From Candidatus Woesearchaeota archaeon (lineage in GTDB: Archaea; Nanobdellota; Nanobdellia; Woesearchaeales; UBA10216), in the NCBI GenBank assembly GCA_016192905.1, contig JACPTG010000001.1, positions 165,005 to 229,004 on the forward strand: a DNA stretch of 64,000 nt, in the 5' to 3' direction. Both the position numbers and the translations under genes were made by a program. The notes beneath the pieces are model-generated. The model had not been told where the DNA came from and ran no database searches. It saw only the letters and a program-made list of their open reading frames with translations. Below, in pieces: positions 1 through 64,000 of this stretch. How positions within the stretch are numbered: position 1 is the stretch's first letter; every line of letters begins with the position of its first letter.

Positions 1-378
1 AGAAGGGGCGTAATTGCAGAGACCGGGGAGGACATCACTGCTGCGGTGGCCTCTGCCCTGCTTGCTGTCAGGGGACTGGAGGCTTCCCTGCCTGCCTTCG
101 CCGCTGAGATGGACACTCGCGGAGTGGCGCACCTCACCGCCTCAATGGTTGTCAACAGGCGAACAAGGGACGACACGGTTATTCTTCTTGGAGAGGGGAT
201 TATTTTCAACGGCAGAACGCATTCACGCGGGTTTGGGGCAGACGCCTCAAAGTTCTCCGGCAGGCTGGTTGAGCACCACGGCGACAAGAGGATGCTGCTC
301 ACTTATTACGGTGAGGCCCCTGAGGGCTTTGGAGTCAGGGAGTCGGATTACAAGGTGCATCAAGGTGCCAGGCATTAA
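1..378 (+). CDS. C-terminal part of an unidentified protein (start outside window)
   Basis: The reading frame is open from the first base and ends in TAA at 376-378, so about 125 C-terminal residues are seen and the true start lies upstream. The visible part has an alternating hydrophobic pattern typical of a folded alpha/beta domain and a Gly/His-rich segment (NGRTHSRGFGADASKFSG). I do not recognise the family. A GTG at 46 could start a short protein, but the frame continues upstream without a stop, so a truncated larger gene is more likely. It converges with a small minus-strand gene ending at 384. Confidence 0.6.
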   Translation, partial: RRGVIAETGEDITAAVASALLAVRGLEASLPAFAAEMDTRGVAHLTASMVVNRRTRDDTVILLGEGIIFNGRTHSRGFGADASKFSGRLVEHHGDKRMLLTYYGEAPEGFGVRESDYKVHQGARH

Positions 379-383
379 ATCAG

Positions 384-611
384 TTATTCCAGAACAATCA
401 ACTTTGCTTCTATTCCTGCCACGGCATTGTAAAAGGGATTGGCTGTTACCTGAGCCACACTCCCATGGCCAGTCCATTCGCCCGTTGTGTGTACGGTGGC
501 CTGAGCTGCCTTGTTTTCTCTTGAAAAAACAGTATAACCGGTTCCATCCTTGTCTCGAAATGGACATATGTCAACAGGCCCTGACAAATGGAACAGTTGG
601 TAAGTAATCAC
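384..611 (-). CDS. Small hypothetical protein, 75 aa
   Basis: A 75-residue frame starts with GTG at 611 and ends six bases from the end of the converging gene at 378. It has no membrane segment or cysteine pair; it contains a Gly/Thr-rich stretch (TTGEWTGHGSVAQVTANP) that looks like beta structure. There is no clear ribosome binding site and no TATA box at the expected distance, so the gene call rests mainly on the fit between neighbours and on protein-like composition. The function is unknown. Confidence 0.4.
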   Translation of the reverse strand: MITYQLFHLSGPVDICPFRDKDGTGYTVFSRENKAAQATVHTTGEWTGHGSVAQVTANPFYNAVAGIEAKLIVLE

Positions 612-804
612 AATAAGAAGTTTTTCAAAAAGGTGAGAAAAATGTCTGAAAGACAGGAGTTACGCTGCGGCCCTCTCAGCAAACCTCTGCGCCCTTGCAA
701 GGTATGCTTCACGAAACTTTGGACTGCCCTGGAGCCTTTCAGCTGCGGTGGAAAAGTGGTCCTAATGTTTATCCGCAGAAATCACTTAAAAAACCATTAA
801 CAAC
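612..804. other. Intergenic stretch without a recognisable gene
   Basis: Short open frames occur here, but their composition is not protein-like and none has a promoter or ribosome binding site. The sequence near 705-735 is vaguely similar to the central part of the dispersed repeat that begins at 805, so the stretch may hold decayed repeat sequence. Confidence 0.4.
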
Positions 805-961
805 TAGCAGCCTGTGGCCGCCTCAGATCCAGCATCCCCCTTTCGGGAATCGTATGTGTACGGCCCGGCTTCGTGCACTGCTTTGGAATGTTAACGCCTT
901 CCCAAAACACTCGTGTCCCTGGTACATCACTTTGTCCCGTACACGAAGAGTCAACCTGCTA
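805..961 (+). repeat. MITE-like dispersed repeat, complete copy A
   Basis: This 157-bp element begins TAGCAGCCTGTGGCCGCC and ends CGAAGAGTCAACCTGCTA, so its termini form a short imperfect inverted repeat (TAGCAGSYTG inward from both ends). The left half carries the conserved block AGCATCCCCCTTTCGGGA. It matches the complete minus-strand copy at 33594-33773 at both ends and in the middle (CTTTGGAATGTT). It has no coding capacity. No clear target-site duplication is visible. Confidence 0.75.
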
Positions 962-1010
962 TTAGCAAAAAACAAGCCCTCAATAATGCGCCTTTTACAC
1001 AAAGCTTAAT

Positions 1011-1856
1011 TCACCTCATGGACTGCAGCAGCTCGGAGATGTCAGTTTCTATCGGCTCCTTTACTATGCTCTTCTGAGTTGGAGTCTGCTCCTCATACTG
1101 CTTTGCCTGCTCCCTGTAGAATACGCCTATGGGCAGCTTATCCGGCTCCAGGGCCCTTTTCATCGCTTCTATCTTGTCTGCTGGGTTGTGGCCTTTCTCC
1201 TCAAGCTTGTAGATTCGCTCCCTGAACCACTGGTATGTGTTTACGCTGTTGAATGTCACGCAGGGCTGGAAGACGTCTATGAGGGAAAAGCCGCGGTGGT
1301 TGATTCCCTCCATGATAAGATTGGTGAGGTGCGCAGGGTCGCCTGCAAACCCCCTTGCCACGAATGTCGCACCTCCGGCTATTGCAAGAGCGATGGGGTT
1401 TACCGGATGCTCTATCAGCCCTTCAGGGGTTGACCTTGACCTGAACCCGCAGTCCGCAGTGGGCGACGCTTGGCCTATCGTGAGCCCATACACCATGTTG
1501 TTGTGCACAATCAGGGTTATGTCAAAGTTCCTCCTCATTATGTGCATGAAGTGGCTCATCCCCTCGCCATAAGCATCGCCATCCCCTGAAACAACCACCA
1601 CGTTAAGGTCGCGGTTGGCGAGCTTGGCTCCTTCAGCAACAGGCAAAGGCCTTCCGTGCAGGCCCTCAAACCCGTACGCCTTCATGAAGTTCACCATGTG
1701 GCCATGGCAGCCTATTCCAAAGACGAAGAAGTGCTTTTCAATCGGCATGTCCAGCTTTACGAGGCTGTTCTTTATGCTGGCGAATATGGTGAAATCACCA
1801 CAGCCGCTGCACCAGTTCGGGAATACCCCTGAGTTGAGGCTTTGCGGGTTTATCAT
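1011..1856 (-). CDS. korB: 2-oxoacid:ferredoxin oxidoreductase, beta subunit
   Basis: The product is the thiamine-pyrophosphate-binding subunit of a 2-oxoacid:ferredoxin oxidoreductase, which oxidatively decarboxylates a 2-oxoacid to its acyl-CoA and reduces ferredoxin. Visible marks are the N-terminal WCSGCGD (residues 15-21), the TPP/Mg motif GDGD at 91-94 and NNMVYGLT at 119-126. Its 281 residues are usual for the two-subunit type. The ATG at 1856 is chosen because it overlaps the stop of the alpha gene in ATGA; the frame is open ten codons further upstream. The substrate (2-oxoglutarate, pyruvate or other) cannot be decided from sequence alone. Confidence 0.93.
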   Translation of the reverse strand: MINPQSLNSGVFPNWCSGCGDFTIFASIKNSLVKLDMPIEKHFFVFGIGCHGHMVNFMKAYGFEGLHGRPLPVAEGAKLANRDLNVVVVSGDGDAYGEGMSHFMHIMRRNFDITLIVHNNMVYGLTIGQASPTADCGFRSRSTPEGLIEHPVNPIALAIAGGATFVARGFAGDPAHLTNLIMEGINHRGFSLIDVFQPCVTFNSVNTYQWFRERIYKLEEKGHNPADKIEAMKRALEPDKLPIGVFYREQAKQYEEQTPTQKSIVKEPIETDISELLQSMR

Positions 1857-3571
1857 CTTCCCAGCACCTTCTTCACTTCTGCACATATTTCTTCAGGGTA
1901 GAATGGCCTGCCATCGTATTTCAGAAGCCTGTTTTTTATTTCCACTCCTGTTTTCTCCCTTATAACCGAAGCCATCTGGCCTGAAAAGTTGAGCTCAACC
2001 ATCAGCTTTGGCTTTCTTGGCTTCAATGCCTTCCCCACCGCCTCAGCCGGGAATGGGCTTGCCGCTGTTATGTAGAGATGGTTTGCCTTTATTCCCTCAG
2101 CTTCCAGAAGCCTCATGGCGTCTGAGATTGCGCCTTTTGTTGAGCCCCAGCCGACAAGGGTTATGTCAGCCCTTTTTGGGCCGAGCAGCAGCGCTCCGTC
2201 GATTTCCTTTGCCGCATGCTGAAGCTTCCTCATCCTCTTGTTCATCATCCCAATGCGCATGCCTGAGTCCTCTGTTGATATCCCTGTCTCATCATGCTCA
2301 TCGCTGTTTGCAACGAAGATGTTCCCTGGCTGGCCTGGAAGGGCTCTTGGCGAGACTCCTGAATCAGTAATTTTGTACCTTTTGTAGCCAGCAGTGTTTT
2401 CAGAGGCAAGCTCGCCCCTTTCAATTGGAATGGCCTTAGCGTCAAGCCTGCCTAATGATGCGTGGCTTTCAGCCATGTGCTTGTCTGTTATTATAATCAC
2501 AGGAGTCTGGTATTTCTCCGCGAGGTTGAAGGCTTTCATGGTTGAGTAGAAGAGCTCCTCCATGTCGCCCGGGGTGAGGACAATCCTTGGAAATTCGCCA
2601 TGGGCGGCGTTGAGCAGGAACTTCAAGTCGGCCTGCTCTGTCCATGTAGGCAGGCCAGTGGACGGCCCGCCACGCATCCCCATCACAATTACAACCGGCG
2701 TTTCTGTCATGCCCGCAAGCCCGTAACCCTCTGTCATCAGGCAGAATCCGCCTCCTGAAGTGGCGACCATTGAGCGGGCTCCTGCAAAGCCTGCGCCTAT
2801 TGCCATGTTAATAACTGATATCTCGTCCTCTGCCTGCTTTACAACCAGCCTGTACTTTCTTTCATTTGCAGCCATAAAGTGCAACAGGCTGGAGGTTGGA
2901 GTCATCGGATAGCCTGCGTAGAACTTGCACCCTGCGGCTATTGCACCTGCGCCCACTGCCTCGTTTCCTGACATAAGCATGTTTGGCGCCTTTTTGGTTT
3001 TAACCAGCTTTGCCTTGTAAGGGCCCGGAAGCTTTTGCCTTACGTAATCATACCCTGCCCTTGCCGCGGCCAGGTTCTTTGAAACTACCTCGGCGCCCTT
3101 GCCCCTGAACTGGTCCTTTATCACGCTGAGAAGCAGGTCAATTTCATAGTCATAAACCGCGATTGAAGCGCCAAGGGCAACGTTGTTTGACATGAGCTCC
3201 TGTCCTGCTGTTTCCAAGGCTATTTTTGAGAAAGTCACCGGAACAAGAATTGCCTTAGCGGCCTCGTCAGGCCTAATCTGTACCTTATCCGGGTCATATA
3301 TTATTGCCGCTCCCTCTGACAGCTCCTCACTGTGGAGCGTTACAGTTTCCTTGTTGAGGGCTACAAGGACGTCCACCATGCGCATAGGCCCGCCGACGGG
3401 GTCCTCAGAAACAGTTGTCTGATATGTGTTGTGCCCGCCCCGGATAAGGGAAGGGTACTCTGTGTAGCCGAAACAGTTCAGCCCTCCCCTTGTGCACGCC
3501 TTTGAGAAAATCTGGCCAGCTGTCATTATGCCGAAGCCTGCCTCCCCGCCAATCTTCCACTGTGTTTTCAT
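1853..3571 (-). CDS. korA: 2-oxoacid:ferredoxin oxidoreductase, fused gamma-alpha subunit
   Basis: The 572-residue protein carries the gamma domain at the N-terminus (GGEAGFGIMTAGQIF, then YPSLIRGGHNTYQ) and the alpha/pyrimidine-binding domains after about residue 200 (GNEAVGAGAIAAGCKFYAGY, then EDEISVINMAIGA). This order is typical of the archaeal two-subunit KorAB/PorAB enzymes. It is first in a two-gene operon, with an ATGA overlap to the beta gene. No delta (ferredoxin-like) gene is adjacent, as expected for this type. The ATG at 3571 is preferred over the TTG three codons upstream because family members begin near this point. Confidence 0.93.
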   Translation of the reverse strand: MKTQWKIGGEAGFGIMTAGQIFSKACTRGGLNCFGYTEYPSLIRGGHNTYQTTVSEDPVGGPMRMVDVLVALNKETVTLHSEELSEGAAIIYDPDKVQIRPDEAAKAILVPVTFSKIALETAGQELMSNNVALGASIAVYDYEIDLLLSVIKDQFRGKGAEVVSKNLAAARAGYDYVRQKLPGPYKAKLVKTKKAPNMLMSGNEAVGAGAIAAGCKFYAGYPMTPTSSLLHFMAANERKYRLVVKQAEDEISVINMAIGAGFAGARSMVATSGGGFCLMTEGYGLAGMTETPVVIVMGMRGGPSTGLPTWTEQADLKFLLNAAHGEFPRIVLTPGDMEELFYSTMKAFNLAEKYQTPVIIITDKHMAESHASLGRLDAKAIPIERGELASENTAGYKRYKITDSGVSPRALPGQPGNIFVANSDEHDETGISTEDSGMRIGMMNKRMRKLQHAAKEIDGALLLGPKRADITLVGWGSTKGAISDAMRLLEAEGIKANHLYITAASPFPAEAVGKALKPRKPKLMVELNFSGQMASVIREKTGVEIKNRLLKYDGRPFYPEEICAEVKKVLGR

Positions 3572-3639
3572 GTTATCCAAGCTTCCCTGGCCGTTTATTA
3601 AGCTTTTTTGATGGCTGTGTTGTACTGCTAAAAAATGGC

Positions 3640-3981
3640 TTATAGCATCGGCAGCTTTCCGGTAATCCTGTCAATCTTTTCCTCTGAGTCAGGCCCGATT
3701 CCAAGGCAGGTTAAGGTCCCTGGCAGCAACTGGGTGTGCCCGGCGTCTCTTACCAGGTCATTCCTGAGCTTTGCCTTTTCAGCCGCCTTTTTGAATTCCA
3801 CCAGCTCCTTTTCCCCGGCTGCCTTCAGCACAACCTTCTTCCCGCCGTCAGCAAGCCAGCTGGACAGGACCTTTTTGTCTGACTTCAGCGCAGCGTTCAG
3901 GGATGCATGAGCAACCTGAGCTGCAAGCTTTCCTTTTCCCATCTTCAGGTCCTGCCTGACAAGGATTACCTGCTTGAGCAT
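3640..3981 (-). CDS. pth: Peptidyl-tRNA hydrolase 2 (archaeal/eukaryotic type)
   Basis: Pth2 releases peptides from peptidyl-tRNAs that drop off ribosomes. The 113-residue protein has the family pattern: KQVILVRQDLKMGKGKLAAQ at the start with the conserved lysine/glycine loop, VAHASLNA, and near the end DAGHTQLLPGTLTCLGIGP, which is the signature region of the family. The ATG at 3981 is chosen because family members begin just before the VILVRQDL strand; an ATG at 4002 would add seven unconserved residues. Confidence 0.95.
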   Translation of the reverse strand: MLKQVILVRQDLKMGKGKLAAQVAHASLNAALKSDKKVLSSWLADGGKKVVLKAAGEKELVEFKKAAEKAKLRNDLVRDAGHTQLLPGTLTCLGIGPDSEEKIDRITGKLPML

Positions 3982-4046
3982 AGGTGCGTGACCGGCATGC
4001 ATGTTCTTAAAGGTTTCCCTGAGGCGATATTTGTTTATGGAATACT

Positions 4047-4105
4047 AACAGCAGCCTGTGGCCGCATTGGAATCAGCAGCCCCTTCCGGGAAACTCGTTA
4101 CGTTG
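4047..4105 (+). repeat. MITE-like repeat, left-end remnant B
   Basis: AACAGCAGCCTGTGGCCGCA followed by CAGCAGCCCCTTCCGGGAAA and CTCGTTACGT matches the left half of the complete repeats at 805 and 33594 (minus). The right half is missing. The remnant ends about 10 bp before the TATA box of the alba gene. Confidence 0.65.
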
Positions 4106-4115
4106 CCTGCGCAAC

Positions 4116-4124
4116 TTTTATATA
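4116..4124 (+). promoter_or_regulatory. TATA box of alba
   Basis: TTTTATATA lies 34-42 bp before the ATG of alba at 4158, which predicts a short leader of roughly ten bases. The box sits directly downstream of a repeat remnant. Confidence 0.7.
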
Positions 4125-4157
4125 GGCTGCTGGCCAATCTGAGGAAAAGGGGCAGCT

Positions 4158-4433
4158 ATGGACAACTCGATCTTTGTCGGCACCAAGCCATTCATGAACT
4201 ATGTGACTGCCGTGGTCATGCAGTTTACGACAAAGAACGCTGATGAGGTAATAGTCAAAGCCCGCGGAAAGTTCATTTCCAGGGCGGTTGACATCGCCGA
4301 GGTTGCCACCAAAAGGTTCCTTGAAGGCCAGGTTGGCGTAAAGGGCATTGCAATCAACTCTGAAGAGTTCCAGAACAACGAAGGAAGGGTTGTCAGGGTC
4401 AGCACTATCGAAATCACGCTCGGGAGGCTTTAG
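4158..4433 (+). CDS. albA: Alba, DNA/RNA-binding chromatin protein
   Basis: The 91-residue protein matches the Alba fold and length. It starts with NSIFVGTKPFMNYVTAVVMQ, has the lysine/arginine-rich KARGKFISRAVDIAEVA segment that contacts nucleic acid, and ends in a beta strand pair (VVRVSTIEITL). Alba dimers coat DNA and bind RNA and usually are abundant. The family's usual acetylated lysine near residue 16 is not evident here. The 3' end overlaps the stop of the converging membrane gene by four bases. Confidence 0.95.
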   Translation: MDNSIFVGTKPFMNYVTAVVMQFTTKNADEVIVKARGKFISRAVDIAEVATKRFLEGQVGVKGIAINSEEFQNNEGRVVRVSTIEITLGRL

Positions 4434-5032
4434 GCGAAGAAGGAGTGGACGAATGGCGCGACTGCTGTAAACAGCCATATCCCGAAAGCTATGTGCGTAA
4501 CCACGAATATGCCGGTCCTTAACGGGTTCGAGCCCAGAAGCAGGTAACCGGGCGCTATGATGATGTCGTAAATCACTATAAGCCAGATTCCCTCTGCTGC
4601 AATTGATGCGCCTGCGAAATTCTGGGTGAGGAGGCCGATGGCAACAATGGCTATGAATGACACTACTGTCTTATGCTGGAGCGAGCCGCTGAGCAGCTCA
4701 CCAAGAAACAGCGAGACAAAACCCACAAAAACAGCAACCCCTGGCCCGTAGAGCCTGCCTGTGATTACTACTCCGATGGTTATCAACTCTATGCCAAGCG
4801 AAGTCCTGATGAACCTGTTGTACTGCAGCGATGCCGCACCCAGCCCTATGAAGAAGGATATAATCAGGAGCCCCTTAACCAGGCTGAAGAGTAGGAGAGT
4901 GGCCAGGCCGGCAATGGCTATGATAAGCAGGGGCAGCTTTTTTTCAAAGCACCAGCGTGCAAGCTCGTTGAACCACCTTTGCAGCGCAAAATGGTCCCTT
5001 GCCCACTGCCTCAGCCTGTTTCGTTGAACCAT
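4430..5032 (-). CDS. Multi-pass membrane protein, paralog of the gene at 5599
   Basis: About 200 residues with a basic amphipathic N-terminus (residues 1-35) followed by roughly five or six hydrophobic helices. The central motif (SLGIELITIGVVITGRLYG) aligns with the same part of the product of 5599-6192 (PAFELMTFSVVLMTVKFGL), so the two are paralogs. Helix count and size recall small substrate-binding membrane components such as ECF S subunits, but no signature is visible and I give no function. The ATG at 5032 is preferred over a TTG at 5038; a TATA-like TTTTTATTG around 5054-5062 fits a leaderless transcript. Confidence 0.8.
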   Translation of the reverse strand: MVQRNRLRQWARDHFALQRWFNELARWCFEKKLPLLIIAIAGLATLLLFSLVKGLLIISFFIGLGAASLQYNRFIRTSLGIELITIGVVITGRLYGPGVAVFVGFVSLFLGELLSGSLQHKTVVSFIAIVAIGLLTQNFAGASIAAEGIWLIVIYDIIIAPGYLLLGSNPLRTGIFVVTHIAFGIWLFTAVAPFVHSFFA

Positions 5033-5102
5033 GAACAAGCAAATCCGGCCCGGCTTTTTATTGTTTGCCTTGGCAAGGGCCTTTCACCCTTTTACATGCA
5101 CC

Positions 5103-5110
5103 TTTATATA
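5103..5110 (+). promoter_or_regulatory. TATA box of tRNA-Arg
   Basis: TTTATATA stands 26-33 bp upstream of the first base of the tRNA, the normal archaeal distance. Confidence 0.75.
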
Positions 5111-5135
5111 TCATAGCCGCACCAACCTGCTAATC

Positions 5136-5208
5136 GGGCCCGTGGTGTAACGGACAACATTACCGGCTTCGGACCGGTCGACTGAGGGTTCGAATCCCTC
5201 CGGGCTCA
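5136..5208 (+). tRNA. tRNA-Arg (anticodon TCG)
   Basis: The 73-nt sequence folds as a cloverleaf. The acceptor stem is GGGCCCG with CGGGCTC (one G-U pair), the anticodon stem is ACCGG/CCGGT with loop CTTCGGA (anticodon TCG, reading CGA), and the T arm is GAGGGTTCGAATCCCTC. The CCA end is not encoded (the sequence continues ATTGG), and no intron is present. Confidence 0.95.
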
Positions 5209-5241
5209 TTGGTAGTGATTAGTTGACGCACCTCAACAAGC

Positions 5242-5250
5242 TTTTTATAC
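5242..5250 (+). promoter_or_regulatory. TATA box of the minimal Fic gene
   Basis: TTTTTATAC lies 22-30 bp before the ATG at 5272, so transcription should begin at or very near that ATG. This supports 5272 as the true start of the short protein rather than a decayed longer gene. Confidence 0.55.
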
Positions 5251-5271
5251 CTCCCACTGACAGATTACGCT

Positions 5272-5499
5272 ATGATCCAATACCCTAATGTTATACAGGC
5301 GCATCCTTTTGCAAGTGGCAATAGAAGGACTGCCTTTCTGGTCACAAGAAACTTCCTCTTCTATAACAAGGCCAAAGCGGGCGTGACCGGGAGCGAAAAT
5401 GCTTATATACTCCAGGGGATTAGAGAAGGCTACTACAATGACGATGAGATTAAGGATTGGCTGCTGAAAGGTGAGATCCGTGAATTCAAAAGGGAATAA
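5272..5499 (+). CDS. Minimal Fic/Doc-like protein, 75 aa
   Basis: Residues 11-21 read HPFASGNRRTA, the catalytic Fic/Doc signature HPFx(D/E)GNxR(T)A, followed by the helix that completes the active site. The usual acidic residue that holds Mg at the fifth position is serine. The 60-100 residues that normally precede the motif are absent, although a TATA box placed for a leaderless ATG suggests that the gene is expressed as it stands. Fic enzymes transfer AMP or phosphate onto protein hydroxyls; activity here is uncertain. A tiny frame overlaps its end and may be a partner. Confidence 0.75.
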   Translation: MIQYPNVIQAHPFASGNRRTAFLVTRNFLFYNKAKAGVTGSENAYILQGIREGYYNDDEIKDWLLKGEIREFKRE

Positions 5500-5590
5500 A
5501 AAGCCTAAGGGAACCACTGAGTTTGTAGAAAGCCTTGACCTGATTATTGACAAGTACCGGGATTTTCTCATAAGAATTGGAAGCCTATAA
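5480..5590 (+). CDS. Small ORF overlapping the Fic gene, 36 aa
   Basis: A GTG at 5480 follows AAGGTGAG at 5468-5475, a good ribosome binding site at four bases, and opens a 36-residue frame ending in TAA at 5590, nine bases before the end of the converging membrane gene. The C-terminal two thirds form an amphipathic helix (TTEFVESLDLIIDKYRDFLI). The overlap with the Fic gene implies translational coupling. The size and position would fit an antitoxin or a stabilising peptide, which is inference. Confidence 0.5.
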   Translation: MNSKGNKKPKGTTEFVESLDLIIDKYRDFLIRIGSL

Positions 5591-5598
5591 GATTTATT

Positions 5599-6192
5599 CT
5601 ACAGCAAATACTGCACCGGGCCGCTCAGGATTGAGAATACGAAGAAGTTGCATACTGTGTAAAACAGGGTATAGTAAACTGTCTTTGCCCTCAGCTGCAT
5701 GTCGCCCATGAACCAGGAGATTGGCTGAACCATCAGGTTATAGCCCACAACGGCAATCATGCCCAAAGTGAAGAAGTCTGTCACATTGAACAGGCTCATA
5801 GCCACCCACGTCCAGATAGAAAGCGCTGCCCTTGCAGGGACAAAAATAACTATCTGGGCATCAATCGCCCCATGCGCAGCCTCTGAAGCCACCTGCACTA
5901 TTGCGCCGAAAACGAAGCCGGCAACCAGCCCGAATTTTACGGTCATCAGGACAACAGAGAATGTCATAAGCTCAAATGCGGGCGGAGCCCTGAAATACCT
6001 CTTGTAGAACGTGGAGAAGGCAGCCACCAGGAAAAGGACTATAATCAGGACTGCGTCAGCGATTGAGCTGAAGCCAAGCGTGTACGCAGCGATTACGACC
6101 CCGAGAAAAGCAAAAATCAGGATTTTCTGCCTGAGAAGGACTGCCCACAACGTATTAACGGCCTCACCCACCCGTGTTCTAAGCTTCCTCAA
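5599..6192 (-). CDS. Multi-pass membrane protein, paralog of the gene at 4430
   Basis: About 197 residues with a basic start, then five or six hydrophobic helices (for example LIFAFLGVVIAAYTLGF and ADAVLIIVLFLVAAF). It shares the core layout of the product of 4430-5032. The start is not certain: the frame is open to 6270, but a TATA box at 6224-6231 makes transcription begin near 6200, so a TTG at 6192 or 6198 is more likely. Function unknown. Confidence 0.75.
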   Translation of the reverse strand: MRKLRTRVGEAVNTLWAVLLRQKILIFAFLGVVIAAYTLGFSSIADAVLIIVLFLVAAFSTFYKRYFRAPPAFELMTFSVVLMTVKFGLVAGFVFGAIVQVASEAAHGAIDAQIVIFVPARAALSIWTWVAMSLFNVTDFFTLGMIAVVGYNLMVQPISWFMGDMQLRAKTVYYTLFYTVCNFFVFSILSGPVQYLL

Positions 6193-6223
6193 ATCCAACC
6201 ACCTCCGGCTTAGTTGCACAAGC

Positions 6224-6231
6224 TTTATAAA
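6224..6231. promoter_or_regulatory. Palindromic TATA box shared by two divergent genes
   Basis: TTTATAAA is its own reverse complement. It lies 33 bp upstream of the plus-strand ATG at 6264 and 32 bp upstream of the probable minus-strand start at 6192. One site could therefore position TBP for either direction. Confidence 0.55.
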
Positions 6232-6263
6232 TTTTTGGAATAGCGTGCTGATGGGTGAATGAA

Positions 6264-6605
6264 ATGCCAAGAGAGATGCCGACTGACAGGAAAGGCGAGG
6301 GCTTCTACGACCGGGAAAGGTTCATCCCCTACACCTCTGTCAAGGGAGAATACGAGCTTGAGCTGCACGACAAGCAGGCCCTGAACGACATAAGGAAGCG
6401 GCTGAAGGCAGGCAAGTTCACCAGCAGAGATGAATGCCTTGACTCCATCCAGTACCTTGAGGATCTGAACGCCAAGCTGTCCAACGCAATCCGCAACGAG
6501 GAGAGCGCAGGCAAGGACAACTGGACGCTTAAGATGGCGAGGGATGACGTTTTAAAGCTATTCACACAACTTCGCCAGAAGGCATCGGAGATGGAGGAGC
6601 AATAG
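6264..6605 (+). CDS. Hypothetical helical protein, 113 aa
   Basis: The protein is highly charged and predicted to be mostly helical, with two long helices (LHDKQALNDIRKRLKAGKF and ECLDSIQYLEDLNAKLSNAI) and a C-terminal third one. It has no cysteine pair or membrane segment. The ATG at 6264 is preferred to the GTG at 6255, because GGTGA at 6254-6258 is a correctly spaced ribosome binding site. I do not recognise the family; a small coiled-coil adaptor or nucleic-acid-associated protein would fit. Confidence 0.75.
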   Translation: MPREMPTDRKGEGFYDRERFIPYTSVKGEYELELHDKQALNDIRKRLKAGKFTSRDECLDSIQYLEDLNAKLSNAIRNEESAGKDNWTLKMARDDVLKLFTQLRQKASEMEEQ

Positions 6606-6693
6606 TTAGCAGACAAGCAGCCTCTTTTTGAGTTTCTGCCCCCTGATTTCAGCGTCCATTGCTTCCGAAATGAGCGGTTACAGTGAAGAAAAG

Positions 6694-6701
6694 TATATAA
6701 A
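6694..6701 (+). promoter_or_regulatory. TATA box of the LysE-family gene
   Basis: TATATAAA ends 51 bp before the ATG at 6753, leaving a leader of about 30 bases. Confidence 0.5.
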
Positions 6702-6752
6702 CATTGCCGAGGAGTTTTTGAAAAAATGAGTTTCGCTTGTTAGAGTGGTCTA

Positions 6753-7376
6753 ATGCCTGGAATGATTAACGGTGTTTTGCTTGGCTTGTCAATCGCGGCC
6801 CCAATTGGCCCGACGAATATTGAAATAATCAGGCGGGGGCTGAAAGAGGGGTGGAAATCTTCTGCTGTTTTTTGTCTTGGAGTTAATGTTGTCCTGATAG
6901 TGTACCTCATGCTTGTTATTTCGGGCCTATCATTTCTGACTAAATCCGAGTTATTCAATAATTTGCTTTTGCTTTTTGGAGTGGCCGTCCTTTTCTACCT
7001 CGCCTACAATTCATTTGCAGATTTTTTTAAGAACCGGAAGCTGGACTTGTCTGCAAAAGCTGGCAGCGGCAATAACTTCATCCCCGGCGTAGTATTGACC
7101 ATTTCAAACCCTGCTGTCCTGCTGTTCTGGACAGGAATACTGGGCGCTGACCTGGCTTCAAGCTCAGCCACATTTGAAAATGGGCTGAAGCTGAGCTTAG
7201 GCATTTTAATCGGGGTAATGTTGTTCACAAGCTTTCTTATTCTTCTGGTTCAATTTGGAAGAAGGTTCGTTACTGCAAGCAATTTCAAATATGTCTCATT
7301 GGCCGCAGGTTTTGTCCTTGCTTATTTTGCGGCCATGTTCGGGCTTAAACTGTTAAGCTCAACTTTGTTTGCATAG
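6753..7376 (+). CDS. LysE/RhtB-family amino-acid exporter
   Basis: The 207-residue protein has the six-helix layout of the LysE superfamily and the N-terminal signature GLSIAAPIGPTNIEIIRRGL, which corresponds to the family's P-G-P motif region near the first helix, plus the mid-protein TISNPAVLLFWTG typical of the fourth helix. Such proteins export amino acids or related metabolites across the cytoplasmic membrane. The exact substrate cannot be read from the sequence. The gene stands alone with its own TATA box. Confidence 0.88.
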   Translation: MPGMINGVLLGLSIAAPIGPTNIEIIRRGLKEGWKSSAVFCLGVNVVLIVYLMLVISGLSFLTKSELFNNLLLLFGVAVLFYLAYNSFADFFKNRKLDLSAKAGSGNNFIPGVVLTISNPAVLLFWTGILGADLASSSATFENGLKLSLGILIGVMLFTSFLILLVQFGRRFVTASNFKYVSLAAGFVLAYFAAMFGLKLLSSTLFA

Positions 7377-7392
7377 CATATATACTATATGC
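7376..7392. terminator. Short palindrome after the LysE gene
   Basis: GCATATA-TAC-TATATGC forms a seven-base inverted repeat at the stop codon of the exporter gene, followed by CCTTTTTATTTT. It may act in termination; the short A/T-rich stem makes this uncertain. Confidence 0.35.
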
Positions 7393-7516
7393 CAACCTTT
7401 TTATTTTCCGGGCAAATCCTGGTTTGCTATGCTAGGAGTTGGTTACCTTCCAGAGTGAGGCAAAATTCCTAGATAGAGTTCTACAAAAAGATTGGAGGCG
7501 GTGTCTATGGCTATAG

Positions 7517-8191
7517 ATGATTGTCTTCCTGGATGTCCGGGATAAGACTGTTGTGCTGAAGTTCGGGACAAATTCCCTTGTGCGCGGAAACTATCCGAAT
7601 ATTAACCGTGATACGGTTTATAGGATTGCGCATGAGGTTTCCGGCCTGGCCAGGGCGGGGGTGCACGCATGCATTGTCACCAGCGGGGCTGTTGCCGCAG
7701 GCATGGAGCTGCTTGGCTATCGCAGGAGGCCTGAGGGTTTTGGGGAAAGACGGGTCTTTGCTGCCCTGGGTGGCAGGCTTCTTTGGAACCTTTACGCAGC
7801 GGCGTTTGAAGAGCATGGCCTTGAGGTGGCCTACTGCCCTGTCTCCGGCAATTACAATTTTTATGATGGCCTGGGCGGGATTATGGGGCTGTCCCGCAGT
7901 GAAGGATTTATCCTGCTGCTAAACACCTACGATGCAATGCTTGAGTATGTCAGGGACAATGACACGCTTGCTGCTGAGGTTGCGTGCGATGCACAAGCTG
8001 ATGCGCTGGTTGTTTTCACTGACAGCGGAACAATGGGAACTGGCAATGGGGAATCAAAGCAGCAGGCCATGGAGAAGATGGCATTGCACAACAAAGTGCA
8101 GGCCAGGCTCGGCTTGCGCCAGACAAGCGTTCAAGTGCTGGGCATAGAAAGCCTGGAGGAAGCCTGCAAAAGTTTATATAGAATCCGGTAG
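7517..8191 (+). CDS. Amino-acid kinase, glutamate 5-kinase-like
   Basis: The 224-residue protein has the amino-acid kinase fold: an N-terminal VVLKFGTNSLV phosphate-binding strand-loop, VTSGAVAAGMELLG (the SGA loop), and the late RDNDTLAAEVACDAQADAL and FTDSGTMGTG segments that match the ProB nucleotide and glutamate site. It lacks a PUA domain, as do short archaeal forms. Glutamate 5-kinase makes glutamyl phosphate for proline synthesis, which fits its place just before prolyl-tRNA synthetase. Its C-terminal two thirds and the following promoter are duplicated at 10865. The start is uncertain: GGAGGCGGTG around 7494-7503 is closer to an out-of-frame ATG at 7508. Confidence 0.75.
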   Translation: MIVFLDVRDKTVVLKFGTNSLVRGNYPNINRDTVYRIAHEVSGLARAGVHACIVTSGAVAAGMELLGYRRRPEGFGERRVFAALGGRLLWNLYAAAFEEHGLEVAYCPVSGNYNFYDGLGGIMGLSRSEGFILLLNTYDAMLEYVRDNDTLAAEVACDAQADALVVFTDSGTMGTGNGESKQQAMEKMALHNKVQARLGLRQTSVQVLGIESLEEACKSLYRIR

Positions 8192-8343
8192 CCAAACCTG
8201 GACATGGCAAAGGCGAAAGAGGTCACTGCAGGCCTCACTGTCAGGAAGTCGGAGGACTTCTCCGAGTGGTACACGCAGGTTGTAGCCAAGGCAGAGCTTG
8301 CCGACTACACCTCTGTATCAGGCTGCATGCTTTTCAGGCCCTC
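7734..8343 (+). repeat. Direct duplication, upstream copy (kinase 3' part, promoter, proS 5' part)
   Basis: From AGGAGGCCTGA at 7734 to AGGCCCT at 8343 the sequence matches 10865-11264 apart from deletions in the second copy. It spans the kinase C-terminal part, the TATA box, and the first 42 codons of proS. In that proS segment (126 bases) only three bases differ, all in third codon positions. The copies flank the glycosyltransferase/methyltransferase pair. Confidence 0.9.
8173..8180 (+). promoter_or_regulatory. TATA box, duplicated proS promoter
   Basis: TTTATATA is 31 bp before the ATG of the proS fragment at 8204 and identical to the box of the real proS gene at 11095-11102. It may still drive a short transcript toward the converging glycosyltransferase gene. 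Confidence 0.6.
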
Positions 8344-8428
8344 TTCAAGGTGTAGATGTACTGCCTGCCTGCCAGAAGCGAGAAATATGGCCTTCTGTTT
8401 ACAACTTCGTAGCCGTCAACCGGGCTGA
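8204..8428 (+). pseudogene. 5' fragment of prolyl-tRNA synthetase gene
   Basis: The first 42 codons are the same as those of the intact proS at 11126 except for three synonymous changes. After the Met codon at 8327 the similarity stops and the frame runs into the end of the minus-strand glycosyltransferase gene, ending at 8428. The fragment lacks all catalytic motifs. It still has the proS promoter, so an untethered short peptide could be made. Confidence 0.85.
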
Positions 8429-9968
8429 ACGAGATGACGTACTGGGAGTCTATGACAGGGAAATAATCCCTAATCCAGCCGGGATCATAAGGCCTTGAAT
8501 TGTCAACCTCTGGATGCTGCCTTGAATACTCATAAAAGTTCCAGGCAGCGTGCTCAAAGCCGCCGTCAATCCTGTCCGGCGGCACTCCTGAAGATGAAAG
8601 CTCGGCAATGGCAGCATTTTTTGCCCGGTTCCACTCAAGGTAATCCTGGGTGCCTGCAACTGAAAAAATGCCGATGAGCACCAGCACCGCAACACCCCAC
8701 ACACGCAGCCGCGGCCTTTCCCTGAGGGTTAAGACGATTGCCGGGAAAAACAAAGGCAGCAGGTAGCGGTCAAACACTGCCAGAAGGACAAGCAGGAATG
8801 CAAGCTGGCCCGCGCTAATGAAATAAACAAGGTACTGCGCCTCAGAAACCCGAGCGCCAAAAAAGGACTTGGCCATTATAGCGACCTTTCGCCTTGCCAG
8901 CAAGGCAAAAGCCGCTGCGGACAGGACTGCCAGGAATGACAGCGCCAGCAGCACCGGAAAGGCGAACTCCGGCTGCTTCGCCCCCTGCAGGTATGCGGGT
9001 CCAAGCCCGGTGCTGTGGATTATTGTCGGCAGGTAGAACAGGACCTTGCCATAATACCTGTACATGAAGAAAATGCAAAGCGCCCCAATTCCAGAAAGGG
9101 CGGCAAAAATAACCCTGTCGACCTTCTGAATCCTCGAAAAACGGGTGAAAAATTCAGCCAGGACAGGCACGGTGAGCGGGAGGAGAAGAACGCCTATATA
9201 CACAAAAAATGCGAAAAACCTGTAGGGGATGAGCCTTGCAAAAAGGTCAGCCAGATGCGCTGCGTCGTACTGGGACATAAGACCTGCGCTTTCAGTTGCG
9301 CCATGCATGAAATAAAACCAGTAGCCATAGGCGGCGAAGGCCGCAAGGGGCAAAATAGCAACAACCAAAAAGTGCAACGCGGTAAACGGCCTGGCTCTTC
9401 TGTTAATCCAGAGATAAGCGACAAGGGCAGGGGGAATCAACAGGCCGTTTTGCCTGACAAGTATTGAGAAAACGCAAAAAACACTGCCCACGAAAAGCAG
9501 GCCAACATGGTTGTTCATTTTGACAGCCTTGACAAAGAAAAGAAGGGAAACAAGCATCAGCGACAGGAAGTAAATATCAGAGTGGAAGTTGAAGGCCTTG
9601 CTGAAATACAGCGGGTTGAAAGCAAGCACCGCAGAGCCAAAGGCCGCGAGGCTGTCTGAAAAATCCAGCTCCCTCAAAATAAGATAGGCTGCAGCGACTC
9701 CGGCAAGCGCCATCAGAATAGAGGCAAACCTAAGCACTGTAAAGGAAAACCCGAACAGCTTAACAAAAAGAACGCCAACAAAAGCCTGGAACACAACTGT
9801 GGCAGAGAGCCACTCATGAACCCTAAAGTTTCCCTGTGAGAAATTCAGAACCGTCCTGCCATACGCAAAGTCGTCATCAAGCGCAAAGTCGCCTATGGGG
9901 TTCACAACAACGGCTGCCAGGACAAAGGCAAGCACAACAAGAGCAATCCCCCTGTACCGCCTCAACAT
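8334..9968 (-). CDS. GT-C glycosyltransferase, PMT/ArnT-like membrane protein
   Basis: The 544-residue protein has about eleven to twelve membrane helices and the first-loop acidic motif of GT-C enzymes ([17 protein letters not shown], residues 26-42), where the aspartates act in transfer of a sugar from a lipid-linked donor. The C-terminal 100 residues are soluble. Such enzymes glycosylate proteins or lipids on the outer face of the membrane. It is divergent from the methyltransferase at 10023 and lies inside the duplicated kinase/proS junction, which suggests that the pair arrived together. Confidence 0.85.
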
Positions 9969-10022
9969 ACGCCTAAAAAGCCAAGCGCAAGCTTTAAATA
10001 TTTATGCCACAGGCGGCGGCGC

Positions 10023-10784
10023 ATGGGAATTGAGGAAAAGTGCCTGTGCGGCGCCACAGACTACAGAAGGGCGCTTAAAGGCATAAAATTTTCCATATAC
10101 GCATGCCGCAAATGCGGCCTTGCAAGGACATATCCAGTGCCGCGGCCTGATTACGCAGGCGAAGAGGGCCTTCCAGAGCGGGACCTGCGGAGCGAGCAGT
10201 ACTCAAGAAAATTCGCCATGCAGATAATCCGCCAAATAAAAAAAGTCAAAGGGGCAGGCAGGCTGCTCGACGTGGGCTCTGGACGCGGAATGCTGCTGAG
10301 AGTTGCCAAGGAGAACGGCTTTGAACCCCTGGGGGTTGAGATAAGCAGGAAGGACTCGGAATATTCACGCAAGCACCATGGCGTTGCAATTGTGACGGCT
10401 GATTTCCTGTCAGCAAATCTCCAGGGAAAGTTTGACGTAATCGTGATGAACCACTTCCTTGAGCACATAGAAAACCCGGCAGGCGTTCTCAAACGCGCCA
10501 AGGAGCTGCTTTCCAAAGGGGGTATCTTATTCATTGGCCTGCCAAACTATGACGGCCTTTGGCGAAGGCTGCAGGGAGAAGCATGGTACCCGTACCAGCC
10601 AACCCAGCACATATGGCAGTATTCCCCAGAAACATTGACAGCCGTGCTAAGGCTGGCAGGCTTCACGCCCATCCAGATAATGATTACCAGCGTTGAGCAC
10701 AGCCTCATAATGCAGCCTCTTAACATCCTCTTCGTGGCGCTGGGGCAGGGAGACAACCTAAACGTTATTGCCAAAGCCCAGTGA
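10023..10784 (+). CDS. SAM-dependent methyltransferase with N-terminal zinc-finger-like segment
   Basis: The 253-residue protein begins with a four-cysteine segment (CLCGATDY, then CRKCGLA at residues 27-33) and continues with a class I methyltransferase domain: LLDVGSGRGMLL (motif I), GVEISRKD, and FDVIVMNHFLEHIENP. The end (QHIWQYSPETLTAVLRLAGF) is typical of the Methyltransf_23 group that acts on sugars or cell-surface precursors. It shares a divergent promoter with the GT-C glycosyltransferase, so action on a common glycan is a reasonable inference. Its stop overlaps a GTG of the kinase remnant (GTGA). Confidence 0.88.
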   Translation: MGIEEKCLCGATDYRRALKGIKFSIYACRKCGLARTYPVPRPDYAGEEGLPERDLRSEQYSRKFAMQIIRQIKKVKGAGRLLDVGSGRGMLLRVAKENGFEPLGVEISRKDSEYSRKHHGVAIVTADFLSANLQGKFDVIVMNHFLEHIENPAGVLKRAKELLSKGGILFIGLPNYDGLWRRLQGEAWYPYQPTQHIWQYSPETLTAVLRLAGFTPIQIMITSVEHSLIMQPLNILFVALGQGDNLNVIAKAQ

Positions 10785-11113
10785 ATATTGGCAAGAGGGG
10801 GTTGGCGAAAAGGCAGCTGAATCGGCAATATTCGCCTGTATATGCTCCATATAGCAACTTTTATAGGAGGCCTGAAAGTTTCGGGGAAAGGCAGGTTTTG
10901 GCTGCCCTTGGCGGCAGGCTCCTTTGGAACCTTTACGCCGCGGCATTTGAAGAGCATGGCCGTGAGGTGGCCTACTGCCCAGTGTCAAGCCTAGCTTGTG
11001 ACGATGTGGCAGGGATAATGAAGCAGTCCCGCAGTCATGGGTTTATCCTGCTGCTGAACACCTACGATGCAATGCTGGACTATGCCTGCAAAAGTTTATA
11101 TAGAATCCGGTAG
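10781..11113 (+). pseudogene. Remnant of the duplicated amino-acid kinase
   Basis: From codon RRPESFGERQ onward the frame matches the kinase at 7517 closely (for example ALGGRLLWNLYAAAFEEHG identical in both), but the segment from VRDNDT to EEA, which carries the nucleotide/substrate residues, is deleted in frame, and the N-terminal kinase part is replaced by unrelated sequence. The GTG at 10781 overlaps the stop of the methyltransferase, so it could be translated by coupling. It cannot be an active kinase. Confidence 0.8.
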
Positions 11114-11264
11114 CCAAACCTGGAAATGGCAAAGGCCAAAGAGGTCACTGCAGGCCTCACTGTCAGGAAGTCCGAAGACTTCTCCGAGTGGTACACGCAG
11201 GTTGTAGCCAAGGCAGAGCTTGCCGACTACACCTCTGTATCAGGCTGCATGGTCTTGAGGCCCT
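10865..11264 (+). repeat. Direct duplication, downstream copy
   Basis: This is the second copy of the segment at 7734-8343, shortened by deletions of about 210 bases in the kinase part. It leads directly into the intact proS gene, so the right end of the inserted pair lies at 10865. Confidence 0.9.
11095..11102 (+). promoter_or_regulatory. TATA box of proS
   Basis: TTTATATA stands 31 bp upstream of the ATG at 11126, predicting a leaderless or nearly leaderless mRNA. Confidence 0.7.
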
Positions 11265-12568
11265 ACTCCTACGCGATATGGGAGAATATGCAGGCTGCCC
11301 TTGACCGAAGGTTCAAGCAGCTTGGTGTGCAGAACGCCTACTTTCCCCTGTTCATCCCTGAGTCGCTTTTTAAGAAAGAAGCTGAGCATGTGAAGGGATT
11401 CAGCCCTGAGGTCGCCTGGGTGACCATGGCTGGAAATGCCGAGCTCTCTGAAAGGCTTGCAATCAGGCCCACCAGCGAGACCATAATGTACGAGTCATAT
11501 GCCAAGTGGGTGAGGAGCTGGAGAGACCTGCCTCTGCTTATCAACCAATGGTGCAGTGTCGTGAGATGGGAATTCAAGTACCCCAAGCCTTTCCTTCGGA
11601 CAAGAGAATTCCTCTGGCAGGAAGGCCACACAGTCCATGAGACTGAGAAAGACGCAGATGATTGGACGCTTACAATTCTCAAGCTCTACACTGAGTTTGT
11701 CCAGGACTACCTTGCAATACCCGTGCTAACAGGCAAAAAGAGCGAGGCTGAGAAGTTTGCAGGCGCGCTTTACACGACCACAATGGAAGCCCTGATGCCT
11801 GACGGCAAATGCCTCCAGATGGGCACCTCCCATAACCTGGGCCAGAACTTCGCCAAGGCATTCGGAATCAGATTCCTTGGTAGGGATGGGAAGGAACACC
11901 TTGGCTGGCAGACATCATGGGGTGTTTCAACTAGAACGATTGGCGCTCTGATTATGGTTCACGGAGATGACAAGGGCCTGGTACTTCCGCCGAGGATTGC
12001 GCCATTGCAGGCGGTAATTGTCCCAATCCTGTTCGAGGACAGCAAGGACAAGGTTCTGAAGGCTTGCAGGCAAATCCAGGCGTCGCTTGGAAAGAAGATA
12101 TCTGCAAAGCTTGATGAGCGCGAATCCTATTCGCCTGGCTGGAAGTACAATGAGTGGGAGCTGAAAGGCGTGCCGCTGAGAATTGAAGTGGGCCCAAAGG
12201 ACGTGGAGAAAAAGCAGGTTATAATCGTGAGGAGGGATACTGGCGAGAAGCTGGCTGTAAAGGAAACTGAACTGCCCAAAAAAGTTCCGGAGCTTCTTGA
12301 AGAAATCCAAAAGAGCCTCTATGACAAGGCTGAAAAACGGCTCAAGGCAGGCATAGCCAAGGCAGGCTCATGGAGTGAGTTTGCCAAGGCCGGCGACGAT
12401 GGCAAAATTGTTTCAGCCTTCTTCTGCGGCTCTGCCTCCTGCGAGGCCAGGATTAAGGAGCACAAAGGCATAACAAGCAGGGCGATTCCCTTTGACCAGC
12501 AGAGCAAGGGAGAATGCGTGAAGTGCGGCAAGCCAGGCCTGATGGCTTACTTTGGGAAGAGCTACTAG
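11126..12568 (+). CDS. proS: Prolyl-tRNA synthetase (archaeal/eukaryotic type)
   Basis: The 480-residue class II synthetase charges tRNA-Pro. Motif 2 is visible as NQWCSVVRWEFKYPKPFLRTREFLWQEGHT (split: RTREFLWQEGHT at about 158-169), motif 3 as the GWQTSWGVSTRTIGALIMVHGD region, and the anticodon domain as PIQAVI-like LQAVIVPILF. The C-terminal zinc domain has four cysteines (FFCGSASC and GECVKCGKPG) and the usual terminal tyrosine. Length and architecture are complete. The first 42 codons have a duplicate at 8204. Confidence 0.96.
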   Translation: MAKAKEVTAGLTVRKSEDFSEWYTQVVAKAELADYTSVSGCMVLRPYSYAIWENMQAALDRRFKQLGVQNAYFPLFIPESLFKKEAEHVKGFSPEVAWVTMAGNAELSERLAIRPTSETIMYESYAKWVRSWRDLPLLINQWCSVVRWEFKYPKPFLRTREFLWQEGHTVHETEKDADDWTLTILKLYTEFVQDYLAIPVLTGKKSEAEKFAGALYTTTMEALMPDGKCLQMGTSHNLGQNFAKAFGIRFLGRDGKEHLGWQTSWGVSTRTIGALIMVHGDDKGLVLPPRIAPLQAVIVPILFEDSKDKVLKACRQIQASLGKKISAKLDERESYSPGWKYNEWELKGVPLRIEVGPKDVEKKQVIIVRRDTGEKLAVKETELPKKVPELLEEIQKSLYDKAEKRLKAGIAKAGSWSEFAKAGDDGKIVSAFFCGSASCEARIKEHKGITSRAIPFDQQSKGECVKCGKPGLMAYFGKSY

Positions 12569-12586
12569 AATCAAGAGGCCGAAATC

Positions 12587-12594
12587 TTTATATA
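12587..12594 (+). promoter_or_regulatory. TATA box of the major pilin-like gene
   Basis: TTTATATA precedes the pilin-like gene at 12653 with a leader of roughly 35 bases that contains a strong ribosome binding site (GAGGAGG at 12641-12647). Confidence 0.65.
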
Positions 12595-12652
12595 CCTGCA
12601 TTATAAAAAGTTCACAGCGTATGCTTACAGCGTAAAAAAGAGGAGGAAAAAA

Positions 12653-13189
12653 ATGGTGCATGCTAAGGAACGCGGCCAGGCCGCAATGGAATTCTTAATG
12701 ACCTACGGCTGGGCAATACTCGTCGTACTGGTCGTCATAGGAGCACTCGCATACTTTGGCGTCCTAAGCCCGGACACGCTCCTCCCTGAGAAATGCACAT
12801 TCCCGGTCCAGATAGGGTGCAAGGACTACAAGGTCACCAATGCCGGTGCCGCTGATTCGATTATAGTAAGCCTTCAGAATGGGGCTGGCAGAGATATGAT
12901 TGTGCGGAAGGTGAATGCCACTTCTGAGGCAGTGGCAGCAGGGACTCTCGCTGGCGGCGGCTGCTCAACAGCAATTTCAGCTGCGCCTGTTACTGTTAGG
13001 AATGGCGATGCCCAGACCTTTACCATGAACAAGGACAACACTGAAGTTGCGACTACAAGCTGCGTGCTGATTGACACTGGAAGGAGCAAGAACAGGTACA
13101 GGGTCCAGATATTGTACAGCTGGATAGACAGCCAGGCAGTGACGCACACAATTGATGGGGAGCTGCTGGTTAAGACCGAGCAGGGCTGA
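12653..13189 (+). CDS. Pilin-like protein with class III signal peptide
   Basis: The 178-residue protein begins KERGQAAMEFLMTYGWAILV. This is an archaeal class III signal: a basic stretch, a prepilin-peptidase site near RG/Q, a glutamate at +5 and a hydrophobic helix that packs in the filament core. The rest is a beta-rich outer domain with two cysteines near residues 46 and 53. Strong TATA box and GAGGAGG ribosome binding site suggest high expression, as for a major subunit. It opens a long cluster of similar secreted proteins. No assembly ATPase or TadC-like gene is seen in this window. Confidence 0.85.
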   Translation: MVHAKERGQAAMEFLMTYGWAILVVLVVIGALAYFGVLSPDTLLPEKCTFPVQIGCKDYKVTNAGAADSIIVSLQNGAGRDMIVRKVNATSEAVAAGTLAGGGCSTAISAAPVTVRNGDAQTFTMNKDNTEVATTSCVLIDTGRSKNRYRVQILYSWIDSQAVTHTIDGELLVKTEQG

Positions 13190-13191
13190 AA

Positions 13192-13210
13192 CCTGCTTTT
13201 TTTTATCTTA
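13192..13210 (+). terminator. T-rich terminator after the pilin-like gene
   Basis: A run of eight T residues followed by ATCTTATTTTC directly after the stop codon matches the oligo-T termination signals of archaea. Confidence 0.5.
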
Positions 13211-13215
13211 TTTTC

Positions 13216-13659
13216 ATGGACTCCACTGTAAGGTTTCTTTACAGGCACTGGATGGTCATCCTTGCGCTGCTTGCACTCAGCGGAGGGGTTGCGCTTTTCC
13301 TCAGCCCGAGGAGCATTGCATCTGACAGGTGTGAAATTGAGGGTTTTGAATGCCTGCACAGCAGCCTGGGCAGTGATTCGCTGCGGCTTCGGCTGCAAAA
13401 CCCCGGCCCAGGTGTCATGCTCAAGCAGGTTTCCCTTACAGGGCAGGGATATTCCTGCCAGGCAGCCTTCCCAGATGGCTGGGGCCCTTTTGTTGATGGC
13501 AGGCATGTGGCAGAAGGGTCTGTTGCAGAGCTGGAAATCCCATGCACAGGCATCCCAATTGGCAAGGTGGAATTATCAGGCAGCGTTGACTGGTTTTATG
13601 ATGACTCCTCATATGCCCAGGCCAAGTCCAGCCAGGCGTATGTGGTTGCCTCAAGGTGA
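13216..13659 (+). CDS. Membrane-anchored secreted protein, pilus cluster
   Basis: The 147-residue protein has one N-terminal hydrophobic helix (WMVILALLALSGGVALFL) after a short basic start, then a beta-rich domain with four cysteines that could form two disulfides (CEIEGFEC, YSC, IPC). It lacks a class III cleavage motif, so it is probably a membrane-anchored accessory protein. Its position between two pilin-like genes suggests a role in the same structure. I do not recognise a family. Confidence 0.7.
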   Translation: MDSTVRFLYRHWMVILALLALSGGVALFLSPRSIASDRCEIEGFECLHSSLGSDSLRLRLQNPGPGVMLKQVSLTGQGYSCQAAFPDGWGPFVDGRHVAEGSVAELEIPCTGIPIGKVELSGSVDWFYDDSSYAQAKSSQAYVVASR

Positions 13660-13705
13660 AAGTTTCTACTGTTATTCGCGGAAATCATAAGACTATTAAG
13701 TTAAG

Positions 13706-13812
13706 TAGCAGGCTGTCGCCACCTCAGATTCAGCATCCCCCTATCGGGGAATTCGCAGGGTGTACGGCTTGGCATAGTGAACTGGTTCGCAATGTCCACT
13801 GCCTTGAATGCT
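13706..13812 (+). repeat. MITE-like repeat, left-side remnant C
   Basis: TAGCAGGCTGTCGCCACCTC, then CAGCATCCCCCTATCGGGGA and TGTACGGCTTGGC match the left two thirds of the complete repeats. The right terminus is missing. The remnant lies between two cluster genes, upstream of the promoter at 13895. Confidence 0.7.
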
Positions 13813-13832
13813 TTTTGCTCAGGTTTTCAGTA

Positions 13833-13877
13833 TCGTAAATTGCGCCATTTGTTGAATTATGATTACGCAATTTACGA
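13833..13877. promoter_or_regulatory. Perfect 12-bp inverted repeat upstream of a pilin-like gene
   Basis: TCGTAAATTGCG (13833-13844) and CGCAATTTACGA (13866-13877) are exact reverse complements separated by 21 bases. The right arm ends 17 bp before the TATA box at 13895. It could be an operator for a dimeric regulator or a transcription-stopping hairpin; position just upstream of TATA favours an operator or activator site. Confidence 0.55.
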
Positions 13878-13894
13878 GATTAGATATAGCAACG

Positions 13895-13903
13895 TTTATA
13901 TAA
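13895..13903 (+). promoter_or_regulatory. TATA box of the dockerin-like pilin gene
   Basis: TTTATATAA is 22-30 bp upstream of the ATG at 13925, so this gene starts an own, probably leaderless, transcript inside the cluster. Confidence 0.65.
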
Positions 13904-13924
13904 TGCCTAAGCCCTTTTCCTGCC

Positions 13925-14911
13925 ATGAAAAGGAGGTGTGGCCAGGCTGCTACTGAGTACATCATGATTTCGGCCTTTGCGCTTATGGTTATCATCCCGG
14001 CTGCCTATTTTTTCTATTCGTACAGCCACAGCGCTGAGCAGAGAATCAGGGACGCGCAGGTAACCAGGCTTGCCACTGACATTGCGAACAATGCAGAGCA
14101 GGTCTTCTACCTTGGCTACCCGTCCAAGATAACACTGGAGGAGGTAATGCCTGCCAATGTTGAGGGCATCTTCATCTACAGGGACTGGAACCAGAAGACC
14201 AACCACCTCAACTTCGTAGTCAGGACAACTGATGGCATCTCTGAGTACAATTTCCCCTTAAGGGTCAATGTCCTGGGCTTTTACGGCTCCAGGGACTATG
14301 GAGCAGGAACAAAGCTCGCCAGGATGATGGCCATGTACAACGCATCCGGCTCCCCTTACGTGCTTGTCACCTTCATCGGCGACTGCTTTGCCTCTGTGAC
14401 CTACGACGTGAACAACGACAGGCTGGTTGACCCAGGCGACTTTGGCGAGTGCGTCGGATGCTCGGGTAGGCAGGCAACAGGCATCTGCGAGTACTGCGAC
14501 TATGACGGCGACTGCCAAGTCACGAATAATGACCTTGTCATCCAGAACATCCTGAGCTTTGGGAACAGCCCGCCAACTGCAATTGCGCAGGGCCCTTCCA
14601 GCGCTGTTGCCGGCACGAGCGTGAATTTTAAGGTGTCTGCCGAGGATGTCGACAGCAACCTTGCCAGCATAAGGCTGTATGCCCGGCTAACAGGCTCTCC
14701 GGCCTCAACAGTCATTGGCAGCTGTTCCCTTGGCCCTGTGAGGAGCGGCGAGTGCCAGGTTTCGTATTCCTTCCCAGGCGCAGGCTCTTACTACGTTTAC
14801 CCTGAGGCCTCTGACACGGCCTCCTTGGCGTGCAGCGGGAACCCTGCGCCTCTCGCAGGAGGCATGGCTGACTGCGGGTATTATGACTTCCAGGAGGTAC
14901 AGGTTTCATGA
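13925..14911 (+). CDS. Pilin-like protein with dockerin-like calcium loops
   Basis: The 328-residue protein starts with a class III signal (KRRCGQAATEYIMISAFALM) and a hydrophobic helix to about residue 35. Near residues 158-205 are two calcium-loop sequences, YDVNNDRLVDPGDF and CDYDGDCQVTNNDLV, spaced by a cysteine-rich linker; each follows the DxNxDxxVxxxDL pattern of type I dockerin repeats. The C-terminal 110 residues resemble a PKD/Ig-like beta domain (PPTAIAQGPSSAVAGTSVNF). It is thus a membrane- or filament-anchored surface protein that may bind a partner through the calcium module. Confidence 0.8.
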   Translation: MKRRCGQAATEYIMISAFALMVIIPAAYFFYSYSHSAEQRIRDAQVTRLATDIANNAEQVFYLGYPSKITLEEVMPANVEGIFIYRDWNQKTNHLNFVVRTTDGISEYNFPLRVNVLGFYGSRDYGAGTKLARMMAMYNASGSPYVLVTFIGDCFASVTYDVNNDRLVDPGDFGECVGCSGRQATGICEYCDYDGDCQVTNNDLVIQNILSFGNSPPTAIAQGPSSAVAGTSVNFKVSAEDVDSNLASIRLYARLTGSPASTVIGSCSLGPVRSGECQVSYSFPGAGSYYVYPEASDTASLACSGNPAPLAGGMADCGYYDFQEVQVS

Positions 14912-15171
14912 AAGCGATAATTGTTTCACTCCTGATAATCATATCAATTATCGCAGGGGTTTCCTATTTTGCCCTGCAGCACAAGGCCAGGGAGGTCCAG
15001 TTTTTGAACGTTGACGTGGTCAACGAGACCCTTGGCCCGTTCTCCAATGGCTCCTCGAACCTGGCCCTAAGGTACTCCTGCGAGGATGCTGAGGCCCAGA
15101 GCCAATGCAAAGCAGAGGGGGCTGTTGTGAATGCCGAGAACTGCTGCAGGTACTTTGGAAAATGCTGCTGA
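14908..15171 (+). CDS. Small membrane-anchored cysteine-rich protein
   Basis: The 87-residue protein has an N-terminal hydrophobic anchor (AIIVSLLIIISIIAGVSYF) and a short outer domain with five cysteines (CEDAEAQSQC and CCRYFGKCC). Its start overlaps the stop of the preceding gene in ATGA, so the two are coupled. The next gene begins inside its last codons. Function unknown; context suggests a minor component of the pilus-like structure. Confidence 0.7.
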   Translation: MKAIIVSLLIIISIIAGVSYFALQHKAREVQFLNVDVVNETLGPFSNGSSNLALRYSCEDAEAQSQCKAEGAVVNAENCCRYFGKCC

Positions 15172-15569
15172 GGAAAGGACAGAACTGGAGCTTTGACGCC
15201 ATGCTGGCAGTCGGCATCTTTCTGCTTGTTATAATATCCTTTTTTTACATCACGAGCAAGGCCTCGCAGGGCAAGAAGCTGGACTTCTTTGCTGATGAGG
15301 CCGGCAGGATTCCTGACATCTTCAACAAGGCGCAGAATGACACCCTTATCTTCATGGTGGATGGCAACAAGGTGGACAGGGAAAGGCTTGAGAACTTCAG
15401 CGGACTGGACTACAGGGACGTGAAGGCAAGGCTAGGGATAAGAAGCGACTTCTGCATCCACTTCGAGGATGAGCAGGGGAACCTCATATTTATAAATGAG
15501 ACCGCCAATATTACAGGATTTGGCAGCTCAAAGGCTGTGGTGAGCAACATCACCTGCAGGGAAAGATGA
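15162..15569 (+). CDS. Pilin-like minor component, paralog of the next gene
   Basis: The 135-residue protein has a single N-terminal hydrophobic helix (FDAMLAVGIFLLVIISFFYI) preceded by a basic start, as in pseudopilins. The soluble part contains KVDRERLENFSGLDYRDVKARLGI and a DFCIHFEDEQGNLI strand pair that recur in the product of 15566-15976, so the two are tandem paralogs. The ATG at 15162 overlaps the previous gene by ten bases and places the hydrophobic helix at the right distance. Confidence 0.72.
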   Translation: MLLRKGQNWSFDAMLAVGIFLLVIISFFYITSKASQGKKLDFFADEAGRIPDIFNKAQNDTLIFMVDGNKVDRERLENFSGLDYRDVKARLGIRSDFCIHFEDEQGNLIFINETANITGFGSSKAVVSNITCRER

Positions 15570-15976
15570 GAAGAAAAAGGACACGGGAAAAAGCCCAAGG
15601 GAGGAGGCCAGTGGAATGGAGGTATCTGGCAGTTGCGCTCATAGCCGCGTTTCTGATTGTCCTTTTGCTTCGTGACCGGCTGAGCCCTGGCGAGTCCTCC
15701 TTTGTAAGGGAGCAGGAGCTTATTGTAAATGCGCTTGTCGTGCCAAGCCGCAATATGGATAACGGCGTGGCACTCGTGATTGAGGAGAAGGTTGACCGAG
15801 AAAGGCTTGAGCGGCTTGCAGGCATGGGCTATGAAGAGCTCAAGTCCCAGATTGGCGTCGGGAAGGACTTCGCCCTTTACTTCACAGACGATGACGGCCA
15901 GCTTATAGAGTTTGACGGGCAGAGGACCTGCATCGGCAGCCCCAAGGCTGTTGTTGGAGGGAGCAGGTGCAGCTAG
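15566..15976 (+). CDS. Membrane-anchored paralog of the preceding pilin-like protein
   Basis: The 136-residue protein has a very basic N-terminus, one hydrophobic helix (YLAVALIAAFLIVLLL), and a domain with EKVDRERLERLAGMGYEELK and DFALYFTDDDGQLIEFDG that matches the preceding protein. Start and stop overlap in ATGA with the upstream gene. The two conserved C-terminal cysteines (CIGS, SRCS) match those of the paralog. Function unknown. Confidence 0.72.
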   Translation: MRRKRTREKAQGRRPVEWRYLAVALIAAFLIVLLLRDRLSPGESSFVREQELIVNALVVPSRNMDNGVALVIEEKVDRERLERLAGMGYEELKSQIGVGKDFALYFTDDDGQLIEFDGQRTCIGSPKAVVGGSRCS

Positions 15977-15979
15977 CGA

Positions 15980-16468
15980 ATGGGCCGCAGAGCTTACTTT
16001 TTCACCCTGGATGCCTTCATAGCCATGGGCATCGTCGTGGTCGGGCTTTTCCTTATCCTCACCAGCTACGCCTACAGGCCCATCACCAGCCAGGGCACTG
16101 TATCAAGCGGCGACATAATACTTAACCTGGCTGCCACAGAAGTCACTGAGATTAACAGCGACTATGTTTACCTGCTCCTCAGGAACGGCACCATAACCAA
16201 CAGGAAGAACTCGCTCCTGCAGCAGGCTGCGGAGTTTTACGTGAACCGCCAGGAGAGCATGGGCTCAAAGTTCCTTAACGCCACCACCTACAACCTTGTA
16301 CCCATGCAGTATGGCTATAACATAAGCATAAACAGGACAACCATGCACCACAGGGGTGAGATGCTGCCTTCAAGCACAGTGGTTGTCGCGACAAGAACTG
16401 TGGTTTTCGGCGTCTTCAATGACACCATGTGGGGCCCTATCCCTGCCGAGGTGCGGGTATGGCGCTGA
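15980..16468 (+). CDS. Pilin-like membrane-anchored protein
   Basis: The 162-residue protein begins GRRAYFFTLDAFIAMGIVVV with a hydrophobic helix to about residue 30, a layout shared by archaeal pseudopilins that start FFTLDAF or FDAM. The outer part is rich in Asn-x-Ser/Thr sites (RNGTITNR, NATTYN, NISINRT), so N-glycosylation is likely. It overlaps the next gene by ten bases. Function unknown beyond the cluster context. Confidence 0.75.
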   Translation: MGRRAYFFTLDAFIAMGIVVVGLFLILTSYAYRPITSQGTVSSGDIILNLAATEVTEINSDYVYLLLRNGTITNRKNSLLQQAAEFYVNRQESMGSKFLNATTYNLVPMQYGYNISINRTTMHHRGEMLPSSTVVVATRTVVFGVFNDTMWGPIPAEVRVWR

Positions 16469-17751
16469 AGCCGCTTTCAGGAAGGAAAGGCATATTTTTC
16501 ACCCTCATAGCCATAATGCTCATGACCATCCTAACCATAGCCTTCGCCCCCCAGGAGCAGGTAACCCACAAGGACAGGGTAGCGACCGTCAACCTGAGGG
16601 TTGACACTGCCAATGACTTTGTGAAGAGGCTGAAATACTCCTACATGGAGGAGTCTGCTGAGACATCCGGAAGGCATGCCCTGCTTGCCCTTGTCCAGTT
16701 CATCAATAGAACGACATACCTTCCTGACTACAACGCGGTAAACACCACCTTTGTTGAGGTGTTCATGAATGGCAGCATCAACGGAACGCCTGTTGAATGC
16801 TACCTTGACACCAGGCTCCAGCCGCCCATAAAAAACAGGGATTGCGAACCGCTGATACCCAGTGATTATGTTGTGATGAGGGACAGGAGCTTCCTAAGCC
16901 GCATGAGGGCCATGGAGAACGCCTCCTCGGAATACCTGAACATCAAAGTTGACTTCAGGGACAAGGCTGATGACTACTATGTGGTCTTCTACCAGGGCAA
17001 CGCCACAGGGCCGTGGTTTGTCGGAATCAACATAACCGCAAATTACAGCGTTGACGCAGGCCTGGCAAGCTGGAATGTTTCCCAGACAGTAAGCGTACTT
17101 GTGCCAATTGAAGGCGTTATGGACCCGGTCTACCTGGTGAACGCAAGCTTCAACAACACCATACGCGCAACAAACAGCACTGTCTGGAACCTGTCAAACC
17201 TGTCAAGGCTTATCCATGACCAGAGCTACAGGCAGTCTCCCAAGGCTCCAAGCCTCTTCATGCGGCTTTACTACAACATGAGCCATGGCGGCCCTGGCCC
17301 TGCACCCGGCTCTGTGTTTGCCTCAGGCTCTGAATGCTGCGGGATTGAGAGCATGGTCAATCCCAACAGGCTGAACCGCGACCCTCCCTACAGCATAAGC
17401 TCATGCACTCCGAAGAGCTATCTGGACTGGTGCTTCTACAGCGCAAGCTGCGCGCCAGACAGCGGCGTGGAGAAGCTTTGGAACGTAACAGGCCTTACAA
17501 CCTACAGCAGCAGCAGGAAGTTCCTGGGCTTCAAGCTCACAACCGAGCAGGCAGCAGCATACAACATTTCAGACGAGCTTGTTGAGTCTGTAGGGAAGGT
17601 CGAGTGCCCGCCTGGCTATTGCGTTGATGCGGCAGCCTGCGATAACCTGCCTGCGCAGTGCAACAACCAAGTGCAGGACGGAGGCGAGGACGGCGTTGAC
17701 TGCGGCAGCGTTTGTCCTCCCTGCCTTTCAGTGGACAGGAGGCTTCCGTGA
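16459..17751 (+). CDS. Large membrane-anchored surface protein of the pilus cluster
   Basis: The 430-residue protein has one N-terminal hydrophobic helix (GIFFTLIAIMLMTILTIAF) and a long, Asn-x-Ser/Thr-rich outer region. Near the C-terminus stands CNNQVQDGGEDGVDCGSVCP, followed by PC, a compact cysteine motif of the form N-x3-D-x2-E-x2-VDCG-x2-C-x2-C that recurs in secreted proteins of DPANN archaea and some bacteria. The ATG at 16459 is chosen because it puts the hydrophobic helix ten residues in; the frame is open to 16429. Confidence 0.75.
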   Translation: MALKPLSGRKGIFFTLIAIMLMTILTIAFAPQEQVTHKDRVATVNLRVDTANDFVKRLKYSYMEESAETSGRHALLALVQFINRTTYLPDYNAVNTTFVEVFMNGSINGTPVECYLDTRLQPPIKNRDCEPLIPSDYVVMRDRSFLSRMRAMENASSEYLNIKVDFRDKADDYYVVFYQGNATGPWFVGINITANYSVDAGLASWNVSQTVSVLVPIEGVMDPVYLVNASFNNTIRATNSTVWNLSNLSRLIHDQSYRQSPKAPSLFMRLYYNMSHGGPGPAPGSVFASGSECCGIESMVNPNRLNRDPPYSISSCTPKSYLDWCFYSASCAPDSGVEKLWNVTGLTTYSSSRKFLGFKLTTEQAAAYNISDELVESVGKVECPPGYCVDAAACDNLPAQCNNQVQDGGEDGVDCGSVCPPCLSVDRRLP

Positions 17752-18224
17752 TGTATGACTTCATTGCTGGGGGATATGATGAACTGCATGGAAAAGAGCA
17801 GCTTGGAAAACTATCAGCCATCTCCGCAGAGCTTCAGCTGCCTGAGGATGCCTCTGTCCTTGACGTAGGCTGCGGCACTGGCCTCAGCAGCGTACTTGGA
17901 CGCAGGGTTGTAGGCATAGACCCCTCCATGCAGATGGTCAGAGAGGCTTCCAAAAGAATCAACGCCCTTGTTGGGGCTGCCGAAAAGATTCCCTTCCGCG
18001 ACAAGTCATTCGACTGCGTAATCTGCATAACCGCAATCCATAATTTTTGGGACCCGGCGCTGGCAGTGTCAGAGATGGCCAGGGTATCCAAAAAGACAGT
18101 TGTAGTCTCAGTCCTGAAGAAGGCAAAAGCCGCAGGACAACTTGACAGCCTGCTCAGGGAGAAACTCCATGTAACCATGACTCTCGACTGCGGTCATGAC
18201 ATCATCTATTTTTGCAGCCTGTGA
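17751..18224 (+). CDS. Class I SAM-dependent methyltransferase
   Basis: The 157-residue protein has the Methyltransf_11 layout: motif I VLDVGCGTGLSSVL, then VVGIDPSMQMV, AAEKIPFRDKSFDCVICITA and the helix after it. It lacks extra domains. The ATG overlaps the stop of the surface protein gene by one base (TGATG), so it belongs to the pilus-cluster operon; a role in modifying a lipid or glycan of the structure is inferred, and the substrate is unknown. Confidence 0.85.
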   Translation: MYDFIAGGYDELHGKEQLGKLSAISAELQLPEDASVLDVGCGTGLSSVLGRRVVGIDPSMQMVREASKRINALVGAAEKIPFRDKSFDCVICITAIHNFWDPALAVSEMARVSKKTVVVSVLKKAKAAGQLDSLLREKLHVTMTLDCGHDIIYFCSL

Positions 18225-18227
18225 AAC

Positions 18228-19037
18228 ATGCTTCCCTTCAACCCTCACGACATAAGGTTTTTGCTCACAGTTGCTGAAAGCCTCAACCCACTCTCCTACC
18301 ACGGGCTGAAGCACCGCAACCTGATTGAGAACCTCACCTACCTGGCCTCGCTTGTTTTTTTATGCCTTGTCATCTCAACCATACTCGCCCTCCCGCTGGG
18401 GCTCGAGTCCAGGATAACAGAGGGCATCGGGAATTTTGAATCCCTGAGCCTGGAATACAAGCTGTCCGAGGATGCCAAGAGCTCAGGCAGCATGTTCGGG
18501 ATAAAGTTCTTAGGCTTTAATGACGACCGCTCACTGGTCTCTGTAAGCGACCAGGGCATCGAACGCCGCAGCATCCTCTGCGCAGGCTTCAGGATGCTCT
18601 GCGGGCCTTCCGCCTATATCAGCCGTGAACAGCTGGCCGACAGGGAATCCTTGGCGGACGCTGCCTGGGCCATCTTCCTCCTGATGCTGCCCGGGCTCTT
18701 CCTCCTGGCAATGGCATTCCACATCGCAAGGTTTGTCTTAATCATCTCCATCGCCGCGCTTGCAGCCTATGTTTTTGCGAGGCTGCTGAAGTATGAGTTA
18801 AATTTATATAGTTCATTCGCTGTTTGCAGTTATGCGTCAACGGTCCTCGTTGTTCCTGGGCTTCTTGCTCCGGGAATGAACATTGAGACGCTTGGCCTTG
18901 AATGGCCGCTCTTTGGCGGGCTGCTGATTGCGGCCTTATTGTGGTCAACAGAACGGAGGAAGGAAAAGCATGGGCGTGGAAGAGGTTCAGAAGATAAACA
19001 TACTGACAAAGGAGCTGCGCAAGCACCACATAGCTGA
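18228..19037 (+). CDS. Membrane protein, DUF1189-like
   Basis: The 269-residue protein has one hydrophobic helix near residue 40 and a block of four or five near the C-terminal half (ALFLLMLPGLFLLAMAF-like, RFVLIISIAALAAYVFARLL). The first 35 residues (PHDIRFLLTVAESLNPLSYH) and overall layout recall DUF1189 membrane proteins. Its basic C-terminal tail overlaps the next gene by 68 bases. It is part of the same operon as the methyltransferase. Function unknown. Confidence 0.7.
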   Translation: MLPFNPHDIRFLLTVAESLNPLSYHGLKHRNLIENLTYLASLVFLCLVISTILALPLGLESRITEGIGNFESLSLEYKLSEDAKSSGSMFGIKFLGFNDDRSLVSVSDQGIERRSILCAGFRMLCGPSAYISREQLADRESLADAAWAIFLLMLPGLFLLAMAFHIARFVLIISIAALAAYVFARLLKYELNLYSSFAVCSYASTVLVVPGLLAPGMNIETLGLEWPLFGGLLIAALLWSTERRKEKHGRGRGSEDKHTDKGAAQAPHS

Positions 19038-19431
19038 ATCCTCTGAAGATGCCTTTGCCCAGGCAGAGCTTATGGTAAAAGGCCAGGCCCATGACACTTC
19101 CAAAGAGGATGAGGTAAACAGGGAACTCCGCAGTATTGGACTGAAGATAAACTCCCTCTACAGCGACATAGTCAGCCTGCAGCTGGAGTTAAAGGCTGTC
19201 AAGGAAGGGATGGCTTCCCTGAACCGGAAGCTTGATTCCAGGATTCAGGCACAGCCAATTGAGCGGCCTGCGCAGCCAACGAGCCAGCAGGTTCCAATCA
19301 AGGTCACTGCATCCGCCACCCCTGAACAGGTCGCGGAGCCGGCCAAGAAAAGCGAGACAAGGCTAAGGACAGGCGACTACACGGAAAAGGACGTTAATGT
19401 TGAGAAGTTCTTCTACTACGGGAAGAAATAG
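18970..19431 (+). CDS. Coiled-coil protein of the pilus cluster, 153 aa
   Basis: The ATG at 18970 follows GGAGGAAGGAAAAG and begins GVEEVQKINILTKELRKHHI. A long charged coiled coil (about residues 45-85) is followed by a Pro/Gln-rich linker and a conserved-looking C-terminus (DVNVEKFFYYGKK). No membrane segment is present, so it is cytoplasmic and might be an assembly or regulatory factor for the preceding membrane genes. I do not recognise a named family. Confidence 0.75.
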   Translation: MGVEEVQKINILTKELRKHHIAESSEDAFAQAELMVKGQAHDTSKEDEVNRELRSIGLKINSLYSDIVSLQLELKAVKEGMASLNRKLDSRIQAQPIERPAQPTSQQVPIKVTASATPEQVAEPAKKSETRLRTGDYTEKDVNVEKFFYYGKK

Positions 19432-19477
19432 TCAGCGGCTAATTGCAGGCAGTCAGTACAATACTTAATCTTAACAA

Positions 19478-19502
19478 TAGCAGGCTGACTCTTCGTGCAC
19501 GG
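19478..19502 (-). repeat. MITE-like repeat, right-end remnant D
   Basis: TAGCAGGCTGACTCTTCGTG followed by CACGG equals the right terminus of the repeat in inverted orientation. Only this end remains. It stops 13 bp before the TATA box of the surface protein gene. Confidence 0.65.
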
Positions 19503-19515
19503 CATTATGACAAAA

Positions 19516-19523
19516 TTTATATA
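19516..19523 (+). promoter_or_regulatory. TATA box of the surface protein gene
   Basis: TTTATATA here puts transcription start near 19545 and therefore rules out the upstream GTG at 19495 as the start codon. The ATG at 19558 fits. Confidence 0.65.
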
Positions 19524-19557
19524 CTACTATGCAGAACTAACAGAAATTCGGTTGACT

Positions 19558-21372
19558 ATGGAAATGAGGGGGTTGGTTGTGGTACGCTTTTTTGCTGTCT
19601 GCCTGCTTGCAATCCTTCTGTTTTCAGCCATTGCTGCGGCGCAGCCGACAATCCTTCCGATAGGCAACAAGGTTGTTAATGAAGGCAGCCTTCTTGCGTT
19701 CAATGTTTCCGCAATATTCAGCGCCAACTCAACTTACAACAGCAGCAATTACACGGCCATAACGGCAAACACCACTTACTTTTACAACACCACATCGCCT
19801 GCAATGAAAGGCGCTGTTCTTCAGGCCTCAGGCTTTTCCAACGCATCCTTTACTTGGACGCCCTCATTCACGGATGCGGGCTCTTACACAGTAACATTCA
19901 CCGTGTTCCACAATGTTTCCAACGGAACGCCTGTCAATGCAGTCTGGAATGGGAGCGCGAGCCATGCGATTACGATTACCGTAAATGACGTGCCAGCAGG
20001 AATGTCACTCACAGTGCCGGTGGTCGGGGGCAAAACACAGAAGAGAAGCAACCCAAAGTCAGACAGGGCCACTGATGAGAACCTGCTTGTAACCGCCTCA
20101 GCCACCCTGTCAAATACAGGAATAGAGAACCTCACAAACGTCAACGTCACCAGCATAACGCCCTCTGGCTACAGCCAGTCAGAGGTGAACCTGTCATTCA
20201 TAAGCATTTCAGACCTTTCGCTGGCAACAACCCTTAACAGGAGCCAGTCCACCACTATTAAGTTCCAGGCCAGGATTCCAAAAGACCTTGACGCAGTGAC
20301 AGGCAACAGGCTTGAGGAGAACAAGCAGACAGTTGGAACTATCGCCGTGACGGGGACAACCACTTCAGGCTCAACTGTCACGGCATCATCGCCAATCCAG
20401 ATTCAGACTGAGAACAACCTGAGGATCAAGAACATTAAAGTGGAGGTTGACGGCGACTCTGAGAACGTGGACAACGGGGACCGCGTCTCAAACGTAAAGG
20501 CTGGCGCCTCTGTGGTAATGAAGATTGAGCTGGAGAACAAGTTCAGCAGGGATGATAATGTTGATATCAATGATGTTGATGTAACGGTCGACAGCGACGA
20601 CCTGGACGTGAATGAGGATGAGGACGCCGGCGACATCGCCCCAAAGAAGACCAGGGAAGTCACGGTAAGGTTTACCATTGACGAAGACGCTGATGATGAC
20701 GATTACGAGGTTGAGGTAAGGGCATCGGGCGAGGACGAGAACGGAGCAAAGCACGGCGAGTTTTTAAGGTTCACCATAGAGGTTGAGAAGAGGGAGCATG
20801 AGATAAAGATTGGAAGCGTCTCCCTGAACCCGGAGTCAGCCGGATGCGAGGAGCGCGCGCAACTCAGGGCCACCATAAAGAATATTGGAAGGCGGGACGA
20901 GGACGAGGTTTTCCTCAGGATAGAAAGCCCTGACTTAAGATATGGCGACGTGCTCGGGCCGTATGAGCTTGACGAGGATGACTCCAGGCTCGTCACTGCG
21001 GACATTCCTGTGCCAAAGAACATGTCAGCAGGGAACAAGCGGATTACACTTGAAACTTACTATGACACTGACATCCGAAGCAACAGCGATGCGGCCCTGC
21101 TGAGGGTTGTCGCATGCGACGAGGCAAGCAGAGTTACAACCCCTCCAGCAACACAGCCGCCTGCAACACAGCCGCCCACTGAGCAGCCCCCGGCAGTCAG
21201 GGAGCCTGTTGTAGCAGAGCCTGTCGTCATAAGCCCGCCTGCGGCCACGCCTGAGAAGAAGGAAGGGATTGACCTTTCAAGCTCAAAATACTACATCCCG
21301 CTGCTCATAGCTGGCAACATAGTCCTGCTCGGAGCCGCGATATTCCTCGTGGCGAAGCTGGCTGCGGCGTGA
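19558..21372 (+). CDS. Large secreted, membrane-anchored surface protein (COG1361-like)
   Basis: The 604-residue protein has a signal peptide (residues about 6-27, VVRFFAVCLLAILLFSAIAA then AQP) and a C-terminal anchor helix (YYIPLLIAGNIVLLGAAIFL). Between them are an Asn-x-Ser/Thr-rich cadherin-like first part, NEW3/CARDB-like beta domains, a strongly acidic stretch around residues 320-390 (DVDVTVDSDDLDVNEDEDAG) and a Pro/Thr/Gln spacer before the anchor. This plan suits an S-layer or pilus-associated protein. The acidic part could bind cations. Confidence 0.82.
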   Translation: MEMRGLVVVRFFAVCLLAILLFSAIAAAQPTILPIGNKVVNEGSLLAFNVSAIFSANSTYNSSNYTAITANTTYFYNTTSPAMKGAVLQASGFSNASFTWTPSFTDAGSYTVTFTVFHNVSNGTPVNAVWNGSASHAITITVNDVPAGMSLTVPVVGGKTQKRSNPKSDRATDENLLVTASATLSNTGIENLTNVNVTSITPSGYSQSEVNLSFISISDLSLATTLNRSQSTTIKFQARIPKDLDAVTGNRLEENKQTVGTIAVTGTTTSGSTVTASSPIQIQTENNLRIKNIKVEVDGDSENVDNGDRVSNVKAGASVVMKIELENKFSRDDNVDINDVDVTVDSDDLDVNEDEDAGDIAPKKTREVTVRFTIDEDADDDDYEVEVRASGEDENGAKHGEFLRFTIEVEKREHEIKIGSVSLNPESAGCEERAQLRATIKNIGRRDEDEVFLRIESPDLRYGDVLGPYELDEDDSRLVTADIPVPKNMSAGNKRITLETYYDTDIRSNSDAALLRVVACDEASRVTTPPATQPPATQPPTEQPPAVREPVVAEPVVISPPAATPEKKEGIDLSSSKYYIPLLIAGNIVLLGAAIFLVAKLAAA

Positions 21373-21395
21373 GTTTTTGATTGAGGTGCTTGCAT

Positions 21396-21839
21396 ATGTA
21401 CGGAAGGGTTTTGATAGCCGTAGACGATGAACAGGAAAGAAACGAGCTTGGGGCTTACGTGACTGAGCTTTATCGCGACTGTATTGGAGCCGTCACCATC
21501 GACTCAGGAGACGCCAGCATCCTGAATGGGGCGTCTGGCCAGAGGCAAGCAGAAGCAGGGCGCGCCTATGACTTTATCATTGTTGGCGATACTCCCTCAG
21601 GCGTTGCAGGGATTGTCGGGCTTAGGCAGGCTGGCTCTGAAACCCCTGTTTACATGATAGGAGACCTTTACCCCAGCATCGGCAAAAGCGTTACAAATCC
21701 TGAAGCCATGCAGGATGTACTTGACCACTTTGCGGCCAAATTCGGGGCAACCCAATATGCCGACATGGCTGATTTCACAATTGACCTGATGCACATAGTA
21801 AATGAACTCGCCTGGGAGCGCATGCGGCCGGGCAATTAG
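21396..21839 (+). CDS. Response-regulator-like single-domain protein
   Basis: The 147-residue protein starts MYGRVLIAVDDEQERNELG, with the acidic pair of CheY-like receiver domains, and continues with a strand ending in FIIVGDTP, where the phosphorylated aspartate would be, and PVYMIGDLYPSIGKS near the usual lysine. No histidine kinase or output domain is adjacent. The ATG at 21396 follows GAGGTGC (21384-21390). The resemblance is modest, so a non-phosphorylated Rossmann-like protein is possible. Confidence 0.55.
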   Translation: MYGRVLIAVDDEQERNELGAYVTELYRDCIGAVTIDSGDASILNGASGQRQAEAGRAYDFIIVGDTPSGVAGIVGLRQAGSETPVYMIGDLYPSIGKSVTNPEAMQDVLDHFAAKFGATQYADMADFTIDLMHIVNELAWERMRPGN

Positions 21840-21858
21840 AAAATATTCCTTTTCCTGC

Positions 21859-22191
21859 CTACGCTGGAACTTCTAACTTTTTTCCCATGCCCTTTTCCAT
21901 GTGGTCCAGCATCTCAAGAAGCAAATTATCGTACAAATCCCTCAATTGTCTGGCAACGGAGTTTTCCTGATTTATCCTGTAAAGGGTAGCTCTTCCGATC
22001 TTTCGGGTTTTTACCACAATCCCTAACTCCAGCAATTTCGGGACCAATGCATTTAAAGTTCCCCAGCTTACCCTTGCATTCAGCAAATCAGTCAGAGTAT
22101 AATCAAACTCACGGCCCTCTATCAGGTATTGAATTATCCGCATTCTTGGAGTATCTCCGACGTAATCAAGGAAGATTGACTCTTCTTTCAT
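21859..22191 (-). CDS. Winged-helix transcriptional regulator, 110 aa
   Basis: The protein begins with a strand/helix pair (SIFLDYVGDTPRMRIIQYLI), then a helix-turn-helix (TLTDLLNARVSWGTLNALVP) and a wing (GIVVKTRKIGRATLYRIN), followed by a C-terminal helix suited to dimerisation. This matches ArsR/DUF-type archaeal winged-helix regulators. No sensor domain is present. The target is unknown. Confidence 0.78.
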   Translation of the reverse strand: MKEESIFLDYVGDTPRMRIIQYLIEGREFDYTLTDLLNARVSWGTLNALVPKLLELGIVVKTRKIGRATLYRINQENSVARQLRDLYDNLLLEMLDHMEKGMGKKLEVPA

Positions 22192-22293
22192 GAATGCAGT
22201 AAAAACAGGCGATTATTTAAATCTTTCGTCATTATACATCGATATACACTGAAGTCAAGAAACCATGATAAATGGGCGCGCATAAGGAAGAAC

Positions 22294-22584
22294 GTGGATG
22301 AGCATGAGAGTCTGAAAAAACTTATTCTTCAGAAGTTGGTACGGGGTAATGTTTGGGGTGGAAAACATACCCCTCTTGAGTTTGTTGCCCGTGGAATTCC
22401 AGAGCACTACCGAAATACCCCAAAAGGAAGAAGAGCTGTAGAAAATATCTTGAAAGAATTAACAAACGATGAATGGATTATTATTTTGGCAAAGAGGACC
22501 GGAAAGGGTTCTGAAGATCACGTTTCGCTGAATCCCAGAAAAGTCAGTGAGATAAAACAGTATCTTCAGAGTATGAATTCATAG
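22294..22584 (+). CDS. Small winged-helix-like protein, 96 aa
   Basis: The frame starts with GTG at 22294 after GGAAGAAC. The product has a helix (LKKLILQKLVRGNVWGGKHT), the segment PEHYRNTPKGRRAVENILKE and a hairpin ending WIIILAKRTGKGSEDHVSLN, the order of a winged-helix DNA-binding domain. Composition is more AT-rich than the pilus cluster. It is probably a DNA-binding protein; its role is unknown. Confidence 0.7.
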   Translation: MDEHESLKKLILQKLVRGNVWGGKHTPLEFVARGIPEHYRNTPKGRRAVENILKELTNDEWIIILAKRTGKGSEDHVSLNPRKVSEIKQYLQSMNS

Positions 22585-22599
22585 AAATGAACAAACCTT

Positions 22600-23400
22600 C
22601 TATTTAGAAACTATAAACTTCTCCATCGCACTGACGAAGTCTTGGGCGTCCCTTAGCAATGCGTCATACTGCGCACCTGTGATTTCCTTTACATCCCTGT
22701 AAAGTATCTTTTTCTGAAGGGTATAGAAGTTGCGCATGATTGCAGAGTATTTCCGGTCAAGAAGGCCTTTCTGCACAAGCTGCTTATCCAGCATGTCCGC
22801 CACATGGTCAGGGCTTGGCGGCGTTTCGCCCAGCTTCATCAGGGCTGCGTGGGCGCTGTCTATAACTGACCAGTACAGGTCAAGGGCTGCCTGGAGGATG
22901 TGCCACTTTGAGTTATGTATGGTCTTCGGCGCCCTTGTGAAGTACGTCCAGACACTTTCCGGAGAGGGCCTTATCCTTCCCCTTGCCAGCAAAGCGTGAA
23001 GCGGGTCGAAGAAGCCTGTGTCAAGAAGCGCGACTCCATCACGTATTATGTTTATCCCAACAGGGTCTCCTGCCCTGATGTACTCCCAGAATGTGCTGAG
23101 CTTCAAACTTGTAACGTGCAGCCGGGTGGATGTGCTTCCTATGGTCTTCTCTATTATAATCCTGTAAGTCTGGACTATCTCAGGCGAGAGCTCTACAGTA
23201 ACATCATCTATTATCACCAGCAGGTCTATGTCGCCAGAGCTTTTTCCCTTCCTGGCAACGCTTCCGAAGAGTATTATGGCCTTGAGGAAGGTTCCGAACT
23301 CATCATATATCTTCCTTGAGAAGTCATACGCAAGGCTTATGTCATCCTTGCTGTACTGGCCCAGGTTCGGGTTCTCAATCTGCTGTATTTTGAATTCCAT
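22600..23400 (-). CDS. Nucleotidyltransferase-domain protein
   Basis: Residues 40-60 carry the minimal nucleotidyltransferase signature GSVARKGKSSGDIDLLVIID (GSxxxG...SDxD form, here GDID), which binds the metal and nucleotide. The rest of the 266 residues is a helical domain. Such MNT proteins act as antitoxins with HEPN partners or modify proteins and RNA. No separate HEPN gene is adjacent, but the helical C-terminal domain (about residues 150-265) may play that part. Confidence 0.8.
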   Translation of the reverse strand: MEFKIQQIENPNLGQYSKDDISLAYDFSRKIYDEFGTFLKAIILFGSVARKGKSSGDIDLLVIIDDVTVELSPEIVQTYRIIIEKTIGSTSTRLHVTSLKLSTFWEYIRAGDPVGINIIRDGVALLDTGFFDPLHALLARGRIRPSPESVWTYFTRAPKTIHNSKWHILQAALDLYWSVIDSAHAALMKLGETPPSPDHVADMLDKQLVQKGLLDRKYSAIMRNFYTLQKKILYRDVKEITGAQYDALLRDAQDFVSAMEKFIVSK

Positions 23401-23450
23401 TTCCCCTTTTCAGCCTTCATATCCTCCGGGCGGTTTAAATAGTTTTCTAC

Positions 23451-23481
23451 AGGCCAGAGGCTGCGGCTTACTGCCTGGCCT
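23451..23481. other. Hairpin between two minus-strand genes
   Basis: AGGCCAGAGGC and GCCTGGCCT pair with a two-base bulge around an 11-base loop, in the 129-bp gap after the NYN gene. There is no T run, so it may be a processing or regulatory hairpin rather than a terminator. Confidence 0.35.
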
Positions 23482-23529
23482 AGGCATGAGGGTCAGCAGA
23501 TCACCATCCCATGATGAATATGGCATGAG

Positions 23530-24300
23530 TTAATTTGTCACGACCATGTCTTTTAGTTCATCCGAAGTTAAGTTACCCAGGTTCAGGTAGTAATCCGACT
23601 CTCTTATCATGATCGGGGATACTTGTGCCTTATGGCTCACCAGGATAACAGTCTTTCCTAATGATTTAATTTGCCTGCAGGATTCAAGTAAATCCAGGTC
23701 TCCAGAGCAAACAATGGCGCAGTCATAATTATTGAAATGTGCAAAGTTTACTAAGTCCACTGCCAATTGAACATCTGTTCCTTTTTGGATAAATCTTAAA
23801 TCCTTCCTGCTGTATTTTAGAGGTTTGGTTCTTAATTCGAGAAAACTGACATAACCCAAGGAATGAAATAGCTCTGCCTGAGCTTTTTGCCTAAGTTTAG
23901 CCTTTTCCAGTTCCATTGCCAAGTTTTCAACTCTTTCAGGTGAAAAATAATTGCTTCTTTCATGCTGTAGCTCCCTTTTTATTCTTTCCTTTTCAGTATT
24001 AGCGGCTGTGATAAGCTTGGTTTCTAAGTCTTTTATTTTGGCTTCTGCTTTTTTCTGTTGAAAAGGCAATTCATTCAAATGCTTTTTGGCCTGATCAATT
24101 TGGGCATCCGTGTATTCTCCAGTATATAGATAAGCCCGTACAAATTGAGGATTATGGACCTTTATATTAAGCAATTGGACAATCTTGTTAAAAAGACACA
24201 GGTGGAACCTTTCAAAGTTAATATCAATATGATTTTGAAAACAGTTTTTAAGGCTATATCTAAAGTTTTCAAGATCGCAGAAGACCATAAAGCGCATCAT
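23530..24300 (-). CDS. NYN-domain protein with coiled-coil insertion
   Basis: The 256-residue protein begins RFMVFCDLENFRYSL with the first catalytic aspartate of the NYN/PIN-like fold and continues with KGTDVQLAVDLVNFA and CAIVCSGDLDLL, which hold the other acidic residues. Between strands, about residues 75-140 form a Lys/Glu-rich coiled coil not usual for this family. NYN proteins are metal-dependent RNases. The gene is AT-rich relative to its surroundings, which suggests transfer. A second, typical NYN gene lies at 54601. Confidence 0.82.
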   Translation of the reverse strand: MMRFMVFCDLENFRYSLKNCFQNHIDINFERFHLCLFNKIVQLLNIKVHNPQFVRAYLYTGEYTDAQIDQAKKHLNELPFQQKKAEAKIKDLETKLITAANTEKERIKRELQHERSNYFSPERVENLAMELEKAKLRQKAQAELFHSLGYVSFLELRTKPLKYSRKDLRFIQKGTDVQLAVDLVNFAHFNNYDCAIVCSGDLDLLESCRQIKSLGKTVILVSHKAQVSPIMIRESDYYLNLGNLTSDELKDMVVTN

Positions 24301-24441
24301 GAAAGTATGGGAGGAGGCTCATGAACAAAGGATTTTACCCCTGTTCGCCTCCTTCAACATTATAGAAGGGTAAATGACTTGTCGAATATTTAAATGTTTT
24401 CTTTAAAAATCGCTTCGGCTCGCAAGAACGCACCCGCCAAG

Positions 24442-24450
24442 TATTTATAC
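24442..24450 (+). promoter_or_regulatory. TATA box of the metallopeptidase-like gene
   Basis: TATTTATAC lies 24-32 bp before the ATG at 24474, so the mRNA is probably leaderless. Confidence 0.6.
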
Positions 24451-24473
24451 CAGCCAGCCTTATCCCTCTTATC

Positions 24474-25292
24474 ATGTACTCGCAGGGTTATGGTGGGGTG
24501 GCGTATTTGCCATGTTTTCCGGCTGCCACTTATGGAGGCCTGGCTTATGGCGGCCTGGAAAGCCGCACATACCAGTCTACTGCAACCTTGGCGCCTGAAT
24601 ATTCAGGCTTTCCGCAGATTCCGGATTTCCAGCCCATTCAGCAGCATTTGCCCTACATCACCCTTTCCGCAGCATATGATCAGCCACGGTACAGGCAGGA
24701 GACTGACAGGCCCAACTCACGCACGTCAATCACATACATCCCCCAAACGGTTTTCCTCAAGCCCGGCAGGCCAAGGAGCCAGTTTGTTGACTCTGCCGCG
24801 AGGATTCAGGATTTTGTAGTTGAAGCGTTCAGGCAAACAGCAGGCCACGACTTTCCTGATGACATCGTAATACGGGTGTGCAGCGCTGCTAAGATGCGCA
24901 GCTTTAAGGGCGACTGGCATCCTGGAATACTTGGATTTGCAATCAACCGGCTGGGCTTTGGAGTCAGCGAGATATTCCTTCTGGAGAATGAGCTTGACGT
25001 CCTGATGCTCACAGCCGGGCATGAGATTGGCCATGTAACAACCTTTCCTGCAGGGAACAGGATAGATGAGGAGGCAAAGGCCTTTGCATTTGAGGCTGCC
25101 TGGATGAAGGCCATCTGCCATCAGAACATTGCCGGACTTGGGAAGTCAATTAACTTTGGCGCATTCAGCCCTGCGCAGAACGGGATTCATGACGCAGCCT
25201 TCAATTTCCTAAGGAGGCAGCTATTCCTCGGATGGGCTCCCCTGGAGCTGTTCAGGGGGATTTCTGAAAGGAGAGTGAGCGCGACAGCATAG
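24474..25292 (+). CDS. Putative zinc metallopeptidase (HEIGH motif)
   Basis: The 272-residue protein has a Tyr/Gly/Pro-rich, probably disordered first third and a folded part from about residue 100. Residues 181-190 read AGHEIGHVTT, a zincin-type HExxH, and the run RIDEEAKAFAFEAAW (196-210) contains glutamates placed like the third ligand of gluzincins. There is no signal peptide or membrane helix, so action is in the cytoplasm. The exact family is not recognised. Confidence 0.68.
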   Translation: MYSQGYGGVAYLPCFPAATYGGLAYGGLESRTYQSTATLAPEYSGFPQIPDFQPIQQHLPYITLSAAYDQPRYRQETDRPNSRTSITYIPQTVFLKPGRPRSQFVDSAARIQDFVVEAFRQTAGHDFPDDIVIRVCSAAKMRSFKGDWHPGILGFAINRLGFGVSEIFLLENELDVLMLTAGHEIGHVTTFPAGNRIDEEAKAFAFEAAWMKAICHQNIAGLGKSINFGAFSPAQNGIHDAAFNFLRRQLFLGWAPLELFRGISERRVSATA

Positions 25293-25320
25293 GAAAAAAA
25301 AACGCGTGGCTGGAGCATAC

Positions 25321-25902
25321 TCATCGCCTGGCCTGCGAGTACGCCCTCGCGAGTGCAGCAAGCTGGCTTTTTTCATCGCTCCTCACATGCCTGTTTTGGA
25401 CATGCAGAAGGCTGAACCAGTCAGCATTAAATGCAGCGTACGATGCAATCAGCAGCACGTCACTGTTCCATGAGAGCTCCTTCACATGCTTTCCAATGTT
25501 AAACCCGGAGATGTTGCGGTATAGTGACCTTGCCGGTTCTTCAGGGGGGTGCACATCCAGTGCGCCTGTAATGTCGAGCAGTGTAAGCCTACTTATGTCT
25601 GCAGTTGAAACAGCATTAGTCAATTTTTCAAGGAATCACAAAGGAGGATCCTGGTCAGGAAAGTGCCTGACGCCAGGCACGTATACAAGAACGCTGGCAG
25701 GGGAATGGTATGGCTGCCCTGTGACGAGTGCCAAGAGCCTTGTAATATCTGTCATCGCAGCAATACCCCTGAATTGTTTGGCCAGCGGCTGGGCCACCCG
25801 GTCATACTCCCCGAGCACCTGGCCTTTGGAAGACTTCAGGTCGTGCACTGAGCTTGCATAGTAAAGGGGCACTATGAGCCCTTCAGCCTGTATGTTCATC
25901 AT
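25321..25902 (-). pseudogene. Hypothetical gene interrupted by an in-frame TGA
   Basis: One frame runs from ATG at 25902 to the stop at 25321-25323 and is broken only by TGA at 25636-25638. Before the break it reads VLVYVPGVRHFPDQDPPL; after it, in the same frame, FLEKLTNAVSTADISRLTLL, both protein-like. The two halves (88 residues, and about 104) therefore look like one former protein of about 192 residues. TGG or CGA to TGA by a single base change would explain the break. A TTG at 25623 could restart translation. No family is recognised. Confidence 0.6.
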
Positions 25903-25959
25903 TGCAGGGCGCGGGAATTTTTTGGCTTATAAAAAGCTATTCCAGCTACCCGGCCCGGG

Positions 25960-26322
25960 CTATTTCCTGATGAAAAGCACGCCAGGCATATTCTCAAATT
26001 CCTTGTCACCGGTTACAAACTTATAGTTTTTATCTCTTGAGAATATGTAGCCAACGCAGTCAAAAATTGAAAGTTCCCTTTTTTTGTTCTGGCTTCGAAA
26101 ATCTATAGCATTCAGAAGGATTGGCATGGGAACATGCGAGCAGAAAGGAATGAATTTATTCACCCAGTATCGTGCCGCGGGGGAAATGTTTTCCCTGAGC
26201 AGCACTCTGTAAAACTCGGTTAAGGTCCATTCTGTAATTGTGAATTCCTCATCAGTAAGCTGGGCGAATTTAGGGTTGGCCAACTGTATTTCCATCAGGG
26301 CATATGTGTCCAGGCACAGCAT
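25960..26322 (-). CDS. PIN-domain toxin (VapC-like)
   Basis: The 120-residue protein starts MLCLDTYALME with the first catalytic aspartate, has the conserved glutamate in TEWTLTEFYR, and ends with SIFDCVGYIFSRDKNYKFVT and GDKEFENM carrying the other acidic residues. PIN toxins cleave RNA, often tRNA or rRNA. Its start codon directly follows the stop of the AbrB-type antitoxin gene. Confidence 0.88.
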   Translation of the reverse strand: MLCLDTYALMEIQLANPKFAQLTDEEFTITEWTLTEFYRVLLRENISPAARYWVNKFIPFCSHVPMPILLNAIDFRSQNKKRELSIFDCVGYIFSRDKNYKFVTGDKEFENMPGVLFIRK

Positions 26323-26541
26323 TTAGTCCGCCTTCAGCTCTTCCCTTACCTCTTTTAGGATCTGCTCAGTGGTTTTGGTCCTCTTTCTTGCCGAGCCCCA
26401 AAGCTCCTTAAGGGGGTTGCCCTTCCGGACAACCTCCACCAATACCTCTTCGCCCTCCTTTATGCTCAGTAACTCCATATCCTTCCGGCTGACAAGCAGC
26501 CCAAAAGAGCCGCCCCACTTCCTGGCTTTTGCAGCAATCAT
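26323..26541 (-). CDS. AbrB-type antitoxin (VapB-like)
   Basis: The 72-residue protein has an N-terminal swapped-hairpin domain (KARKWGGSFGLLVSRKDMEL, then KEGEEVLVEVV) that binds DNA, and a charged helical tail that would wrap the toxin. The ATG at 26541 is preferred to the TTG two codons upstream because AGGTAA is spaced for it. The pair is preceded by an inverted-repeat operator next to the TATA box. Confidence 0.85.
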   Translation of the reverse strand: MIAAKARKWGGSFGLLVSRKDMELLSIKEGEEVLVEVVRKGNPLKELWGSARKRTKTTEQILKEVREELKAD

Positions 26542-26563
26542 CGTCAAATTACCTGTTACAATT

Positions 26564-26604
26564 TTGTTAATAAGTTAACATTAAAGTTAACAAATATATA
26601 AAGC
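26564..26604 (-). promoter_or_regulatory. Promoter and inverted-repeat operator of the VapBC pair
   Basis: On the minus strand CTTTATATATTTG (about 26594-26605) is the TATA box. Immediately after it come TTGTTAA and TTAACAA arms (26587-26593 and 26564-26570 on the plus strand) with a central GTTAAC palindrome at 26574-26579. The near symmetry fits autorepression by an AbrB-type dimer. Confidence 0.6.
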
Positions 26605-26609
26605 TTTTG

Positions 26610-28562
26610 CTACTCCAGCCTGGTCCCTGTCCATAAAACCCAGTGCTCGGGGTCTGGCGCTGCCTCGCCGTAGAGGAAATACGGGGGGGCGGTCTGGCCG
26701 AAGTAGCCCCGCCAGACATCTGACCATGTGTCCCCTGCTGGCCTTGCAAGGCCGTAGATTGAAGAGCCGAAGTGCCTCCAGCCGCCGAGCATGGCCCTGA
26801 AGTCCTGATGCGCCGGCTCCACTATGACGCGGCCTCCTTTAATGTTTTTTACCGCCTCTATGAATTCTTTTATAGGCGCCTTGCCCATCCCAGGGTCTAC
26901 GTGCTCGTCCTCATAGCCGAAGTTGTCTGAAATATGGACTGTGCCTATGATTTTGTCCTTCACGAGCCCCTTAACTTCGTCGAGCAGCCACTGCTTGAAT
27001 GCCGCATCATTCTGCTCTATGCTCTTGGCCGGGTCTCCTATGAAGTATTTCCTCCAAGTCTGGCCGTGGCCGATGTCAAAGGTCGCCCTAATATGCTGCT
27101 CTGCCATCTTCTCAGCATCCTCCTTCCTATAGCCAAAAGCCTTCTCAAGGTCAGTCTGCATCTTATGCCTGGCCTCCACCACAATCTTCCTCAGCTCCCT
27201 TGGATGCGCACCGTAGGTCTCGGGGAATATGTTCTCAGGCGCGACGAATAATGGATCTTTTGTCTTCATCTGCTGCGACTTCTGCATGGCAAAAAGCCCT
27301 GCCCTGGCTATTGTGTCCGCTGTCTTCTTGATAGCATAGTCCTCTATAGGCATTATGTACCTCTGCCTTTCCTCAATATCCCTGGCCTGCTGGGTGTATG
27401 AAAGCTCTGAGAACACCATCCGTTGCAGGTTTCCCTCATACTCTATTTTCTTGTCCTTTAAAATCTGTGACGGCAGCCTTGGGTCGTCAGGGGAAACCAA
27501 GCCTATAAGCTCCCGGTCCATCGGCGGCTGCTGCCTCAGCCTCCAAAGCTCACCCTTTGGAGTCTGCTTTTCAAGCTCCTCGTAAAAAGTCAGGGCCTTC
27601 TTCACCTTTTCAAGCACCTTTTTTATCTCATCCACCCTTTCTATCCCTCCGTAGAACTTGGACAGCGACTTGAACTGCAAACGCTGCATGTCATTCTGCT
27701 CCTTGAAGTACTGCATCTCAGGCTTTATCCGGGCGCCGTTTGGATGCTGCCTGTTGAGTTTCTCAGCCTCCTTTACAAAGTAGTCCCACTCCCTAACAGC
27801 CATCTTGTACCTTACCGAGCCAGGGTTGATAGGGTCTGGCTCGGTTTCAGGTATTTTCTCGCCCTGCTGGTCAAGCAGGTAGCTTCCCTGCGCATCTGTC
27901 TTCCACACAGGAAGCGGGACTGGCTGGTCGGTCCTTATCGGTATTACCTGACCTGTCCGCTGGTCAACAAGGTTGAACACTGCCTTTTTCCTTTCCCCAT
28001 ATTCCCTCCACTTCTCAGGGTCTATCGCCTCTGTAGGGTGCAGCGCGAATTCAGGATAGTTGTCGTAGAGCGGCCTCTGGAACTCGCCTGTGTGAACCAC
28101 AACAGGGCCGCCGTCTGTAACGTCTGCCGCGAAGTCAATCGCCCTCCTTATCTCGTTAAACGCCTGCTCCCTGGCCATCTCATTGAACCCGCCCTCTGTC
28201 AGGCCCGATACATTGCCTATTGCGGGGGTTGCGTGAGTCGAGAGCATTACCTTGTTGATTTTCGCCAGCTCGCGCATGTCCCTTCTCTCCTCAAGGCCGT
28301 ACATTTCAGGAGTTGTAGAACCCTGGCCCATGCTGCCCTTGCCCCTTCCCATGAACCCCAACTCGACTTGCTTTGCGCCCTGCCTGATTTTTGCCTGCAG
28401 CGCCTCAAGCTGGTTTTGCATGGGCGGCGCTGATATTCCAATCTGGCCTGGGCTCAAGCCGAATTCAGGCACAACTTCCAAGGCGTCGCCAACCTGGGCG
28501 TATCCCCTGTCCATCGCGCTGAAGTAACTGCCCTTGTATGCGCTGTTCTCGTAGAATCCCAT
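26610..28562 (-). CDS. Large xylose-isomerase-like TIM-barrel protein (cassette gene 3)
   Basis: The 650-residue protein has scattered motifs of AP endonuclease 2/xylose-isomerase-like TIM barrels: MLSTHATPAIGNVSG (about 105-119), GGPVVVHTGEFQRP, then after a 300-residue mostly helical insertion FDIGHGQTWRKYF, GTVHISDNFG with DEHVDPGMGKAPIKE, and RVIVEPAHQD. These His, Asp and Glu residues would bind two or three metal ions. The usual family length is about 270-300, so the insertion and the Gly/Pro-rich first 60 residues are unusual. It ends a three-gene operon with one-base spacing. Substrate unknown. Confidence 0.75.
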   Translation of the reverse strand: MGFYENSAYKGSYFSAMDRGYAQVGDALEVVPEFGLSPGQIGISAPPMQNQLEALQAKIRQGAKQVELGFMGRGKGSMGQGSTTPEMYGLEERRDMRELAKINKVMLSTHATPAIGNVSGLTEGGFNEMAREQAFNEIRRAIDFAADVTDGGPVVVHTGEFQRPLYDNYPEFALHPTEAIDPEKWREYGERKKAVFNLVDQRTGQVIPIRTDQPVPLPVWKTDAQGSYLLDQQGEKIPETEPDPINPGSVRYKMAVREWDYFVKEAEKLNRQHPNGARIKPEMQYFKEQNDMQRLQFKSLSKFYGGIERVDEIKKVLEKVKKALTFYEELEKQTPKGELWRLRQQPPMDRELIGLVSPDDPRLPSQILKDKKIEYEGNLQRMVFSELSYTQQARDIEERQRYIMPIEDYAIKKTADTIARAGLFAMQKSQQMKTKDPLFVAPENIFPETYGAHPRELRKIVVEARHKMQTDLEKAFGYRKEDAEKMAEQHIRATFDIGHGQTWRKYFIGDPAKSIEQNDAAFKQWLLDEVKGLVKDKIIGTVHISDNFGYEDEHVDPGMGKAPIKEFIEAVKNIKGGRVIVEPAHQDFRAMLGGWRHFGSSIYGLARPAGDTWSDVWRGYFGQTAPPYFLYGEAAPDPEHWVLWTGTRLE

Positions 28563-29162
28563 TTAAGCACGCCTTTTTTTCTCCCTGGTTCCGGTTGTAT
28601 AAAAATCTTGGGTTTTGGCCTCGTGGCCAGGAGTTGCGGTTCTCTGCTCGTAGGTTACCTCTGTCCTGAGCTCAGGCTTCTGGTAGGTTATTGTGTCCTG
28701 CTGTCTTGTCATTGACTCGTATGGTTCTTCTGCCTGCTTCGCCCCGCTGCTCCGGTACGCCTCAATCACCGCCTCCTGCCTTGACTTTTCAACAAGCTCG
28801 CCGTACTGCGCAGACTGCAAGCCTGCCCTGGCTGCACCCTCCACCTGCTCTGACAGCTCCTGCCTCCTTGCCGGCGGCGCCTCCTCTGGCCTTTCCGGAG
28901 CCACGCTTAACCCCCTTTTCGCAGCCCACAGGAGCTTGGCCTCAATTGTCTCCAGGCTTTCAGGGCTGACCGCCTTCATCTGGGGGACAGGAATCTGGAC
29001 TTTTTCCTCCTCCTCCTGAATCGCCTCCTTCTCTGTCTCCCTGAGAAGCTCTTCAGCCTCCTTAAGCTCGCGGCGCTTTTTTTCCTCAAACTCCTTTATT
29101 CTTGCAAGTTTCTGAGAAGGCGTAAGGTTCCTTAACTCCTTTAGCTCATCTTCAAGCGGCAT
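28563..29162 (-). CDS. Charged, mostly disordered protein (cassette gene 2)
   Basis: The 199-residue protein starts with a strongly charged helical stretch (LKELRNLTPSQKLARIKEFE and a Glu/Lys coiled coil to about residue 55) and continues with a low-complexity Pro/Glu/Gln/Thr region. It has no membrane helix or cysteine. Its stop directly precedes the TIM-barrel start. A scaffold or linker between the two large partners is a reasonable guess. No family is recognised. Confidence 0.7.
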   Translation of the reverse strand: MPLEDELKELRNLTPSQKLARIKEFEEKKRRELKEAEELLRETEKEAIQEEEEKVQIPVPQMKAVSPESLETIEAKLLWAAKRGLSVAPERPEEAPPARRQELSEQVEGAARAGLQSAQYGELVEKSRQEAVIEAYRSSGAKQAEEPYESMTRQQDTITYQKPELRTEVTYEQRTATPGHEAKTQDFYTTGTREKKRRA

Positions 29163-29163
29163 A

Positions 29164-30579
29164 TTACCATGTCAGCATGCCATGCATCTTCTTGTAATTT
29201 TTGTAAGTGTTGTAAATCTCTATCTTCAAAGCCTTGGCAGCCCTGTCTATCTCATCCTTCATCTGCACCTTGTCAACAGGCCCCTCCTTTTTCTTCATCT
29301 CCGGAACACCAAGGTCAACAAACTCCTTGGCACCCTCATACAGCGCCTTGAACGGCTCAAACACTGTAGGCTTTGGCCTAGGCTTCGGCTTTGGCGGAGG
29401 CTCAAAAGAAACTCCACCCTCTATGAGATACTGCTTGAACTCTGCGCCCAAGGCCTCAAGGGACTCCCTTATTGACTCGTTTATCATGCTCAGAAGCTGG
29501 ATGTCCTCCTCCTCCCGCATCTTAATGTAGTTCTCTGTGTGCTTCTTATCCCACACATAACCCCGCATCGTCAGGTCGAATTTTCCTGTGTGCATCGGCC
29601 CCCTCTGATAGCCCTCGCCTACGTACTTCATTGATGGCGTTGTCCTGAACTTGAAGTGCAGCAGAATCGTGGGCCAGAATTTCCTGTTCGGCTCCTTCTT
29701 CTGGCACAGAACCTCAATTTCGACCATTGAGCCCTCAAACGCGGCTATCATCTGCTCTGACAGGAGCTTCTTCTGGTCAAGCTGCAGCCTCCTTATGTTT
29801 CTCAGGTATGGCTTTATCCAGCCCATGTAAAGCTTAATGGTCTCGTAATGCTGCCTCAAGTACTTTATTATGAAGTTCCGCCTGGTTTTCAGCTCGCTGT
29901 AAGTCCTCTTCTTCCATTCATAGAACTGGCGCAGCTTTCTCTTCAGGACCTCCTTGACCTTTTCGTTGAATTCAAGCGGCTCAACCGCCATGTCAATCTC
30001 CTCAGGCTCCATCACCCTTATCCTGAAGAACAGGTCTGGAAGTATTGCGAAGCCCACGCTCTGCGCCAGACCGTATACTGAGGCTGCGTTCTTTACCCCG
30101 CCTTCCACCTGGTCTATCCAAATGCCCTTTAAGGTTATCTCAGAGCTAAGCTTGTTCGGCCTGTTCTCGTAGGTGTCATTGTAATATGCCAGACGCTCGT
30201 CTATAATCCTAAGCTCCCTGATTATCTGGAAGAGACTCTTAACCATCTCGCTGATGCCCCTCAGGTATCCTGCAACCTTCTCCTGCTGCGTCGCCAGCCT
30301 CTGCTCTGACACGCCAAAGAACGCTGAGTGCTCAGAGGCTGCAAAGACATCTGTAATCTTTGTGTAATCATTATACCCCCAGTCATACCTGAGGTGGTCT
30401 ATAATCCAGAAGTAGGCTGACTCAACCGGGCTTTGCTCTGTCTCTATTACAAGCCTGTTCCTGAATCTCGGAGCAGGGTATTCTGTGGGCAAAGCCGCAT
30501 AAATAAGGTATTCCTCAGCCTCTTCCTGGGTGAAGCCGTATTTCTCAAGCAGCTTCTTTGCTTCCTCGGCGGATGACAT
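29164..30579 (-). CDS. Large hypothetical protein (cassette gene 1)
   Basis: The 471-residue protein is soluble and mainly helical in the middle (KRKLRQFYEWKKRTYSELKT and following), with an aromatic-rich segment near the N-terminus (SAYFWIIDHLRYDWGYNDYT), a beta-rich part (about 290-345) and a Pro/Lys spacer (PPPKPKPRPKPT) before the last 70 residues. It opens the three-gene operon; a TATA-like ATTAAATAG about 30 bp before the ATG would make the mRNA leaderless. I do not recognise the family. Confidence 0.72.
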   Translation of the reverse strand: MSSAEEAKKLLEKYGFTQEEAEEYLIYAALPTEYPAPRFRNRLVIETEQSPVESAYFWIIDHLRYDWGYNDYTKITDVFAASEHSAFFGVSEQRLATQQEKVAGYLRGISEMVKSLFQIIRELRIIDERLAYYNDTYENRPNKLSSEITLKGIWIDQVEGGVKNAASVYGLAQSVGFAILPDLFFRIRVMEPEEIDMAVEPLEFNEKVKEVLKRKLRQFYEWKKRTYSELKTRRNFIIKYLRQHYETIKLYMGWIKPYLRNIRRLQLDQKKLLSEQMIAAFEGSMVEIEVLCQKKEPNRKFWPTILLHFKFRTTPSMKYVGEGYQRGPMHTGKFDLTMRGYVWDKKHTENYIKMREEEDIQLLSMINESIRESLEALGAEFKQYLIEGGVSFEPPPKPKPRPKPTVFEPFKALYEGAKEFVDLGVPEMKKKEGPVDKVQMKDEIDRAAKALKIEIYNTYKNYKKMHGMLTW

Positions 30580-30608
30580 GTTGTTTTATGATGCTTATAT
30601 TTTGCTAT

Positions 30609-32294
30609 TTAATGTTTCCTATTTGCCCTTGCATGCAGCTCCCTGATGTGGCTTAGCCTTGTGTGGAGGATTTCGCCAAGGTCGCGGAACTTCTCAATAA
30701 GCACAGATGCGTGGTCCCCGCCTATGAAGTGAGGCATTATCACATAGTCAGCACCTGCTGCGTAAAGGGCGAGGGCCTCTGCTGCCTGGTCTGACGTAAC
30801 TATCGCGATTGCCCTCCTGTTCTGCTGCTTCAAGGTTTTAATCAGCATCACGTTTGAACCTGAGTCAGGTATTGTTGAGATGAGCATGCTGACCTGGCCG
30901 AGCTTCAACTTAGCCTGTACTTCCGCCTCGCCAATGTCGCCGTAAATGCAGGGTATCCCCTCCTGGATAAGGCCATCAATTACATCCGGGTCGTGGTCCA
31001 CCACCAAAAAACGCTTTTTCATCTCCCTCAGCTTCCTGCAAATGCTATAGCCTATCCTATTCTGGCCGCATAGTATCACCTCTGGGCTGAATTCCTGCGG
31101 AATATGCTCCATCCGCTGCGCCCCTGAGCTGATTGCGGGCAAAGCATTAAGCAGCCCTGACATTGCCCTGTATATCTGGCTGTGGTGCCTGATAAGGTAT
31201 GATGTGAGCGTGATTGTTATAATCGCCACTATTGATGTTAACGACAACAACTCCGGGGCCAGGTAACCCATGGATACGCCGAGAGCTATCAGTATCAGGG
31301 AGAATTCGCTAATCTGCGCAATTCCTATCCCCGAAATGAAGGACACCTTCCTGTCATATCCAAGAAACTGCAAAATGATGTAGACCACCACCGGGTTGGC
31401 CAGCAGGACAAAGGCTGAAAGCAGAATTGCGTTTTTCAGGAGGAGGCCGCTGGATACAAGGGGTATCTGCACGCCAAGCGACACAAAAAATATTGTAGCA
31501 AAAAAGTCCCTGAGCGACTTTACCCTGCTCACTATCTCAATGCTGTATTCAAGCGATGCAAGGCTTATTCCTGCCAGGAAAGCGCCTATTGCTATGGAGT
31601 ATCCCAGGTAGCTCGCGAAAATAGCGAAGCCAAAACACCATGAAACCGAAGCGAGGAACAGCAGCTCCTGCGACCTCGCTATTGACCTGAACAGCCCAGG
31701 AAGCACAAGCCTTGCGGCAAGGAACGCAGCGCAGAACAATGCCAATCCCTTGATTATCGCGATTGCCGCTGCCTGGACTGAGAGGCCTGTGCTGCTGAGC
31801 AGGGCAAGGGCGAAAATCGCTATAACATCCTGAACCAGCAGAATGCCCACCAGCAGCCTTCCATGAAGCGTGTCCAGCTCCTGCCTGTCTGACAGCAGCT
31901 TGACAACAATCATTGTGCTGCTGAACGAGAGGGCCACTGCAAGATAAACTGACTCAGTGCGGCTGAAGCCGAGGAACATAAGCAGCGCAAAGCCCATTGC
32001 ACTGGTTATGGCCAACTGCGCGGCTCCTGCCACGGCTGCAGGCAGCCCGACGCTCTTCAGCTTTCTCACATCCATCTCCAGGCCAACCAGGAACAGGAGG
32101 AATGCTATGCCAAGCTCGGACAGCCTTGTAACAAGCTGCGTGTCGGTAATCAGGCCTGTCAAAGGACCGAGGATTAGCCCTGCCAGCACGTAGGCAATAA
32201 TCAGCGGCTGCCTCAGGAATGACGCGAGGATTGCAAGGACTGTTGCAGCTATAATCAGCACGCCAATCTGAAGGAAAATGTTTTCTAGAGCCAT
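30609..32294 (-). CDS. Cation:proton antiporter with TrkA-N domain (CPA2/KefB type)
   Basis: The 561-residue protein has about twelve membrane helices of the Na+/H+ exchanger fold (residues 1-385, including LSFSSTMIVVKLLSD) and a C-terminal Rossmann RCK-N/TrkA-N domain (EVILCGQNRIGYSICRKLRE, VVDHDPDVIDGLIQEGIPCI). Such proteins move K+ or Na+ against protons under control of bound NAD(H) or a similar ligand. It overlaps the nnrD-like gene by ten bases, so the two are co-translated. Confidence 0.92.
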   Translation of the reverse strand: MALENIFLQIGVLIIAATVLAILASFLRQPLIIAYVLAGLILGPLTGLITDTQLVTRLSELGIAFLLFLVGLEMDVRKLKSVGLPAAVAGAAQLAITSAMGFALLMFLGFSRTESVYLAVALSFSSTMIVVKLLSDRQELDTLHGRLLVGILLVQDVIAIFALALLSSTGLSVQAAAIAIIKGLALFCAAFLAARLVLPGLFRSIARSQELLFLASVSWCFGFAIFASYLGYSIAIGAFLAGISLASLEYSIEIVSRVKSLRDFFATIFFVSLGVQIPLVSSGLLLKNAILLSAFVLLANPVVVYIILQFLGYDRKVSFISGIGIAQISEFSLILIALGVSMGYLAPELLSLTSIVAIITITLTSYLIRHHSQIYRAMSGLLNALPAISSGAQRMEHIPQEFSPEVILCGQNRIGYSICRKLREMKKRFLVVDHDPDVIDGLIQEGIPCIYGDIGEAEVQAKLKLGQVSMLISTIPDSGSNVMLIKTLKQQNRRAIAIVTSDQAAEALALYAAGADYVIMPHFIGGDHASVLIEKFRDLGEILHTRLSHIRELHARANRKH

Positions 32295-33091
32295 CTTTTC
32301 AACGCGTATGCTATTTTATCTGCAAGGTCTGTGGCCGTGAAGCCATAACCGAATTCCCTGTACAGCAGGTCACCTGCGTATCCATTTATGTAAGCTGCAG
32401 CTGCTGCTGACGTGAGCAAGCTGTTTCCCTGCGCAACAAGGCCTGCGCACAGGCCGGCGAGAACATCCCCTGTCCCTGAAACCGTCATTCCTGCGTTCCC
32501 TGTCCTGTTGTACAGCGTGCTGTTTCTGTTCTGGATGACGTCAACCTTCCCTTTCAGCAGCAAAACATTGCTCCCCAAGTGCTTCTGCACATTGGAGCCT
32601 GCAAGCCTGCTGTTGCGCAGCAGCATTTCATACTCCCTCTTGTGCGGGGTCAAAATGGAATTTTTCGCATCCTGAATCCTTATGGCCTTCAGGGCATCTG
32701 CATCTATCACCATCCTGCACATGCTCCCCTTAATCACCCTGCAGCAGAATTCCTGTGTCTCCCTGTCAAGGCCGACTCCATTGCCGAGCACCATGCAGTC
32801 AAACCTGCTGCTGAGGTTAATCACCTGCCTGGCGTGCTCTTTTGCAAGCCGGCTTCCCCTAAGCTTTACTGTTATGAAATCAGGCCATGCATTAATGGCA
32901 AGGGCTATCTTTTCAGGCGCGGCTATAACAACTGTGTCAACACCGCTCCTGTACGCAGCCATTCCCGCAAGCATAATTGCCCCTGCGTATTCCATGCTTC
33001 CGCCAACAGCCAAAACCCGGCCGTTTTCACCCTTATGGCTCCCAGACCTCCTTTTTTTCAGGCGTATGTCTGAATATGTGATGTACTTCAT
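32285..33091 (-). CDS. nnrD: ADP/ATP-dependent NAD(P)H-hydrate dehydratase
   Basis: The 268-residue protein matches the carbohydrate-kinase-like dehydratase that repairs hydrated NADH and NADPH: HKGENGRVLAVGGSMEYAGA near the N-terminus, LTPHKREYEMLL mid-protein and the signature GNAGMTVSGTGDVLAGLCAG (about 197-216) with the catalytic aspartate of GTGD. The epimerase (NnrE) domain often fused in archaea is absent. It lies between a small AbrB-type gene and an NAD-binding antiporter with overlaps on both sides. Confidence 0.92.
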   Translation of the reverse strand: MKYITYSDIRLKKRRSGSHKGENGRVLAVGGSMEYAGAIMLAGMAAYRSGVDTVVIAAPEKIALAINAWPDFITVKLRGSRLAKEHARQVINLSSRFDCMVLGNGVGLDRETQEFCCRVIKGSMCRMVIDADALKAIRIQDAKNSILTPHKREYEMLLRNSRLAGSNVQKHLGSNVLLLKGKVDVIQNRNSTLYNRTGNAGMTVSGTGDVLAGLCAGLVAQGNSLLTSAAAAAYINGYAGDLLYREFGYGFTATDLADKIAYALKRWL

Positions 33092-33252
33092 TCCCTCCTC
33101 CTCTCAGCCAGCGTGGTATTTTTTATCCTGAGCTCTGCAAAAGAAGAGGCCTCAATCAGAACCCTGTCCCCCTTCTCCCAGCCCAAGGCCTCAAGAACCT
33201 TCTTTGGCAATGTGAGCTTGAACTGCCTCTCGTCAAACTGAAGCTTAGCCAT
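33088..33252 (-). CDS. Small AbrB/SpoVT-type DNA-binding protein, 54 aa
   Basis: The ATG at 33252 opens a 54-residue frame reading MAKLQFDERQFKLTLPKKVL and later GWEKGDRVLIEAS, the two strands and loop of a swapped-hairpin AbrB domain. Its TGA overlaps the nnrD ATG (ATGA). A TATA box (CTATAAATA, minus strand, 33273-33281) is placed for a leaderless start. There is no toxin gene next to it, so it is probably a regulator of its own operon. Confidence 0.8.
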   Translation of the reverse strand: MAKLQFDERQFKLTLPKKVLEALGWEKGDRVLIEASSFAELRIKNTTLAERRRE

Positions 33253-33272
33253 TTTATGCCTAATTTAGATGA

Positions 33273-33281
33273 TATTTATAG
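33273..33281 (-). promoter_or_regulatory. TATA box of the AbrB-nnrD-antiporter operon
   Basis: TATAAATAT on the minus strand stands 21-29 bp before the ATG at 33252, matching the leaderless spacing of other genes here. Confidence 0.6.
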
Positions 33282-33378
33282 GTTGTTTAATGAGTCTAGA
33301 AGTAGGACTATTTAAAGTTATCTTTTTTCTCCCCGGGTTTTCAAAACTTTTAAATAGAACCTAGCCCAGAGTTTCCCC

Positions 33379-33561
33379 ATGCCAGGGAAAAAGGGGTATA
33401 TTGTAAGCTATGGTGACTGGTTCAAGGGTCTTCTGATTGGAGTGATTGTCGGCGCTGCATTAGTTTACTTCTTCATGTCAGGCGTGGTAAAGCTGCCATT
33501 TGGCCCTGCCCAGACTGCAAAGGTCATAGTTCCGGTTATTCCCTTTGTTTTCAGGAAGTAA
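33379..33561 (+). CDS. Small single-pass membrane protein, 60 aa
   Basis: The protein has a basic start, one membrane helix (GLLIGVIVGAALVYFFM) and a short C-terminal tail rich in Pro and Val. The upstream CTTTTAAATAG (33347-33357) is a TATA box at leaderless distance from the ATG. Function unknown. Confidence 0.65.
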   Translation: MPGKKGYIVSYGDWFKGLLIGVIVGAALVYFFMSGVVKLPFGPAQTAKVIVPVIPFVFRK

Positions 33562-33593
33562 CGCCTTTAATTGTTTGTAGTTACTTTTAGTTG

Positions 33594-33773
33594 TAGCGGG
33601 CTGACTCTTTGTGTACGGTACAAATTAAGCCTGCATAAAGGCAATACTCATTCACAAGGCGCTTTAACATTGCCAGGGCAGTGAACATTCCAAAGCGGTT
33701 CACGAAGCCAGGCCATCCACGTAACGAGTCTCCCGAAAGGGGCTGCTTGTTCCGGGGTGGCGACAGCCTGCCA
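33594..33773 (-). repeat. MITE-like dispersed repeat, complete copy E
   Basis: Read on the minus strand this 180-bp copy begins TGGCAGGCTGTCGCCACCCC and ends AGAGTCAGCCCGCTA, giving terminal inverted repeats of about ten bases. It contains the block AGCAGCCCCTTTCGGGAGAC near the left end and CGCTTTGGAATGTTCACTGC in the middle. It has no open frame of interest. Compared with copy A it is about 23 bp longer in the right half. Confidence 0.8.
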
Positions 33774-33806
33774 TTTAATTTAAGTTATTCAACTAATAAT
33801 CAGTAA

Positions 33807-33839
33807 TAGCATGCTAACTCCGCATGCACTGACGCAACA
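33807..33839 (-). repeat. MITE-like repeat, right-end remnant E2
   Basis: TAGCATGCTAACTCCGCATG followed by CACTGACGCAAC is a degenerate right terminus; the last part (GCACTGACGCAA) is shared with the remnant at 54483. It lies 33 bp after the complete copy. Confidence 0.5.
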
Positions 33840-33859
33840 AACAAAGAACTGAAAATAAA

Positions 33860-34285
33860 CTAACCGCCTATTTGGAACTCAAGAAACGGCATAGCCTGGA
33901 CCAGGCTTGCTCCGAGAAAATCCCAGGCATAGGGGGCTGCAAAGATTAAGGCTCCTATAATCAGCACATGAATGAATTTTTCGCCAACCCTGCCAACAAT
34001 CGCGGCTGCTGCGCTGACCTTCAGCATGGCGATAATCGCCACCAGAAGCCTTACCCCAAGCTCAACATACCAGTTCACTGCCACAGACTGGCCCAAGAAA
34101 CCAAGCGCGAAGCCAACATTCATGCTGATGAAAGTAAAAAAGATAGTTGCAGGAATCGCATGGATTCCATGCCCAAGCCAGCCCATTCCCCTCTCATCCT
34201 GATGAACGAAGAACAGCTCCACAAGGCCAATGATTGCTCCCAAAAAAAGCGCAGGTATAAGCACTATTGTCTGGGCCTCAGCCAT
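33860..34285 (-). CDS. Four-helix membrane protein, 141 aa
   Basis: The protein has four hydrophobic segments (IVLIPALFLGAIIGLVELFF, IPATIFFTFISMNVGFALGF, GVRLLVAIIAMLKVSAAAAI, HVLIIGALIFAAPYAW) and a conserved-looking HQDERGMGWLGHGIH loop after the first. It is divergent from the following pair of large membrane proteins, and could work with them. No family is recognised. Confidence 0.75.
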   Translation of the reverse strand: MAEAQTIVLIPALFLGAIIGLVELFFVHQDERGMGWLGHGIHAIPATIFFTFISMNVGFALGFLGQSVAVNWYVELGVRLLVAIIAMLKVSAAAAIVGRVGEKFIHVLIIGALIFAAPYAWDFLGASLVQAMPFLEFQIGG

Positions 34286-34353
34286 GCATGGATTCCTGCA
34301 GCCGCTATTATTTAAAGGTTTGCCCGGCCATCCTCGCCGAGAGCACAGAAAAG

Positions 34354-34361
34354 TTTATATA
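34354..34361 (+). promoter_or_regulatory. TATA box of the tandem membrane-protein pair
   Basis: TTTATATA precedes the ATG at 34400 with a leader of about 15 bases that holds AAGGTG. Confidence 0.65.
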
Positions 34362-34399
34362 CGCTCTGCCCGGAATTTGCGCTATAAAAAGGTGCTGCT

Positions 34400-35860
34400 A
34401 TGAACAAGCGTTTGCTCTGGCATATTTTACTTGCCTGGGCTCTGTTTCACCTGCTGATTCCATTGGCCGCTGCCGCGGTTGATCCCCTCTCACAGGCGCT
34501 TGGCCCATTCGCGGGCTTTAATGTCGGCCAGGTTTATGAGAGGTTCGGAGTATTCCTTGACTTTATCGCATTTGCAGTGCTGTTCATCGGCGCTGCCCAG
34601 GCAGGGCTAAAGGACGTCTTCAAGGAACAGCAAATAGTCCCTGTCATCATCGGCGTAATTCTTGCGGTCGCTGCCTCTGTCTTTGCCAACAGGGCAGGTT
34701 TTAAGCTTGCAGACCTCGGCCCCTATGCGCTTGTTGTTGGCCTGATAATCATCGGCATCGCGGTTTACAGGATGCTCAACGGCATGGGCTTTGGCGGAGT
34801 CAAGGCAGGGGCATGGGCATTTGTGATTGCCTGGGCGCTGTTTTCCGCGCTGATTGACAAGTGGATTCCTGACCAGGGGCTCCTCAGGACTGTGTTCGCG
34901 ATGGGCCACCTGCTTTTCCTGATTGGCTTTGTATTCCTGATTGTAGGTGCCTTCGGGTGGGTGACTGGAGGGCTTGGCGGCGGAGGCGAGGTTCGTGTAG
35001 GCCAGGCTCCTACTGCTGACCAGGCAAGGGCGCAGGAGCAGGAAAGGGCTGCTCAGCAGGCAAGAGAGGAAGCTGTAAGGGGATTGCAGCTTGAGGAACA
35101 CGATTTCGGCCAGCTCCAGGCTGCTGAGGATGCGGGAATTGCAAACCTCGCCGATGCCGCACAATACCTGCAGAGCGCCATTGACCTGATTCGGCATGTG
35201 GTGTCACAGCGCGGCACTGGCCCTGACACCTGGCGACAGATTGGCGAGAGGCTTACCCGGGCAAGGAATGACATCCTGAATGCCATCCGGATAGAAGGCC
35301 AGATACAGGCGACTTATGAGGAAATTGAGCGGATCACGCCTCTAATGACTACAGTTTTTGCAAGGCTTAATAATTTCCGTGACGCCCTTCGCAGGGAATT
35401 GGCGCGTCCATATGCTCCGGCTGGCGCCCCAGACCCATGGGCGGCAATCGGACCCCCTGCAGGAGCTCCTCCTGGAATGACCCCCGCCCAAACAGCCATT
35501 GACAACCGCGTAACTGCCTACATTACAAGTCTCAGGAGGGCTGCATTTGAGCAGATGCAGAGGGTAACCGGGCCTTTGAGGACTGCTGTTCAGCAGGCAA
35601 CAAGCAGCGAAACCGCAGCAAGGAGTGAATTAAACGCAGGCATATCTGCATTGCAGGCAGGAAACCCAAGGGAGGCATTGAGAAGATTCGGAAATTCGCT
35701 TGCAAGCATCAACACCGCAATCCGCAACCTCGGAGCAGCCAGGACGCTGATGAGGAACGAGGCTGCCCTGGACGCGCAGCTGGCGACAATCATTGGAAAC
35801 ACTGCGGCCGGCTCGCCTGACATCGCCAGGCACGCGCTAAACGCAGCCTCAACTCCCTAA
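34400..35860 (+). CDS. Membrane protein with long helical C-terminal domain (tandem paralog 1)
   Basis: The 486-residue protein has a signal-like first helix, then SQALGPFAGFNVGQVYERFG, five or six further membrane helices to about residue 195, a Gly hinge and a long Ala/Gln/Arg-rich helical domain (QARAQEQERAAQQAREEAVR onward). The N-terminal half is homologous to that of the next gene (IGPFSNFNIGGIYDKFG). The C-terminal half is probably cytoplasmic and coiled-coil-like. It starts a two-gene operon. Function unknown. Confidence 0.78.
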   Translation: MNKRLLWHILLAWALFHLLIPLAAAAVDPLSQALGPFAGFNVGQVYERFGVFLDFIAFAVLFIGAAQAGLKDVFKEQQIVPVIIGVILAVAASVFANRAGFKLADLGPYALVVGLIIIGIAVYRMLNGMGFGGVKAGAWAFVIAWALFSALIDKWIPDQGLLRTVFAMGHLLFLIGFVFLIVGAFGWVTGGLGGGGEVRVGQAPTADQARAQEQERAAQQAREEAVRGLQLEEHDFGQLQAAEDAGIANLADAAQYLQSAIDLIRHVVSQRGTGPDTWRQIGERLTRARNDILNAIRIEGQIQATYEEIERITPLMTTVFARLNNFRDALRRELARPYAPAGAPDPWAAIGPPAGAPPGMTPAQTAIDNRVTAYITSLRRAAFEQMQRVTGPLRTAVQQATSSETAARSELNAGISALQAGNPREALRRFGNSLASINTAIRNLGAARTLMRNEAALDAQLATIIGNTAAGSPDIARHALNAASTP

Positions 35861-35869
35861 GGAGACCTT

Positions 35870-38218
35870 ATGGACAGAAAAGCGTCAAAAATTTTTTTCC
35901 ATGCTCTTATCACCCTTGCCCTAGCAGTGCCTGTCCTCGCCCAAGGCCCAGCAGACCTGATAGGCCCTTTCTCAAATTTTAACATCGGGGGGATTTACGA
36001 CAAATTCGGCTTGTTCATTGACTTCCTCCTGTACACGGCCCTGTTTGTCGGCGTCTCAAAGTTTGCCCTGGAAAAGCATTTTGAAAGCACACCCGCAGTC
36101 CCCATCGTCATAGGCCTTGTGCTCGCCATATCCACATCTGTCTTCGCATACAGGGTAGGCTTCAGGATTGTTAACCTCGGGCCCTATGCGCTGCTCGTCG
36201 GCCTTGCCATGCTGATAATTGCAGTCTACCAGATGTTCCGAGGCTTTGGAATCAACATCCCAAACGCAGCCGCCATGGGCTTTGTAATCGGCTGGGCAGT
36301 ATTTTCAGCCGCAGGAGGAACATTCATTGACCAGATTCCAGAGGACAGCCAGCTCCGCACTGTTTTCGCATTCGGCAACATCCTCTGGCTAGTCGGGCTA
36401 ATTTTCCTCCTGATATCCCTCTTCAAGCTGCTCACAGCCGGAGAGGAGCCTCCCAAGCAGGAAGGAGGCGGGGAGACGCAGCAGCAGGCGCGACAGCAAC
36501 AAGCGCAGCAGGCACAGCAGCGGCAAGCACAGGAAGAGCAGGCCCAAAGAGAGCGGGCAAGAGCTGGCGAGCTGGCACAGGATGGTGCACGCCAAGCCGG
36601 GCCACAGGCTCAGCCAGCAACAATGAGGCCCAGAACATTCCCACAGTTCAGGCCAGCTCCAGTCCAATTCCCAATGCCAGGCGGGCCGGGAAGGCCGCTG
36701 AGGATGCCTCCGATAGTCATGCCGTTCTGGGTTGCGCCTGGAACCGCCGGGGCTGCTGGAGGTGCTGCTGCCGGTGGAGGAGCCGGAGGTGGCGGGATTC
36801 CTCCAGGTGGAGCAGGGGCAAGCGGTGGCGGCGGAGGAGCGCCTCCCATTGGTGGAGGTGGTGGCGGAGCGCCTGCAGGCCCGCCCCCTCCGCCGATAGC
36901 TGGCGGAGCATTGCCGACACCTGGATTTTTTGGACGGGTTGGCGGCTGGTTTTCAGGGGCAAAAGCCAAAGTCAAGCCGCCAGCAGCAGCGATATATGGG
37001 GCTGGCAAGAAGGGTGTGGCATGGACTTCCCCAAAGGTTAAGGCTGCATATGCGGCCGCTGCTCCGGCGGTGGCAGCAGGAGCTGCAAAGGCAGGAGCGG
37101 CTGTCAACAGGGCGGCTTCTGGAAAAGTGGCCAACCCTCCCTTTCAGAAGATGCGAAAATATTTCCTCAGGCTTGTTGGCAGCGGAAGGGGCTCACTGGC
37201 TGACCTGGAAGGTTATCTGAGGGGCATATTTGTTCAGGTGGAGAACGTCAGGTCAGAGCCTGATGCTGCAAGGCGGACCGCGCTCGCTTCAGAGCTGGCA
37301 AGCCGCATTGAAAATGACATTGACAGCCGGAATGGCCAAAGCGCCCTTAACAGGGCTTTGGCGCAGGTCACCTTAGTCAGACAGGAGGTTGAGCGAAAGC
37401 CTTTCGAGGATGAAGACAAGGTGAACAGGGTGCGGTGGGCGATGATTCAGGTGGAAAAAGAGCTTAGGAAGGTAAAGGGTGCCCTGACTAACTGCGCTGA
37501 GATGCTGAGGGCAGGCTCATTTGATGAGGCTTCCGAAGAGTGTCAGTTTGCGTTAAGGCAGTCTGAAGATAACCTCCGCGTGGACAGCCCAACTGGCCCG
37601 CTTGCTGTTGTTGCTGCGGAGATTCAGCGCGAGGCTGAAGCCACTCCGCCTTCACCTGTTGCAGAGGCGATTCTTGGCGGATACGCTTACGCGCGGCCAA
37701 GGGTTGAGGAGTTCGTATCCTCTGCACCTGGGAGGGCGGTGGCCTTCGCTGCTGCCGCGCCTGGACGGGTAGGGGAAGCGTGGTCACAGGCTGATGCGCA
37801 GGCGGGGAGGATAATTTACGGCACAGTTTCAGGCTCTGTTAAGGCCTGCATAAGGGAGCTGGACAGGATTTCCGGTTTTTTGAGGGGCTTGCGCAGCGAG
37901 AAAAACCGGGACAAGCGCATCTGGTCGCTTGTTTCAGCAGCACACGACATTGGCCGTTTCATTTCAGGGGATGGCTGCCTGTCCCGCGCTGCCCGGCTTT
38001 TAAATGGAGAGGAGATTGACAAGATAAGACTGGCGGGCTCGCTTGTGAATGGCGCTTACAATGATATCCGGGCAGATGTTCAAACTTCTCCGGAGGCCTG
38101 GTCAAGGATGAGCCACGATGAGAAGAACGCCGGAATTGAAGCTGCGGTGGCAAAGCTCTCGGAAGCCAAGGCTGAGCTCGCCAGGATCTCGGTGCCTGTG
38201 GCTGCCATGACGGCATAG
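35870..38218 (+). CDS. Membrane protein with low-complexity linker (tandem paralog 2)
   Basis: The 782-residue protein has a cleavable-looking signal (ALITLALAVPVLAQ), about six membrane helices to residue 190, a Gln/Ala/Arg coiled coil, a Pro-rich part, then about 70 residues almost entirely Gly, Ala and Pro, and a C-terminal helical domain of about 400 residues with conserved-looking cysteine positions. It begins nine bases after its paralog. The mixed low-complexity regions are typical of proteins that span envelopes or form flexible scaffolds. No family is recognised. Confidence 0.75.
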   Translation: MDRKASKIFFHALITLALAVPVLAQGPADLIGPFSNFNIGGIYDKFGLFIDFLLYTALFVGVSKFALEKHFESTPAVPIVIGLVLAISTSVFAYRVGFRIVNLGPYALLVGLAMLIIAVYQMFRGFGINIPNAAAMGFVIGWAVFSAAGGTFIDQIPEDSQLRTVFAFGNILWLVGLIFLLISLFKLLTAGEEPPKQEGGGETQQQARQQQAQQAQQRQAQEEQAQRERARAGELAQDGARQAGPQAQPATMRPRTFPQFRPAPVQFPMPGGPGRPLRMPPIVMPFWVAPGTAGAAGGAAAGGGAGGGGIPPGGAGASGGGGGAPPIGGGGGGAPAGPPPPPIAGGALPTPGFFGRVGGWFSGAKAKVKPPAAAIYGAGKKGVAWTSPKVKAAYAAAAPAVAAGAAKAGAAVNRAASGKVANPPFQKMRKYFLRLVGSGRGSLADLEGYLRGIFVQVENVRSEPDAARRTALASELASRIENDIDSRNGQSALNRALAQVTLVRQEVERKPFEDEDKVNRVRWAMIQVEKELRKVKGALTNCAEMLRAGSFDEASEECQFALRQSEDNLRVDSPTGPLAVVAAEIQREAEATPPSPVAEAILGGYAYARPRVEEFVSSAPGRAVAFAAAAPGRVGEAWSQADAQAGRIIYGTVSGSVKACIRELDRISGFLRGLRSEKNRDKRIWSLVSAAHDIGRFISGDGCLSRAARLLNGEEIDKIRLAGSLVNGAYNDIRADVQTSPEAWSRMSHDEKNAGIEAAVAKLSEAKAELARISVPVAAMTA

Positions 38219-38263
38219 AAGCTTTTTCAGAACAACCGAAATTTTTCTGAAAAAATGAAAAAA

Positions 38264-38289
38264 TTCCGAAAATTTTAAATACTTCGGAA
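38264..38289 (+). promoter_or_regulatory. Operator overlapping the TATA box of a toxin-antitoxin pair
   Basis: TTCCGAA (38264-38270) and TTCGGAA (38283-38289) form a perfect seven-base inverted repeat that brackets the TATA box TTTTAAATAC (38273-38282). A further CCGAAATTTTT half-site occurs at 38236-38246. A bound antitoxin dimer would block TBP. Confidence 0.65.
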
Positions 38290-38303
38290 ACCTTGCAGGA
38301 GGA

Positions 38304-38540
38304 ATGGCATCAGACATCAAGACCCTGGGCAAGAGGGGGGAGATAGTCATCCCAAAGAAAATAAGGGTGGCTGCGGGGCTGGATGAGAAAACGCGCATTA
38401 AGATAATTCGCACAAGCAGGGGGATAGTGCTGATTCCACTGAAGAAGAGCTTTGCCGACTTTGCAGGCTTGCTTGGAAGCGGAGGGTACAACAAGAAGGA
38501 GCTTGACGATGCCATGTGGGAAATAGCAGGCATGGGATAA
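38304..38540 (+). CDS. AbrB-type antitoxin (VapB-like), 78 aa
   Basis: The protein has the swapped-hairpin pattern TLGKRGEIVIPKKIRVAAGL and a strand ending RGIVLIPLKKS, then a helical tail that would bind the toxin. The TATA box puts transcription start at about the ATG, so the AGGAGG immediately before it is probably not used for initiation. It is followed directly by the toxin gene (TAAATG). Confidence 0.88.
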   Translation: MASDIKTLGKRGEIVIPKKIRVAAGLDEKTRIKIIRTSRGIVLIPLKKSFADFAGLLGSGGYNKKELDDAMWEIAGMG

Positions 38541-39002
38541 ATGGCCCGGGTGTTCATCGACACAGGACCCCTTCTTGACTTACTGGCCAAGGCTGATGAT
38601 TGGCGGGGAATCGGCAGATTCCTGGACAAAAATGAGGCTTGCACGAGCAGCATTGTGCTTGCCGAGCTAAAGTTCAAATTCCTGTGGAGTGAGGCTGCAC
38701 GCGTTTTTGGAATTGAGTCCAAGAAGTATGAACTTGTAAGACGCATAAAAGGCAATGCAGCCTTCACAAGACAGGCTTACAGGAAGTACCTTGAATTTTA
38801 TGTTTTTCTTGCATCGCGGATTGAAATATTCGCCCTCTCAAAGGACGATGAGGTTTTGGCGTGTGAGCTTGCAATGAGATATTCCCTGCTGCCTAACGAT
38901 GCGCTTATCCTGGCCTGCATGATTAAAAATGGGGTTAACAGGATTTTAACCTTTGATTCTGATTTCAGCAGGATTCCAGAAATAGAGGTCTGCAAGCCTT
39001 AG
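38541..39002 (+). CDS. PIN-domain toxin (VapC-like), 153 aa
   Basis: The protein begins [20 protein letters not shown] with the first catalytic aspartate, and near the end reads [20 protein letters not shown] and [10 protein letters not shown] with the remaining acidic residues. PIN toxins are Mg-dependent RNases. Its stop overlaps the converging S10 gene by four bases. Confidence 0.9.
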
Positions 39003-39316
39003 CCCTCAATCATCTCCATTTCCATAGTGAGGCCTTCTTCTGGAATTGGAAGCCTCATGACAAGGCGCAGGGCGCGCTCGTCAACATCAAGGTCTATGAG
39101 CCGCTTGTGTATCCGCATCTCAAACCTGTCAAAAGAAGCCTTGCCATCGCCGCACGGGCACTTTCTTGTAGTGACCTTCAGCTTTTTTGTCGGCAGGGGT
39201 ATGGGGCCGCGCATGTCAACGCCAGTCTTCTCAACAATGTCCTTTATGGCGTCGCATATCTGGTTGACCTTCCCTATGTCAGTGCTTGCAATCTTGATTC
39301 GCGCCTTCTGAGCCAT
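38999..39316 (-). CDS. rps10: Ribosomal protein S10 (uS10)
   Basis: The 105-residue protein is the archaeal form of S10, with [20 protein letters not shown] at the start, [20 protein letters not shown] in the loop that reaches the ribosome interior, and [16 protein letters not shown] near the end. A CPCGDG insertion in the loop is typical of archaea. The ATG at 39316 gives the conserved start; six residues upstream are spurious. It follows the EF-1alpha gene, the classic archaeal order. Confidence 0.95.
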
Positions 39317-39387
39317 ATTCTTCCCCTGCCACACGGCAAATGGTTAGCTTGCCGTGTCCCCCCAGAGAGGGAACACATTCAGCAAAA

Positions 39388-40683
39388 TTACTTCAGTTCC
39401 TTCTTCACAAGGTCTATGCACTGGCCTGCGGCCACGGTAACGCCAGAATCCCTAACCGCAAACCTTGCCAGCTGAGGAATCTCCTTTGCCTTCTCAATAA
39501 CCAGCGGGGTGGTAGGCTTGACCTGCACAACCGCGATATCGCCGTTCTTAAGGAAGTCCGGATTTTCCTGAAGCGTTTCCCCTGTTGCAGGGTTTATCTT
39601 TTTCGGAATAGCCGTTATCTGGCATGCTACCTGTGCAGTGTGTATGTGGAATACAGGCGTGTATCCTACCGTGACAACAGTCGGGTGATTGATGATTGCT
39701 ATCTGGGCGGTAAACTCTGTGGCCACTGTCGGAACATTGTCAGGGTGACCGACCACATCGCCCCTTGTAATGTCCTGCTTGGAAATGCCCCTGACGTTGA
39801 ACCCGACATTATCGCCAGGCTCAGCCATCGGAAGCTGCTCATGGTGCATCTCAATCGTCTTGACCTCTCCCACAACTCCCTTGCCCTCCCTTCCGGGGAC
39901 CATTATAATCTTGTCGCCTAACTTCATGACTCCTGTCTCAACCCTTCCAACCGGAACAACACCTATGCCTGTGATGTTGTACACATCCTGAATTGGCAGC
40001 CTCAGCGGAAGCTGCGTCGGCTTCTCAGGCTCCTTGAAGTTGTTGATTGCCTCAAGCAGGGTTGGACCCTTGTACCAGGGCATGTTTGTTGACTTGTTCT
40101 TGACATTCTCGCCAAGGTAGGATGCCATCGCCACCCACTGAATCTCATCAGGATTGTACCTTACAGACTTCAGGACAGCACTTACCTCTGCCTTGACCTC
40201 ATCAAACCTCTTCTGGTCATAACCGGCCATGTCCATCTTGTTTATTGCGACTATCAGCTGGTTAACCCCCAGCGTCCTTGAAAGAAAGATGTGCTCCTTA
40301 GTCTGCGCCTGCACGCCGTCTCCCTTGTTTGCGGAAACTACAAGAACCCCGGCATCTGCCTGGCTCGCGCCTGTAATCATGTTCTTGATGAAGTCCCTGT
40401 GGCCAGGCGCGTCAATTATTGTGAAATAGAACTTTTCAGTCTCAAACTTCTTGTGGGCAAGGTCAATGGTAACGCCCCTCTCCTGCTCCTCCTTGAGGTT
40501 GTCCATGACGAACGCGAACTCAAACCCGCCCTTGCCGAGCTCCTTCGCCCTCTCCTTGAGCTTTCTCATCGCCTGCTCGTCAATAACGCCAGAATCGTAA
40601 AGCAGCCTACCGACTGTAGTGGACTTGCCATGGTCAACATGACCGATGAACACGACGTTAAGGTGCGGTTTGTTCCTAGCCAT
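39388..40683 (-). CDS. tef1: Translation elongation factor 1-alpha
   Basis: The 431-residue GTPase delivers aminoacyl-tRNA to the ribosome. It shows G1 [15 protein letters not shown]2 region [13 protein letters not shown]3 [10 protein letters not shown]4 NKMD and the C-terminal barrel domains with the archaeal [18 protein letters not shown] region. Length and motifs are complete. It lies upstream of rps10 in the same direction. Confidence 0.97.
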
Positions 40684-40842
40684 TTTTCAAAAACCCTCCG
40701 GTTCAATCCTGATTTAGCTCCGAAAAGCAGAGTCAGGGATTTCCGGGGCATATATAAAGCTTGTTGTTTTGGCTGAAGGGAATTTTTTGGTTGCGGGCCG
40801 CTATATTGCACGGAGCCCAAAAAAAACCACTATTACGGTAAG

Positions 40843-40905
40843 TAGCAGGCTGTCGCCACCCCGGAACAAGCAGCCCCTTTCGGGAGGTTCGCGACGTGTA
40901 CTGCC
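40843..40905 (+). repeat. MITE-like repeat, left-end remnant F
   Basis: TAGCAGGCTGTCGCCACCCC, then GGAACAAGCAGCCCCTTTCG, match the left half of the complete copy E almost exactly. Downstream, instead of the right half, lies the remnant of a PIN-domain gene. Confidence 0.75.
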
Positions 40906-40913
40906 TGACTGCA

Positions 40914-41012
40914 ATGGACGGCCTTATTTTTGCCACTGCCCTGGAGGCTGGCGCGGAGCTGGTGACTGCAGACTCTGACTTCGCAGGAATGCAAAGGGTT
41001 GTCATGGTCTAG
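40914..41012 (+). pseudogene. C-terminal remnant of a PIN-domain gene
   Basis: The 32-codon frame reads MDGLIFATALEAGAELVTAD and then SDFAGMQRVV before TAG. This is the last part of a PIN domain, with the D, TADSDF acidic residues and the ATALE helix. The N-terminal two thirds with the first catalytic aspartate are missing and are replaced by repeat F. Confidence 0.65.
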
Positions 41013-41080
41013 CGGCAGCCTGCCACCAAAAAGCTTAAATACCTGCTGCCATAAAAACTGCATTGAAAAGAGGTGAATGG

Positions 41081-41581
41081 GTGAAGCTAAGCAAGTTAGG
41101 CTGCCGGAGGAAGGGAGCCCTTGATGTTTCTATCAACTCTATTGTAGTTATTGTGTTTGCCGTGACCATGCTCGGGCTTGGACTGGCTTTCATGAAGGGT
41201 TATTTTAGCAAGATAACTGTGGACGTTTTGCCAGAGCCGCCTGAACCTTCAGCTAGTGAACCAATCACTATACCGGGAAAGACCATTCCAATTGAAAGAT
41301 CTAAATCCTTGGAGATGACTGTAAAAGTATATAATGACGATGCAGCAGGGAATGCCTTACCCGCAACTACTATTCCAGGGATTACCTGCTATAAGTCAGG
41401 GAATACAGCTACTTCCGCTACTGAAGTATCTGTAACAACAGCACCCCAACCGATTCCATTTGGTGCAGCTGCTCAATTTCCTGTAAAAGTTAAAACTACA
41501 TTAGCCAAAGGCACCTATCCTTGTACTGTAACAATGCCTGGTGGGGCTCCAAACTTAGGATTTTTCCTTGATGTTAAGTAA
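41081..41581 (+). CDS. Pilin-like protein, second cluster
   Basis: The 166-residue protein has a basic N-terminus, a class III-like start (RRKGALDVSINSIVVIVFAV) and a hydrophobic helix to about residue 35, then a Pro/Thr-rich beta domain with two cysteines. It is similar at its start to the product of 41856 (KKGIELSINFVVIIVLSVVM). The GTG at 41081 follows AGGTGA at 41071-41076 and is preferred to the TTG at 41063. A TATA box CTTAAATAC lies at 41034-41042. Confidence 0.75.
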   Translation: MKLSKLGCRRKGALDVSINSIVVIVFAVTMLGLGLAFMKGYFSKITVDVLPEPPEPSASEPITIPGKTIPIERSKSLEMTVKVYNDDAAGNALPATTIPGITCYKSGNTATSATEVSVTTAPQPIPFGAAAQFPVKVKTTLAKGTYPCTVTMPGGAPNLGFFLDVK

Positions 41582-41594
41582 AAGGTGATACTCA

Positions 41595-41852
41595 ATGGCA
41601 AAGAAAAAACCAAACATCCCGATTCTGACAGCGAAGCAGAAGAGGAAGCTGACAACAGACCAGGAATTCCAGATAATGAAACTGGTCCTGGACAAGTTCC
41701 TGTGGCTTGGCTTTGGAATAATGGCCTTTGGCCTGTTCCAGATTTACACCCTAGGGACACTGAGCGGCTTTTACGTGATGGTAGGCGGAGCCACTGTCCT
41801 TGTGATCTTCATCTGGATTCTCATACGCGAGTATGAGATTGCCAAGTTCTAG
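41595..41852 (+). CDS. Small two-helix membrane protein, 85 aa
   Basis: The protein has a basic first 30 residues and two membrane helices (FLWLGFGIMAFGLFQIYTL and GFYVMVGGATVLVIFIWIL). It lies between two pilin-like genes in one operon with spacing of 13 and 3 bases, so it may be an assembly partner. A ribosome binding site (AAAGGTGAT) precedes the ATG. No family is recognised. Confidence 0.78.
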   Translation: MAKKKPNIPILTAKQKRKLTTDQEFQIMKLVLDKFLWLGFGIMAFGLFQIYTLGTLSGFYVMVGGATVLVIFIWILIREYEIAKF

Positions 41853-41855
41853 GCC

Positions 41856-42437
41856 ATGAAGGGGAAGAAGGGCATAGAGTTGAGCATTAATTTTGTTGTC
41901 ATAATTGTCCTTTCTGTTGTCATGCTGGGGTTTGGGCTGACGCTGCTGTACAAGTCAGTGGGGTCGGCGTGGCAGAGCGTGGAGAGTATCGGAGGATGTG
42001 ACGATTCAGCAGTCAACGACCTCCTTGGCAGCCAGAGAATTGCCATATGCCCCTCCACCATCGAAAAGGCCCACAGGTCCAAGGCATACACCGCCTATGT
42101 AGGTGTGAAAAATACAGGAACTGCGGCGATGGATTTTAAGGTTGCATTGAGGGCAGAATCAGGCGTTGACCCGCAGGGCCAGAAAATCCCGGATTCGTAC
42201 ATGGCTAATAATAGGGTGATTTTCACCTTTGAAAAAGACGATAATAATTTCCCGCTTCAGCCGAATGAGCGGAAAATCATGCCTGTAATTGCAAAGATTC
42301 CTTCCAACACCAAGCCGGGGACATATTACATCGGAATGAACGTTTGCAGCTGCACTTCGGCGTTTCCGGATAATTGCAGGTACACCCTTACCAATCCAGA
42401 CTGCACAGTTGACTCTATGACAGTTAAAGTAGTCTAA
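41856..42437 (+). CDS. Pilin-like protein, second cluster
   Basis: The 193-residue protein begins KGKKGIELSINFVVIIVLSV, a class III-like start with glutamate near +3 to +5 of the predicted cut, then a hydrophobic helix to about residue 33. The outer part has six cysteines, three of them in NVCSCTSAFPDNC, and strand-rich sequence. It converges with tpiA, overlapping by four bases. Confidence 0.75.
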   Translation: MKGKKGIELSINFVVIIVLSVVMLGFGLTLLYKSVGSAWQSVESIGGCDDSAVNDLLGSQRIAICPSTIEKAHRSKAYTAYVGVKNTGTAAMDFKVALRAESGVDPQGQKIPDSYMANNRVIFTFEKDDNNFPLQPNERKIMPVIAKIPSNTKPGTYYIGMNVCSCTSAFPDNCRYTLTNPDCTVDSMTVKVV

Positions 42438-43093
42438 AGCCCATTCGCCAAATTCTGGATTGCCTTCTGCTGGTCCTTTGCCGACATGACGTAGTTGGCC
42501 ACAAGGACTCCCCTGCTTCCAAGCCTGATTGCAGCTTCCACGTCCTCCCTTCCGCTTATCCCTGCGCCGCAGATAATGGGGATTTTCCTGACCGAGTGGA
42601 CTGCCCTTATCGTTCCTGTTATCACTTCCGGGCTGGCATTGGAGACTGACCTGCTGCCGCCTATAAGCTCAGGCACCTCTATGGCTATGTAGTCAGGGCT
42701 GCACGCCTTAGCAATGGCCCTTGCCTCCTCTACATTGGCGGCGCATGCAACGGTGATTAGCCTGCCGCGGCATCTTTCAATGGTTGCTGCCAGTACGCTG
42801 ATTGGTATCTTGTGCTCGGCGTGGTTAAGCAGGGTTCCTTTCGCTCCGGCAGCAATCACCGCCTCAGTTGTAACAAAGCCCGTGTTCTTTCCCTGCTCAA
42901 CAGGGTCAATATGCTGGGCGAAGGTTGCAATGTGCGGGCTTGTCCGAAGCATGTCCGCTGCCTGGGCTGCTGCTATTATTGTGTGGCCGGTCGCCTTGGC
43001 CACCCTGCCGCATATTTTGGCCAGGTCACCCGCCTTTTTCCCTGTACCTGACTCGTAGGTCTTGAAGTTTATTATCAGAATAGGCTCCCTCAT
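42434..43093 (-). CDS. tpiA: Triosephosphate isomerase (archaeal short form)
   Basis: The 219-residue enzyme interconverts dihydroxyacetone phosphate and glyceraldehyde 3-phosphate. Catalytic residues are visible: Asn9 and Lys11 (LIINFKTYE), His91 (TLLNHAEHK), Glu139 in the loop IAIEVPELIGG, and the phosphate-binding ends ICGAGISGREDV and GVLVANYVM. The length is typical of archaeal TIM, which is 25-30 residues shorter than the bacterial enzyme. Confidence 0.95.
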   Translation of the reverse strand: MREPILIINFKTYESGTGKKAGDLAKICGRVAKATGHTIIAAAQAADMLRTSPHIATFAQHIDPVEQGKNTGFVTTEAVIAAGAKGTLLNHAEHKIPISVLAATIERCRGRLITVACAANVEEARAIAKACSPDYIAIEVPELIGGSRSVSNASPEVITGTIRAVHSVRKIPIICGAGISGREDVEAAIRLGSRGVLVANYVMSAKDQQKAIQNLANGL

Positions 43094-43123
43094 TTTTCCC
43101 TCAGAATAAGCTTAATGACAACA

Positions 43124-43131
43124 TTTATATA
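43124..43131 (+). promoter_or_regulatory. TATA box of sepF
   Basis: TTTATATA precedes the sepF ATG at 43178 with a leader of about 25 bases containing GGAGG at 43165-43169. It lies inside the upstream open frame, which rules out a start at 43115. Confidence 0.65.
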
Positions 43132-43177
43132 TTTGTTGGTGCCTGTTCTGCCTTGGTTAAATCTGGAGGGTCAAAAA

Positions 43178-43615
43178 ATGGCGGGCTTTTTTACAAACAT
43201 GAAGAACAAGCTTAACCAGGTACTTAGCTCTGATTCTGGTGAGGCTGATGCCTTGGGTGAGTCTGACAAGGATTACCTTGAGCTGGACACCAGTGCCAGC
43301 CCTGACAAGAGCAAGGTTACGGTAAGGCCCTTCACCATGGAAGACTTCACTGACATCAAGCTTATCTTGGACGCCCTCAGGGAGGGTTCTACCATTGCCC
43401 TGGTGAACATCAAGCCCTTGAAGGACAAGGACATAATTGAACTGAAGCGTGCCATCAACAAGCTGAAGAAGACCTCTGACGCAATAGGAGGGGACATAGC
43501 TGGCGTTGGCGATGACTATGTCGTTGTCACTCCGGGCTTCGCCAAGGTGTACCGCAGCAGGCCAGCAGCTGCCGCTGCGCAGCAGGAGATGAAGGTAGAG
43601 GAGCAGACTGTTTAG
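43178..43615 (+). CDS. sepF: SepF-like cell-division protein
   Basis: SepF anchors FtsZ to the membrane in archaea. The 145-residue protein has a short amphipathic start (AGFFTNMKNKLNQVL) suited to membrane binding, an acidic linker, and the conserved domain from KVTVRPFTMEDFTDIKLILD through NIKPLKDKDIIELKRAINKL to GDIAGVGDDYVVVTPGFAKV. The ATG at 43178 fits the ribosome binding site GGAGG at nine bases. No ftsZ gene is adjacent. Confidence 0.92.
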   Translation: MAGFFTNMKNKLNQVLSSDSGEADALGESDKDYLELDTSASPDKSKVTVRPFTMEDFTDIKLILDALREGSTIALVNIKPLKDKDIIELKRAINKLKKTSDAIGGDIAGVGDDYVVVTPGFAKVYRSRPAAAAAQQEMKVEEQTV

Positions 43616-43643
43616 GTATTTTTTGACCTATCTATTTTTAATT

Positions 43644-43672
43644 GTAGCTGACTCATCGTGAACGGTACAAGG
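43644..43672 (-). repeat. MITE-like repeat, right-end remnant G
   Basis: GTAGCTGACTCATCGTGAAC then GGTACAA resembles the right end of copy E (TAGCGGGCTGACTC...GTACGGTACAA). It is degenerate and lacks the rest. Confidence 0.5.
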
Positions 43673-43739
43673 CAAGATAATCCATGACTCTTTCCAGTTG
43701 CGACGGCAAGCTTCCAGGGTCAAGGCCTTCTGCAGCACA

Positions 43740-44018
43740 CTATGCTATATCCTCAATTAGTGACTGCTCTTTCTGAAGTAGAGAGCGGACGTAGGCTTCC
43801 CTAACGGCCTGACGCCTTGCAGCCTCAGGGCTCTGTGCTACACGATGCACAGGGTAATCAGACTGTGAACTCCCATTAATTGATTGGTAATTATGTGACT
43901 GCAAACGATAAGCTGGCTGGTGTGAATTTGGATGATGCCCTTGTATGGAGCGCCCGGGGATTGAGCTCATAGGAAGGATACTCCCTGGAGGGCGTCTATA
44001 GTGGGTATTGCTGCGCAT
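43740..44018 (-). CDS. Possible small hypothetical protein, 92 aa
   Basis: The frame has a His/Ser/Gln/Pro-rich first two thirds and an amphipathic helical end (SPEAARRQAVREAYVRSLLQ). No ribosome binding site or TATA box stands out. Composition in the tail is protein-like, but the first part could be chance. It fills most of the gap between sepF and the next toxin-antitoxin pair, which otherwise has nothing recognisable besides repeat G. Confidence 0.35.
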   Translation of the reverse strand: MRSNTHYRRPPGSILPMSSIPGRSIQGHHPNSHQPAYRLQSHNYQSINGSSQSDYPVHRVAQSPEAARRQAVREAYVRSLLQKEQSLIEDIA

Positions 44019-44098
44019 CTAAGACCACTTGCTGCTGAGAGTTACAATCAGTTTAACAATTTTATTGTATGGTGCACTCACCCAATGCCAACGAAAAC

Positions 44099-44106
44099 TT
44101 TATATA
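44099..44106 (+). promoter_or_regulatory. TATA box of the UPF0175/DUF3368 pair
   Basis: TTTATATA begins 31 bp before the ATG at 44130, giving a leaderless transcript. Confidence 0.65.
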
Positions 44107-44129
44107 CGAAATACCACTTTTGTGTACAA

Positions 44130-44429
44130 ATGGCAGGGACAATATCTGTCAGGATTGGCAGGGAGGAGCTTGCTGAGATAGCAACGCTCTCCAGGGTGGA
44201 GAGGAAAAAGAAGTCTGAAATACTGCGTGACGTATTGATGAAGGGTCTCAGGGAAAAGAAGGTTGAGGCAGCCCTGGAGAAATACAGGAAAGGTGAGGCT
44301 ACAGCATCCAAGGCTGCGCAAATTGCAGGGGTACCCTTAAGCACATTCCTGGATGTATTGTTTGAAAGGAAAACAGAGTTTAATTACAGCCTGGAAGACT
44401 TCAGGGAAGACATCAAAGGCCTGAAATGA
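44130..44429 (+). CDS. UPF0175-like antitoxin
   Basis: The 99-residue protein has a ribbon-helix-helix-like start (ISVRIGREELAEIATLSRVE), a long helix and a second helix-turn-helix (GEATASKAAQIAGVPLSTFL) as in UPF0175 antitoxins. It overlaps the PIN-like toxin gene by ATGA. The upstream open frame is excluded by the TATA box at 44099. Confidence 0.82.
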   Translation: MAGTISVRIGREELAEIATLSRVERKKKSEILRDVLMKGLREKKVEAALEKYRKGEATASKAAQIAGVPLSTFLDVLFERKTEFNYSLEDFREDIKGLK

Positions 44430-44944
44430 TAGCTGACAGCAGTGTCCTGATTCTGTTTGCAAGGATAAACAGGCTGGAGTTGCTGCAGCAGCTTTATGGT
44501 ATTGTCAAGGTTCCAAAACCGGTTTATGATGAATGTACAGCCAGCAAACATGGCGACGCCGCCCTGATCAGGGATGCTTTTTCGCGGAATATGCTTAACA
44601 TTGCAGTGCTGTCCAGTGATGCCAAAGGGTTGTCTGAAGGGCTTAAAAGGGCACATCCACAATTGGGAGATGCCGAGGCTGCCGTGATTGCGCTTGCAAT
44701 CGTCACGAAGTCAGGTGCGCTGATTGACGAGCACCCGGCAAGAATGGCTGCCAAGCTCCAGGGCGTGAAATGCACAGGGTCGCTGGGCGTGCTCATCGCA
44801 GCCTATTCAAAAGGCATCCTGTCCGAGAATCAGGTTAAGATCCTTTTTCAGGCATTGGTCAGGGAGAATATCAGGGTCGGCGGTGCGGTTGTGGCTGAGT
44901 TTTTGGACACCCTTCATGGAATAAGGAAGGACAAAACTTTTTAA
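44426..44944 (+). CDS. DUF3368/PIN-like toxin
   Basis: The 172-residue protein starts MIADSSVLILFARINRLELL with the first acidic residue, has VPKPVYDECT, GDAEAAVIALAI and GALIDEHPARMAA, which carry the other acidic residues of DUF3368 (a PIN-like RNase family). Partnership with a UPF0175 antitoxin is the usual arrangement. Confidence 0.88.
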   Translation: MIADSSVLILFARINRLELLQQLYGIVKVPKPVYDECTASKHGDAALIRDAFSRNMLNIAVLSSDAKGLSEGLKRAHPQLGDAEAAVIALAIVTKSGALIDEHPARMAAKLQGVKCTGSLGVLIAAYSKGILSENQVKILFQALVRENIRVGGAVVAEFLDTLHGIRKDKTF

Positions 44945-44966
44945 GAACCGGCGAATTTCCTAGTTT

Positions 44967-46046
44967 ATGAGCAGCCGCAGAAGGGAGGCAAGGCGAGCAG
45001 AGGCAGCCAGGAAGCAGGCTGAGGCAAGGGCGAAAATCAGTAGAAGGAGGGTCCTCCAAATTGTAGGGGCAGCTGCACTTTTGGCTGCTGCTGGAGTTGG
45101 TTATATTGCCGAAAGGCCGCAGAATCATTCATCAGGCAGTCCTTCTCTGACGGCCGTTTCTCCTATTGATGCTAACGACCCATGGTATTTTGCCAAGAAG
45201 CAGGTTTTCGCAAAAAGTGAGGAACCTGATACTGTACAGAAGCTTTATGTTCCGATTGGCGCCACAGTGGTTATTGGAGGCACTTCTTACGATGATGACG
45301 ACCCCTTGGCCAGCCACATCAGGCAAGCATCCGCCCGCCGTTTTGGGGCTCCTACTTTAATGACCTACTCAGCTCTTTCTCTGACTTATGCCGTTCCGAC
45401 TGATCCAAAGGTGGCCGAGCATTACCTTGGCTTTGTTAAAAAGGCCGGGCTGCTTTTGAGGCAAAGGTTAAGTGGATTGGATGAAGGACTGGAATTAAAG
45501 GCAATTTCTCAAGGTGATAACTACACCTCAGGATATGACAGAACCGGTTTCATTGGTGAGTATTTCGTTAAGACCTATCAAGGGAGGGCGGTAAGCCAAG
45601 CCAATCCAGCTCAGATTTATGACTTTAGAGCTGCAAATCCAAATGAAGGTAGCTATACGGGTCAAAATCCAGATGATGGATCTGTGTTTATTATTTTTGG
45701 TGTAGGCAATAGCTCACTTGATGCTGCCATATCTGAACCAATTCATGCAACCACCGTAAAAACCGAACGGGATTATCACAAAAAAACAGGGGACCGCGAT
45801 TCATACAAAATCGATGAAGGGCTCGCTCATGGAGCCAGCTCCCTTATTGTTCCTCAGCTTCTGGACGAGCTTAACTTCCCTGAAGGCAGGGCGTTGCATG
45901 CTAAATTTTTCGGATTGATTATACAACGCCCCCGATATTCATTAGTTAGGAATGCCCGCGACTGGATGCAGAGAAACGGCGTCCAGGCTGGCTTCGACCT
46001 TTACATGGAAAACCCTGCGAAATTCAGGGATGCAATCCTTGCCTAA
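44967..46046 (+). CDS. Exported hypothetical protein with twin-arginine-like signal
   Basis: The 359-residue protein has a very basic start, then ISRRRVLQIVGAAALLAAAG (residues 24-43), which fits a twin-arginine export signal (SRRxxL plus a moderately hydrophobic stretch). The mature part has no further membrane helix and no cysteines, and contains an acidic SYDDDDPLASHIRQ and the segment YTGQNPDDGSVFIIFGVGN. No enzyme family is recognised. A Tat route would imply that the protein folds or binds a cofactor before export. Confidence 0.72.
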   Translation: MSSRRREARRAEAARKQAEARAKISRRRVLQIVGAAALLAAAGVGYIAERPQNHSSGSPSLTAVSPIDANDPWYFAKKQVFAKSEEPDTVQKLYVPIGATVVIGGTSYDDDDPLASHIRQASARRFGAPTLMTYSALSLTYAVPTDPKVAEHYLGFVKKAGLLLRQRLSGLDEGLELKAISQGDNYTSGYDRTGFIGEYFVKTYQGRAVSQANPAQIYDFRAANPNEGSYTGQNPDDGSVFIIFGVGNSSLDAAISEPIHATTVKTERDYHKKTGDRDSYKIDEGLAHGASSLIVPQLLDELNFPEGRALHAKFFGLIIQRPRYSLVRNARDWMQRNGVQAGFDLYMENPAKFRDAILA

Positions 46047-46447
46047 ATCCCCAGCTCCTTATCAATCCTCTTCGCCATCTTCTGGAGCTCTCCAAAAGCC
46101 TTTTCCATATCCCTGCGCAGGTCTGCCAGAACAACCTCAAGGTTTTCATCGCGGAGCGCATACTTGTTCCTCTGCATTGTCACCAGCCCTGCTTCCATCA
46201 GCCTGTTCATGTGATGCATTACAGTGCCCCTGCTCAGGCCAAGCCTGTGCGCCAGCTCGTCGCTTGAAAGCGGCTGCTGCTGCTTTGCGCCCTTAAGAAG
46301 CTCCACGAATATGCGGTAGCACGAGCTTTCCCTGTCCCTCAGGCTGAACAGGCCAAGCGCATGGCCAAGCCACTTTATTTCATCATTGATGCTGCCTGTG
46401 GTGCGCGTGGTTGTCCTGATTATGGTTATCCTCTGGGCAAAGGGCAT
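46043..46447 (-). CDS. Winged-helix regulator, 134 aa
   Basis: The protein contains a helix-turn-helix LSSDELAHRLGLSRGTVMHH (about residues 60-79) with a following helix and wing (NRLMEAGLVTMQRNKYALRD), as in ArsR/MarR-like regulators, and a C-terminal dimerising helix (LRRDMEKAFGELQKMAKRID). A minus-strand TATA box CTTTAAATAAG at 46469-46479 fits a leaderless ATG at 46447. The target is unknown. Confidence 0.82.
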   Translation of the reverse strand: MPFAQRITIIRTTTRTTGSINDEIKWLGHALGLFSLRDRESSCYRIFVELLKGAKQQQPLSSDELAHRLGLSRGTVMHHMNRLMEAGLVTMQRNKYALRDENLEVVLADLRRDMEKAFGELQKMAKRIDKELGI

Positions 46448-46521
46448 AAGGCTGCTTAGGCTGCTGCTTATTTAAAGCTTTGCTGAGCCCTAGGCCGGCT
46501 TTGGCCATAAACTCTTTGGTG

Positions 46522-47172
46522 TTAAAGAGTAGCTCCTTGTTCGCCATGCGCCACTTGAGATTTCATATCCCAAAAAAGCCAAAAACGTATTTCTTTTGCC
46601 TCTGGTGTTGAGTCGCTTGAGCCATGTTTTCTGATTAACTGTTGGAACTTATTCTGTGAAGTTTGGTAAGCACTCTGAACTGTTTTGCCTTTAATTAAGG
46701 AAAGGCCTATTTGATTTGAAGCCTCCTTGAAAATGTTTGCCAATGGGTCATTATCTGGCGTGCACTCCCGATTTTTGTCAGTTAAGAAACAAAAAGGCGC
46801 ATTATACCCGATAAATGCTGTTGCGCCACTGGCCACCGCTGACGGACCCAACTCCGCTGCAGAGTGGCATGAAAGGGCGTATATGATCTTACCTGCCAGC
46901 AGATGGTCATTCTGAGCTTTTATGATTAGCAGTTCATCCTTATGGCCACCCACAGCTTCTCTATTTCCATGACCGTTTAAAAGAACCAAACGAGGGTTTG
47001 ATTTTATTAGATATTCCTCTAAAACTGATTTTATAGCTTTTTCGGCACCTACGTCAATAATATGGTGGCCTTTATTTTTTGCCTGAACTAGAAGCTCATG
47101 AGCCCAACACGATAAGTAAAAGGTGACTTTGTCGTGTTCTGGCCGAGTGAAAAGAATTCTCTTCGGGCTCAT
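46522..47172 (-). CDS. CHAT/caspase-like protease
   Basis: The 216-residue protein has the caspase-fold pattern: the strand RLVLLNGHGN with His68 and, after a hydrophobic strand, KIIYALSCHSAAELGPSAVA with Cys102, followed by SGATAFIGYNAPF. His-Gly and Cys placement match the catalytic dyad of CHAT and related clan CD peptidases. No other domain is fused. It is the last gene of an AT-rich operon whose two first genes encode tiny proteins, a layout like effector-adaptor conflict systems. Cytoplasmic. Confidence 0.72.
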   Translation of the reverse strand: MSPKRILFTRPEHDKVTFYLSCWAHELLVQAKNKGHHIIDVGAEKAIKSVLEEYLIKSNPRLVLLNGHGNREAVGGHKDELLIIKAQNDHLLAGKIIYALSCHSAAELGPSAVASGATAFIGYNAPFCFLTDKNRECTPDNDPLANIFKEASNQIGLSLIKGKTVQSAYQTSQNKFQQLIRKHGSSDSTPEAKEIRFWLFWDMKSQVAHGEQGATL

Positions 47173-47173
47173 T

Positions 47174-47371
47174 TTATAAGCTCTTTAAAGAACGTAAATA
47201 TTCCATTTGCATGGCCACAATCTGTTTTCCTAACTCATCATTTTTCTTAATGTGGCTGATCAAGGCCGCCTTGTTAAGTGTTCCGAAGCTGCCCAAATTC
47301 ACTTCGATATAATCAGGCATTGATTCTATTCTAATTAAAACTAGCTGAATCATATCATCTTGCAATGTCAT
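47174..47371 (-). CDS. Small adaptor-like protein, 65 aa (CHAT operon gene 2)
   Basis: The protein has a beta-rich start (MIQLVLIRIESMPDYIEVNL) and a helical end (KKNDELGKQIVAMQMEYLRS). The ND-x-ELG-x-QI pattern near its end is also found in the first gene of the operon (INDTELGRQILKKLREMQ), so the two small proteins may share an interaction helix. The gene overlaps the upstream gene by ATGA and lies one base before the protease gene. No known family is assigned. Confidence 0.7.
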   Translation of the reverse strand: MTLQDDMIQLVLIRIESMPDYIEVNLGSFGTLNKAALISHIKKNDELGKQIVAMQMEYLRSLKSL

Positions 47372-47547
47372 ATTAATTGCATCTCCCTTAATTTTTTCAA
47401 TATTTGCCTGCCCAACTCAGTGTCATTAATGACTTCAACATATGCCGAATTCCAACTATAAGGCCTATCATTAACAACAACTATTATCTCTTTTCTTATA
47501 TCTTCTGGAAGATTTGAATACACTTTGATAAACAAACCTTTTGACAT
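47368..47547 (-). CDS. Small adaptor-like protein, 59 aa (CHAT operon gene 1)
   Basis: An ATG at 47547 opens a 59-residue frame reading MSKGLFIKVYSNLPEDIRKE, then IIVVVNDRPYSWNSAYVEVI and NDTELGRQILKKLREMQLI. It is predicted as beta-alpha-beta-alpha and has strong protein-like composition. Its TGA overlaps the next ATG (ATGA). A minus-strand TATA-like CTTTAAAACTAA lies about 30 bp upstream. The pattern WNSAYVEVINDTELG resembles small effector-associated domains, though I cannot confirm it. Confidence 0.72.
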   Translation of the reverse strand: MSKGLFIKVYSNLPEDIRKEIIVVVNDRPYSWNSAYVEVINDTELGRQILKKLREMQLI

Positions 47548-47657
47548 TATCCTTTTGATAGGCTTAGTTTAGTTTTAAAGTTTTTTGTTTTTTAACCAGG
47601 TTGCCTAATCTGCTGACAACTGCGTGTCCGACAGAGCTTTGCCCCGAAAACGACAGA

Positions 47658-47665
47658 TTTAAATA
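47658..47665 (+). promoter_or_regulatory. TATA box of the heat-shock operon
   Basis: TTTAAATA puts transcription start near 47685 and gives a leader of about 40 bases before the first GTG at 47726. A hairpin lies in this leader. Confidence 0.6.
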
Positions 47666-47691
47666 CAACCTAAGTATCCCAGACCGACATA

Positions 47692-47708
47692 GTCGAGCTA
47701 AACTCGAC
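47692..47708 (+). promoter_or_regulatory. Hairpin or operator in the heat-shock leader
   Basis: GTCGAG-CTAAA-CTCGAC is a perfect six-base inverted repeat just downstream of the predicted transcription start. It could be an operator for a heat-shock repressor or an RNA hairpin that responds to temperature. Confidence 0.45.
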
Positions 47709-47725
47709 AGGATGAGGTGGTTGGC

Positions 47726-47845
47726 GTGAATGGTCCGGATGTCATGGAAACAGAAAGCTCTATAATCGCTTCATTTGAGCTTCCTGGAGTTAACAAAGAT
47801 GAGTCAAAGGAGGAAGGCCGCTATTCATATGCGAGGCTGGATTGA
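47726..47845 (+). pseudogene. Internally deleted Hsp20 remnant, 39 codons
   Basis: The GTG at 47726 follows GAGGTGG (47714-47720). The product reads METESSIIASFELPGVNKDE and then SKEEGRYSYARLD. The first part matches the start of an alpha-crystallin domain (ELPGVxKxD), the second its later EEGxYxRxER region, so the 20-30 residues between were lost in frame and everything after is missing. It ends directly before the grpE ATG and may now serve as a leader that couples translation to grpE. Confidence 0.65.
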
Positions 47846-48331
47846 ATGAGCAGGGCAAACCAGGAAAAGGCACGGCAGAATCAGAATGAGCCTGAAGCCT
47901 GTGAATGCCAGTGTGAACCTGATGGCCAAGCAGCCTACTACAAGGAGTTAGCCATGAGGATGCAGGCTGACTTTGAGAACTACAAGAAGCGATATGAAAA
48001 GGAAAGGGCTGAATGGAATGCCTTTGCAGAAGCTGAATTCATCGCAGGCATGCTTCCTGTCCTTGACAGCTTTGAGGCAGCGACAAAAAACAATCCTGAT
48101 GAGGGGTTGAAAGGGATTTACAGGCAATTATTATCAGCACTGGAAGCCCATGGGCTCAGAAGGATTGAATCAGTGGGAAAGCAGTTTGACCCGTATAAGC
48201 ATGAGGTCTTGATGATTGAGAAGAGCGAACAGGACAATATTGTGCTTGAGGAGCTTCAGGCAGGATACATGGTGAAGGAGGCTGTGATAAGGCACAGCAA
48301 AGTAAAGGTTGGAAAATCGGATGGTGATTAA
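47846..48331 (+). CDS. grpE: GrpE, nucleotide exchange factor of DnaK
   Basis: The 161-residue protein has a long coiled coil (YKELAMRMQADFENYKKRYE), the SFEAATKN helix region and the C-terminal beta domain from RRIESVGKQFDPYKHEVLMI to LEELQAGYMVKEAVIRHSKV, the strongest GrpE signature. It follows the Hsp20 remnant without a gap and is followed directly by dnaK. Confidence 0.95.
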   Translation: MSRANQEKARQNQNEPEACECQCEPDGQAAYYKELAMRMQADFENYKKRYEKERAEWNAFAEAEFIAGMLPVLDSFEAATKNNPDEGLKGIYRQLLSALEAHGLRRIESVGKQFDPYKHEVLMIEKSEQDNIVLEELQAGYMVKEAVIRHSKVKVGKSDGD

Positions 48332-50161
48332 ATGGCTAAGATTTTAGGCATAGACCTGGGAACCAGTAACTCAGCAGCAGCTTTCCTTGAGGCTGGAAAA
48401 CCCAAGATAATTCCCTCTGCCGAGGGCGTAACCCAGTATGGAAAGGCATTCCCGTCTGTGGTTGCCTTCACAAAGGACGGCCAGGTTCTTGTAGGCGAAC
48501 CAGCGAGAAGGCAGGCTGTCAGCAACCCTGAGGGAACTGTGCTCGCGGCAAAGCGGAAGATGGGCACCACGCACAAGTACAAAATCCTCGGAAAGGAATA
48601 CACGCCGCAGCAGATTTCAGCATTCATCCTCCAGAAGATAAAAAAGGACGCTGAAGAGTTCCTTGGCGAAAAAATAAGCAAGGCAGTGATAACAGTCCCG
48701 GCCTATTTTGACGACAACCAAAGGCAGGCCACGAAAGATGCAGGGGCGATTGCAGGCCTTGAGGTTGTAAGGCTTGTAAATGAGCCGACTGCCGCTGCAT
48801 TCGCATATGGAATAGACAAGGCAGGGAAATCGCAGATAGTCATGGTCTTTGACCTCGGCGGCGGCACCCTGGACGTGACAATAATGGAAATGGGCGATGA
48901 AGGCGTGTTTGAGGTGAAGTCCACAAGCGGCGACACGCAGCTTGGAGGAACTGACATGGACAAGGCCCTTGTTGATTTCCTCATAAAGGAATTCAAGGGC
49001 TCTGAGGGAATTGACCTTTCGAAGGACAAGGTCGCAATGCAGCGCCTTATAGAGGCTGCTGAAAAGGCCAAGATAGAGCTCTCAACAACCCTTGACACTG
49101 AAATAAACCTTCCCTTCATCACCGCAACCAAGGACGGGCCGAAGCATTTCATCCACAAGCTGACAAGGGCAAAATTCGAAAGCCTAATCGCACCCATAGT
49201 CGAGAGGTGCAGGCACCCGATGGAGCAGGCCCTTTCCGACGCAAAGCTTACTGCGGCGCAAATAGACAAGATCATACTGGTAGGAGGGCCCACAAGGATT
49301 CCCCACGTCCAGAAGTTCGTGGACGGCGTAGCAGGAAAGAAGGTTGAGCGCGGCATAGACCCGATGGAATGCGTCGCAATGGGCGCAGCTGTCCAGGGAG
49401 GCATACTCGCAGGAGAGGTCAAGGACGTGCTCCTGCTTGATGTAACACCCCTTTCGCTGGGAATTGAAACCCTGGGCGGGGTCTTCACAAAGCTCATAGA
49501 GCGCAACACGACCATCCCAACAAAGAAAAGCCAGGTGTTCAGCACAGCCGCTGACAGCCAGACCGCGGTCACAATCAAGGTGTCCCAGGGCGAAAGAGCC
49601 ATGGCTGCTGACAATAAATTGCTGGGCCAGTTTGACCTGGTTGGAATTCCGCCTGCACCAAGAGGAATACCTCAGATTGAGGTCACATTTGACATAGACG
49701 CCAACGGCATAGTCCATGTCGCGGCAAAAGACCTCGGCACCGGCAGGGAGCAGTCAATCAGGATAACTGCCGAGCACAAGCTCAGCGAAGCAGAGATTGA
49801 GCGGATGAGAAAGTCCGCGGAGGAGTTCGCAGAGGCTGACCAGCAAAGAAGGCAGCAGGCAGAGCAGGTCAACGAGGCAGACGCCCTCGTCTATTCTGCT
49901 GAGAAGCTTGCCGGAGAGCTGGAAGGCAAAGTTTCAGCAGAAAAAATTGAAGCAATAAAGACGCTGAAGGAAGAGCTGAAAGGACTGCTCCAGAAGCCTG
50001 ACAAGGACATTGCGGCAATCAAGGCAAAAATCGGCGAACTCAGCCGGATAATGCAGGAAGCAGGCGCGGAGCTCTACCAGAAAAAGGCAGAAGGAGGCAC
50101 CGAAACAGATAAAAAGGACGACTCAGTTGACGCAGAATACAAGGTGAAAGATGAGCAGTAA
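48332..50161 (+). CDS. dnaK: DnaK (Hsp70 chaperone)
   Basis: The 609-residue protein has the actin-like ATPase domain ([45 protein letters not shown]), the linker [19 protein letters not shown] and the beta-sandwich and helical lid. In archaea DnaK is a horizontally acquired bacterial-type chaperone, always with GrpE and DnaJ, as here. Its end overlaps the K+ channel gene by eleven bases. Confidence 0.97.
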
Positions 50162-50555
50162 CTCCAACGGAAGGCTAAGGATTGCAATAACAACCTTATT
50201 CCTTCTGCTTGTATTCGGCACAACCTTCTACCATTTTGCAGAAGGATGGACGTGGGCGCAGGCCTTCTATTTCACCAGCGTAACGCTAACAACAATCGGC
50301 TACGGGGACATCCACCCGACTACAGACTTTACAAGGATTTTTACAGCCCTTTTCGCCATTACCGGGGTGGCAATAGCCCTTTACTCCCTCACAATGGTCG
50401 GCGCTCACTACTTTGAACGCAGGGAGCAGGAGCTCATTACAGAGATGAAAAAGGAAACGACACAGGAGTCAAAGTCAATAGCGTCCACAGTGCTGAAGGC
50501 TGACGAGCACGTGGCCGGCCTCCTGAAGAAGCTTGACGCAAGGATAAAGAAGTAG
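50151..50555 (+). CDS. Two-helix potassium channel
   Basis: The 134-residue protein has a first helix ([17 protein letters not shown]), a pore helix with the K+ filter TLTTIGYGD (about residues 44-52), and a second helix ([20 protein letters not shown]), ending in a charged cytoplasmic helix. It lacks an RCK domain. The gene overlaps dnaK and precedes dnaJ by 12 bases, so it is expressed with the chaperones. Confidence 0.92.
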
Positions 50556-50567
50556 TCTGAGGTGCGC

Positions 50568-51620
50568 ATGGCCAAGGACTACTACAGGATTCTCGGCGTG
50601 GACAAGAACGCCACAAAGGACGACATCAAGAAGGCCTACAGGGCGCTGGCAAAAAAATACCACCCTGACCTAAACAAAAGCCCGGGGGCTGCTGAGAAGT
50701 TCAAGGAACTCAGCGAAGCAGCCGCAGTCCTCTCTGACGACAAGAAACGCGCGGCCTACGACCGCTTTGGAACCGCAGCAGAGGGCTACGCGGCAGGCGA
50801 GGGCGGGTTCGGCTTCACAGACTTCAGCGGCGGCGACTTCGGGTTTGACTTCGGGGACGTATTCGACCAGTTCTTCGGCTCGCCAAGGGAACGCGCCAGG
50901 CATGACATCAGGCATGACGTGGAAGTCACCCTTGAAGAAGTGGATTCAGGAGCAGCCAGGAACATAAAGGTTGAAAGGACAGAGCAATGCCCAAAATGCG
51001 CAGGCTCAGGCGCAGAAACAAAGTCAGACGTAAAGAAATGCGAGGACTGCAACGGAACAGGATTCCACAGGCGCACACAAAGGATTGCGTTCGGGACATT
51101 CACAACCACAACCACCTGCGGCAAGTGCAGAGGCAGGGGAACTGTAGTTGCGAACCCATGCAAGGAGTGCAGGGGCGCTGGAACAGTCAAAGCATCCAAG
51201 GATATTGAAGTAAGAATTCCCGCAGGAATCGAGGACGGCAGCAGGCTGCGCCTGGCCCATACAACAGGAAACCTTTACATCCTTGTGCACGTGCTTCCCC
51301 ACAAGGTTTTTGAAAGGGCAGGCACAGACCTTCGGATAGAGGTTCCTGTAACCTTTCCCCAGGCTGCACTGGGGGCTGACATTGAGGTTCCAACGCTGGC
51401 AGGACAAACAGCGGTACTAACAATCCCTGCAGGCACACAGCCAGGAACAATATTCAGAATGCGCGGCAAAGGGCTGCCAGACCTTGAGACCGGAAGGAAA
51501 GGCGACCAGAAAGTGAAGGTTAAGGTAATTGTGCCGACTCACCTTTCCAAGAGGCAGAGGGAACTGCTCAGGGAGCTTGAGAAAGAGGACAAAAAGGGAT
51601 TCTTTGAGAAGATTTTTTGA
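50568..51620 (+). CDS. dnaJ: DnaJ (Hsp40 co-chaperone, type I)
   Basis: The 350-residue protein has the J domain with HPD ([20 protein letters not shown]), a Gly/Phe-rich linker, four zinc-binding repeats ([32 protein letters not shown]) and the C-terminal substrate-binding domain. The ATG at 50568 is preferred to the GTG two codons upstream because GAGGTG is spaced for it. It stimulates DnaK ATPase and binds unfolded proteins. Confidence 0.97.
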
Positions 51621-51629
51621 TTGAAAAGC

Positions 51630-51640
51630 TTTAAATATAA
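51630..51640 (+). promoter_or_regulatory. TATA box of a toxin-antitoxin pair
   Basis: TTTAAATATAA lies 19-29 bp upstream of the ATG at 51659, predicting a leaderless mRNA. ATATG and CATAT arms around 51643-51660 may be part of an operator. Confidence 0.5.
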
Positions 51641-51658
51641 GTTATATGACTATAGCAT

Positions 51659-51865
51659 ATGGTGATATATGTGCCCACTACAATAGCTGTTAGGGAGGAA
51701 ACTTTGGACATGCTCAGGAGCATAAAGGAAGAGCTTAAGGCAGAGTCACTTGATGAAACGATTAGGGGGCTTATTTCAAAAGCAAAAAGGCCGAAGAAGT
51801 CTTACTTTGGAAAATTCCGGGGCATTGGCTCTTTTGAGAGGGAGGAAATTGACCGTTTTGATTGA
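51659..51865 (+). CDS. VapB-like antitoxin, ribbon-helix-helix type, 68 aa
   Basis: The protein starts VPTTIAVREETLDMLRSIKE with a strand and helix typical of ribbon-helix-helix antitoxins and ends with a basic and aromatic tail (KKSYFGKFRGIGSFEREEID) that would cover the toxin. The toxin gene begins inside its last codons. Confidence 0.82.
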   Translation: MVIYVPTTIAVREETLDMLRSIKEELKAESLDETIRGLISKAKRPKKSYFGKFRGIGSFEREEIDRFD

Positions 51866-52223
51866 CTCATGGGCCTGGATAGAATACTTTAACGGCTCAG
51901 AGGTTGGCCGCTCAATGGAAAAATACTTTGGCAATGAAAAGGTTATTGTCAGTTCCATCAATATTGCAGAGGTCTTCAGGCACCTACTGGCAAAGAAGGG
52001 TTTAAGCCAGGCTGAAGATGCGGCTTCTTACATGCTGGGCGTTTCGTTTATGGTTCCAATGGGTGCGCGAATTGCAGTTGAGGCGGCCAAGATTAAGCAC
52101 CAGAAAAAATGGGGGCTCGGAGATTCAATAGTCCTGGCAACTGCCTTGGAGCATAAGGCAACAGTTGTAACAGGGGACAGCGACTTCAAATCAGAAGCCA
52201 ATGTCGTGTACCTGGGCAAATAG
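51849..52223 (+). CDS. PIN-domain toxin (VapC-like), 124 aa
   Basis: The frame begins LTVLIDSWAWIEYFNGSEVG with the first catalytic aspartate, has SSINIAEVFRHLL with the conserved glutamate and KWGLGDSIVLATALEHKATV then TGDSDFKSEANVV. The start is a TTG at 51849, 16 bases before the antitoxin stop; GGAGGAAA just upstream supports it, although a TTG at 51858 is possible. Confidence 0.88.
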   Translation: MTVLIDSWAWIEYFNGSEVGRSMEKYFGNEKVIVSSINIAEVFRHLLAKKGLSQAEDAASYMLGVSFMVPMGARIAVEAAKIKHQKKWGLGDSIVLATALEHKATVVTGDSDFKSEANVVYLGK

Positions 52224-52304
52224 CGCTGAAAAATTCGTCCCTGGGAATTGACGATGCCGTGGCCAGCAAACCTTTATTAACTAATCCGGCCGCCAGCCCA
52301 CTCC

Positions 52305-53228
52305 ATGGCAGCGGACATAGCGTTACTGTTCCTGACAGTCCTTGGCCTTGCCCTGTTTGAGATTATAAGCAGCATAGACAACGCAATCATAAACGCCGAG
52401 GTCCTTTCAACCATGCGCGAAAAGGCCAGGCGATGGTTCCTCCTGTGGGGGCTTCTGTTTGCCGTTTTCGTAATCAGGGGGCTGCTTCCATGGCTCATTG
52501 TCTGGGCCTCCGCTCCGTCGCTCGGTCCTGTGGGGGCGTTCACTGCCACTTTCAGCAGCGACCCCAAGGTGATTGAGGCCATCGAATCCGCTGCGCCGCT
52601 CCTCCTTATAGCAGGCGGCACCTTCCTCATACTCCTATTCTTCCACTGGCTTTTCCTGGAGGAGAAGCATTACGGGCTTCCGACTGAGAGGTTCTTCCGC
52701 TCGCAGGGAGTCTGGTTTTACGCGATTGCCTCGGTCTTTGTGGCTGCCCTTGTCTGGTTCGCCCTTGCGGTGAATCCCTTCATGGCCTTTGCCGCCGTGG
52801 TCGGCTCAACGACTTTCTTCATAACCCACGGCTTCAAGCAGAATGCCGAGCTGGAGGAGCAGCGGCTTCTTGAGGGCGGAAGGTCTGACATTGCCAAGAT
52901 AATGTACCTGGAGGTAATAGACGCGACATTCTCAATTGACGGCGTGCTCGGCGCGTTCGCATTCACACTTGCAGTCCCCCTCATCCTGGTTGGCAACGGC
53001 CTTGGAGCATTTGTCCTCAGGCAGATGACAGTCAGCAACATTGACCGCATCAAAAAGTTCCGCTACCTGAAGAACGGCGCAATGTACTCCATCCTGTTCC
53101 TCGGCATGATAATGGTGCTGGACAGCTTTGGCATGCACATCCCAAGCTGGGCTTCGCCTGTTGTCACTTTCGGAGTGGTTGGCTTCTTCTTCTGGAAGTC
53201 AAAGAAGGCATTGGACGCTGGGAAGTAA
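52305..53228 (+). CDS. DUF475-family membrane protein (TerC-like)
   Basis: The 307-residue protein has about eight membrane helices and family marks such as EIISSIDNAIINAEVLSTM (acidic residue in the first helix) and LEVIDATFSIDGVLGAFAFT near residue 205. DUF475 belongs to the TerC/LysE-related superfamily of putative metal-ion or small-molecule exporters. The substrate is unknown. It is followed by a DNA glycosylase gene. Confidence 0.88.
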   Translation: MAADIALLFLTVLGLALFEIISSIDNAIINAEVLSTMREKARRWFLLWGLLFAVFVIRGLLPWLIVWASAPSLGPVGAFTATFSSDPKVIEAIESAAPLLLIAGGTFLILLFFHWLFLEEKHYGLPTERFFRSQGVWFYAIASVFVAALVWFALAVNPFMAFAAVVGSTTFFITHGFKQNAELEEQRLLEGGRSDIAKIMYLEVIDATFSIDGVLGAFAFTLAVPLILVGNGLGAFVLRQMTVSNIDRIKKFRYLKNGAMYSILFLGMIMVLDSFGMHIPSWASPVVTFGVVGFFFWKSKKALDAGK

Positions 53229-53263
53229 AAATTTTTATCTGAGGTTTTTTGTTTCTCCGGCAT

Positions 53264-54082
53264 ATGAGGATTTCCACCTCTGATTTCAGCCTCAGGCACA
53301 CCCTGGAATGCGGACAGTTCTTCAGGTATTATCCAGAAGGCAACGGCTATTTTGTCCTGGCAGGCGATAAGATTCTGAGGCTGGAGCAGTCAGGCGGCAG
53401 GCTTGCGGTCGCCGGGAAGGCCGATACGGATTCTGTTAAGGCCCTGCTTGGGCTTGGGGACAATTACCCGCATATTATTTCAGGCATATCCAAGGACCCT
53501 TTTATTTCCGCAGCTATCCGCCAGTCGTACGGCCTTAGGCTCATGAGGCAGGAGCCGTGGGAATGCATGATAAGCTACATCTGCTCGGCAAACAGCTCTG
53601 TTGGAAAGGTGAGGTTCTGCGTGAACAGGATTTCTGAAAATTTTGGAAAAAAAATTTCATTTGAAGGCCGTGAGTATTACGGCTTTCCCAGGAAACTGGA
53701 CGCAACTGAAAAAGAGCTGCGGGAATGCGGCCTTGGCTACAGGGCTGCGCATCTTGCCAGGACACTTGAATCGGTTTCCCCTGCTGAAGTGAGGCGGCTC
53801 GCCAGGCTGGGCTACCAAGACGCGAAGGAAAGGCTTATGGAGCTGGATGGAATTGGCGACAAGGTAGCAGACTGCATCGCCCTCTACTCGCTGGGATTCC
53901 CGCAGGCCTTTCCGGTTGACAGGTGGGTTGGCAGGGTTATGAAAGAGCAGTACATCAGGCAGAAGGCAAACTACAGGCAAATCAGCTCCTTTGCAGCAGA
54001 ATACTTCGGCCATTACGCAGGCTACGCGCAGCAGTTCCTGTTCAACTTCAGAAGGCCTGGTCAACCTGCAACTGAACGTTAG
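53264..54082 (+). CDS. ogg1: 8-oxoguanine DNA glycosylase, OGG1-like
   Basis: The 272-residue protein has the OGG_N beta domain (CGQFFRYYPEGNGYF) and the helix-hairpin-helix glycosylase domain with LMELDGIGDKVADCIALYSL, where Lys200 is the Schiff-base residue, and the catalytic Asp219 in FPVDRWVGRVM. It removes oxidised guanine from DNA and nicks the strand. The start at 53264 matches the family; an upstream TTG would add five residues. Confidence 0.93.
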   Translation: MRISTSDFSLRHTLECGQFFRYYPEGNGYFVLAGDKILRLEQSGGRLAVAGKADTDSVKALLGLGDNYPHIISGISKDPFISAAIRQSYGLRLMRQEPWECMISYICSANSSVGKVRFCVNRISENFGKKISFEGREYYGFPRKLDATEKELRECGLGYRAAHLARTLESVSPAEVRRLARLGYQDAKERLMELDGIGDKVADCIALYSLGFPQAFPVDRWVGRVMKEQYIRQKANYRQISSFAAEYFGHYAGYAQQFLFNFRRPGQPATER

Positions 54083-54256
54083 CAAGGGAATATTCGCAAA
54101 GTTTTCAAAGATTTCGGAAAAAACCACAGGACACTGGACAGACACCAGACTAAGATTAATAAAGGGATTTACTACAAAAAAGAAAAAGCGGCCGCATAAT
54201 CCGGTCGCAGACAGTTAAGACCCAAGAAGGTTAGGATCCGCCACTTTATAAATTTT
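54083..54256. other. Intergenic stretch before the candidate RNA
   Basis: No coding frame is convincing here. ACAGTTAAGACCC near 54211-54223 recurs as ACGGTTAAGACCC at 54337-54349 in the candidate RNA, so part of the sequence may be a decayed duplicate of it. The stretch ends with the TATA box at 54245. Confidence 0.4.
54245..54252 (+). promoter_or_regulatory. TATA box before the candidate structured RNA
   Basis: TTTATAAA would place transcription start near 54272-54276, within the first hairpin of the candidate RNA. The box is also palindromic. Confidence 0.4.
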
Positions 54257-54450
54257 ATGCCGCGGTCGCAAATTGAGCATAGCTCAATTGCGCAATCAGA
54301 CATAAAGTCTGATTTGCGCCTAATCAGGTATGGCGGACGGTTAAGACCCGTCTGTTCCGAAAGGAACTTCTGGGCTCAAAACCTGTGACTTGTGAGCGAG
54401 TGAGACGAGCTCACTCGCAAGTTCCGGTGAGACTCCCAGCCGCGGCGCAT
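54257..54450 (+). ncRNA. Candidate structured non-coding RNA
   Basis: The stretch has no coding frame but folds into an ordered set of helices. ATGCCGCGG (54257-54265) pairs with CCGCGGCGCAT (54440-54450); AATTGAGC/GCTCAATT closes on three bases (54271-54289); GCGCAATCAGAC pairs with GTCTGATTTGCGC (54290-54319); CGGACGG with CCGTCTG (54334-54354); GTTCC-GAAA-GGAAC is a GNRA hairpin (54354-54367); CTGGG with CCCAG encloses a long hairpin with GCGAGTGAG/CTCACTCGC. I could not match it to RNase P RNA, SRP RNA, or an H/ACA or C/D guide. Confidence 0.5.
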
Positions 54451-54482
54451 GTTAACTTTTCCCCCTCCTTATAGTTAACAGC

Positions 54483-54515
54483 AGCAGGCTGACTCTTCGC
54501 GCACTGACGCAAAAT
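54483..54515 (-). repeat. MITE-like repeat, right-end remnant H
   Basis: AGCAGGCTGACTCTTCGCGC then ACTGACGCAA matches the right terminus of the repeat and, further in, the remnant at 33807. It lies 55 bp before the TATA box of the NYN gene. Confidence 0.6.
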
Positions 54516-54569
54516 GAAGCCAAACTAAAACCAAGAGCCAGCCTGCAACCAAAAAATGGACCAAATAGA

Positions 54570-54577
54570 TTTATATA
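54570..54577 (+). promoter_or_regulatory. TATA box of the NYN gene
   Basis: TTTATATA begins 31 bp before the ATG at 54601, as in the other leaderless genes of the window. Confidence 0.7.
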
Positions 54578-54600
54578 CTGCCGGTTGAATAGCCAAGCAA

Positions 54601-55104
54601 ATGCTCGCAACAAACGTCCACAAGTCGCAGAGGGTCGGTGTGTTTGTTGACGTGCAGAACCTCTACTACTCTGCAAAGAACCTCTACAACACCAAGGTAA
54701 ATTTCAGGGAAATCCTAAGGACAGCCGTCGGCTCAAGACAGCTTGTCAGGGCAATAGCCTATGTCATCAAGGCCGAAGTAAAGGACGAGTCAACCTTCTT
54801 TGAAGCCCTGGAGAAAATAGGCTTTGAAGTAAAGGCAAAGGATCTCCAGATATTCATCGGCGGGGCAAAGAAAGGCGACTGGGACATCGGCATTGCAATG
54901 GACTGCATTGAGCTGGCGCCAAGGCTGGACACAATAGTAATAATATCCGGAGACGGGGATTTCCTGCCGCTGTTACAGCACCTTCGCCGGGCCATGGGCT
55001 GCAGGGTGGAAGTAATAGCCTTCGGAAAGAGCACCTCCAAGAAGCTCATAGAGGAGGCTGACAGCTTCGTTGACCTTGACAGCAGCAAAAAATTCTTAAT
55101 CTAA
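54601..55104 (+). CDS. NYN-domain RNase (LabA/DUF88 family)
   Basis: The 167-residue protein is a single NYN domain: RVGVFVDVQNLYYSAKNLYN with the first catalytic aspartate, KKGDWDIGIAMDCIELAPRL, and IIISGDGDFLPLLQHLRR near residue 119, followed by RVEVIAFGKSTSKKLIEEAD. The four acidic residues of the metal site are all present. Such proteins are RNases of RNA decay or surveillance. Length is normal. Confidence 0.9.
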   Translation: MLATNVHKSQRVGVFVDVQNLYYSAKNLYNTKVNFREILRTAVGSRQLVRAIAYVIKAEVKDESTFFEALEKIGFEVKAKDLQIFIGGAKKGDWDIGIAMDCIELAPRLDTIVIISGDGDFLPLLQHLRRAMGCRVEVIAFGKSTSKKLIEEADSFVDLDSSKKFLI

Positions 55105-55122
55105 GCCTGTTCCTGCGGCTGA

Positions 55123-56277
55123 ATGGACATCCGAAAGGCTGCGCTGGAGCTTCATTCAAAGCTGAAAGGCAAGATTTCAGTACTGCCCAAGATTGCAATA
55201 AGGGACAGGGGCGACCTGTCACTGGTTTATACTCCCGGCGTTGCCGAGCCATGCAGGGAAATAGCTGTTGACAGGGAACTTGCATATTCCTACACCATGA
55301 AAGGAAACTGCATCGCGGTTGTATCAGACGGCAGCGCAGTCCTTGGGCTCGGGGACATAGGCCCTGAAGCCGCCCTGCCAGTCATGGAGGGCAAATGCGT
55401 ACTCTTCAGGCAGCTTGCGGGAATTGACGCCTTTCCACTCTGCCTGGCAGCCCATGACGCTGACAGCATAGTCTCAACAGTCAAGGCCATAGCCCCAGTA
55501 TTCGGTGCAATCAACCTTGAGGACATCGCGGCGCCAAAATGCTTTGAAGTTGAAAAGAGGCTCCTTGACATTGGAATCCCAGTAATGCACGACGACCAGC
55601 ATGGAACAGCGGTTGTTGTGCTGGCAGGCCTCATAAACGCCCTGAAGGTGACAGGCAAGGATAAAAAGTGCCGCATTGTGATAAACGGTGCTGGCGCGGC
55701 AGGCATTGCAACAGCAAGGCTGCTCCTCAAATACGGATTTTATGACCTGGCTCTGGCTGACAGCCAGGGAGCCATTTACAAGGGACGACCCGGGCTCACA
55801 CCGGAGAAAAAGGATATGGCAGAGCTCACGAACAGGCGAGGCATCAAAGGCAGCATCCATGAGCTGGCTGAAGGCGCAGACGTGCTAATCGGGCTGTCAA
55901 GGCCGGCGACAATAACCGCGGCTGACATAAGGAAGATGAATTCGCCGATTGTATTTGCAATGGCAAACCCAATTCCAGAGATAATGCCTGACGAGGCTAG
56001 GGAAGGAGGCGCAGCAGTTATCGGGAGCGGGCGCTCTGACTTCCCAAACCAGATAAACAACTCACTGACATTCCCAGGCATATTCAGGGGAGCGCTGGAT
56101 GTGAGGGCTCTGGCCATCAACGACGCCATGAAGATAGCAGCAGCCGAGGCAATCGCAGGGCTTGTCACCAAGCCAACTGCGCAAATGGTTGTGCCAGAGC
56201 CACTTGACCCGGGAATTGTGCCTGCCGTGGCAGAGGCTGTGCGGAAGGCTGCCAGGGACACAGGAGTTGCCAAATGA
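55123..56277 (+). CDS. Malic enzyme, NAD(P)-dependent
   Basis: The 384-residue protein decarboxylates malate to pyruvate with reduction of NAD or NADP. Marks are SLVYTPGVAEPCREIAVDRE at about residues 28-47, the metal and malate loop INLEDIAAPKCFEVEKRL, VMHDDQHGTAVVVLAGLINA, and the Rossmann motif VINGAGAAGIATARLLLKYG. It lacks the phosphotransacetylase-like domain of longer bacterial MaeB. The next gene overlaps its stop by four bases. Confidence 0.95.
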   Translation: MDIRKAALELHSKLKGKISVLPKIAIRDRGDLSLVYTPGVAEPCREIAVDRELAYSYTMKGNCIAVVSDGSAVLGLGDIGPEAALPVMEGKCVLFRQLAGIDAFPLCLAAHDADSIVSTVKAIAPVFGAINLEDIAAPKCFEVEKRLLDIGIPVMHDDQHGTAVVVLAGLINALKVTGKDKKCRIVINGAGAAGIATARLLLKYGFYDLALADSQGAIYKGRPGLTPEKKDMAELTNRRGIKGSIHELAEGADVLIGLSRPATITAADIRKMNSPIVFAMANPIPEIMPDEAREGGAAVIGSGRSDFPNQINNSLTFPGIFRGALDVRALAINDAMKIAAAEAIAGLVTKPTAQMVVPEPLDPGIVPAVAEAVRKAARDTGVAK

Positions 56278-56732
56278 AAAAAGCCCTGTTGGTTCTGGCC
56301 ATATTCCTTATTGCGCTAATTGCAGGCTGCTCGAACACCAATACTGATATTGCTGATGAGGACAGGAGCAAGCTGGTGATATTCAGGGATGCAGGATGCG
56401 GATGCTGCGGCCAGTACGCCGCATATGCCAGGGAGAAAGGGTTTGACGTGGATGTGAGGACTGTTGGCAGCATGAACGCAATCAAGATGCAGTACAAAGT
56501 GCCAGGCGAAATGCAAAGCTGCCACACAAGCGTGATTGAAGGGTATTTCGTGGAAGGCCATGTTCCAGCCGAGGCGATAAGAAAGCTGCTTGACGAAAGG
56601 CCGGACATAGCGGGCATAGCCCTTCCGGGAATGCCGATGGGCAGCCCTGGAATGACAGGAAGCAAAAGCGGCCAATTTATAATCCACGCAATAGGCAAGG
56701 ATGGCGGCACATCCGAGTTCATGAGGATATGA
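56274..56732 (+). CDS. DUF411-family metal-binding lipoprotein
   Basis: The 152-residue protein has a lipoprotein signal (LLVLAIFLIALIAGC, lipobox cysteine at residue 19) followed by the DUF411 domain with RDAGCGCCGQYAAYAREKGF, a Cys-x-Cys-Cys cluster that binds copper or other soft metals, MQSCHTSVIEGYFVEGHVPA and GMPMGSPGM. It is anchored outside the cytoplasmic membrane. It overlaps the genes on both sides by four bases, which suggests co-expression with malic enzyme and the epimerase. Confidence 0.88.
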   Translation: MKKALLVLAIFLIALIAGCSNTNTDIADEDRSKLVIFRDAGCGCCGQYAAYAREKGFDVDVRTVGSMNAIKMQYKVPGEMQSCHTSVIEGYFVEGHVPAEAIRKLLDERPDIAGIALPGMPMGSPGMTGSKSGQFIIHAIGKDGGTSEFMRI

Positions 56733-57571
56733 AAATCCTCGTAATAGGCGGCAACAGGTTCATAGGGCTCCATCTTGTAAATGCGCTGCTGGCCAAGAAA
56801 TTCCACGTCACTGTGGTAAACAGGGGAAGCAGGAAGGGCATGTATCACGGCGCAGCAGAAGAGCTGGCCTGCGACCGAGATGACACAAAGGCATTTTCAA
56901 GGCTATTCGCGGAGAGTCATTTTGATGCTGTCTTTGACAACTGCGCCTACCAGCCACAACAGGTTGAGGCCAGCCTGAACCTGTTCAAGGGAAAGGTTAA
57001 ACAGTATATTCTGATAAGCAGCGTGGCTGTATACGACCAGAAGGCAAAGCTGCCCTACGGCGAAGGAAGCTCAAGGGGAGGGCATAACCTATTCAGCGAG
57101 TACGCCCGCGGCAAGAGCGGCTGCGAGGATGTGTTGTTTGAGGCGGAGAATTTCCCTTATACAATCATCAGGCCAACCTATGTTTACGGGCCTGACGACT
57201 ACAGCGGAAGGATGGACAAGCTGTTCAAAGCCGTCAAATCCGGCTCAGTGATTCGGATACCAAAGTCCAACCCGAGGTCGCAGTTCGTGCATGTGGATGA
57301 CCTCGCCACGGCGCTTATGGCCTGCATTGGGAACCGGAAGGCCATTGGCCAGGCATTCAACATCTGCGGCGACGAAATAATTTCCTACGGCGAGCTGGTG
57401 GAGCTGATTGGAGAGCTCACCGGAAAGCAGCCCAAAGTAAGCTTCAGCATACTTCACGACTTCCCATTCATGGACTGGAACATGTACTGCGACGCATCAA
57501 AAAGCAAGAGTATTCTCGGAGTCAAATACCGGCCCCTGGCGCAGGGACTGAAGGAGACGATGGAAACTTAG
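56729..57571 (+). CDS. NAD-dependent epimerase/dehydratase (extended SDR)
   Basis: The 280-residue protein has the Rossmann motif ILVIGGNRFIGLHLVNALLA at the start, SSVAVYDQ (catalytic serine/threonine position), YARGKSGCE with the YxxxK pair (about residues 123-127) and TIIRPTYVYGPDDYSGRMDK. It belongs to the extended SDR group that acts on nucleotide sugars or, in a close branch, binds RNA. The substrate is unknown. Confidence 0.9.
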   Translation: MKILVIGGNRFIGLHLVNALLAKKFHVTVVNRGSRKGMYHGAAEELACDRDDTKAFSRLFAESHFDAVFDNCAYQPQQVEASLNLFKGKVKQYILISSVAVYDQKAKLPYGEGSSRGGHNLFSEYARGKSGCEDVLFEAENFPYTIIRPTYVYGPDDYSGRMDKLFKAVKSGSVIRIPKSNPRSQFVHVDDLATALMACIGNRKAIGQAFNICGDEIISYGELVELIGELTGKQPKVSFSILHDFPFMDWNMYCDASKSKSILGVKYRPLAQGLKETMET

Positions 57572-57933
57572 GAACGCGCCACAAATTCCTCAATGGAACC
57601 TGAGCTGATGAACAAATTTTCGGCCTGTCCAACGCAGAGCACGTTAACATCCCAGGAATCATACCCGGTCAATGGCACCGGGCTCATGATAATCCCCCGG
57701 GGCAGCCTGTACGAGACCATCCTTCCGCTGTCGCCATGGATTACAGCGGGAACCCACGCAACAGGATTGCCCGCAACCCTGTTCAATGCTGCCTGGTGAT
57801 AGCAATCCTCGCGGACAATCAACCCACCTATAGGGTATGCGGCCGGATTATTGACTTTCAGACCACCGAGAAACGGGTCATTCCCTTCCGCATCCACAGG
57901 ATGCGCAAGCCTAAAGAACAGGTAATCGCCCAT
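57568..57933 (-). CDS. Hypothetical protein, 121 aa
   Basis: The soluble protein has beta-rich sequence (NNPAAYPIGGLIVREDCYHQ, PVAWVPAVIHGDSGRMVSYR) and a short helical end. The gene lies six bases after its upstream neighbour and converges with the epimerase gene. No family is recognised. Composition and operon position support a real gene. Confidence 0.68.
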   Translation of the reverse strand: MGDYLFFRLAHPVDAEGNDPFLGGLKVNNPAAYPIGGLIVREDCYHQAALNRVAGNPVAWVPAVIHGDSGRMVSYRLPRGIIMSPVPLTGYDSWDVNVLCVGQAENLFISSGSIEEFVARS

Positions 57934-57939
57934 TTTAAC

Positions 57940-58341
57940 CTACGCCAGCCCGGCAAGCTCCTCAAGCTGCAGTACGGCAGCGCTGCCGTCAAGGAAAAGC
58001 ATTCTCTCGATTGATTTTTCACCCTGCTGGTCAGCCCTTGGCTTGTATGCGCCAAGCGGAATTGCAGGCTGCAGCTCCCAGGCAGCTATACGATACTGCA
58101 CAACATGGTCTATTCCGAGCATTGCTGAATGCGCCTCCACAATGGATGCAGATTGGCCAGGACAGCTGCCCAGAAGCTGATAAGCCTTCCTCATCGCCCC
58201 CTGCGGAGTGTGAGCCATTACAACAAGGCCTGTTACCATGTCGGTGTCGCGGTCCAAAAATGAACTGCTGTCCGAAGGCTGCTTTGGAGATTTAAGGGGC
58301 AGAATATACGGCAAGCCACTGTCAATATGCGTGAATATCAT
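57940..58341 (-). CDS. Hypothetical protein, 133 aa
   Basis: The product contains TDMVTGLVVMAHTPQGAMRK, a hydrophobic strand followed by a His-Thr turn and a helix, and ends with an acidic helix (LQLEELAGLA). It has no membrane segment. GGAGGTGG stands just before the ATG and a TATA box (minus strand, near 58384-58391) upstream. It forms an operon with the gene at 57568. Function unknown. Confidence 0.7.
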   Translation of the reverse strand: MIFTHIDSGLPYILPLKSPKQPSDSSSFLDRDTDMVTGLVVMAHTPQGAMRKAYQLLGSCPGQSASIVEAHSAMLGIDHVVQYRIAAWELQPAIPLGAYKPRADQQGEKSIERMLFLDGSAAVLQLEELAGLA

Positions 58342-58492
58342 CCCACCTCCGAATTCTTTATGTGTTTTGGTGGCAGCGCGGTTGTATATTTAGTTTGTTG
58401 CAATTCAGATGATAAAATATTCAGATAATTGGGTAAAATGTAAACAAATGTTTCTGGAAAAGGCTGCTGAGCCTGCCATTATGGAACATTTG

Positions 58493-58636
58493 CTATCGGC
58501 CTCCAAACTTCTTTTCCACTTCCTGCTCACGGGCCTGGCCTAAAAAACCGCAAGTGCGGCACTTCCACTTGATTCCGACATCAGGCCTGAATTCTGAAAC
58601 AAGGTTTGCCGAGCCGCACTTTGGACAAGTCCTCAT
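58493..58636 (-). CDS. Small zinc-ribbon protein, 47 aa
   Basis: An ATG at 58636 opens a 47-residue frame reading MRTCPKCGSANLVSEFRPDV, then WKCRTCGFLGQAREQEVEKK. The two CxxC pairs make a zinc ribbon. The ATG overlaps the stop of the upstream membrane gene (TGATG), so the two are translated together. Such ribbons bind nucleic acid or proteins; the role is unknown. Confidence 0.8.
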   Translation of the reverse strand: MRTCPKCGSANLVSEFRPDVGIKWKCRTCGFLGQAREQEVEKKFGGR

Positions 58637-59205
58637 CAATCCCTTACCTTCCTATAGCCTATCACCACAAGCAATGCCAGTATTAGCCCCAGGATTATAA
58701 ACCTTAGCACATCGGTGAGGTTACTCCAGTTTCTTATCGTAGCCACTAAAATGCTCAGCACGCCTCCAAGCAGGAAACCTGCGCCCACTGACTCCACCCC
58801 TACGAGAACACCTGCAGCAACGGCTGCAACGCCGATTACCACCAGTATCAGGAACACGTCGCCGTTATACTCGTCATGAGCCTTCTGCCAGTCATTATGG
58901 CACGTCTCGCAGCGGTATTCGTATGGGCATCCTGACTCATTGTACCTGTACTGAATGACCCCCTTTAAATCGGCGCAGTTCTTATACGCATACTCAGGCA
59001 CATTAAACCCGCGACATGAATCATGGCTGTCTGGATAAGCATTTACAGGCTTCTCCGGGTATGGCCTGCCCTGCTCCCTGCAGTAATCCTCATACTTCGG
59101 CTCCTTATAAAATGTGGCTATCCCATAGTTCACAAAGAGGTTAAGGACTATTGCAATGGCCACAGCCAATGCCCACTTCCTTATTCCTGTCCGTTTTCCC
59201 GCCAC
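58636..59205 (-). CDS. Membrane protein with cysteine-rich loop, 189 aa
   Basis: The protein has one N-terminal helix (WALAVAIAIVLNLFVNYGIA), an outer loop with six cysteines (DYCREQG, DSCRGF, KNCADL, SGCPYEYRCETC) and three C-terminal helices (FLILVVIGVAAVAAGVLVGV and following). The frame is open to 59355, but that part would overlap the nog1 gene; a TATA box at 59231 and the GTG at 59205 fit a leaderless start. Function unknown. Confidence 0.75.
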   Translation of the reverse strand: MAGKRTGIRKWALAVAIAIVLNLFVNYGIATFYKEPKYEDYCREQGRPYPEKPVNAYPDSHDSCRGFNVPEYAYKNCADLKGVIQYRYNESGCPYEYRCETCHNDWQKAHDEYNGDVFLILVVIGVAAVAAGVLVGVESVGAGFLLGGVLSILVATIRNWSNLTDVLRFIILGLILALLVVIGYRKVRD

Positions 59206-59227
59206 GAGCGCAGCGCACTTAGTTACC

Positions 59228-59238
59228 TTTTTATAAGG
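59228..59238. promoter_or_regulatory. TATA box shared by divergent leaderless genes
   Basis: TTTTTATAAGG contains the palindrome TTATAA (59231-59236), 28 bp before the nog1 ATG at 59259 on the plus strand and about 31 bp before the GTG at 59205 on the minus strand. Both genes would be leaderless from one box, as at 6224-6231. Confidence 0.55.
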
Positions 59239-59258
59239 CTTTCCATTCGTAATATGAA

Positions 59259-60233
59259 ATGAATTTCCAAAACATTCCGAAAGTGGAGAAATACGACTTT
59301 TACCTTGATGTGGCCTTCCGGCGGGCAAAGGAGGCTGCAGAGAAGGCAGGCACAAAAGTCAGGGGTAGCGGGCTCAGGCGCGCATCTGTAATAGAGGCTG
59401 AACGCATCAAGAAGGCGGCTGAAATCCTGCACCGGCACCTTCAATCCATCCTCAAGAGCTTTCCCATGGTCGAAGAGCTGCCTGAGTTCTACAGGGAGCT
59501 TATAAGATGCTGCGTTGACGTTGACAGGCTCAGGAAGTCCCTTGGCGGAGTGCTGTGGGCTGACGGGCAGGTCAAAAGGTTCTTCCGGATTTATTATGGA
59601 AAGCTGAGGAACTCCAAGGACCTTGAATCACTGTTCAAGCACAAGCGCGGTTTCTATGGCAGGGTAAGCAGCACAATCAAGCAGATAAAAAACGAGCTGG
59701 CCTACCTCGACGAGGGAAGAAGAATAATGCGCAGGATGCCTGACGTAAAAACAGACATCCCCACCATAGTGATTGCAGGCTTTCCAAACGTAGGCAAGAC
59801 CACCCTCCTCAGGGCGCTGACAGGAAGCGAGCCTGAAATAGCCTCCTACCCATTCACCACCAAGGGCTTAATGCTCGGGTACGCCGGGCAAAACGGGACT
59901 AAAATCCAGGTTATTGACACACCCGGCCTGCTTGACAGGCCATTGGCGCAGCGGAACAGAATCGAACTGCAGGCCGTCCTCGCCCTCAAGCACCTCGCGA
60001 ACAAGGTTGTTTTCATGATTGACCCGACGGAAACCTGCGGGTATGAAATGGAAGAGCAGCTAGCCCTTCTGAAAGACATAAAGGAAACATTCAATCAGGA
60101 AATAACCGTGGCCATAAACAAGACAGACCTGGCCACCCCGGAACAGATTGCCAACGCGAAAGAAAAGCTGAAGAAATACAGGAGCATAGAGATATCCGCA
60201 GACAAGAACAAAGGGACTAAAGAATTGTGGTGA
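59259..60233 (+). CDS. Nog1-like GTPase
   Basis: The 324-residue protein has the NOG1 N-terminal helical domain (YDFYLDVAFRRAKEAAEKAG) and a GTPase domain with G1 GFPNVGKTTLL (about residues 174-184), PFTTKGLMLGY, G3 DTPGLLDRPLAQRN and G4 AINKTD. Archaeal Nog1 acts in assembly of the large ribosomal subunit. It is next to the L10e gene, separated by one gene. The end overlaps the start of the kinase-like gene. Confidence 0.93.
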   Translation: MNFQNIPKVEKYDFYLDVAFRRAKEAAEKAGTKVRGSGLRRASVIEAERIKKAAEILHRHLQSILKSFPMVEELPEFYRELIRCCVDVDRLRKSLGGVLWADGQVKRFFRIYYGKLRNSKDLESLFKHKRGFYGRVSSTIKQIKNELAYLDEGRRIMRRMPDVKTDIPTIVIAGFPNVGKTTLLRALTGSEPEIASYPFTTKGLMLGYAGQNGTKIQVIDTPGLLDRPLAQRNRIELQAVLALKHLANKVVFMIDPTETCGYEMEEQLALLKDIKETFNQEITVAINKTDLATPEQIANAKEKLKKYRSIEISADKNKGTKELW

Positions 60234-61422
60234 CACTTGACAAAGCAGTGGAATCAGAATGGACTGAGCTGGGCCGGGGAAAATCAGGCATCGTGTTGAA
60301 AGGCACGGTTGATGGCAGGCCTGTCGCGAGGAAAAAATTCATCGGGCATCCGGTAGCTGACTTCTTCAACATAATCGCACTGGGGACGCCAACCCCATAC
60401 AGAAGCAATATTCACGCTGTCCTTTCAGCTTATTACATGTGGATATTGGACAACTAAGGCTGTATTTAAGGCAGAACCAAGATGAAATCAAAGGCTCACT
60501 TGGGAAGACGGCATTTCTGCAAATGGAAGCCGATACAGACGCCCTTGAATTTAACCAAAAGATATGGAAATCAGCGGGCAGGACAGAAGCGGGAATACTG
60601 CACGCCCGGAAAACAGGAAGAATAACTGAAGGACAGGCTGAATTTTACAGGAGGCATCCTGCACGGTGGTATGGAAGAGAGGCGGCAAGAATAAGCTGGA
60701 AGGCATATTCAAAGCTCACAAGAGACCTCCCATTGGCAGTGTATAACAGGCTAACGATGAACTTCACAAATGACTTAGCCAATGCCGGAAAATTAGCACT
60801 CAAAGCAGCCAGGTTCTTAGCTTCCACAGAATACCGGACTGAAGCCGGGAGAGATTACATATGCGGAAGAATAGGAAGATGGGAGACAGACGGAAACCTG
60901 ACACCAGAAGAAGCGGATTTCTACAGGCAAAAGCTGGAAAGCGAAAAGATAAGCGCATACCTACCTGACTTCGGAGTCCACCTTGGGATATTTTTCGCAT
61001 CAAAAGCGAGCTACCTGGCTCCAGCCCTTTATGCGCTTCACATGATAGATGAGGCAGCAGGCATAACCATCATGTCAGGCGGCTCAATAGCAAGAGGCCT
61101 GTACACAACCGCCAGATTCATCCAATCATCAACAAAAGGCATGGAAAGGCCCTGGATCGCCCTTGGAGTAAGCTGGATTCATGTGCTTGGCAGCCTCGCC
61201 TATCCCCTGCAGCTTTCCAGAACCGGCACAGAAAGCGACAGGAAACTCGGAGAATTCCTTGTTTATGACACATTCACATCCATTGGAAGAAAGATCCCGA
61301 TATACGGCGGGGAAAACACGACAACAGAGCACTTCTTCAACCATATTCCAGACATATTATTCAAAAACAGAACCCTCACTTATTCTCAACAACCTGAACA
61401 GAAAACGAGCAGGACATCTTAG
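60227..61422 (+). pseudogene. Kinase-like membrane-associated protein gene with a probable frameshift
   Basis: The first frame (GTG 60227 to 60457) reads ELGRGKSGIVLKGTVDGRPV then ARKKFIGHPVADFFN, a glycine-rich nucleotide loop and an invariant-lysine-like strand of a protein-kinase-like fold, and stops after HAVLSAYYM. Another frame takes over at about 60439-60457 (GTG 60439 to 61422), 327 residues, with LRLYLRQNQDEIKGSLGK and later hydrophobic helices. The two join without gap or overlap in sense, so a one-base indel in one gene of about 395 codons is more likely than two genes. It could be a sequencing error. Confidence 0.6.
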
Positions 61423-61897
61423 TCAGGGCCTTACGCAGGGCCTCCTTTGCAACAGGGATATTGTCCCTGTCCACGCCAATATCCATAACAGCCCTGCCCT
61501 TCCTTACCTGAGCAGCAACGCCAATCGGCTTTCCGAAGGACTTCTGCATGCCAGTGCTCATCCTGTCAGCGCCTGCGCCTGAAGCAAGCGGGTTCTCCCT
61601 CAGGACATGAAAAGGGAAGACCTTCAGCCTGAAATAGTAACCGAGCTTCCCAAGGTTGCCCTCAAGGTGCCTGAGGCTAGTCTGCCTCGCCGACTCAAGG
61701 CTCTCCTGCCTAATCTGGACACTGGCCTTGGGGATGAGGTTCAGGACGTACTTATACTTCCTGTTCTCGCCCATCTCAAACCGCGATATCTTAATATTGG
61801 GCGTCATCCTCACGAATGACTTGCCCTTGAACTTTGAAATCCTCGTATTGGGCCTCTCAATCGTCCTGTAACTAACCCCTTTCCTGAGCTTTGCCAT
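61376..61897 (-). CDS. rpl10e: Ribosomal protein L10e (uL16)
   Basis: The 173-residue protein is the archaeal/eukaryotic form: RTIERPNTRISKFKGKSFVR near the start, QIRQESLESARQTSLRHLEG and VFPFHVLRENPLASGAGADR, where the last is the loop near the peptidyl-transferase centre, then MSTGMQKSFGKPIGVAAQVR. It lies in the large subunit near the tRNA elbow. Its 3' end overlaps the converging gene by 47 bases. Confidence 0.96.
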   Translation of the reverse strand: MAKLRKGVSYRTIERPNTRISKFKGKSFVRMTPNIKISRFEMGENRKYKYVLNLIPKASVQIRQESLESARQTSLRHLEGNLGKLGYYFRLKVFPFHVLRENPLASGAGADRMSTGMQKSFGKPIGVAAQVRKGRAVMDIGVDRDNIPVAKEALRKALTKMSCSFSVQVVENK

Positions 61898-61932
61898 GGA
61901 GAAGGGAAAAGAGAGGCTGTTTAAAAAGATTG

Positions 61933-62373
61933 CTACAAATGAACAATATTTGCCTTAGGCAATTGCCTGCAAAAAAACTCTGCCAGGAGCCTCCTGTGAC
62001 ATTTATCAGCCTCTGCCTCCGAACAAAGCAGACAAACCCCCGCTTTATCCCCGGCTAATTTATCCTTAAACCTTTCAAGTTTTCTATCCTTAATCAATTC
62101 TCCGAAACCTTCCGCATATTTCTCCCAGTCCTTGTCTTTTCTATAAGTTTTCAGGAGGCCTTCAGTTGGAGAAAATTCTGGCACGATTTCATATCCTATC
62201 TTCAGGATTTCCTCCAGAATATACTTAAGGTCCCTGCTTTTAGCGAATCCAGACAACTGCGAGTCCCTCCTTAATCTCGTATCAATTATCCTGCTTACCC
62301 TGTTTCTGTCCAATATTTCTGCAAAATCCTTCAATGACTTTTTTGCAAACCCTATCGTAAAAATAGTCACCAT
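61933..62373 (-). CDS. DUF488-family protein, copy 2
   Basis: The 146-residue protein begins TIFTIGFAKKSLKDFAEILD, then SRIIDTRLRRDSQLSGFAKS, and ends with VCLLCSEAEADKCHRRLLAE. The IGF/IGH start, the D-x-R turn and the C-x5-8-CHR end are the marks of DUF488. The two members here are divergent copies. It is the last gene of a three-gene operon, with two bases between it and copy 1. Function of DUF488 is not settled; links to nucleic-acid metabolism have been proposed. Confidence 0.85.
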   Translation of the reverse strand: MVTIFTIGFAKKSLKDFAEILDRNRVSRIIDTRLRRDSQLSGFAKSRDLKYILEEILKIGYEIVPEFSPTEGLLKTYRKDKDWEKYAEGFGELIKDRKLERFKDKLAGDKAGVCLLCSEAEADKCHRRLLAEFFCRQLPKANIVHL

Positions 62374-62375
62374 TT

Positions 62376-62828
62376 TCAGAAGTTCACAAGCGTCCTTTGG
62401 CCAATTCTTTGAACAATCCCTTTCCTGCTTATGTCCTCAACCGTAAACCCCTCATCGGCAAGCCTTAAACCTATAAATCTCCTGTGGCACCTGCCATAAT
62501 CAATCTCCGAGCACATGATTGCTGCCCTGCGGCCATTAATCGCCCTGCGAAGCAAAGCCATCCCCCGGGTAAACTCCTCCGAATTCAGATATTTGGCGAA
62601 CCACTCCGGATTCCTCCTTCCCCCCAGCACATTCCCCATATGCACATACTCAATGTCATCTTTGGCTAAAAAGCCCCTTATGCTGCCCTCATTGAACTCA
62701 GGGACGTACCTGCTGAACGGCACGCTTCTGACATCAACAAGCAGATCCACCTTCATTTCATTCAGCAATCCTACAAACTCGGCCGCTTTCATGTTTCCAT
62801 GACCAATCAAATATGCAGCCTTTGGCAT
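62376..62828 (-). CDS. DUF488-family protein, copy 1
   Basis: The 150-residue protein starts AAYLIGHGNMKAAEFVGLLN, then LLVDVRSVPFSRYVPEFNEG, YVHMGNVLGGRRNPEWFAKY, and ends IMCSEIDYGRCHRRFIGLRL. All DUF488 motifs are present, including the CSE...CHRR pair. It stands two bases after the dual-OB-like gene and before copy 2. No transporter or kinase is linked. Confidence 0.88.
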   Translation of the reverse strand: MPKAAYLIGHGNMKAAEFVGLLNEMKVDLLVDVRSVPFSRYVPEFNEGSIRGFLAKDDIEYVHMGNVLGGRRNPEWFAKYLNSEEFTRGMALLRRAINGRRAAIMCSEIDYGRCHRRFIGLRLADEGFTVEDISRKGIVQRIGQRTLVNF

Positions 62829-62830
62829 TT

Positions 62831-63886
62831 TTACCTTTTCAACCTTGTAAATAACTGCAAAATCTCCTTGACTGCCCTAATTTTCCCAAGGATATCCTCG
62901 GGGACAAATTCCTCTATCCTCTCCTTCGGGTACCATACCCTCTCGAATTTACGGCAAAATACAACCATTCTTTCACTATCATATTGGCTTATTCCCTTTT
63001 TAACCATTTCTTTTTTTATTATTTCCTTCAATTCATTTTCCCTTTTTTGCAGTCTGCCCAATGCCGCCTTGGTTTCGTAATACTCATCCATCAGTTCGGG
63101 ATCCAGGGTCCCGGCTGACTGGCCTTGGAATTCAGGAACATGCTTTGTCGCTGCTCCCTGCATAGGAAACAAAGCTGCATAGTCAATACTTTGCTCATAC
63201 TCAGGAACTGTATTTATTGCAACAGCCATTGGCCAGTAATCGCCTTTCCATAGCTCGGCAGTCAAGCCTACAACAATAAAAAATCTTTCGGTGTTCAGAA
63301 GGCGTTTTACGTGCGCCCCATTCAACCTGAGATAGGGCGCATTCATTTGTTCCAAAAAGTCTTTAGCAAAAGCCAGGAATCTTAAGTCGGTGCAGGGCAA
63401 GCTCCTTCCATTCTGGTTTTTTATGCTTACCCCACCCACACTGAAATCCACCCGGGCCTTGACCTCTTCATCCTCGTTCCGCAATTCCACAGAATCAAGG
63501 GCTACAGGCCCGAGCATGATTAATGAACGGTTTTTCACCTTTAGCAATGTGCAGATGTCCAGCCCTGGATTGGAGGCAATCATTGAATTTTCGGATAATA
63601 TTGAGAAAAGCCTTTCTCTTTCCGCGTCCATTAGGCTTTTCACATGGGTTATGCGCGTGTTTTCATCAATAATGTAATTCTCCTTCTGATATCCTGAAGG
63701 ATCGGCCTTTCCAGTGGAAAAATCATAAACGCATGAGGGTGAAATGCACATATTGTCATTCAGCATGATATCTGCCAACACCAGTATTCTTGCCTTAACC
63801 GGCCTTAGCCAGTTTAAATTTTCATCCACCCCGGCTATGCAGACCCCATTATCCCTTCTTGATACAGCTAAAATGGTGGCTTCCAT
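62831..63886 (-). CDS. Dual-OB-like protein with C-terminal coiled region
   Basis: The 351-residue protein starts EATILAVSRRDNGVCIAGVD, then ENLNWLRPVKARI, with strand-rich sequence to about residue 230 in two similar halves (second near DFLEQMNAPYLRLNGAHVKR and RFFIVVGLTAELWKGDYWPM). This plan is that of the dual-OB domain proteins found near DUF488 genes. The C-terminal 80 residues form a coiled coil (YETKAALGRLQKRENELKEI) and a basic tail. OB folds would bind single-stranded nucleic acid. It starts the operon. Confidence 0.65.
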   Translation of the reverse strand: MEATILAVSRRDNGVCIAGVDENLNWLRPVKARILVLADIMLNDNMCISPSCVYDFSTGKADPSGYQKENYIIDENTRITHVKSLMDAERERLFSILSENSMIASNPGLDICTLLKVKNRSLIMLGPVALDSVELRNEDEEVKARVDFSVGGVSIKNQNGRSLPCTDLRFLAFAKDFLEQMNAPYLRLNGAHVKRLLNTERFFIVVGLTAELWKGDYWPMAVAINTVPEYEQSIDYAALFPMQGAATKHVPEFQGQSAGTLDPELMDEYYETKAALGRLQKRENELKEIIKKEMVKKGISQYDSERMVVFCRKFERVWYPKERIEEFVPEDILGKIRAVKEILQLFTRLKR

Positions 63887-64000
63887 TCATCCAGAGTATA
63901 CGACGCCATTTAATTAACTTTGCCCAGGCCTGTCCAGTGACCAGCGGGTTTTATCGAAAATATATTTGGAAAAAATTAAAAAGCCCCCTCCATTCGCCTG
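63887..64000. other. Sequence upstream of the dual-OB operon
   Basis: AT-rich sequence up to the window end; TTAAATGGCG on the minus strand near 63905-63914 is a possible TATA element for the operon. No gene is visible. Confidence 0.3.

Follow-up and report, generated by a model that had tools for sequence, protein, structure and literature searches.

The gene for an oversized TIM-barrel protein in the window (the whole 64,000-nucleotide stretch analysed here) belongs to a conserved unit of four genes, HEL-DIS-TIM-NT, which keep their order and strand in more than 30 families of the Nanobdellota, a phylum of mostly symbiotic archaea with tiny genomes. Because this gene set is kept in nearly every sampled genome, including those of only 0.6 Mb, it is probably indispensable. 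Library searches gave the set no function and HEL no relative, and we regard the unit as a concrete, testable entry to what keeps Nanobdellota cells alive. The reading that we favour, tentatively and at somewhat less than an even chance, is that the four genes are a core operon, ancestral to the Nanoarchaeota/Nanobdellota and passed on vertically, and that their products probably assemble into one cytoplasmic complex, in which TIM would be a trinuclear phosphoester hydrolase and NT would act on the same substrate.

The gene unit in the window and across the phylum

Three complete open reading frames on the minus strand make up the tightly packed cluster that the first-pass annotation had described. 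HEL (29164-30579; 471 aa), the first gene of the conserved unit, is separated by 1 base from DIS (28563-29162), which encodes a charged, low-complexity protein of 199 aa, and DIS adjoins TIM (26610-28562), which encodes a 650-aa metal-site TIM barrel of family PF01261, with a gap of 0 bases. All three are real genes, since relatives (with identities of 24-75% for TIM, 41-73% for HEL and 17-56% for DIS) are arranged in this order in many genomes. The first-pass annotation had, however, seen a cassette of three genes with no neighbour that reveals their function. HEL, DIS and TIM do belong together, but a fourth member of the conserved unit, NT (22600-23400, minus strand), which encodes a 266-aa pol-beta-type nucleotidyltransferase, had been missed, and a neighbour that bears on function therefore exists. 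In this genome ~3.2 kb of inserted genes lie between TIM and NT. Upstream of HEL, the same-strand run extends (30609-33091, minus strand) through a Na+/H+ exchanger plus TrkA-N gene (30609-32294), 29 bp from HEL, and an NAD(P)H-hydrate dehydratase (Carb_kinase) gene (32285-33091) that overlaps the exchanger gene by 10 bp. Linkage to the exchanger was seen in 21 of 55 loci within the taxonomic order and in none of the loci outside it; the dehydratase, linked in 17 of 55 loci, is likewise a frequent neighbour within the order only. The association with the other neighbours (TYW3, NFACT-R, YhbY, a methyltransferase and a CARDB-like membrane protein) likewise fails outside the order, and these genes were therefore discounted as functional hints.

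HEL was detected in 263 and TIM in 254 of 279 genomes sampled from the whole phylum (Woesearchaeota-type Nanoarchaeota). Far from being rarely linked in relatives, an outcome for which the first-pass annotation had allowed, HEL preceded TIM on the same strand, at most 4 kb upstream, in 57 of the 68 loci with at least 4 kb of context (34 of 41 within the order and 23 of 27 outside it). In most lineages NT directly follows TIM on its 3' side: the distance was at most 4 kb in 39 of 62 loci (20 of 22 outside the order) and at most 300 bp in 29. Where it was not adjacent to TIM, it was encoded elsewhere in 24 of 25 such genomes. Several relatives have overlaps of 1-7 bases between genes of the unit, and the inter-gene distances among HEL, TIM and NT correlate (r=0.88-0.90), which supports joint vertical descent. 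That TIM at first seemed to be missing from two highly reduced genomes, G135 and G279, was an artefact of sensitivity, as PF01261 and a broader profile found a divergent TIM of 686-690 aa with HEL directly before it. HEL, a charged open reading frame and NT were the only phylum-wide neighbours of TIM that we found, and no sugar or DNA-repair gene was persistently linked to it.

Fold and metal site of the barrel protein

TIM matches Pfam PF01261 (AP_endonuc_2) with 50.5 bits (cut-off 31.1) in two stretches around an insert, and 48 of 49 TIM relatives also match this family. In the AlphaFold model (pLDDT 83.7, pTM 0.80) there are eight barrel strands, which DSSP divides into beta1-beta4 (residues 34-160; 28083-28463, minus strand) and beta5-beta8 (residues 438-601; 26760-27251, minus strand). 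Between beta4 and beta5 lies an insert of ~277 residues (about 161-437; 27252-28082, minus strand), in keeping with the interruption of about 300 residues noted from the sequence beforehand. The modelled insert consists of a beta-rich part followed by long helices, and it is less conserved than the barrel (mean majority fraction 0.37-0.38 vs 0.54-0.55). The C-terminal tail (residues 602-650; 26613-26759, minus strand) is mostly unfolded in the model (pLDDT about 40-55) yet shows barrel-like conservation (mean 0.53), with W644 and E650 at 0.96 and the final Glu nearly invariant in the order. The longest forms of TIM and HEL contained no additional Pfam domain and hence no function-revealing fusion.

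By motif and strand position, TIM carries all nine metal-ligand positions of the endonuclease IV trinuclear zinc site. H110 (THA) and H157 (VVHTGE) fall in the first half of the barrel, and E443 (APEN), D496/H499 (DIGH), H543 (HISDN), D552/H554 (DEH) and E582 (VEPAH) in the second. The THA, DIGH, HISDN, DEH and VEPAH motifs had been recognised correctly in the first-pass annotation, which overlooked H157 and E443, and its expectation that the ligands would be grouped holds in the model: all nine lie where strands 3-8 end on their carboxyl side, the metal geometry being judged from strand ends only. Equivalence with E. coli endonuclease IV (Nfo) was set by strand positions and motifs, and the Nfo counterparts, in the order of the TIM ligands, we take to be H69, H109, E145, D179, H182, H216, D229, H231 and E261; the hhalign alignments between the barrel and single E. 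coli sequences were poor or shifted and serve as a weak check only. Endonuclease IV has a three-zinc site (PMC4176340). Among TIM relatives, E443, D496 and H499 are invariant (81 of 81), as is E582 (80 of 80 aligned), and H110 and H157 (each 77 of 81), H543 (76 of 80) and H554 (74 of 80) are less strict. D552 is present in 60 of 80, with His the next most common residue, and one subclade of four members lacks H110, H157 and H543. The motifs and the model together indicate the ligands of a trinuclear endonuclease IV-type centre rather than those of a generic barrel.

A Foldseek search with the TIM model ranked 3wqo (MJ1311) best (TMt 0.74 to 3wqo_A), followed by epimerases and endonuclease IV. 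MJ1311, a D-tagatose 3-epimerase-like protein from Methanocaldococcus jannaschii, is the best solved relative of TIM (profile E 1.8e-9, fold E 1.7e-5) and shares with it a GYDDEHL-x-x-G-x-G motif, with eight of the nine ligand positions visible in alignments; it has 293 residues and lacks TIM's insert and tails, as well as HEL or NT. The authors of its structure reportedly found the nine endonuclease IV ligands conserved and the DNA groove absent. Among E. coli proteins, the barrel profile was closest to FrlC (E 2.8e-10), the match to Nfo not being significant (E 0.22), and by sequence profile FrlC and MJ1311 are closer to the barrel than Nfo is. Nfo has the same fold, nine ligand positions and strand positions as TIM but is half its length. 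The FrlC/D-tagatose 3-epimerase family, whose members use a single metal, has the fold and the E-D-H-E ligands (TIM E443, D496, H543 and E582) in common with TIM, but has no insert and lacks the His residues at beta3 and beta4 that most TIM relatives keep.

HEL, DIS and NT

HEL had been described as a helical protein, but its model mixes helix with strand, comprising five beta strands and two very long helices of 50-60 residues, and the long-helix region is the most conserved (80 of 184 columns at 0.8 or above). HEL is a family without known relatives in Pfam, PDB sequences, PDB folds or viral folds: by sequence there was no PDB match and only noise in Pfam, and by fold Foldseek found nothing in the PDB below E 0.03 and no viral match. 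Scattered coiled-coil and START-like fold matches were set aside as not interpretable at pTM 0.54. DIS carries an N-terminal helix motif, L-x-P-x-E-R-I-x-x-L-K-E-L, and was recognised in 27 of 55 loci of the order; outside the order a different charged open reading frame (144-262 aa) usually takes its position. DIS is the least sequence-conserved member of the unit, recognisable mainly within the order.

The NT residues G46, S47, D57 and D59 (GS and DxD motifs) are invariant in 59 sequences. Relatives of NT match PF01909 at 33-37 bits (cut-off 21), and the copy in the window scores 20.7. An invariant H95 stands where an acidic third catalytic carboxylate is expected, and D65/D66 are also conserved. 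Although the GS and DxD motifs are those of PF01909/PF18765 nucleotidyltransferases of the MntA and aminoglycoside nucleotidyltransferase type, NT forms a distinct, phylum-specific family of ~270 aa with invariant residues of its own (H95, E148, YW176-177 and P197) and no match in the PDB. We rejected NT as the MntA component of an MntA/HEPN type VII toxin-antitoxin system, as the MntA model scored 15.1 bits against a cut-off of 60 and the HEPN R-x4-6-H ribonuclease motif is absent from the conserved residues of the C-terminal half of NT. PADLOC defence models gave no match for HEL, DIS or TIM, and NT matched generic nucleotidyltransferase models only.

A proposed function and its alternatives

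We propose for TIM a metal-dependent activity at a trinuclear site of the endonuclease IV type, most likely the hydrolysis of phosphoesters. Since the insert emerges from the loop between beta4 and alpha4, on the catalytic side of the barrel, it may shape or gate the active site, and TIM would exemplify how an insertion of 277 residues can remodel the trinuclear active site of a barrel. NT, as a nucleotidyltransferase, would most likely perform the opposite or a consecutive step on the same substrate; the two enzymes might, for instance, shorten and extend the end of an RNA or DNA, nucleotide by nucleotide, or attach a nucleotide to a protein and take it off again. HEL is a possible scaffold or substrate-holding subunit and DIS a putative disordered tether. 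A complex of these products is plausible from the recurrent translational coupling, the correlated distances and the conserved yet apparently unfolded TIM tail; conserved order and correlated distances are not proof of binding. Against the proposal weigh the profile similarity of the barrel, which is greater to epimerases and MJ1311 than to Nfo, the loss of H110, H157 and H543 in the four-member subclade, and the His that NT carries in place of an expected Asp or Glu. A search for transmembrane segments found none (highest 19-residue hydropathy 1.35). More doubtful is the further-reaching claim that the unit encodes an undescribed core machine of Nanobdellota cells. Its several subunits would combine nucleotidyl transfer with phosphoester hydrolysis, HEL would supply a new scaffold fold, and the complex would matter to these host-dependent archaea as much as a housekeeping complex does.

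Because Nfo is more distant from the barrel in sequence than FrlC and MJ1311 are, a sugar-epimerase-type function has to be weighed, with TIM as a sugar or sugar-phosphate epimerase/isomerase bearing an insert and NT supplying or using an activated nucleotide in a glycan or nucleotide-sugar step. The nearest profile relatives (FrlC, D-tagatose epimerases and MJ1311) fit this, as do the four shared ligands, of which E443, D496 and E582 are never replaced; however, the beta3 and beta4 His residues are missing from FrlC, UlaE and Hyi in the alignments obtained, sugar genes are not among the persistent neighbours and TIM is present in highly reduced genomes, and we consider this function unlikely. 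A role for TIM as the AP endonuclease of the phylum or as a nuclease in DNA repair, with HEL, DIS and NT as repair partners, would account for the full endonuclease IV ligand set, for the fold matches to endonuclease IV structures and for the pol-beta-type transferase next door. We judge it quite improbable: this genome encodes a separate, insert-free, nine-ligand PF01261 protein of 264 aa, the reduced genomes also have a strong PF01261 match that lacks an insert, the barrel profile does not match Nfo significantly and repair genes are not persistently linked.

The four could also be mere conserved neighbours, each a core gene outside any complex or common pathway, as would fit the separation of NT from TIM in roughly half of the loci within the order, the downstream relocation of DIS in a few genomes (L071, L074 and L077) and one genome (G159) that keeps HEL without TIM or NT1. 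Yet order and strand are retained with recurrent overlaps, as they are not for the exchanger, hydratase, TYW3, YhbY and NFACT-R genes, and HEL would fall within 4 kb upstream of TIM in a 1.1-Mb genome with a chance of about 0.2%, which leaves this explanation distinctly unlikely. A mobile or viral cassette is vanishingly improbable. A mobile origin would fit the lack of matches in cellular genomes outside the phylum in a single TIM scan of genome contigs, which gave only Woesearchaeota/Nanoarchaeota-type records, and the one PHROG match to HEL was sub-threshold (E 0.007), but such an origin is effectively refuted by the near-universal presence of the genes, whose distances track each other, by IMG/VR scans with the HEL and TIM profiles that found no relatives, and by the lack of a viral fold match. 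The core operon that we favour was not described in the open-access main texts that we searched, nor in the text passages of Castelle et al. 2021 (PMC8204110). Module 98 of that study comprises 51 families, mostly of unknown function, that are widespread in Woesearchaeota and Pacearchaeota, and the HEL, DIS, TIM and NT genes may be among them.

An ancient operon with a nucleotidyltransferase partner

The first-pass annotation had proposed a three-gene cassette, and all three genes were confirmed in the window as complete minus-strand ORFs at the positions proposed: HEL (29164-30579, -; 471 aa), DIS (28563-29162, -; 199 aa) and the PF01261 barrel protein TIM (26610-28562, -; 650 aa), separated by 1 base (HEL-DIS) and 0 bases (DIS-TIM). 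As a full unit, however, the cassette was incomplete, a gene 3' of TIM (NT) having been missed. When neighbours were clustered across loci, a protein of 270 aa emerged immediately 3' of TIM. Judged by its sequence, it is a nucleotidyltransferase: its relatives match PF01909 at 33-37 bits (cut-off 21; window copy 20.7 bits), and the GS and DxD motifs are invariant. With 'order' and 'phylum' read as Woesearchaeales and Nanoarchaeota/Nanobdellota, NT lies 3' of TIM in 20/22 loci outside the order and 19/40 within it. Where the two are not adjacent, NT is encoded elsewhere in 24 of the 25 tested genomes, nearly all of which also hold a larger NT paralogue of about 580-700 aa. A 715-aa paralogue of this kind, a second nucleotidyltransferase with an apparent second, degenerate NT domain, was seen in genome G000 (C6:88088-88855; L132 727-2874).

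An even sample of 279 genomes across the phylum (220 of them good) yielded HEL in 263 (213 of the good ones) and TIM in 254 (204). Outside the order, 35 genomes, mostly one per family, gave HEL in 35/35 and TIM in 31/35 at E<=1e-8, and three of the four genomes missing TIM at this threshold encode a divergent TIM between HEL and NT (L119-L121). HEL lies on the same strand within 4 kb upstream of TIM in 57 of the 68 loci whose context sufficed (34/41 within the order, 23/27 outside), where about 0.2% is expected by chance. The distance matrices of HEL, TIM and NT correlate pairwise (r 0.88-0.90), which indicates vertical co-inheritance and is by itself no proof of contact. Overall, HEL-DIS-TIM-NT is an ancient operon with a nucleotidyltransferase partner. 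We found no description of it in the literature searched; Castelle et al. 2021 (PMC8204110) report 51 mostly unknown families common to Woesearchaeota and Pacearchaeota (module 98), among which the operon's proteins may be counted.

In the reduced genomes G135 and G279, TIM (690/686 aa) follows a 562-aa HEL after 24 bp, and its sequence shows the nine motifs (IHAP, MHAG, IEESYPG, LDVGH, VHE...DTHL or DVHL, HEPGG). In these genomes SecY and a 60KD_IMP/EMC3-like membrane protein follow HEL-TIM on the same strand (L134 7569-8924, L135 4131-5486). In G135 (0.6 Mb) an in-frame stop splits NT into 135- and 146-aa pieces (L136 6934-7681, -); HEL and TIM are intact. Only one genome, G159 (0.67 Mb), was found to have HEL without TIM or NT.

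Candidate metal site and insert of the TIM barrel

TIM is a new variant within a known superfamily: its PF01261 match falls in two stretches, and 48/49 relatives match the same family. The AlphaFold model (49 homologues; pLDDT 83.7, pTM 0.80) places strands b1-b4 at 41-45, 65-69, 106-110 and 152-157 and b5-b8 at 438-443, 493-496, 539-544 and 579-581; b4 ends at 157 and b5 starts at 438, and the insert therefore spans about 161-437, which the model places on the catalytic face, within the b4-a4 loop. The candidate ligands in the model are H110 (end of b3), H157 (end of b4), E443 (end of b5), D496 and H499 (b6), H543 (b7), D552 and H554 (after b7) and E582 (b8). These nine equal the positions that hold three zinc ions in E. 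coli endonuclease IV (Nfo), whose ligands we take to be H69, H109, E145, D179, H182, H216, D229, H231 and E261, residues that agree with the K-12 sequence. The Nfo site is a three-zinc site (PMC4176340). The barrel carries the complete set of ligands for a trinuclear-type site, and the large insert sits on its catalytic face.

E443, D496 and H499 are the same in all 81 TIM relatives, and E582 shows no replacement; H110 and H157 occur in 77/81, H543 in 76/80 and H554 in 74/80, and position 552 is Asp in 60 and His in 16. A four-member subclade (L066, L073, L077, L082) combines H110->E, H157->W/F/I and H543->Q; by sequence, part of the candidate site would have been lost or altered naturally in this group.

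Foldseek against the PDB, with alignments running through the insert, returned first MJ1311 of Methanocaldococcus jannaschii (3wqo), then D-tagatose/psicose epimerases and endonuclease IV. By sequence profile MJ1311 is also the nearest solved protein to the barrel, which is closer to the epimerase-family protein FrlC (E 2.8e-10) than to Nfo (E 0.22). TIM thus combines endonuclease IV-like ligands with a sequence branch on the epimerase/MJ1311 side.

Proposed roles of the four proteins

We propose that TIM would hydrolyse a phosphoester, that NT would add nucleotides to TIM's substrate or a related one, and that HEL would scaffold and DIS tether. The proteins have no membrane segments, and overlaps between operon genes are recurrent. 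The ligand set would also suit the cell's general AP endonuclease, a role we doubt for TIM because an insert-free PF01261 protein is encoded separately: in the source genome one of 264 aa (L085 1498-2292, -), which has all nine ligand motifs of the endonuclease IV type, and in the reduced genomes a 286-aa match. Because of its sequence branch, TIM may instead be a sugar epimerase.

Of the proposed partners of TIM, NT is a new family of known fold, and HEL has no known relative, none being found in Pfam, the PDB, PDB folds or viral folds. The HEL model (pLDDT 75.4, pTM 0.54) has strands at 39-47, 71-81, 284-293, 302-313 and 332-343 and long helices (88-137, 206-265) that are its most conserved part. 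The DIS profile recognises DIS in 27/55 order loci; in loci beyond the order, the space between HEL and TIM is usually filled by a different charged ORF (144-262 aa), and only 3/19 of these match the profile below E 1e-3, with weak profile-profile similarity. The position of DIS is conserved across the order boundary, and only the N-terminal helix hints at homology. The TIM tail (602-650), mostly unfolded in the model, is conserved at 0.53 vs 0.55 for the barrel (W644 and E650 at 0.96), and could fit a partner-binding segment.

Surroundings in the window

The source genome, a MAG of 1.43 Mb, has its closest named relatives among groundwater Woesearchaeota (TIM identity 64-75%). Here NT (22600-23400, -) is separated from TIM by 3.2 kb. 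A PIN-domain protein (25960-26322, -; sub-threshold Pfam, 19.6 bits) and an AbrB-like small ORF beside it (about 26326-26547, -) are apparently a VapBC-type pair inserted between them. The spacer also holds a NYN-domain ribonuclease-type protein adjoining NT (23530-24300, -; PF01936, 65.6 bits) and a 272-aa protein with a metalloprotease-like HEIGH motif and no Pfam match (24474-25292, +), whose relatives occur near TIM elsewhere (cluster c16: L056, L060, L061, L080). The same-strand run starts upstream of HEL with an NAD(P)H-hydrate dehydratase (32285-33091, -), which overlaps by 10 bp a Na+/H+ exchanger (30609-32294, -) ending 29 bp before HEL. Further out, two tandem proteins of 486 and 782 aa (34400-38218, +) resemble each other in their multi-TM N-termini (L..GPF..FN.G..Y..FG.F.DF) and continue into long C-terminal parts that vary; relatives of the first protein (cluster c14) turn up repeatedly upstream of the cassette.
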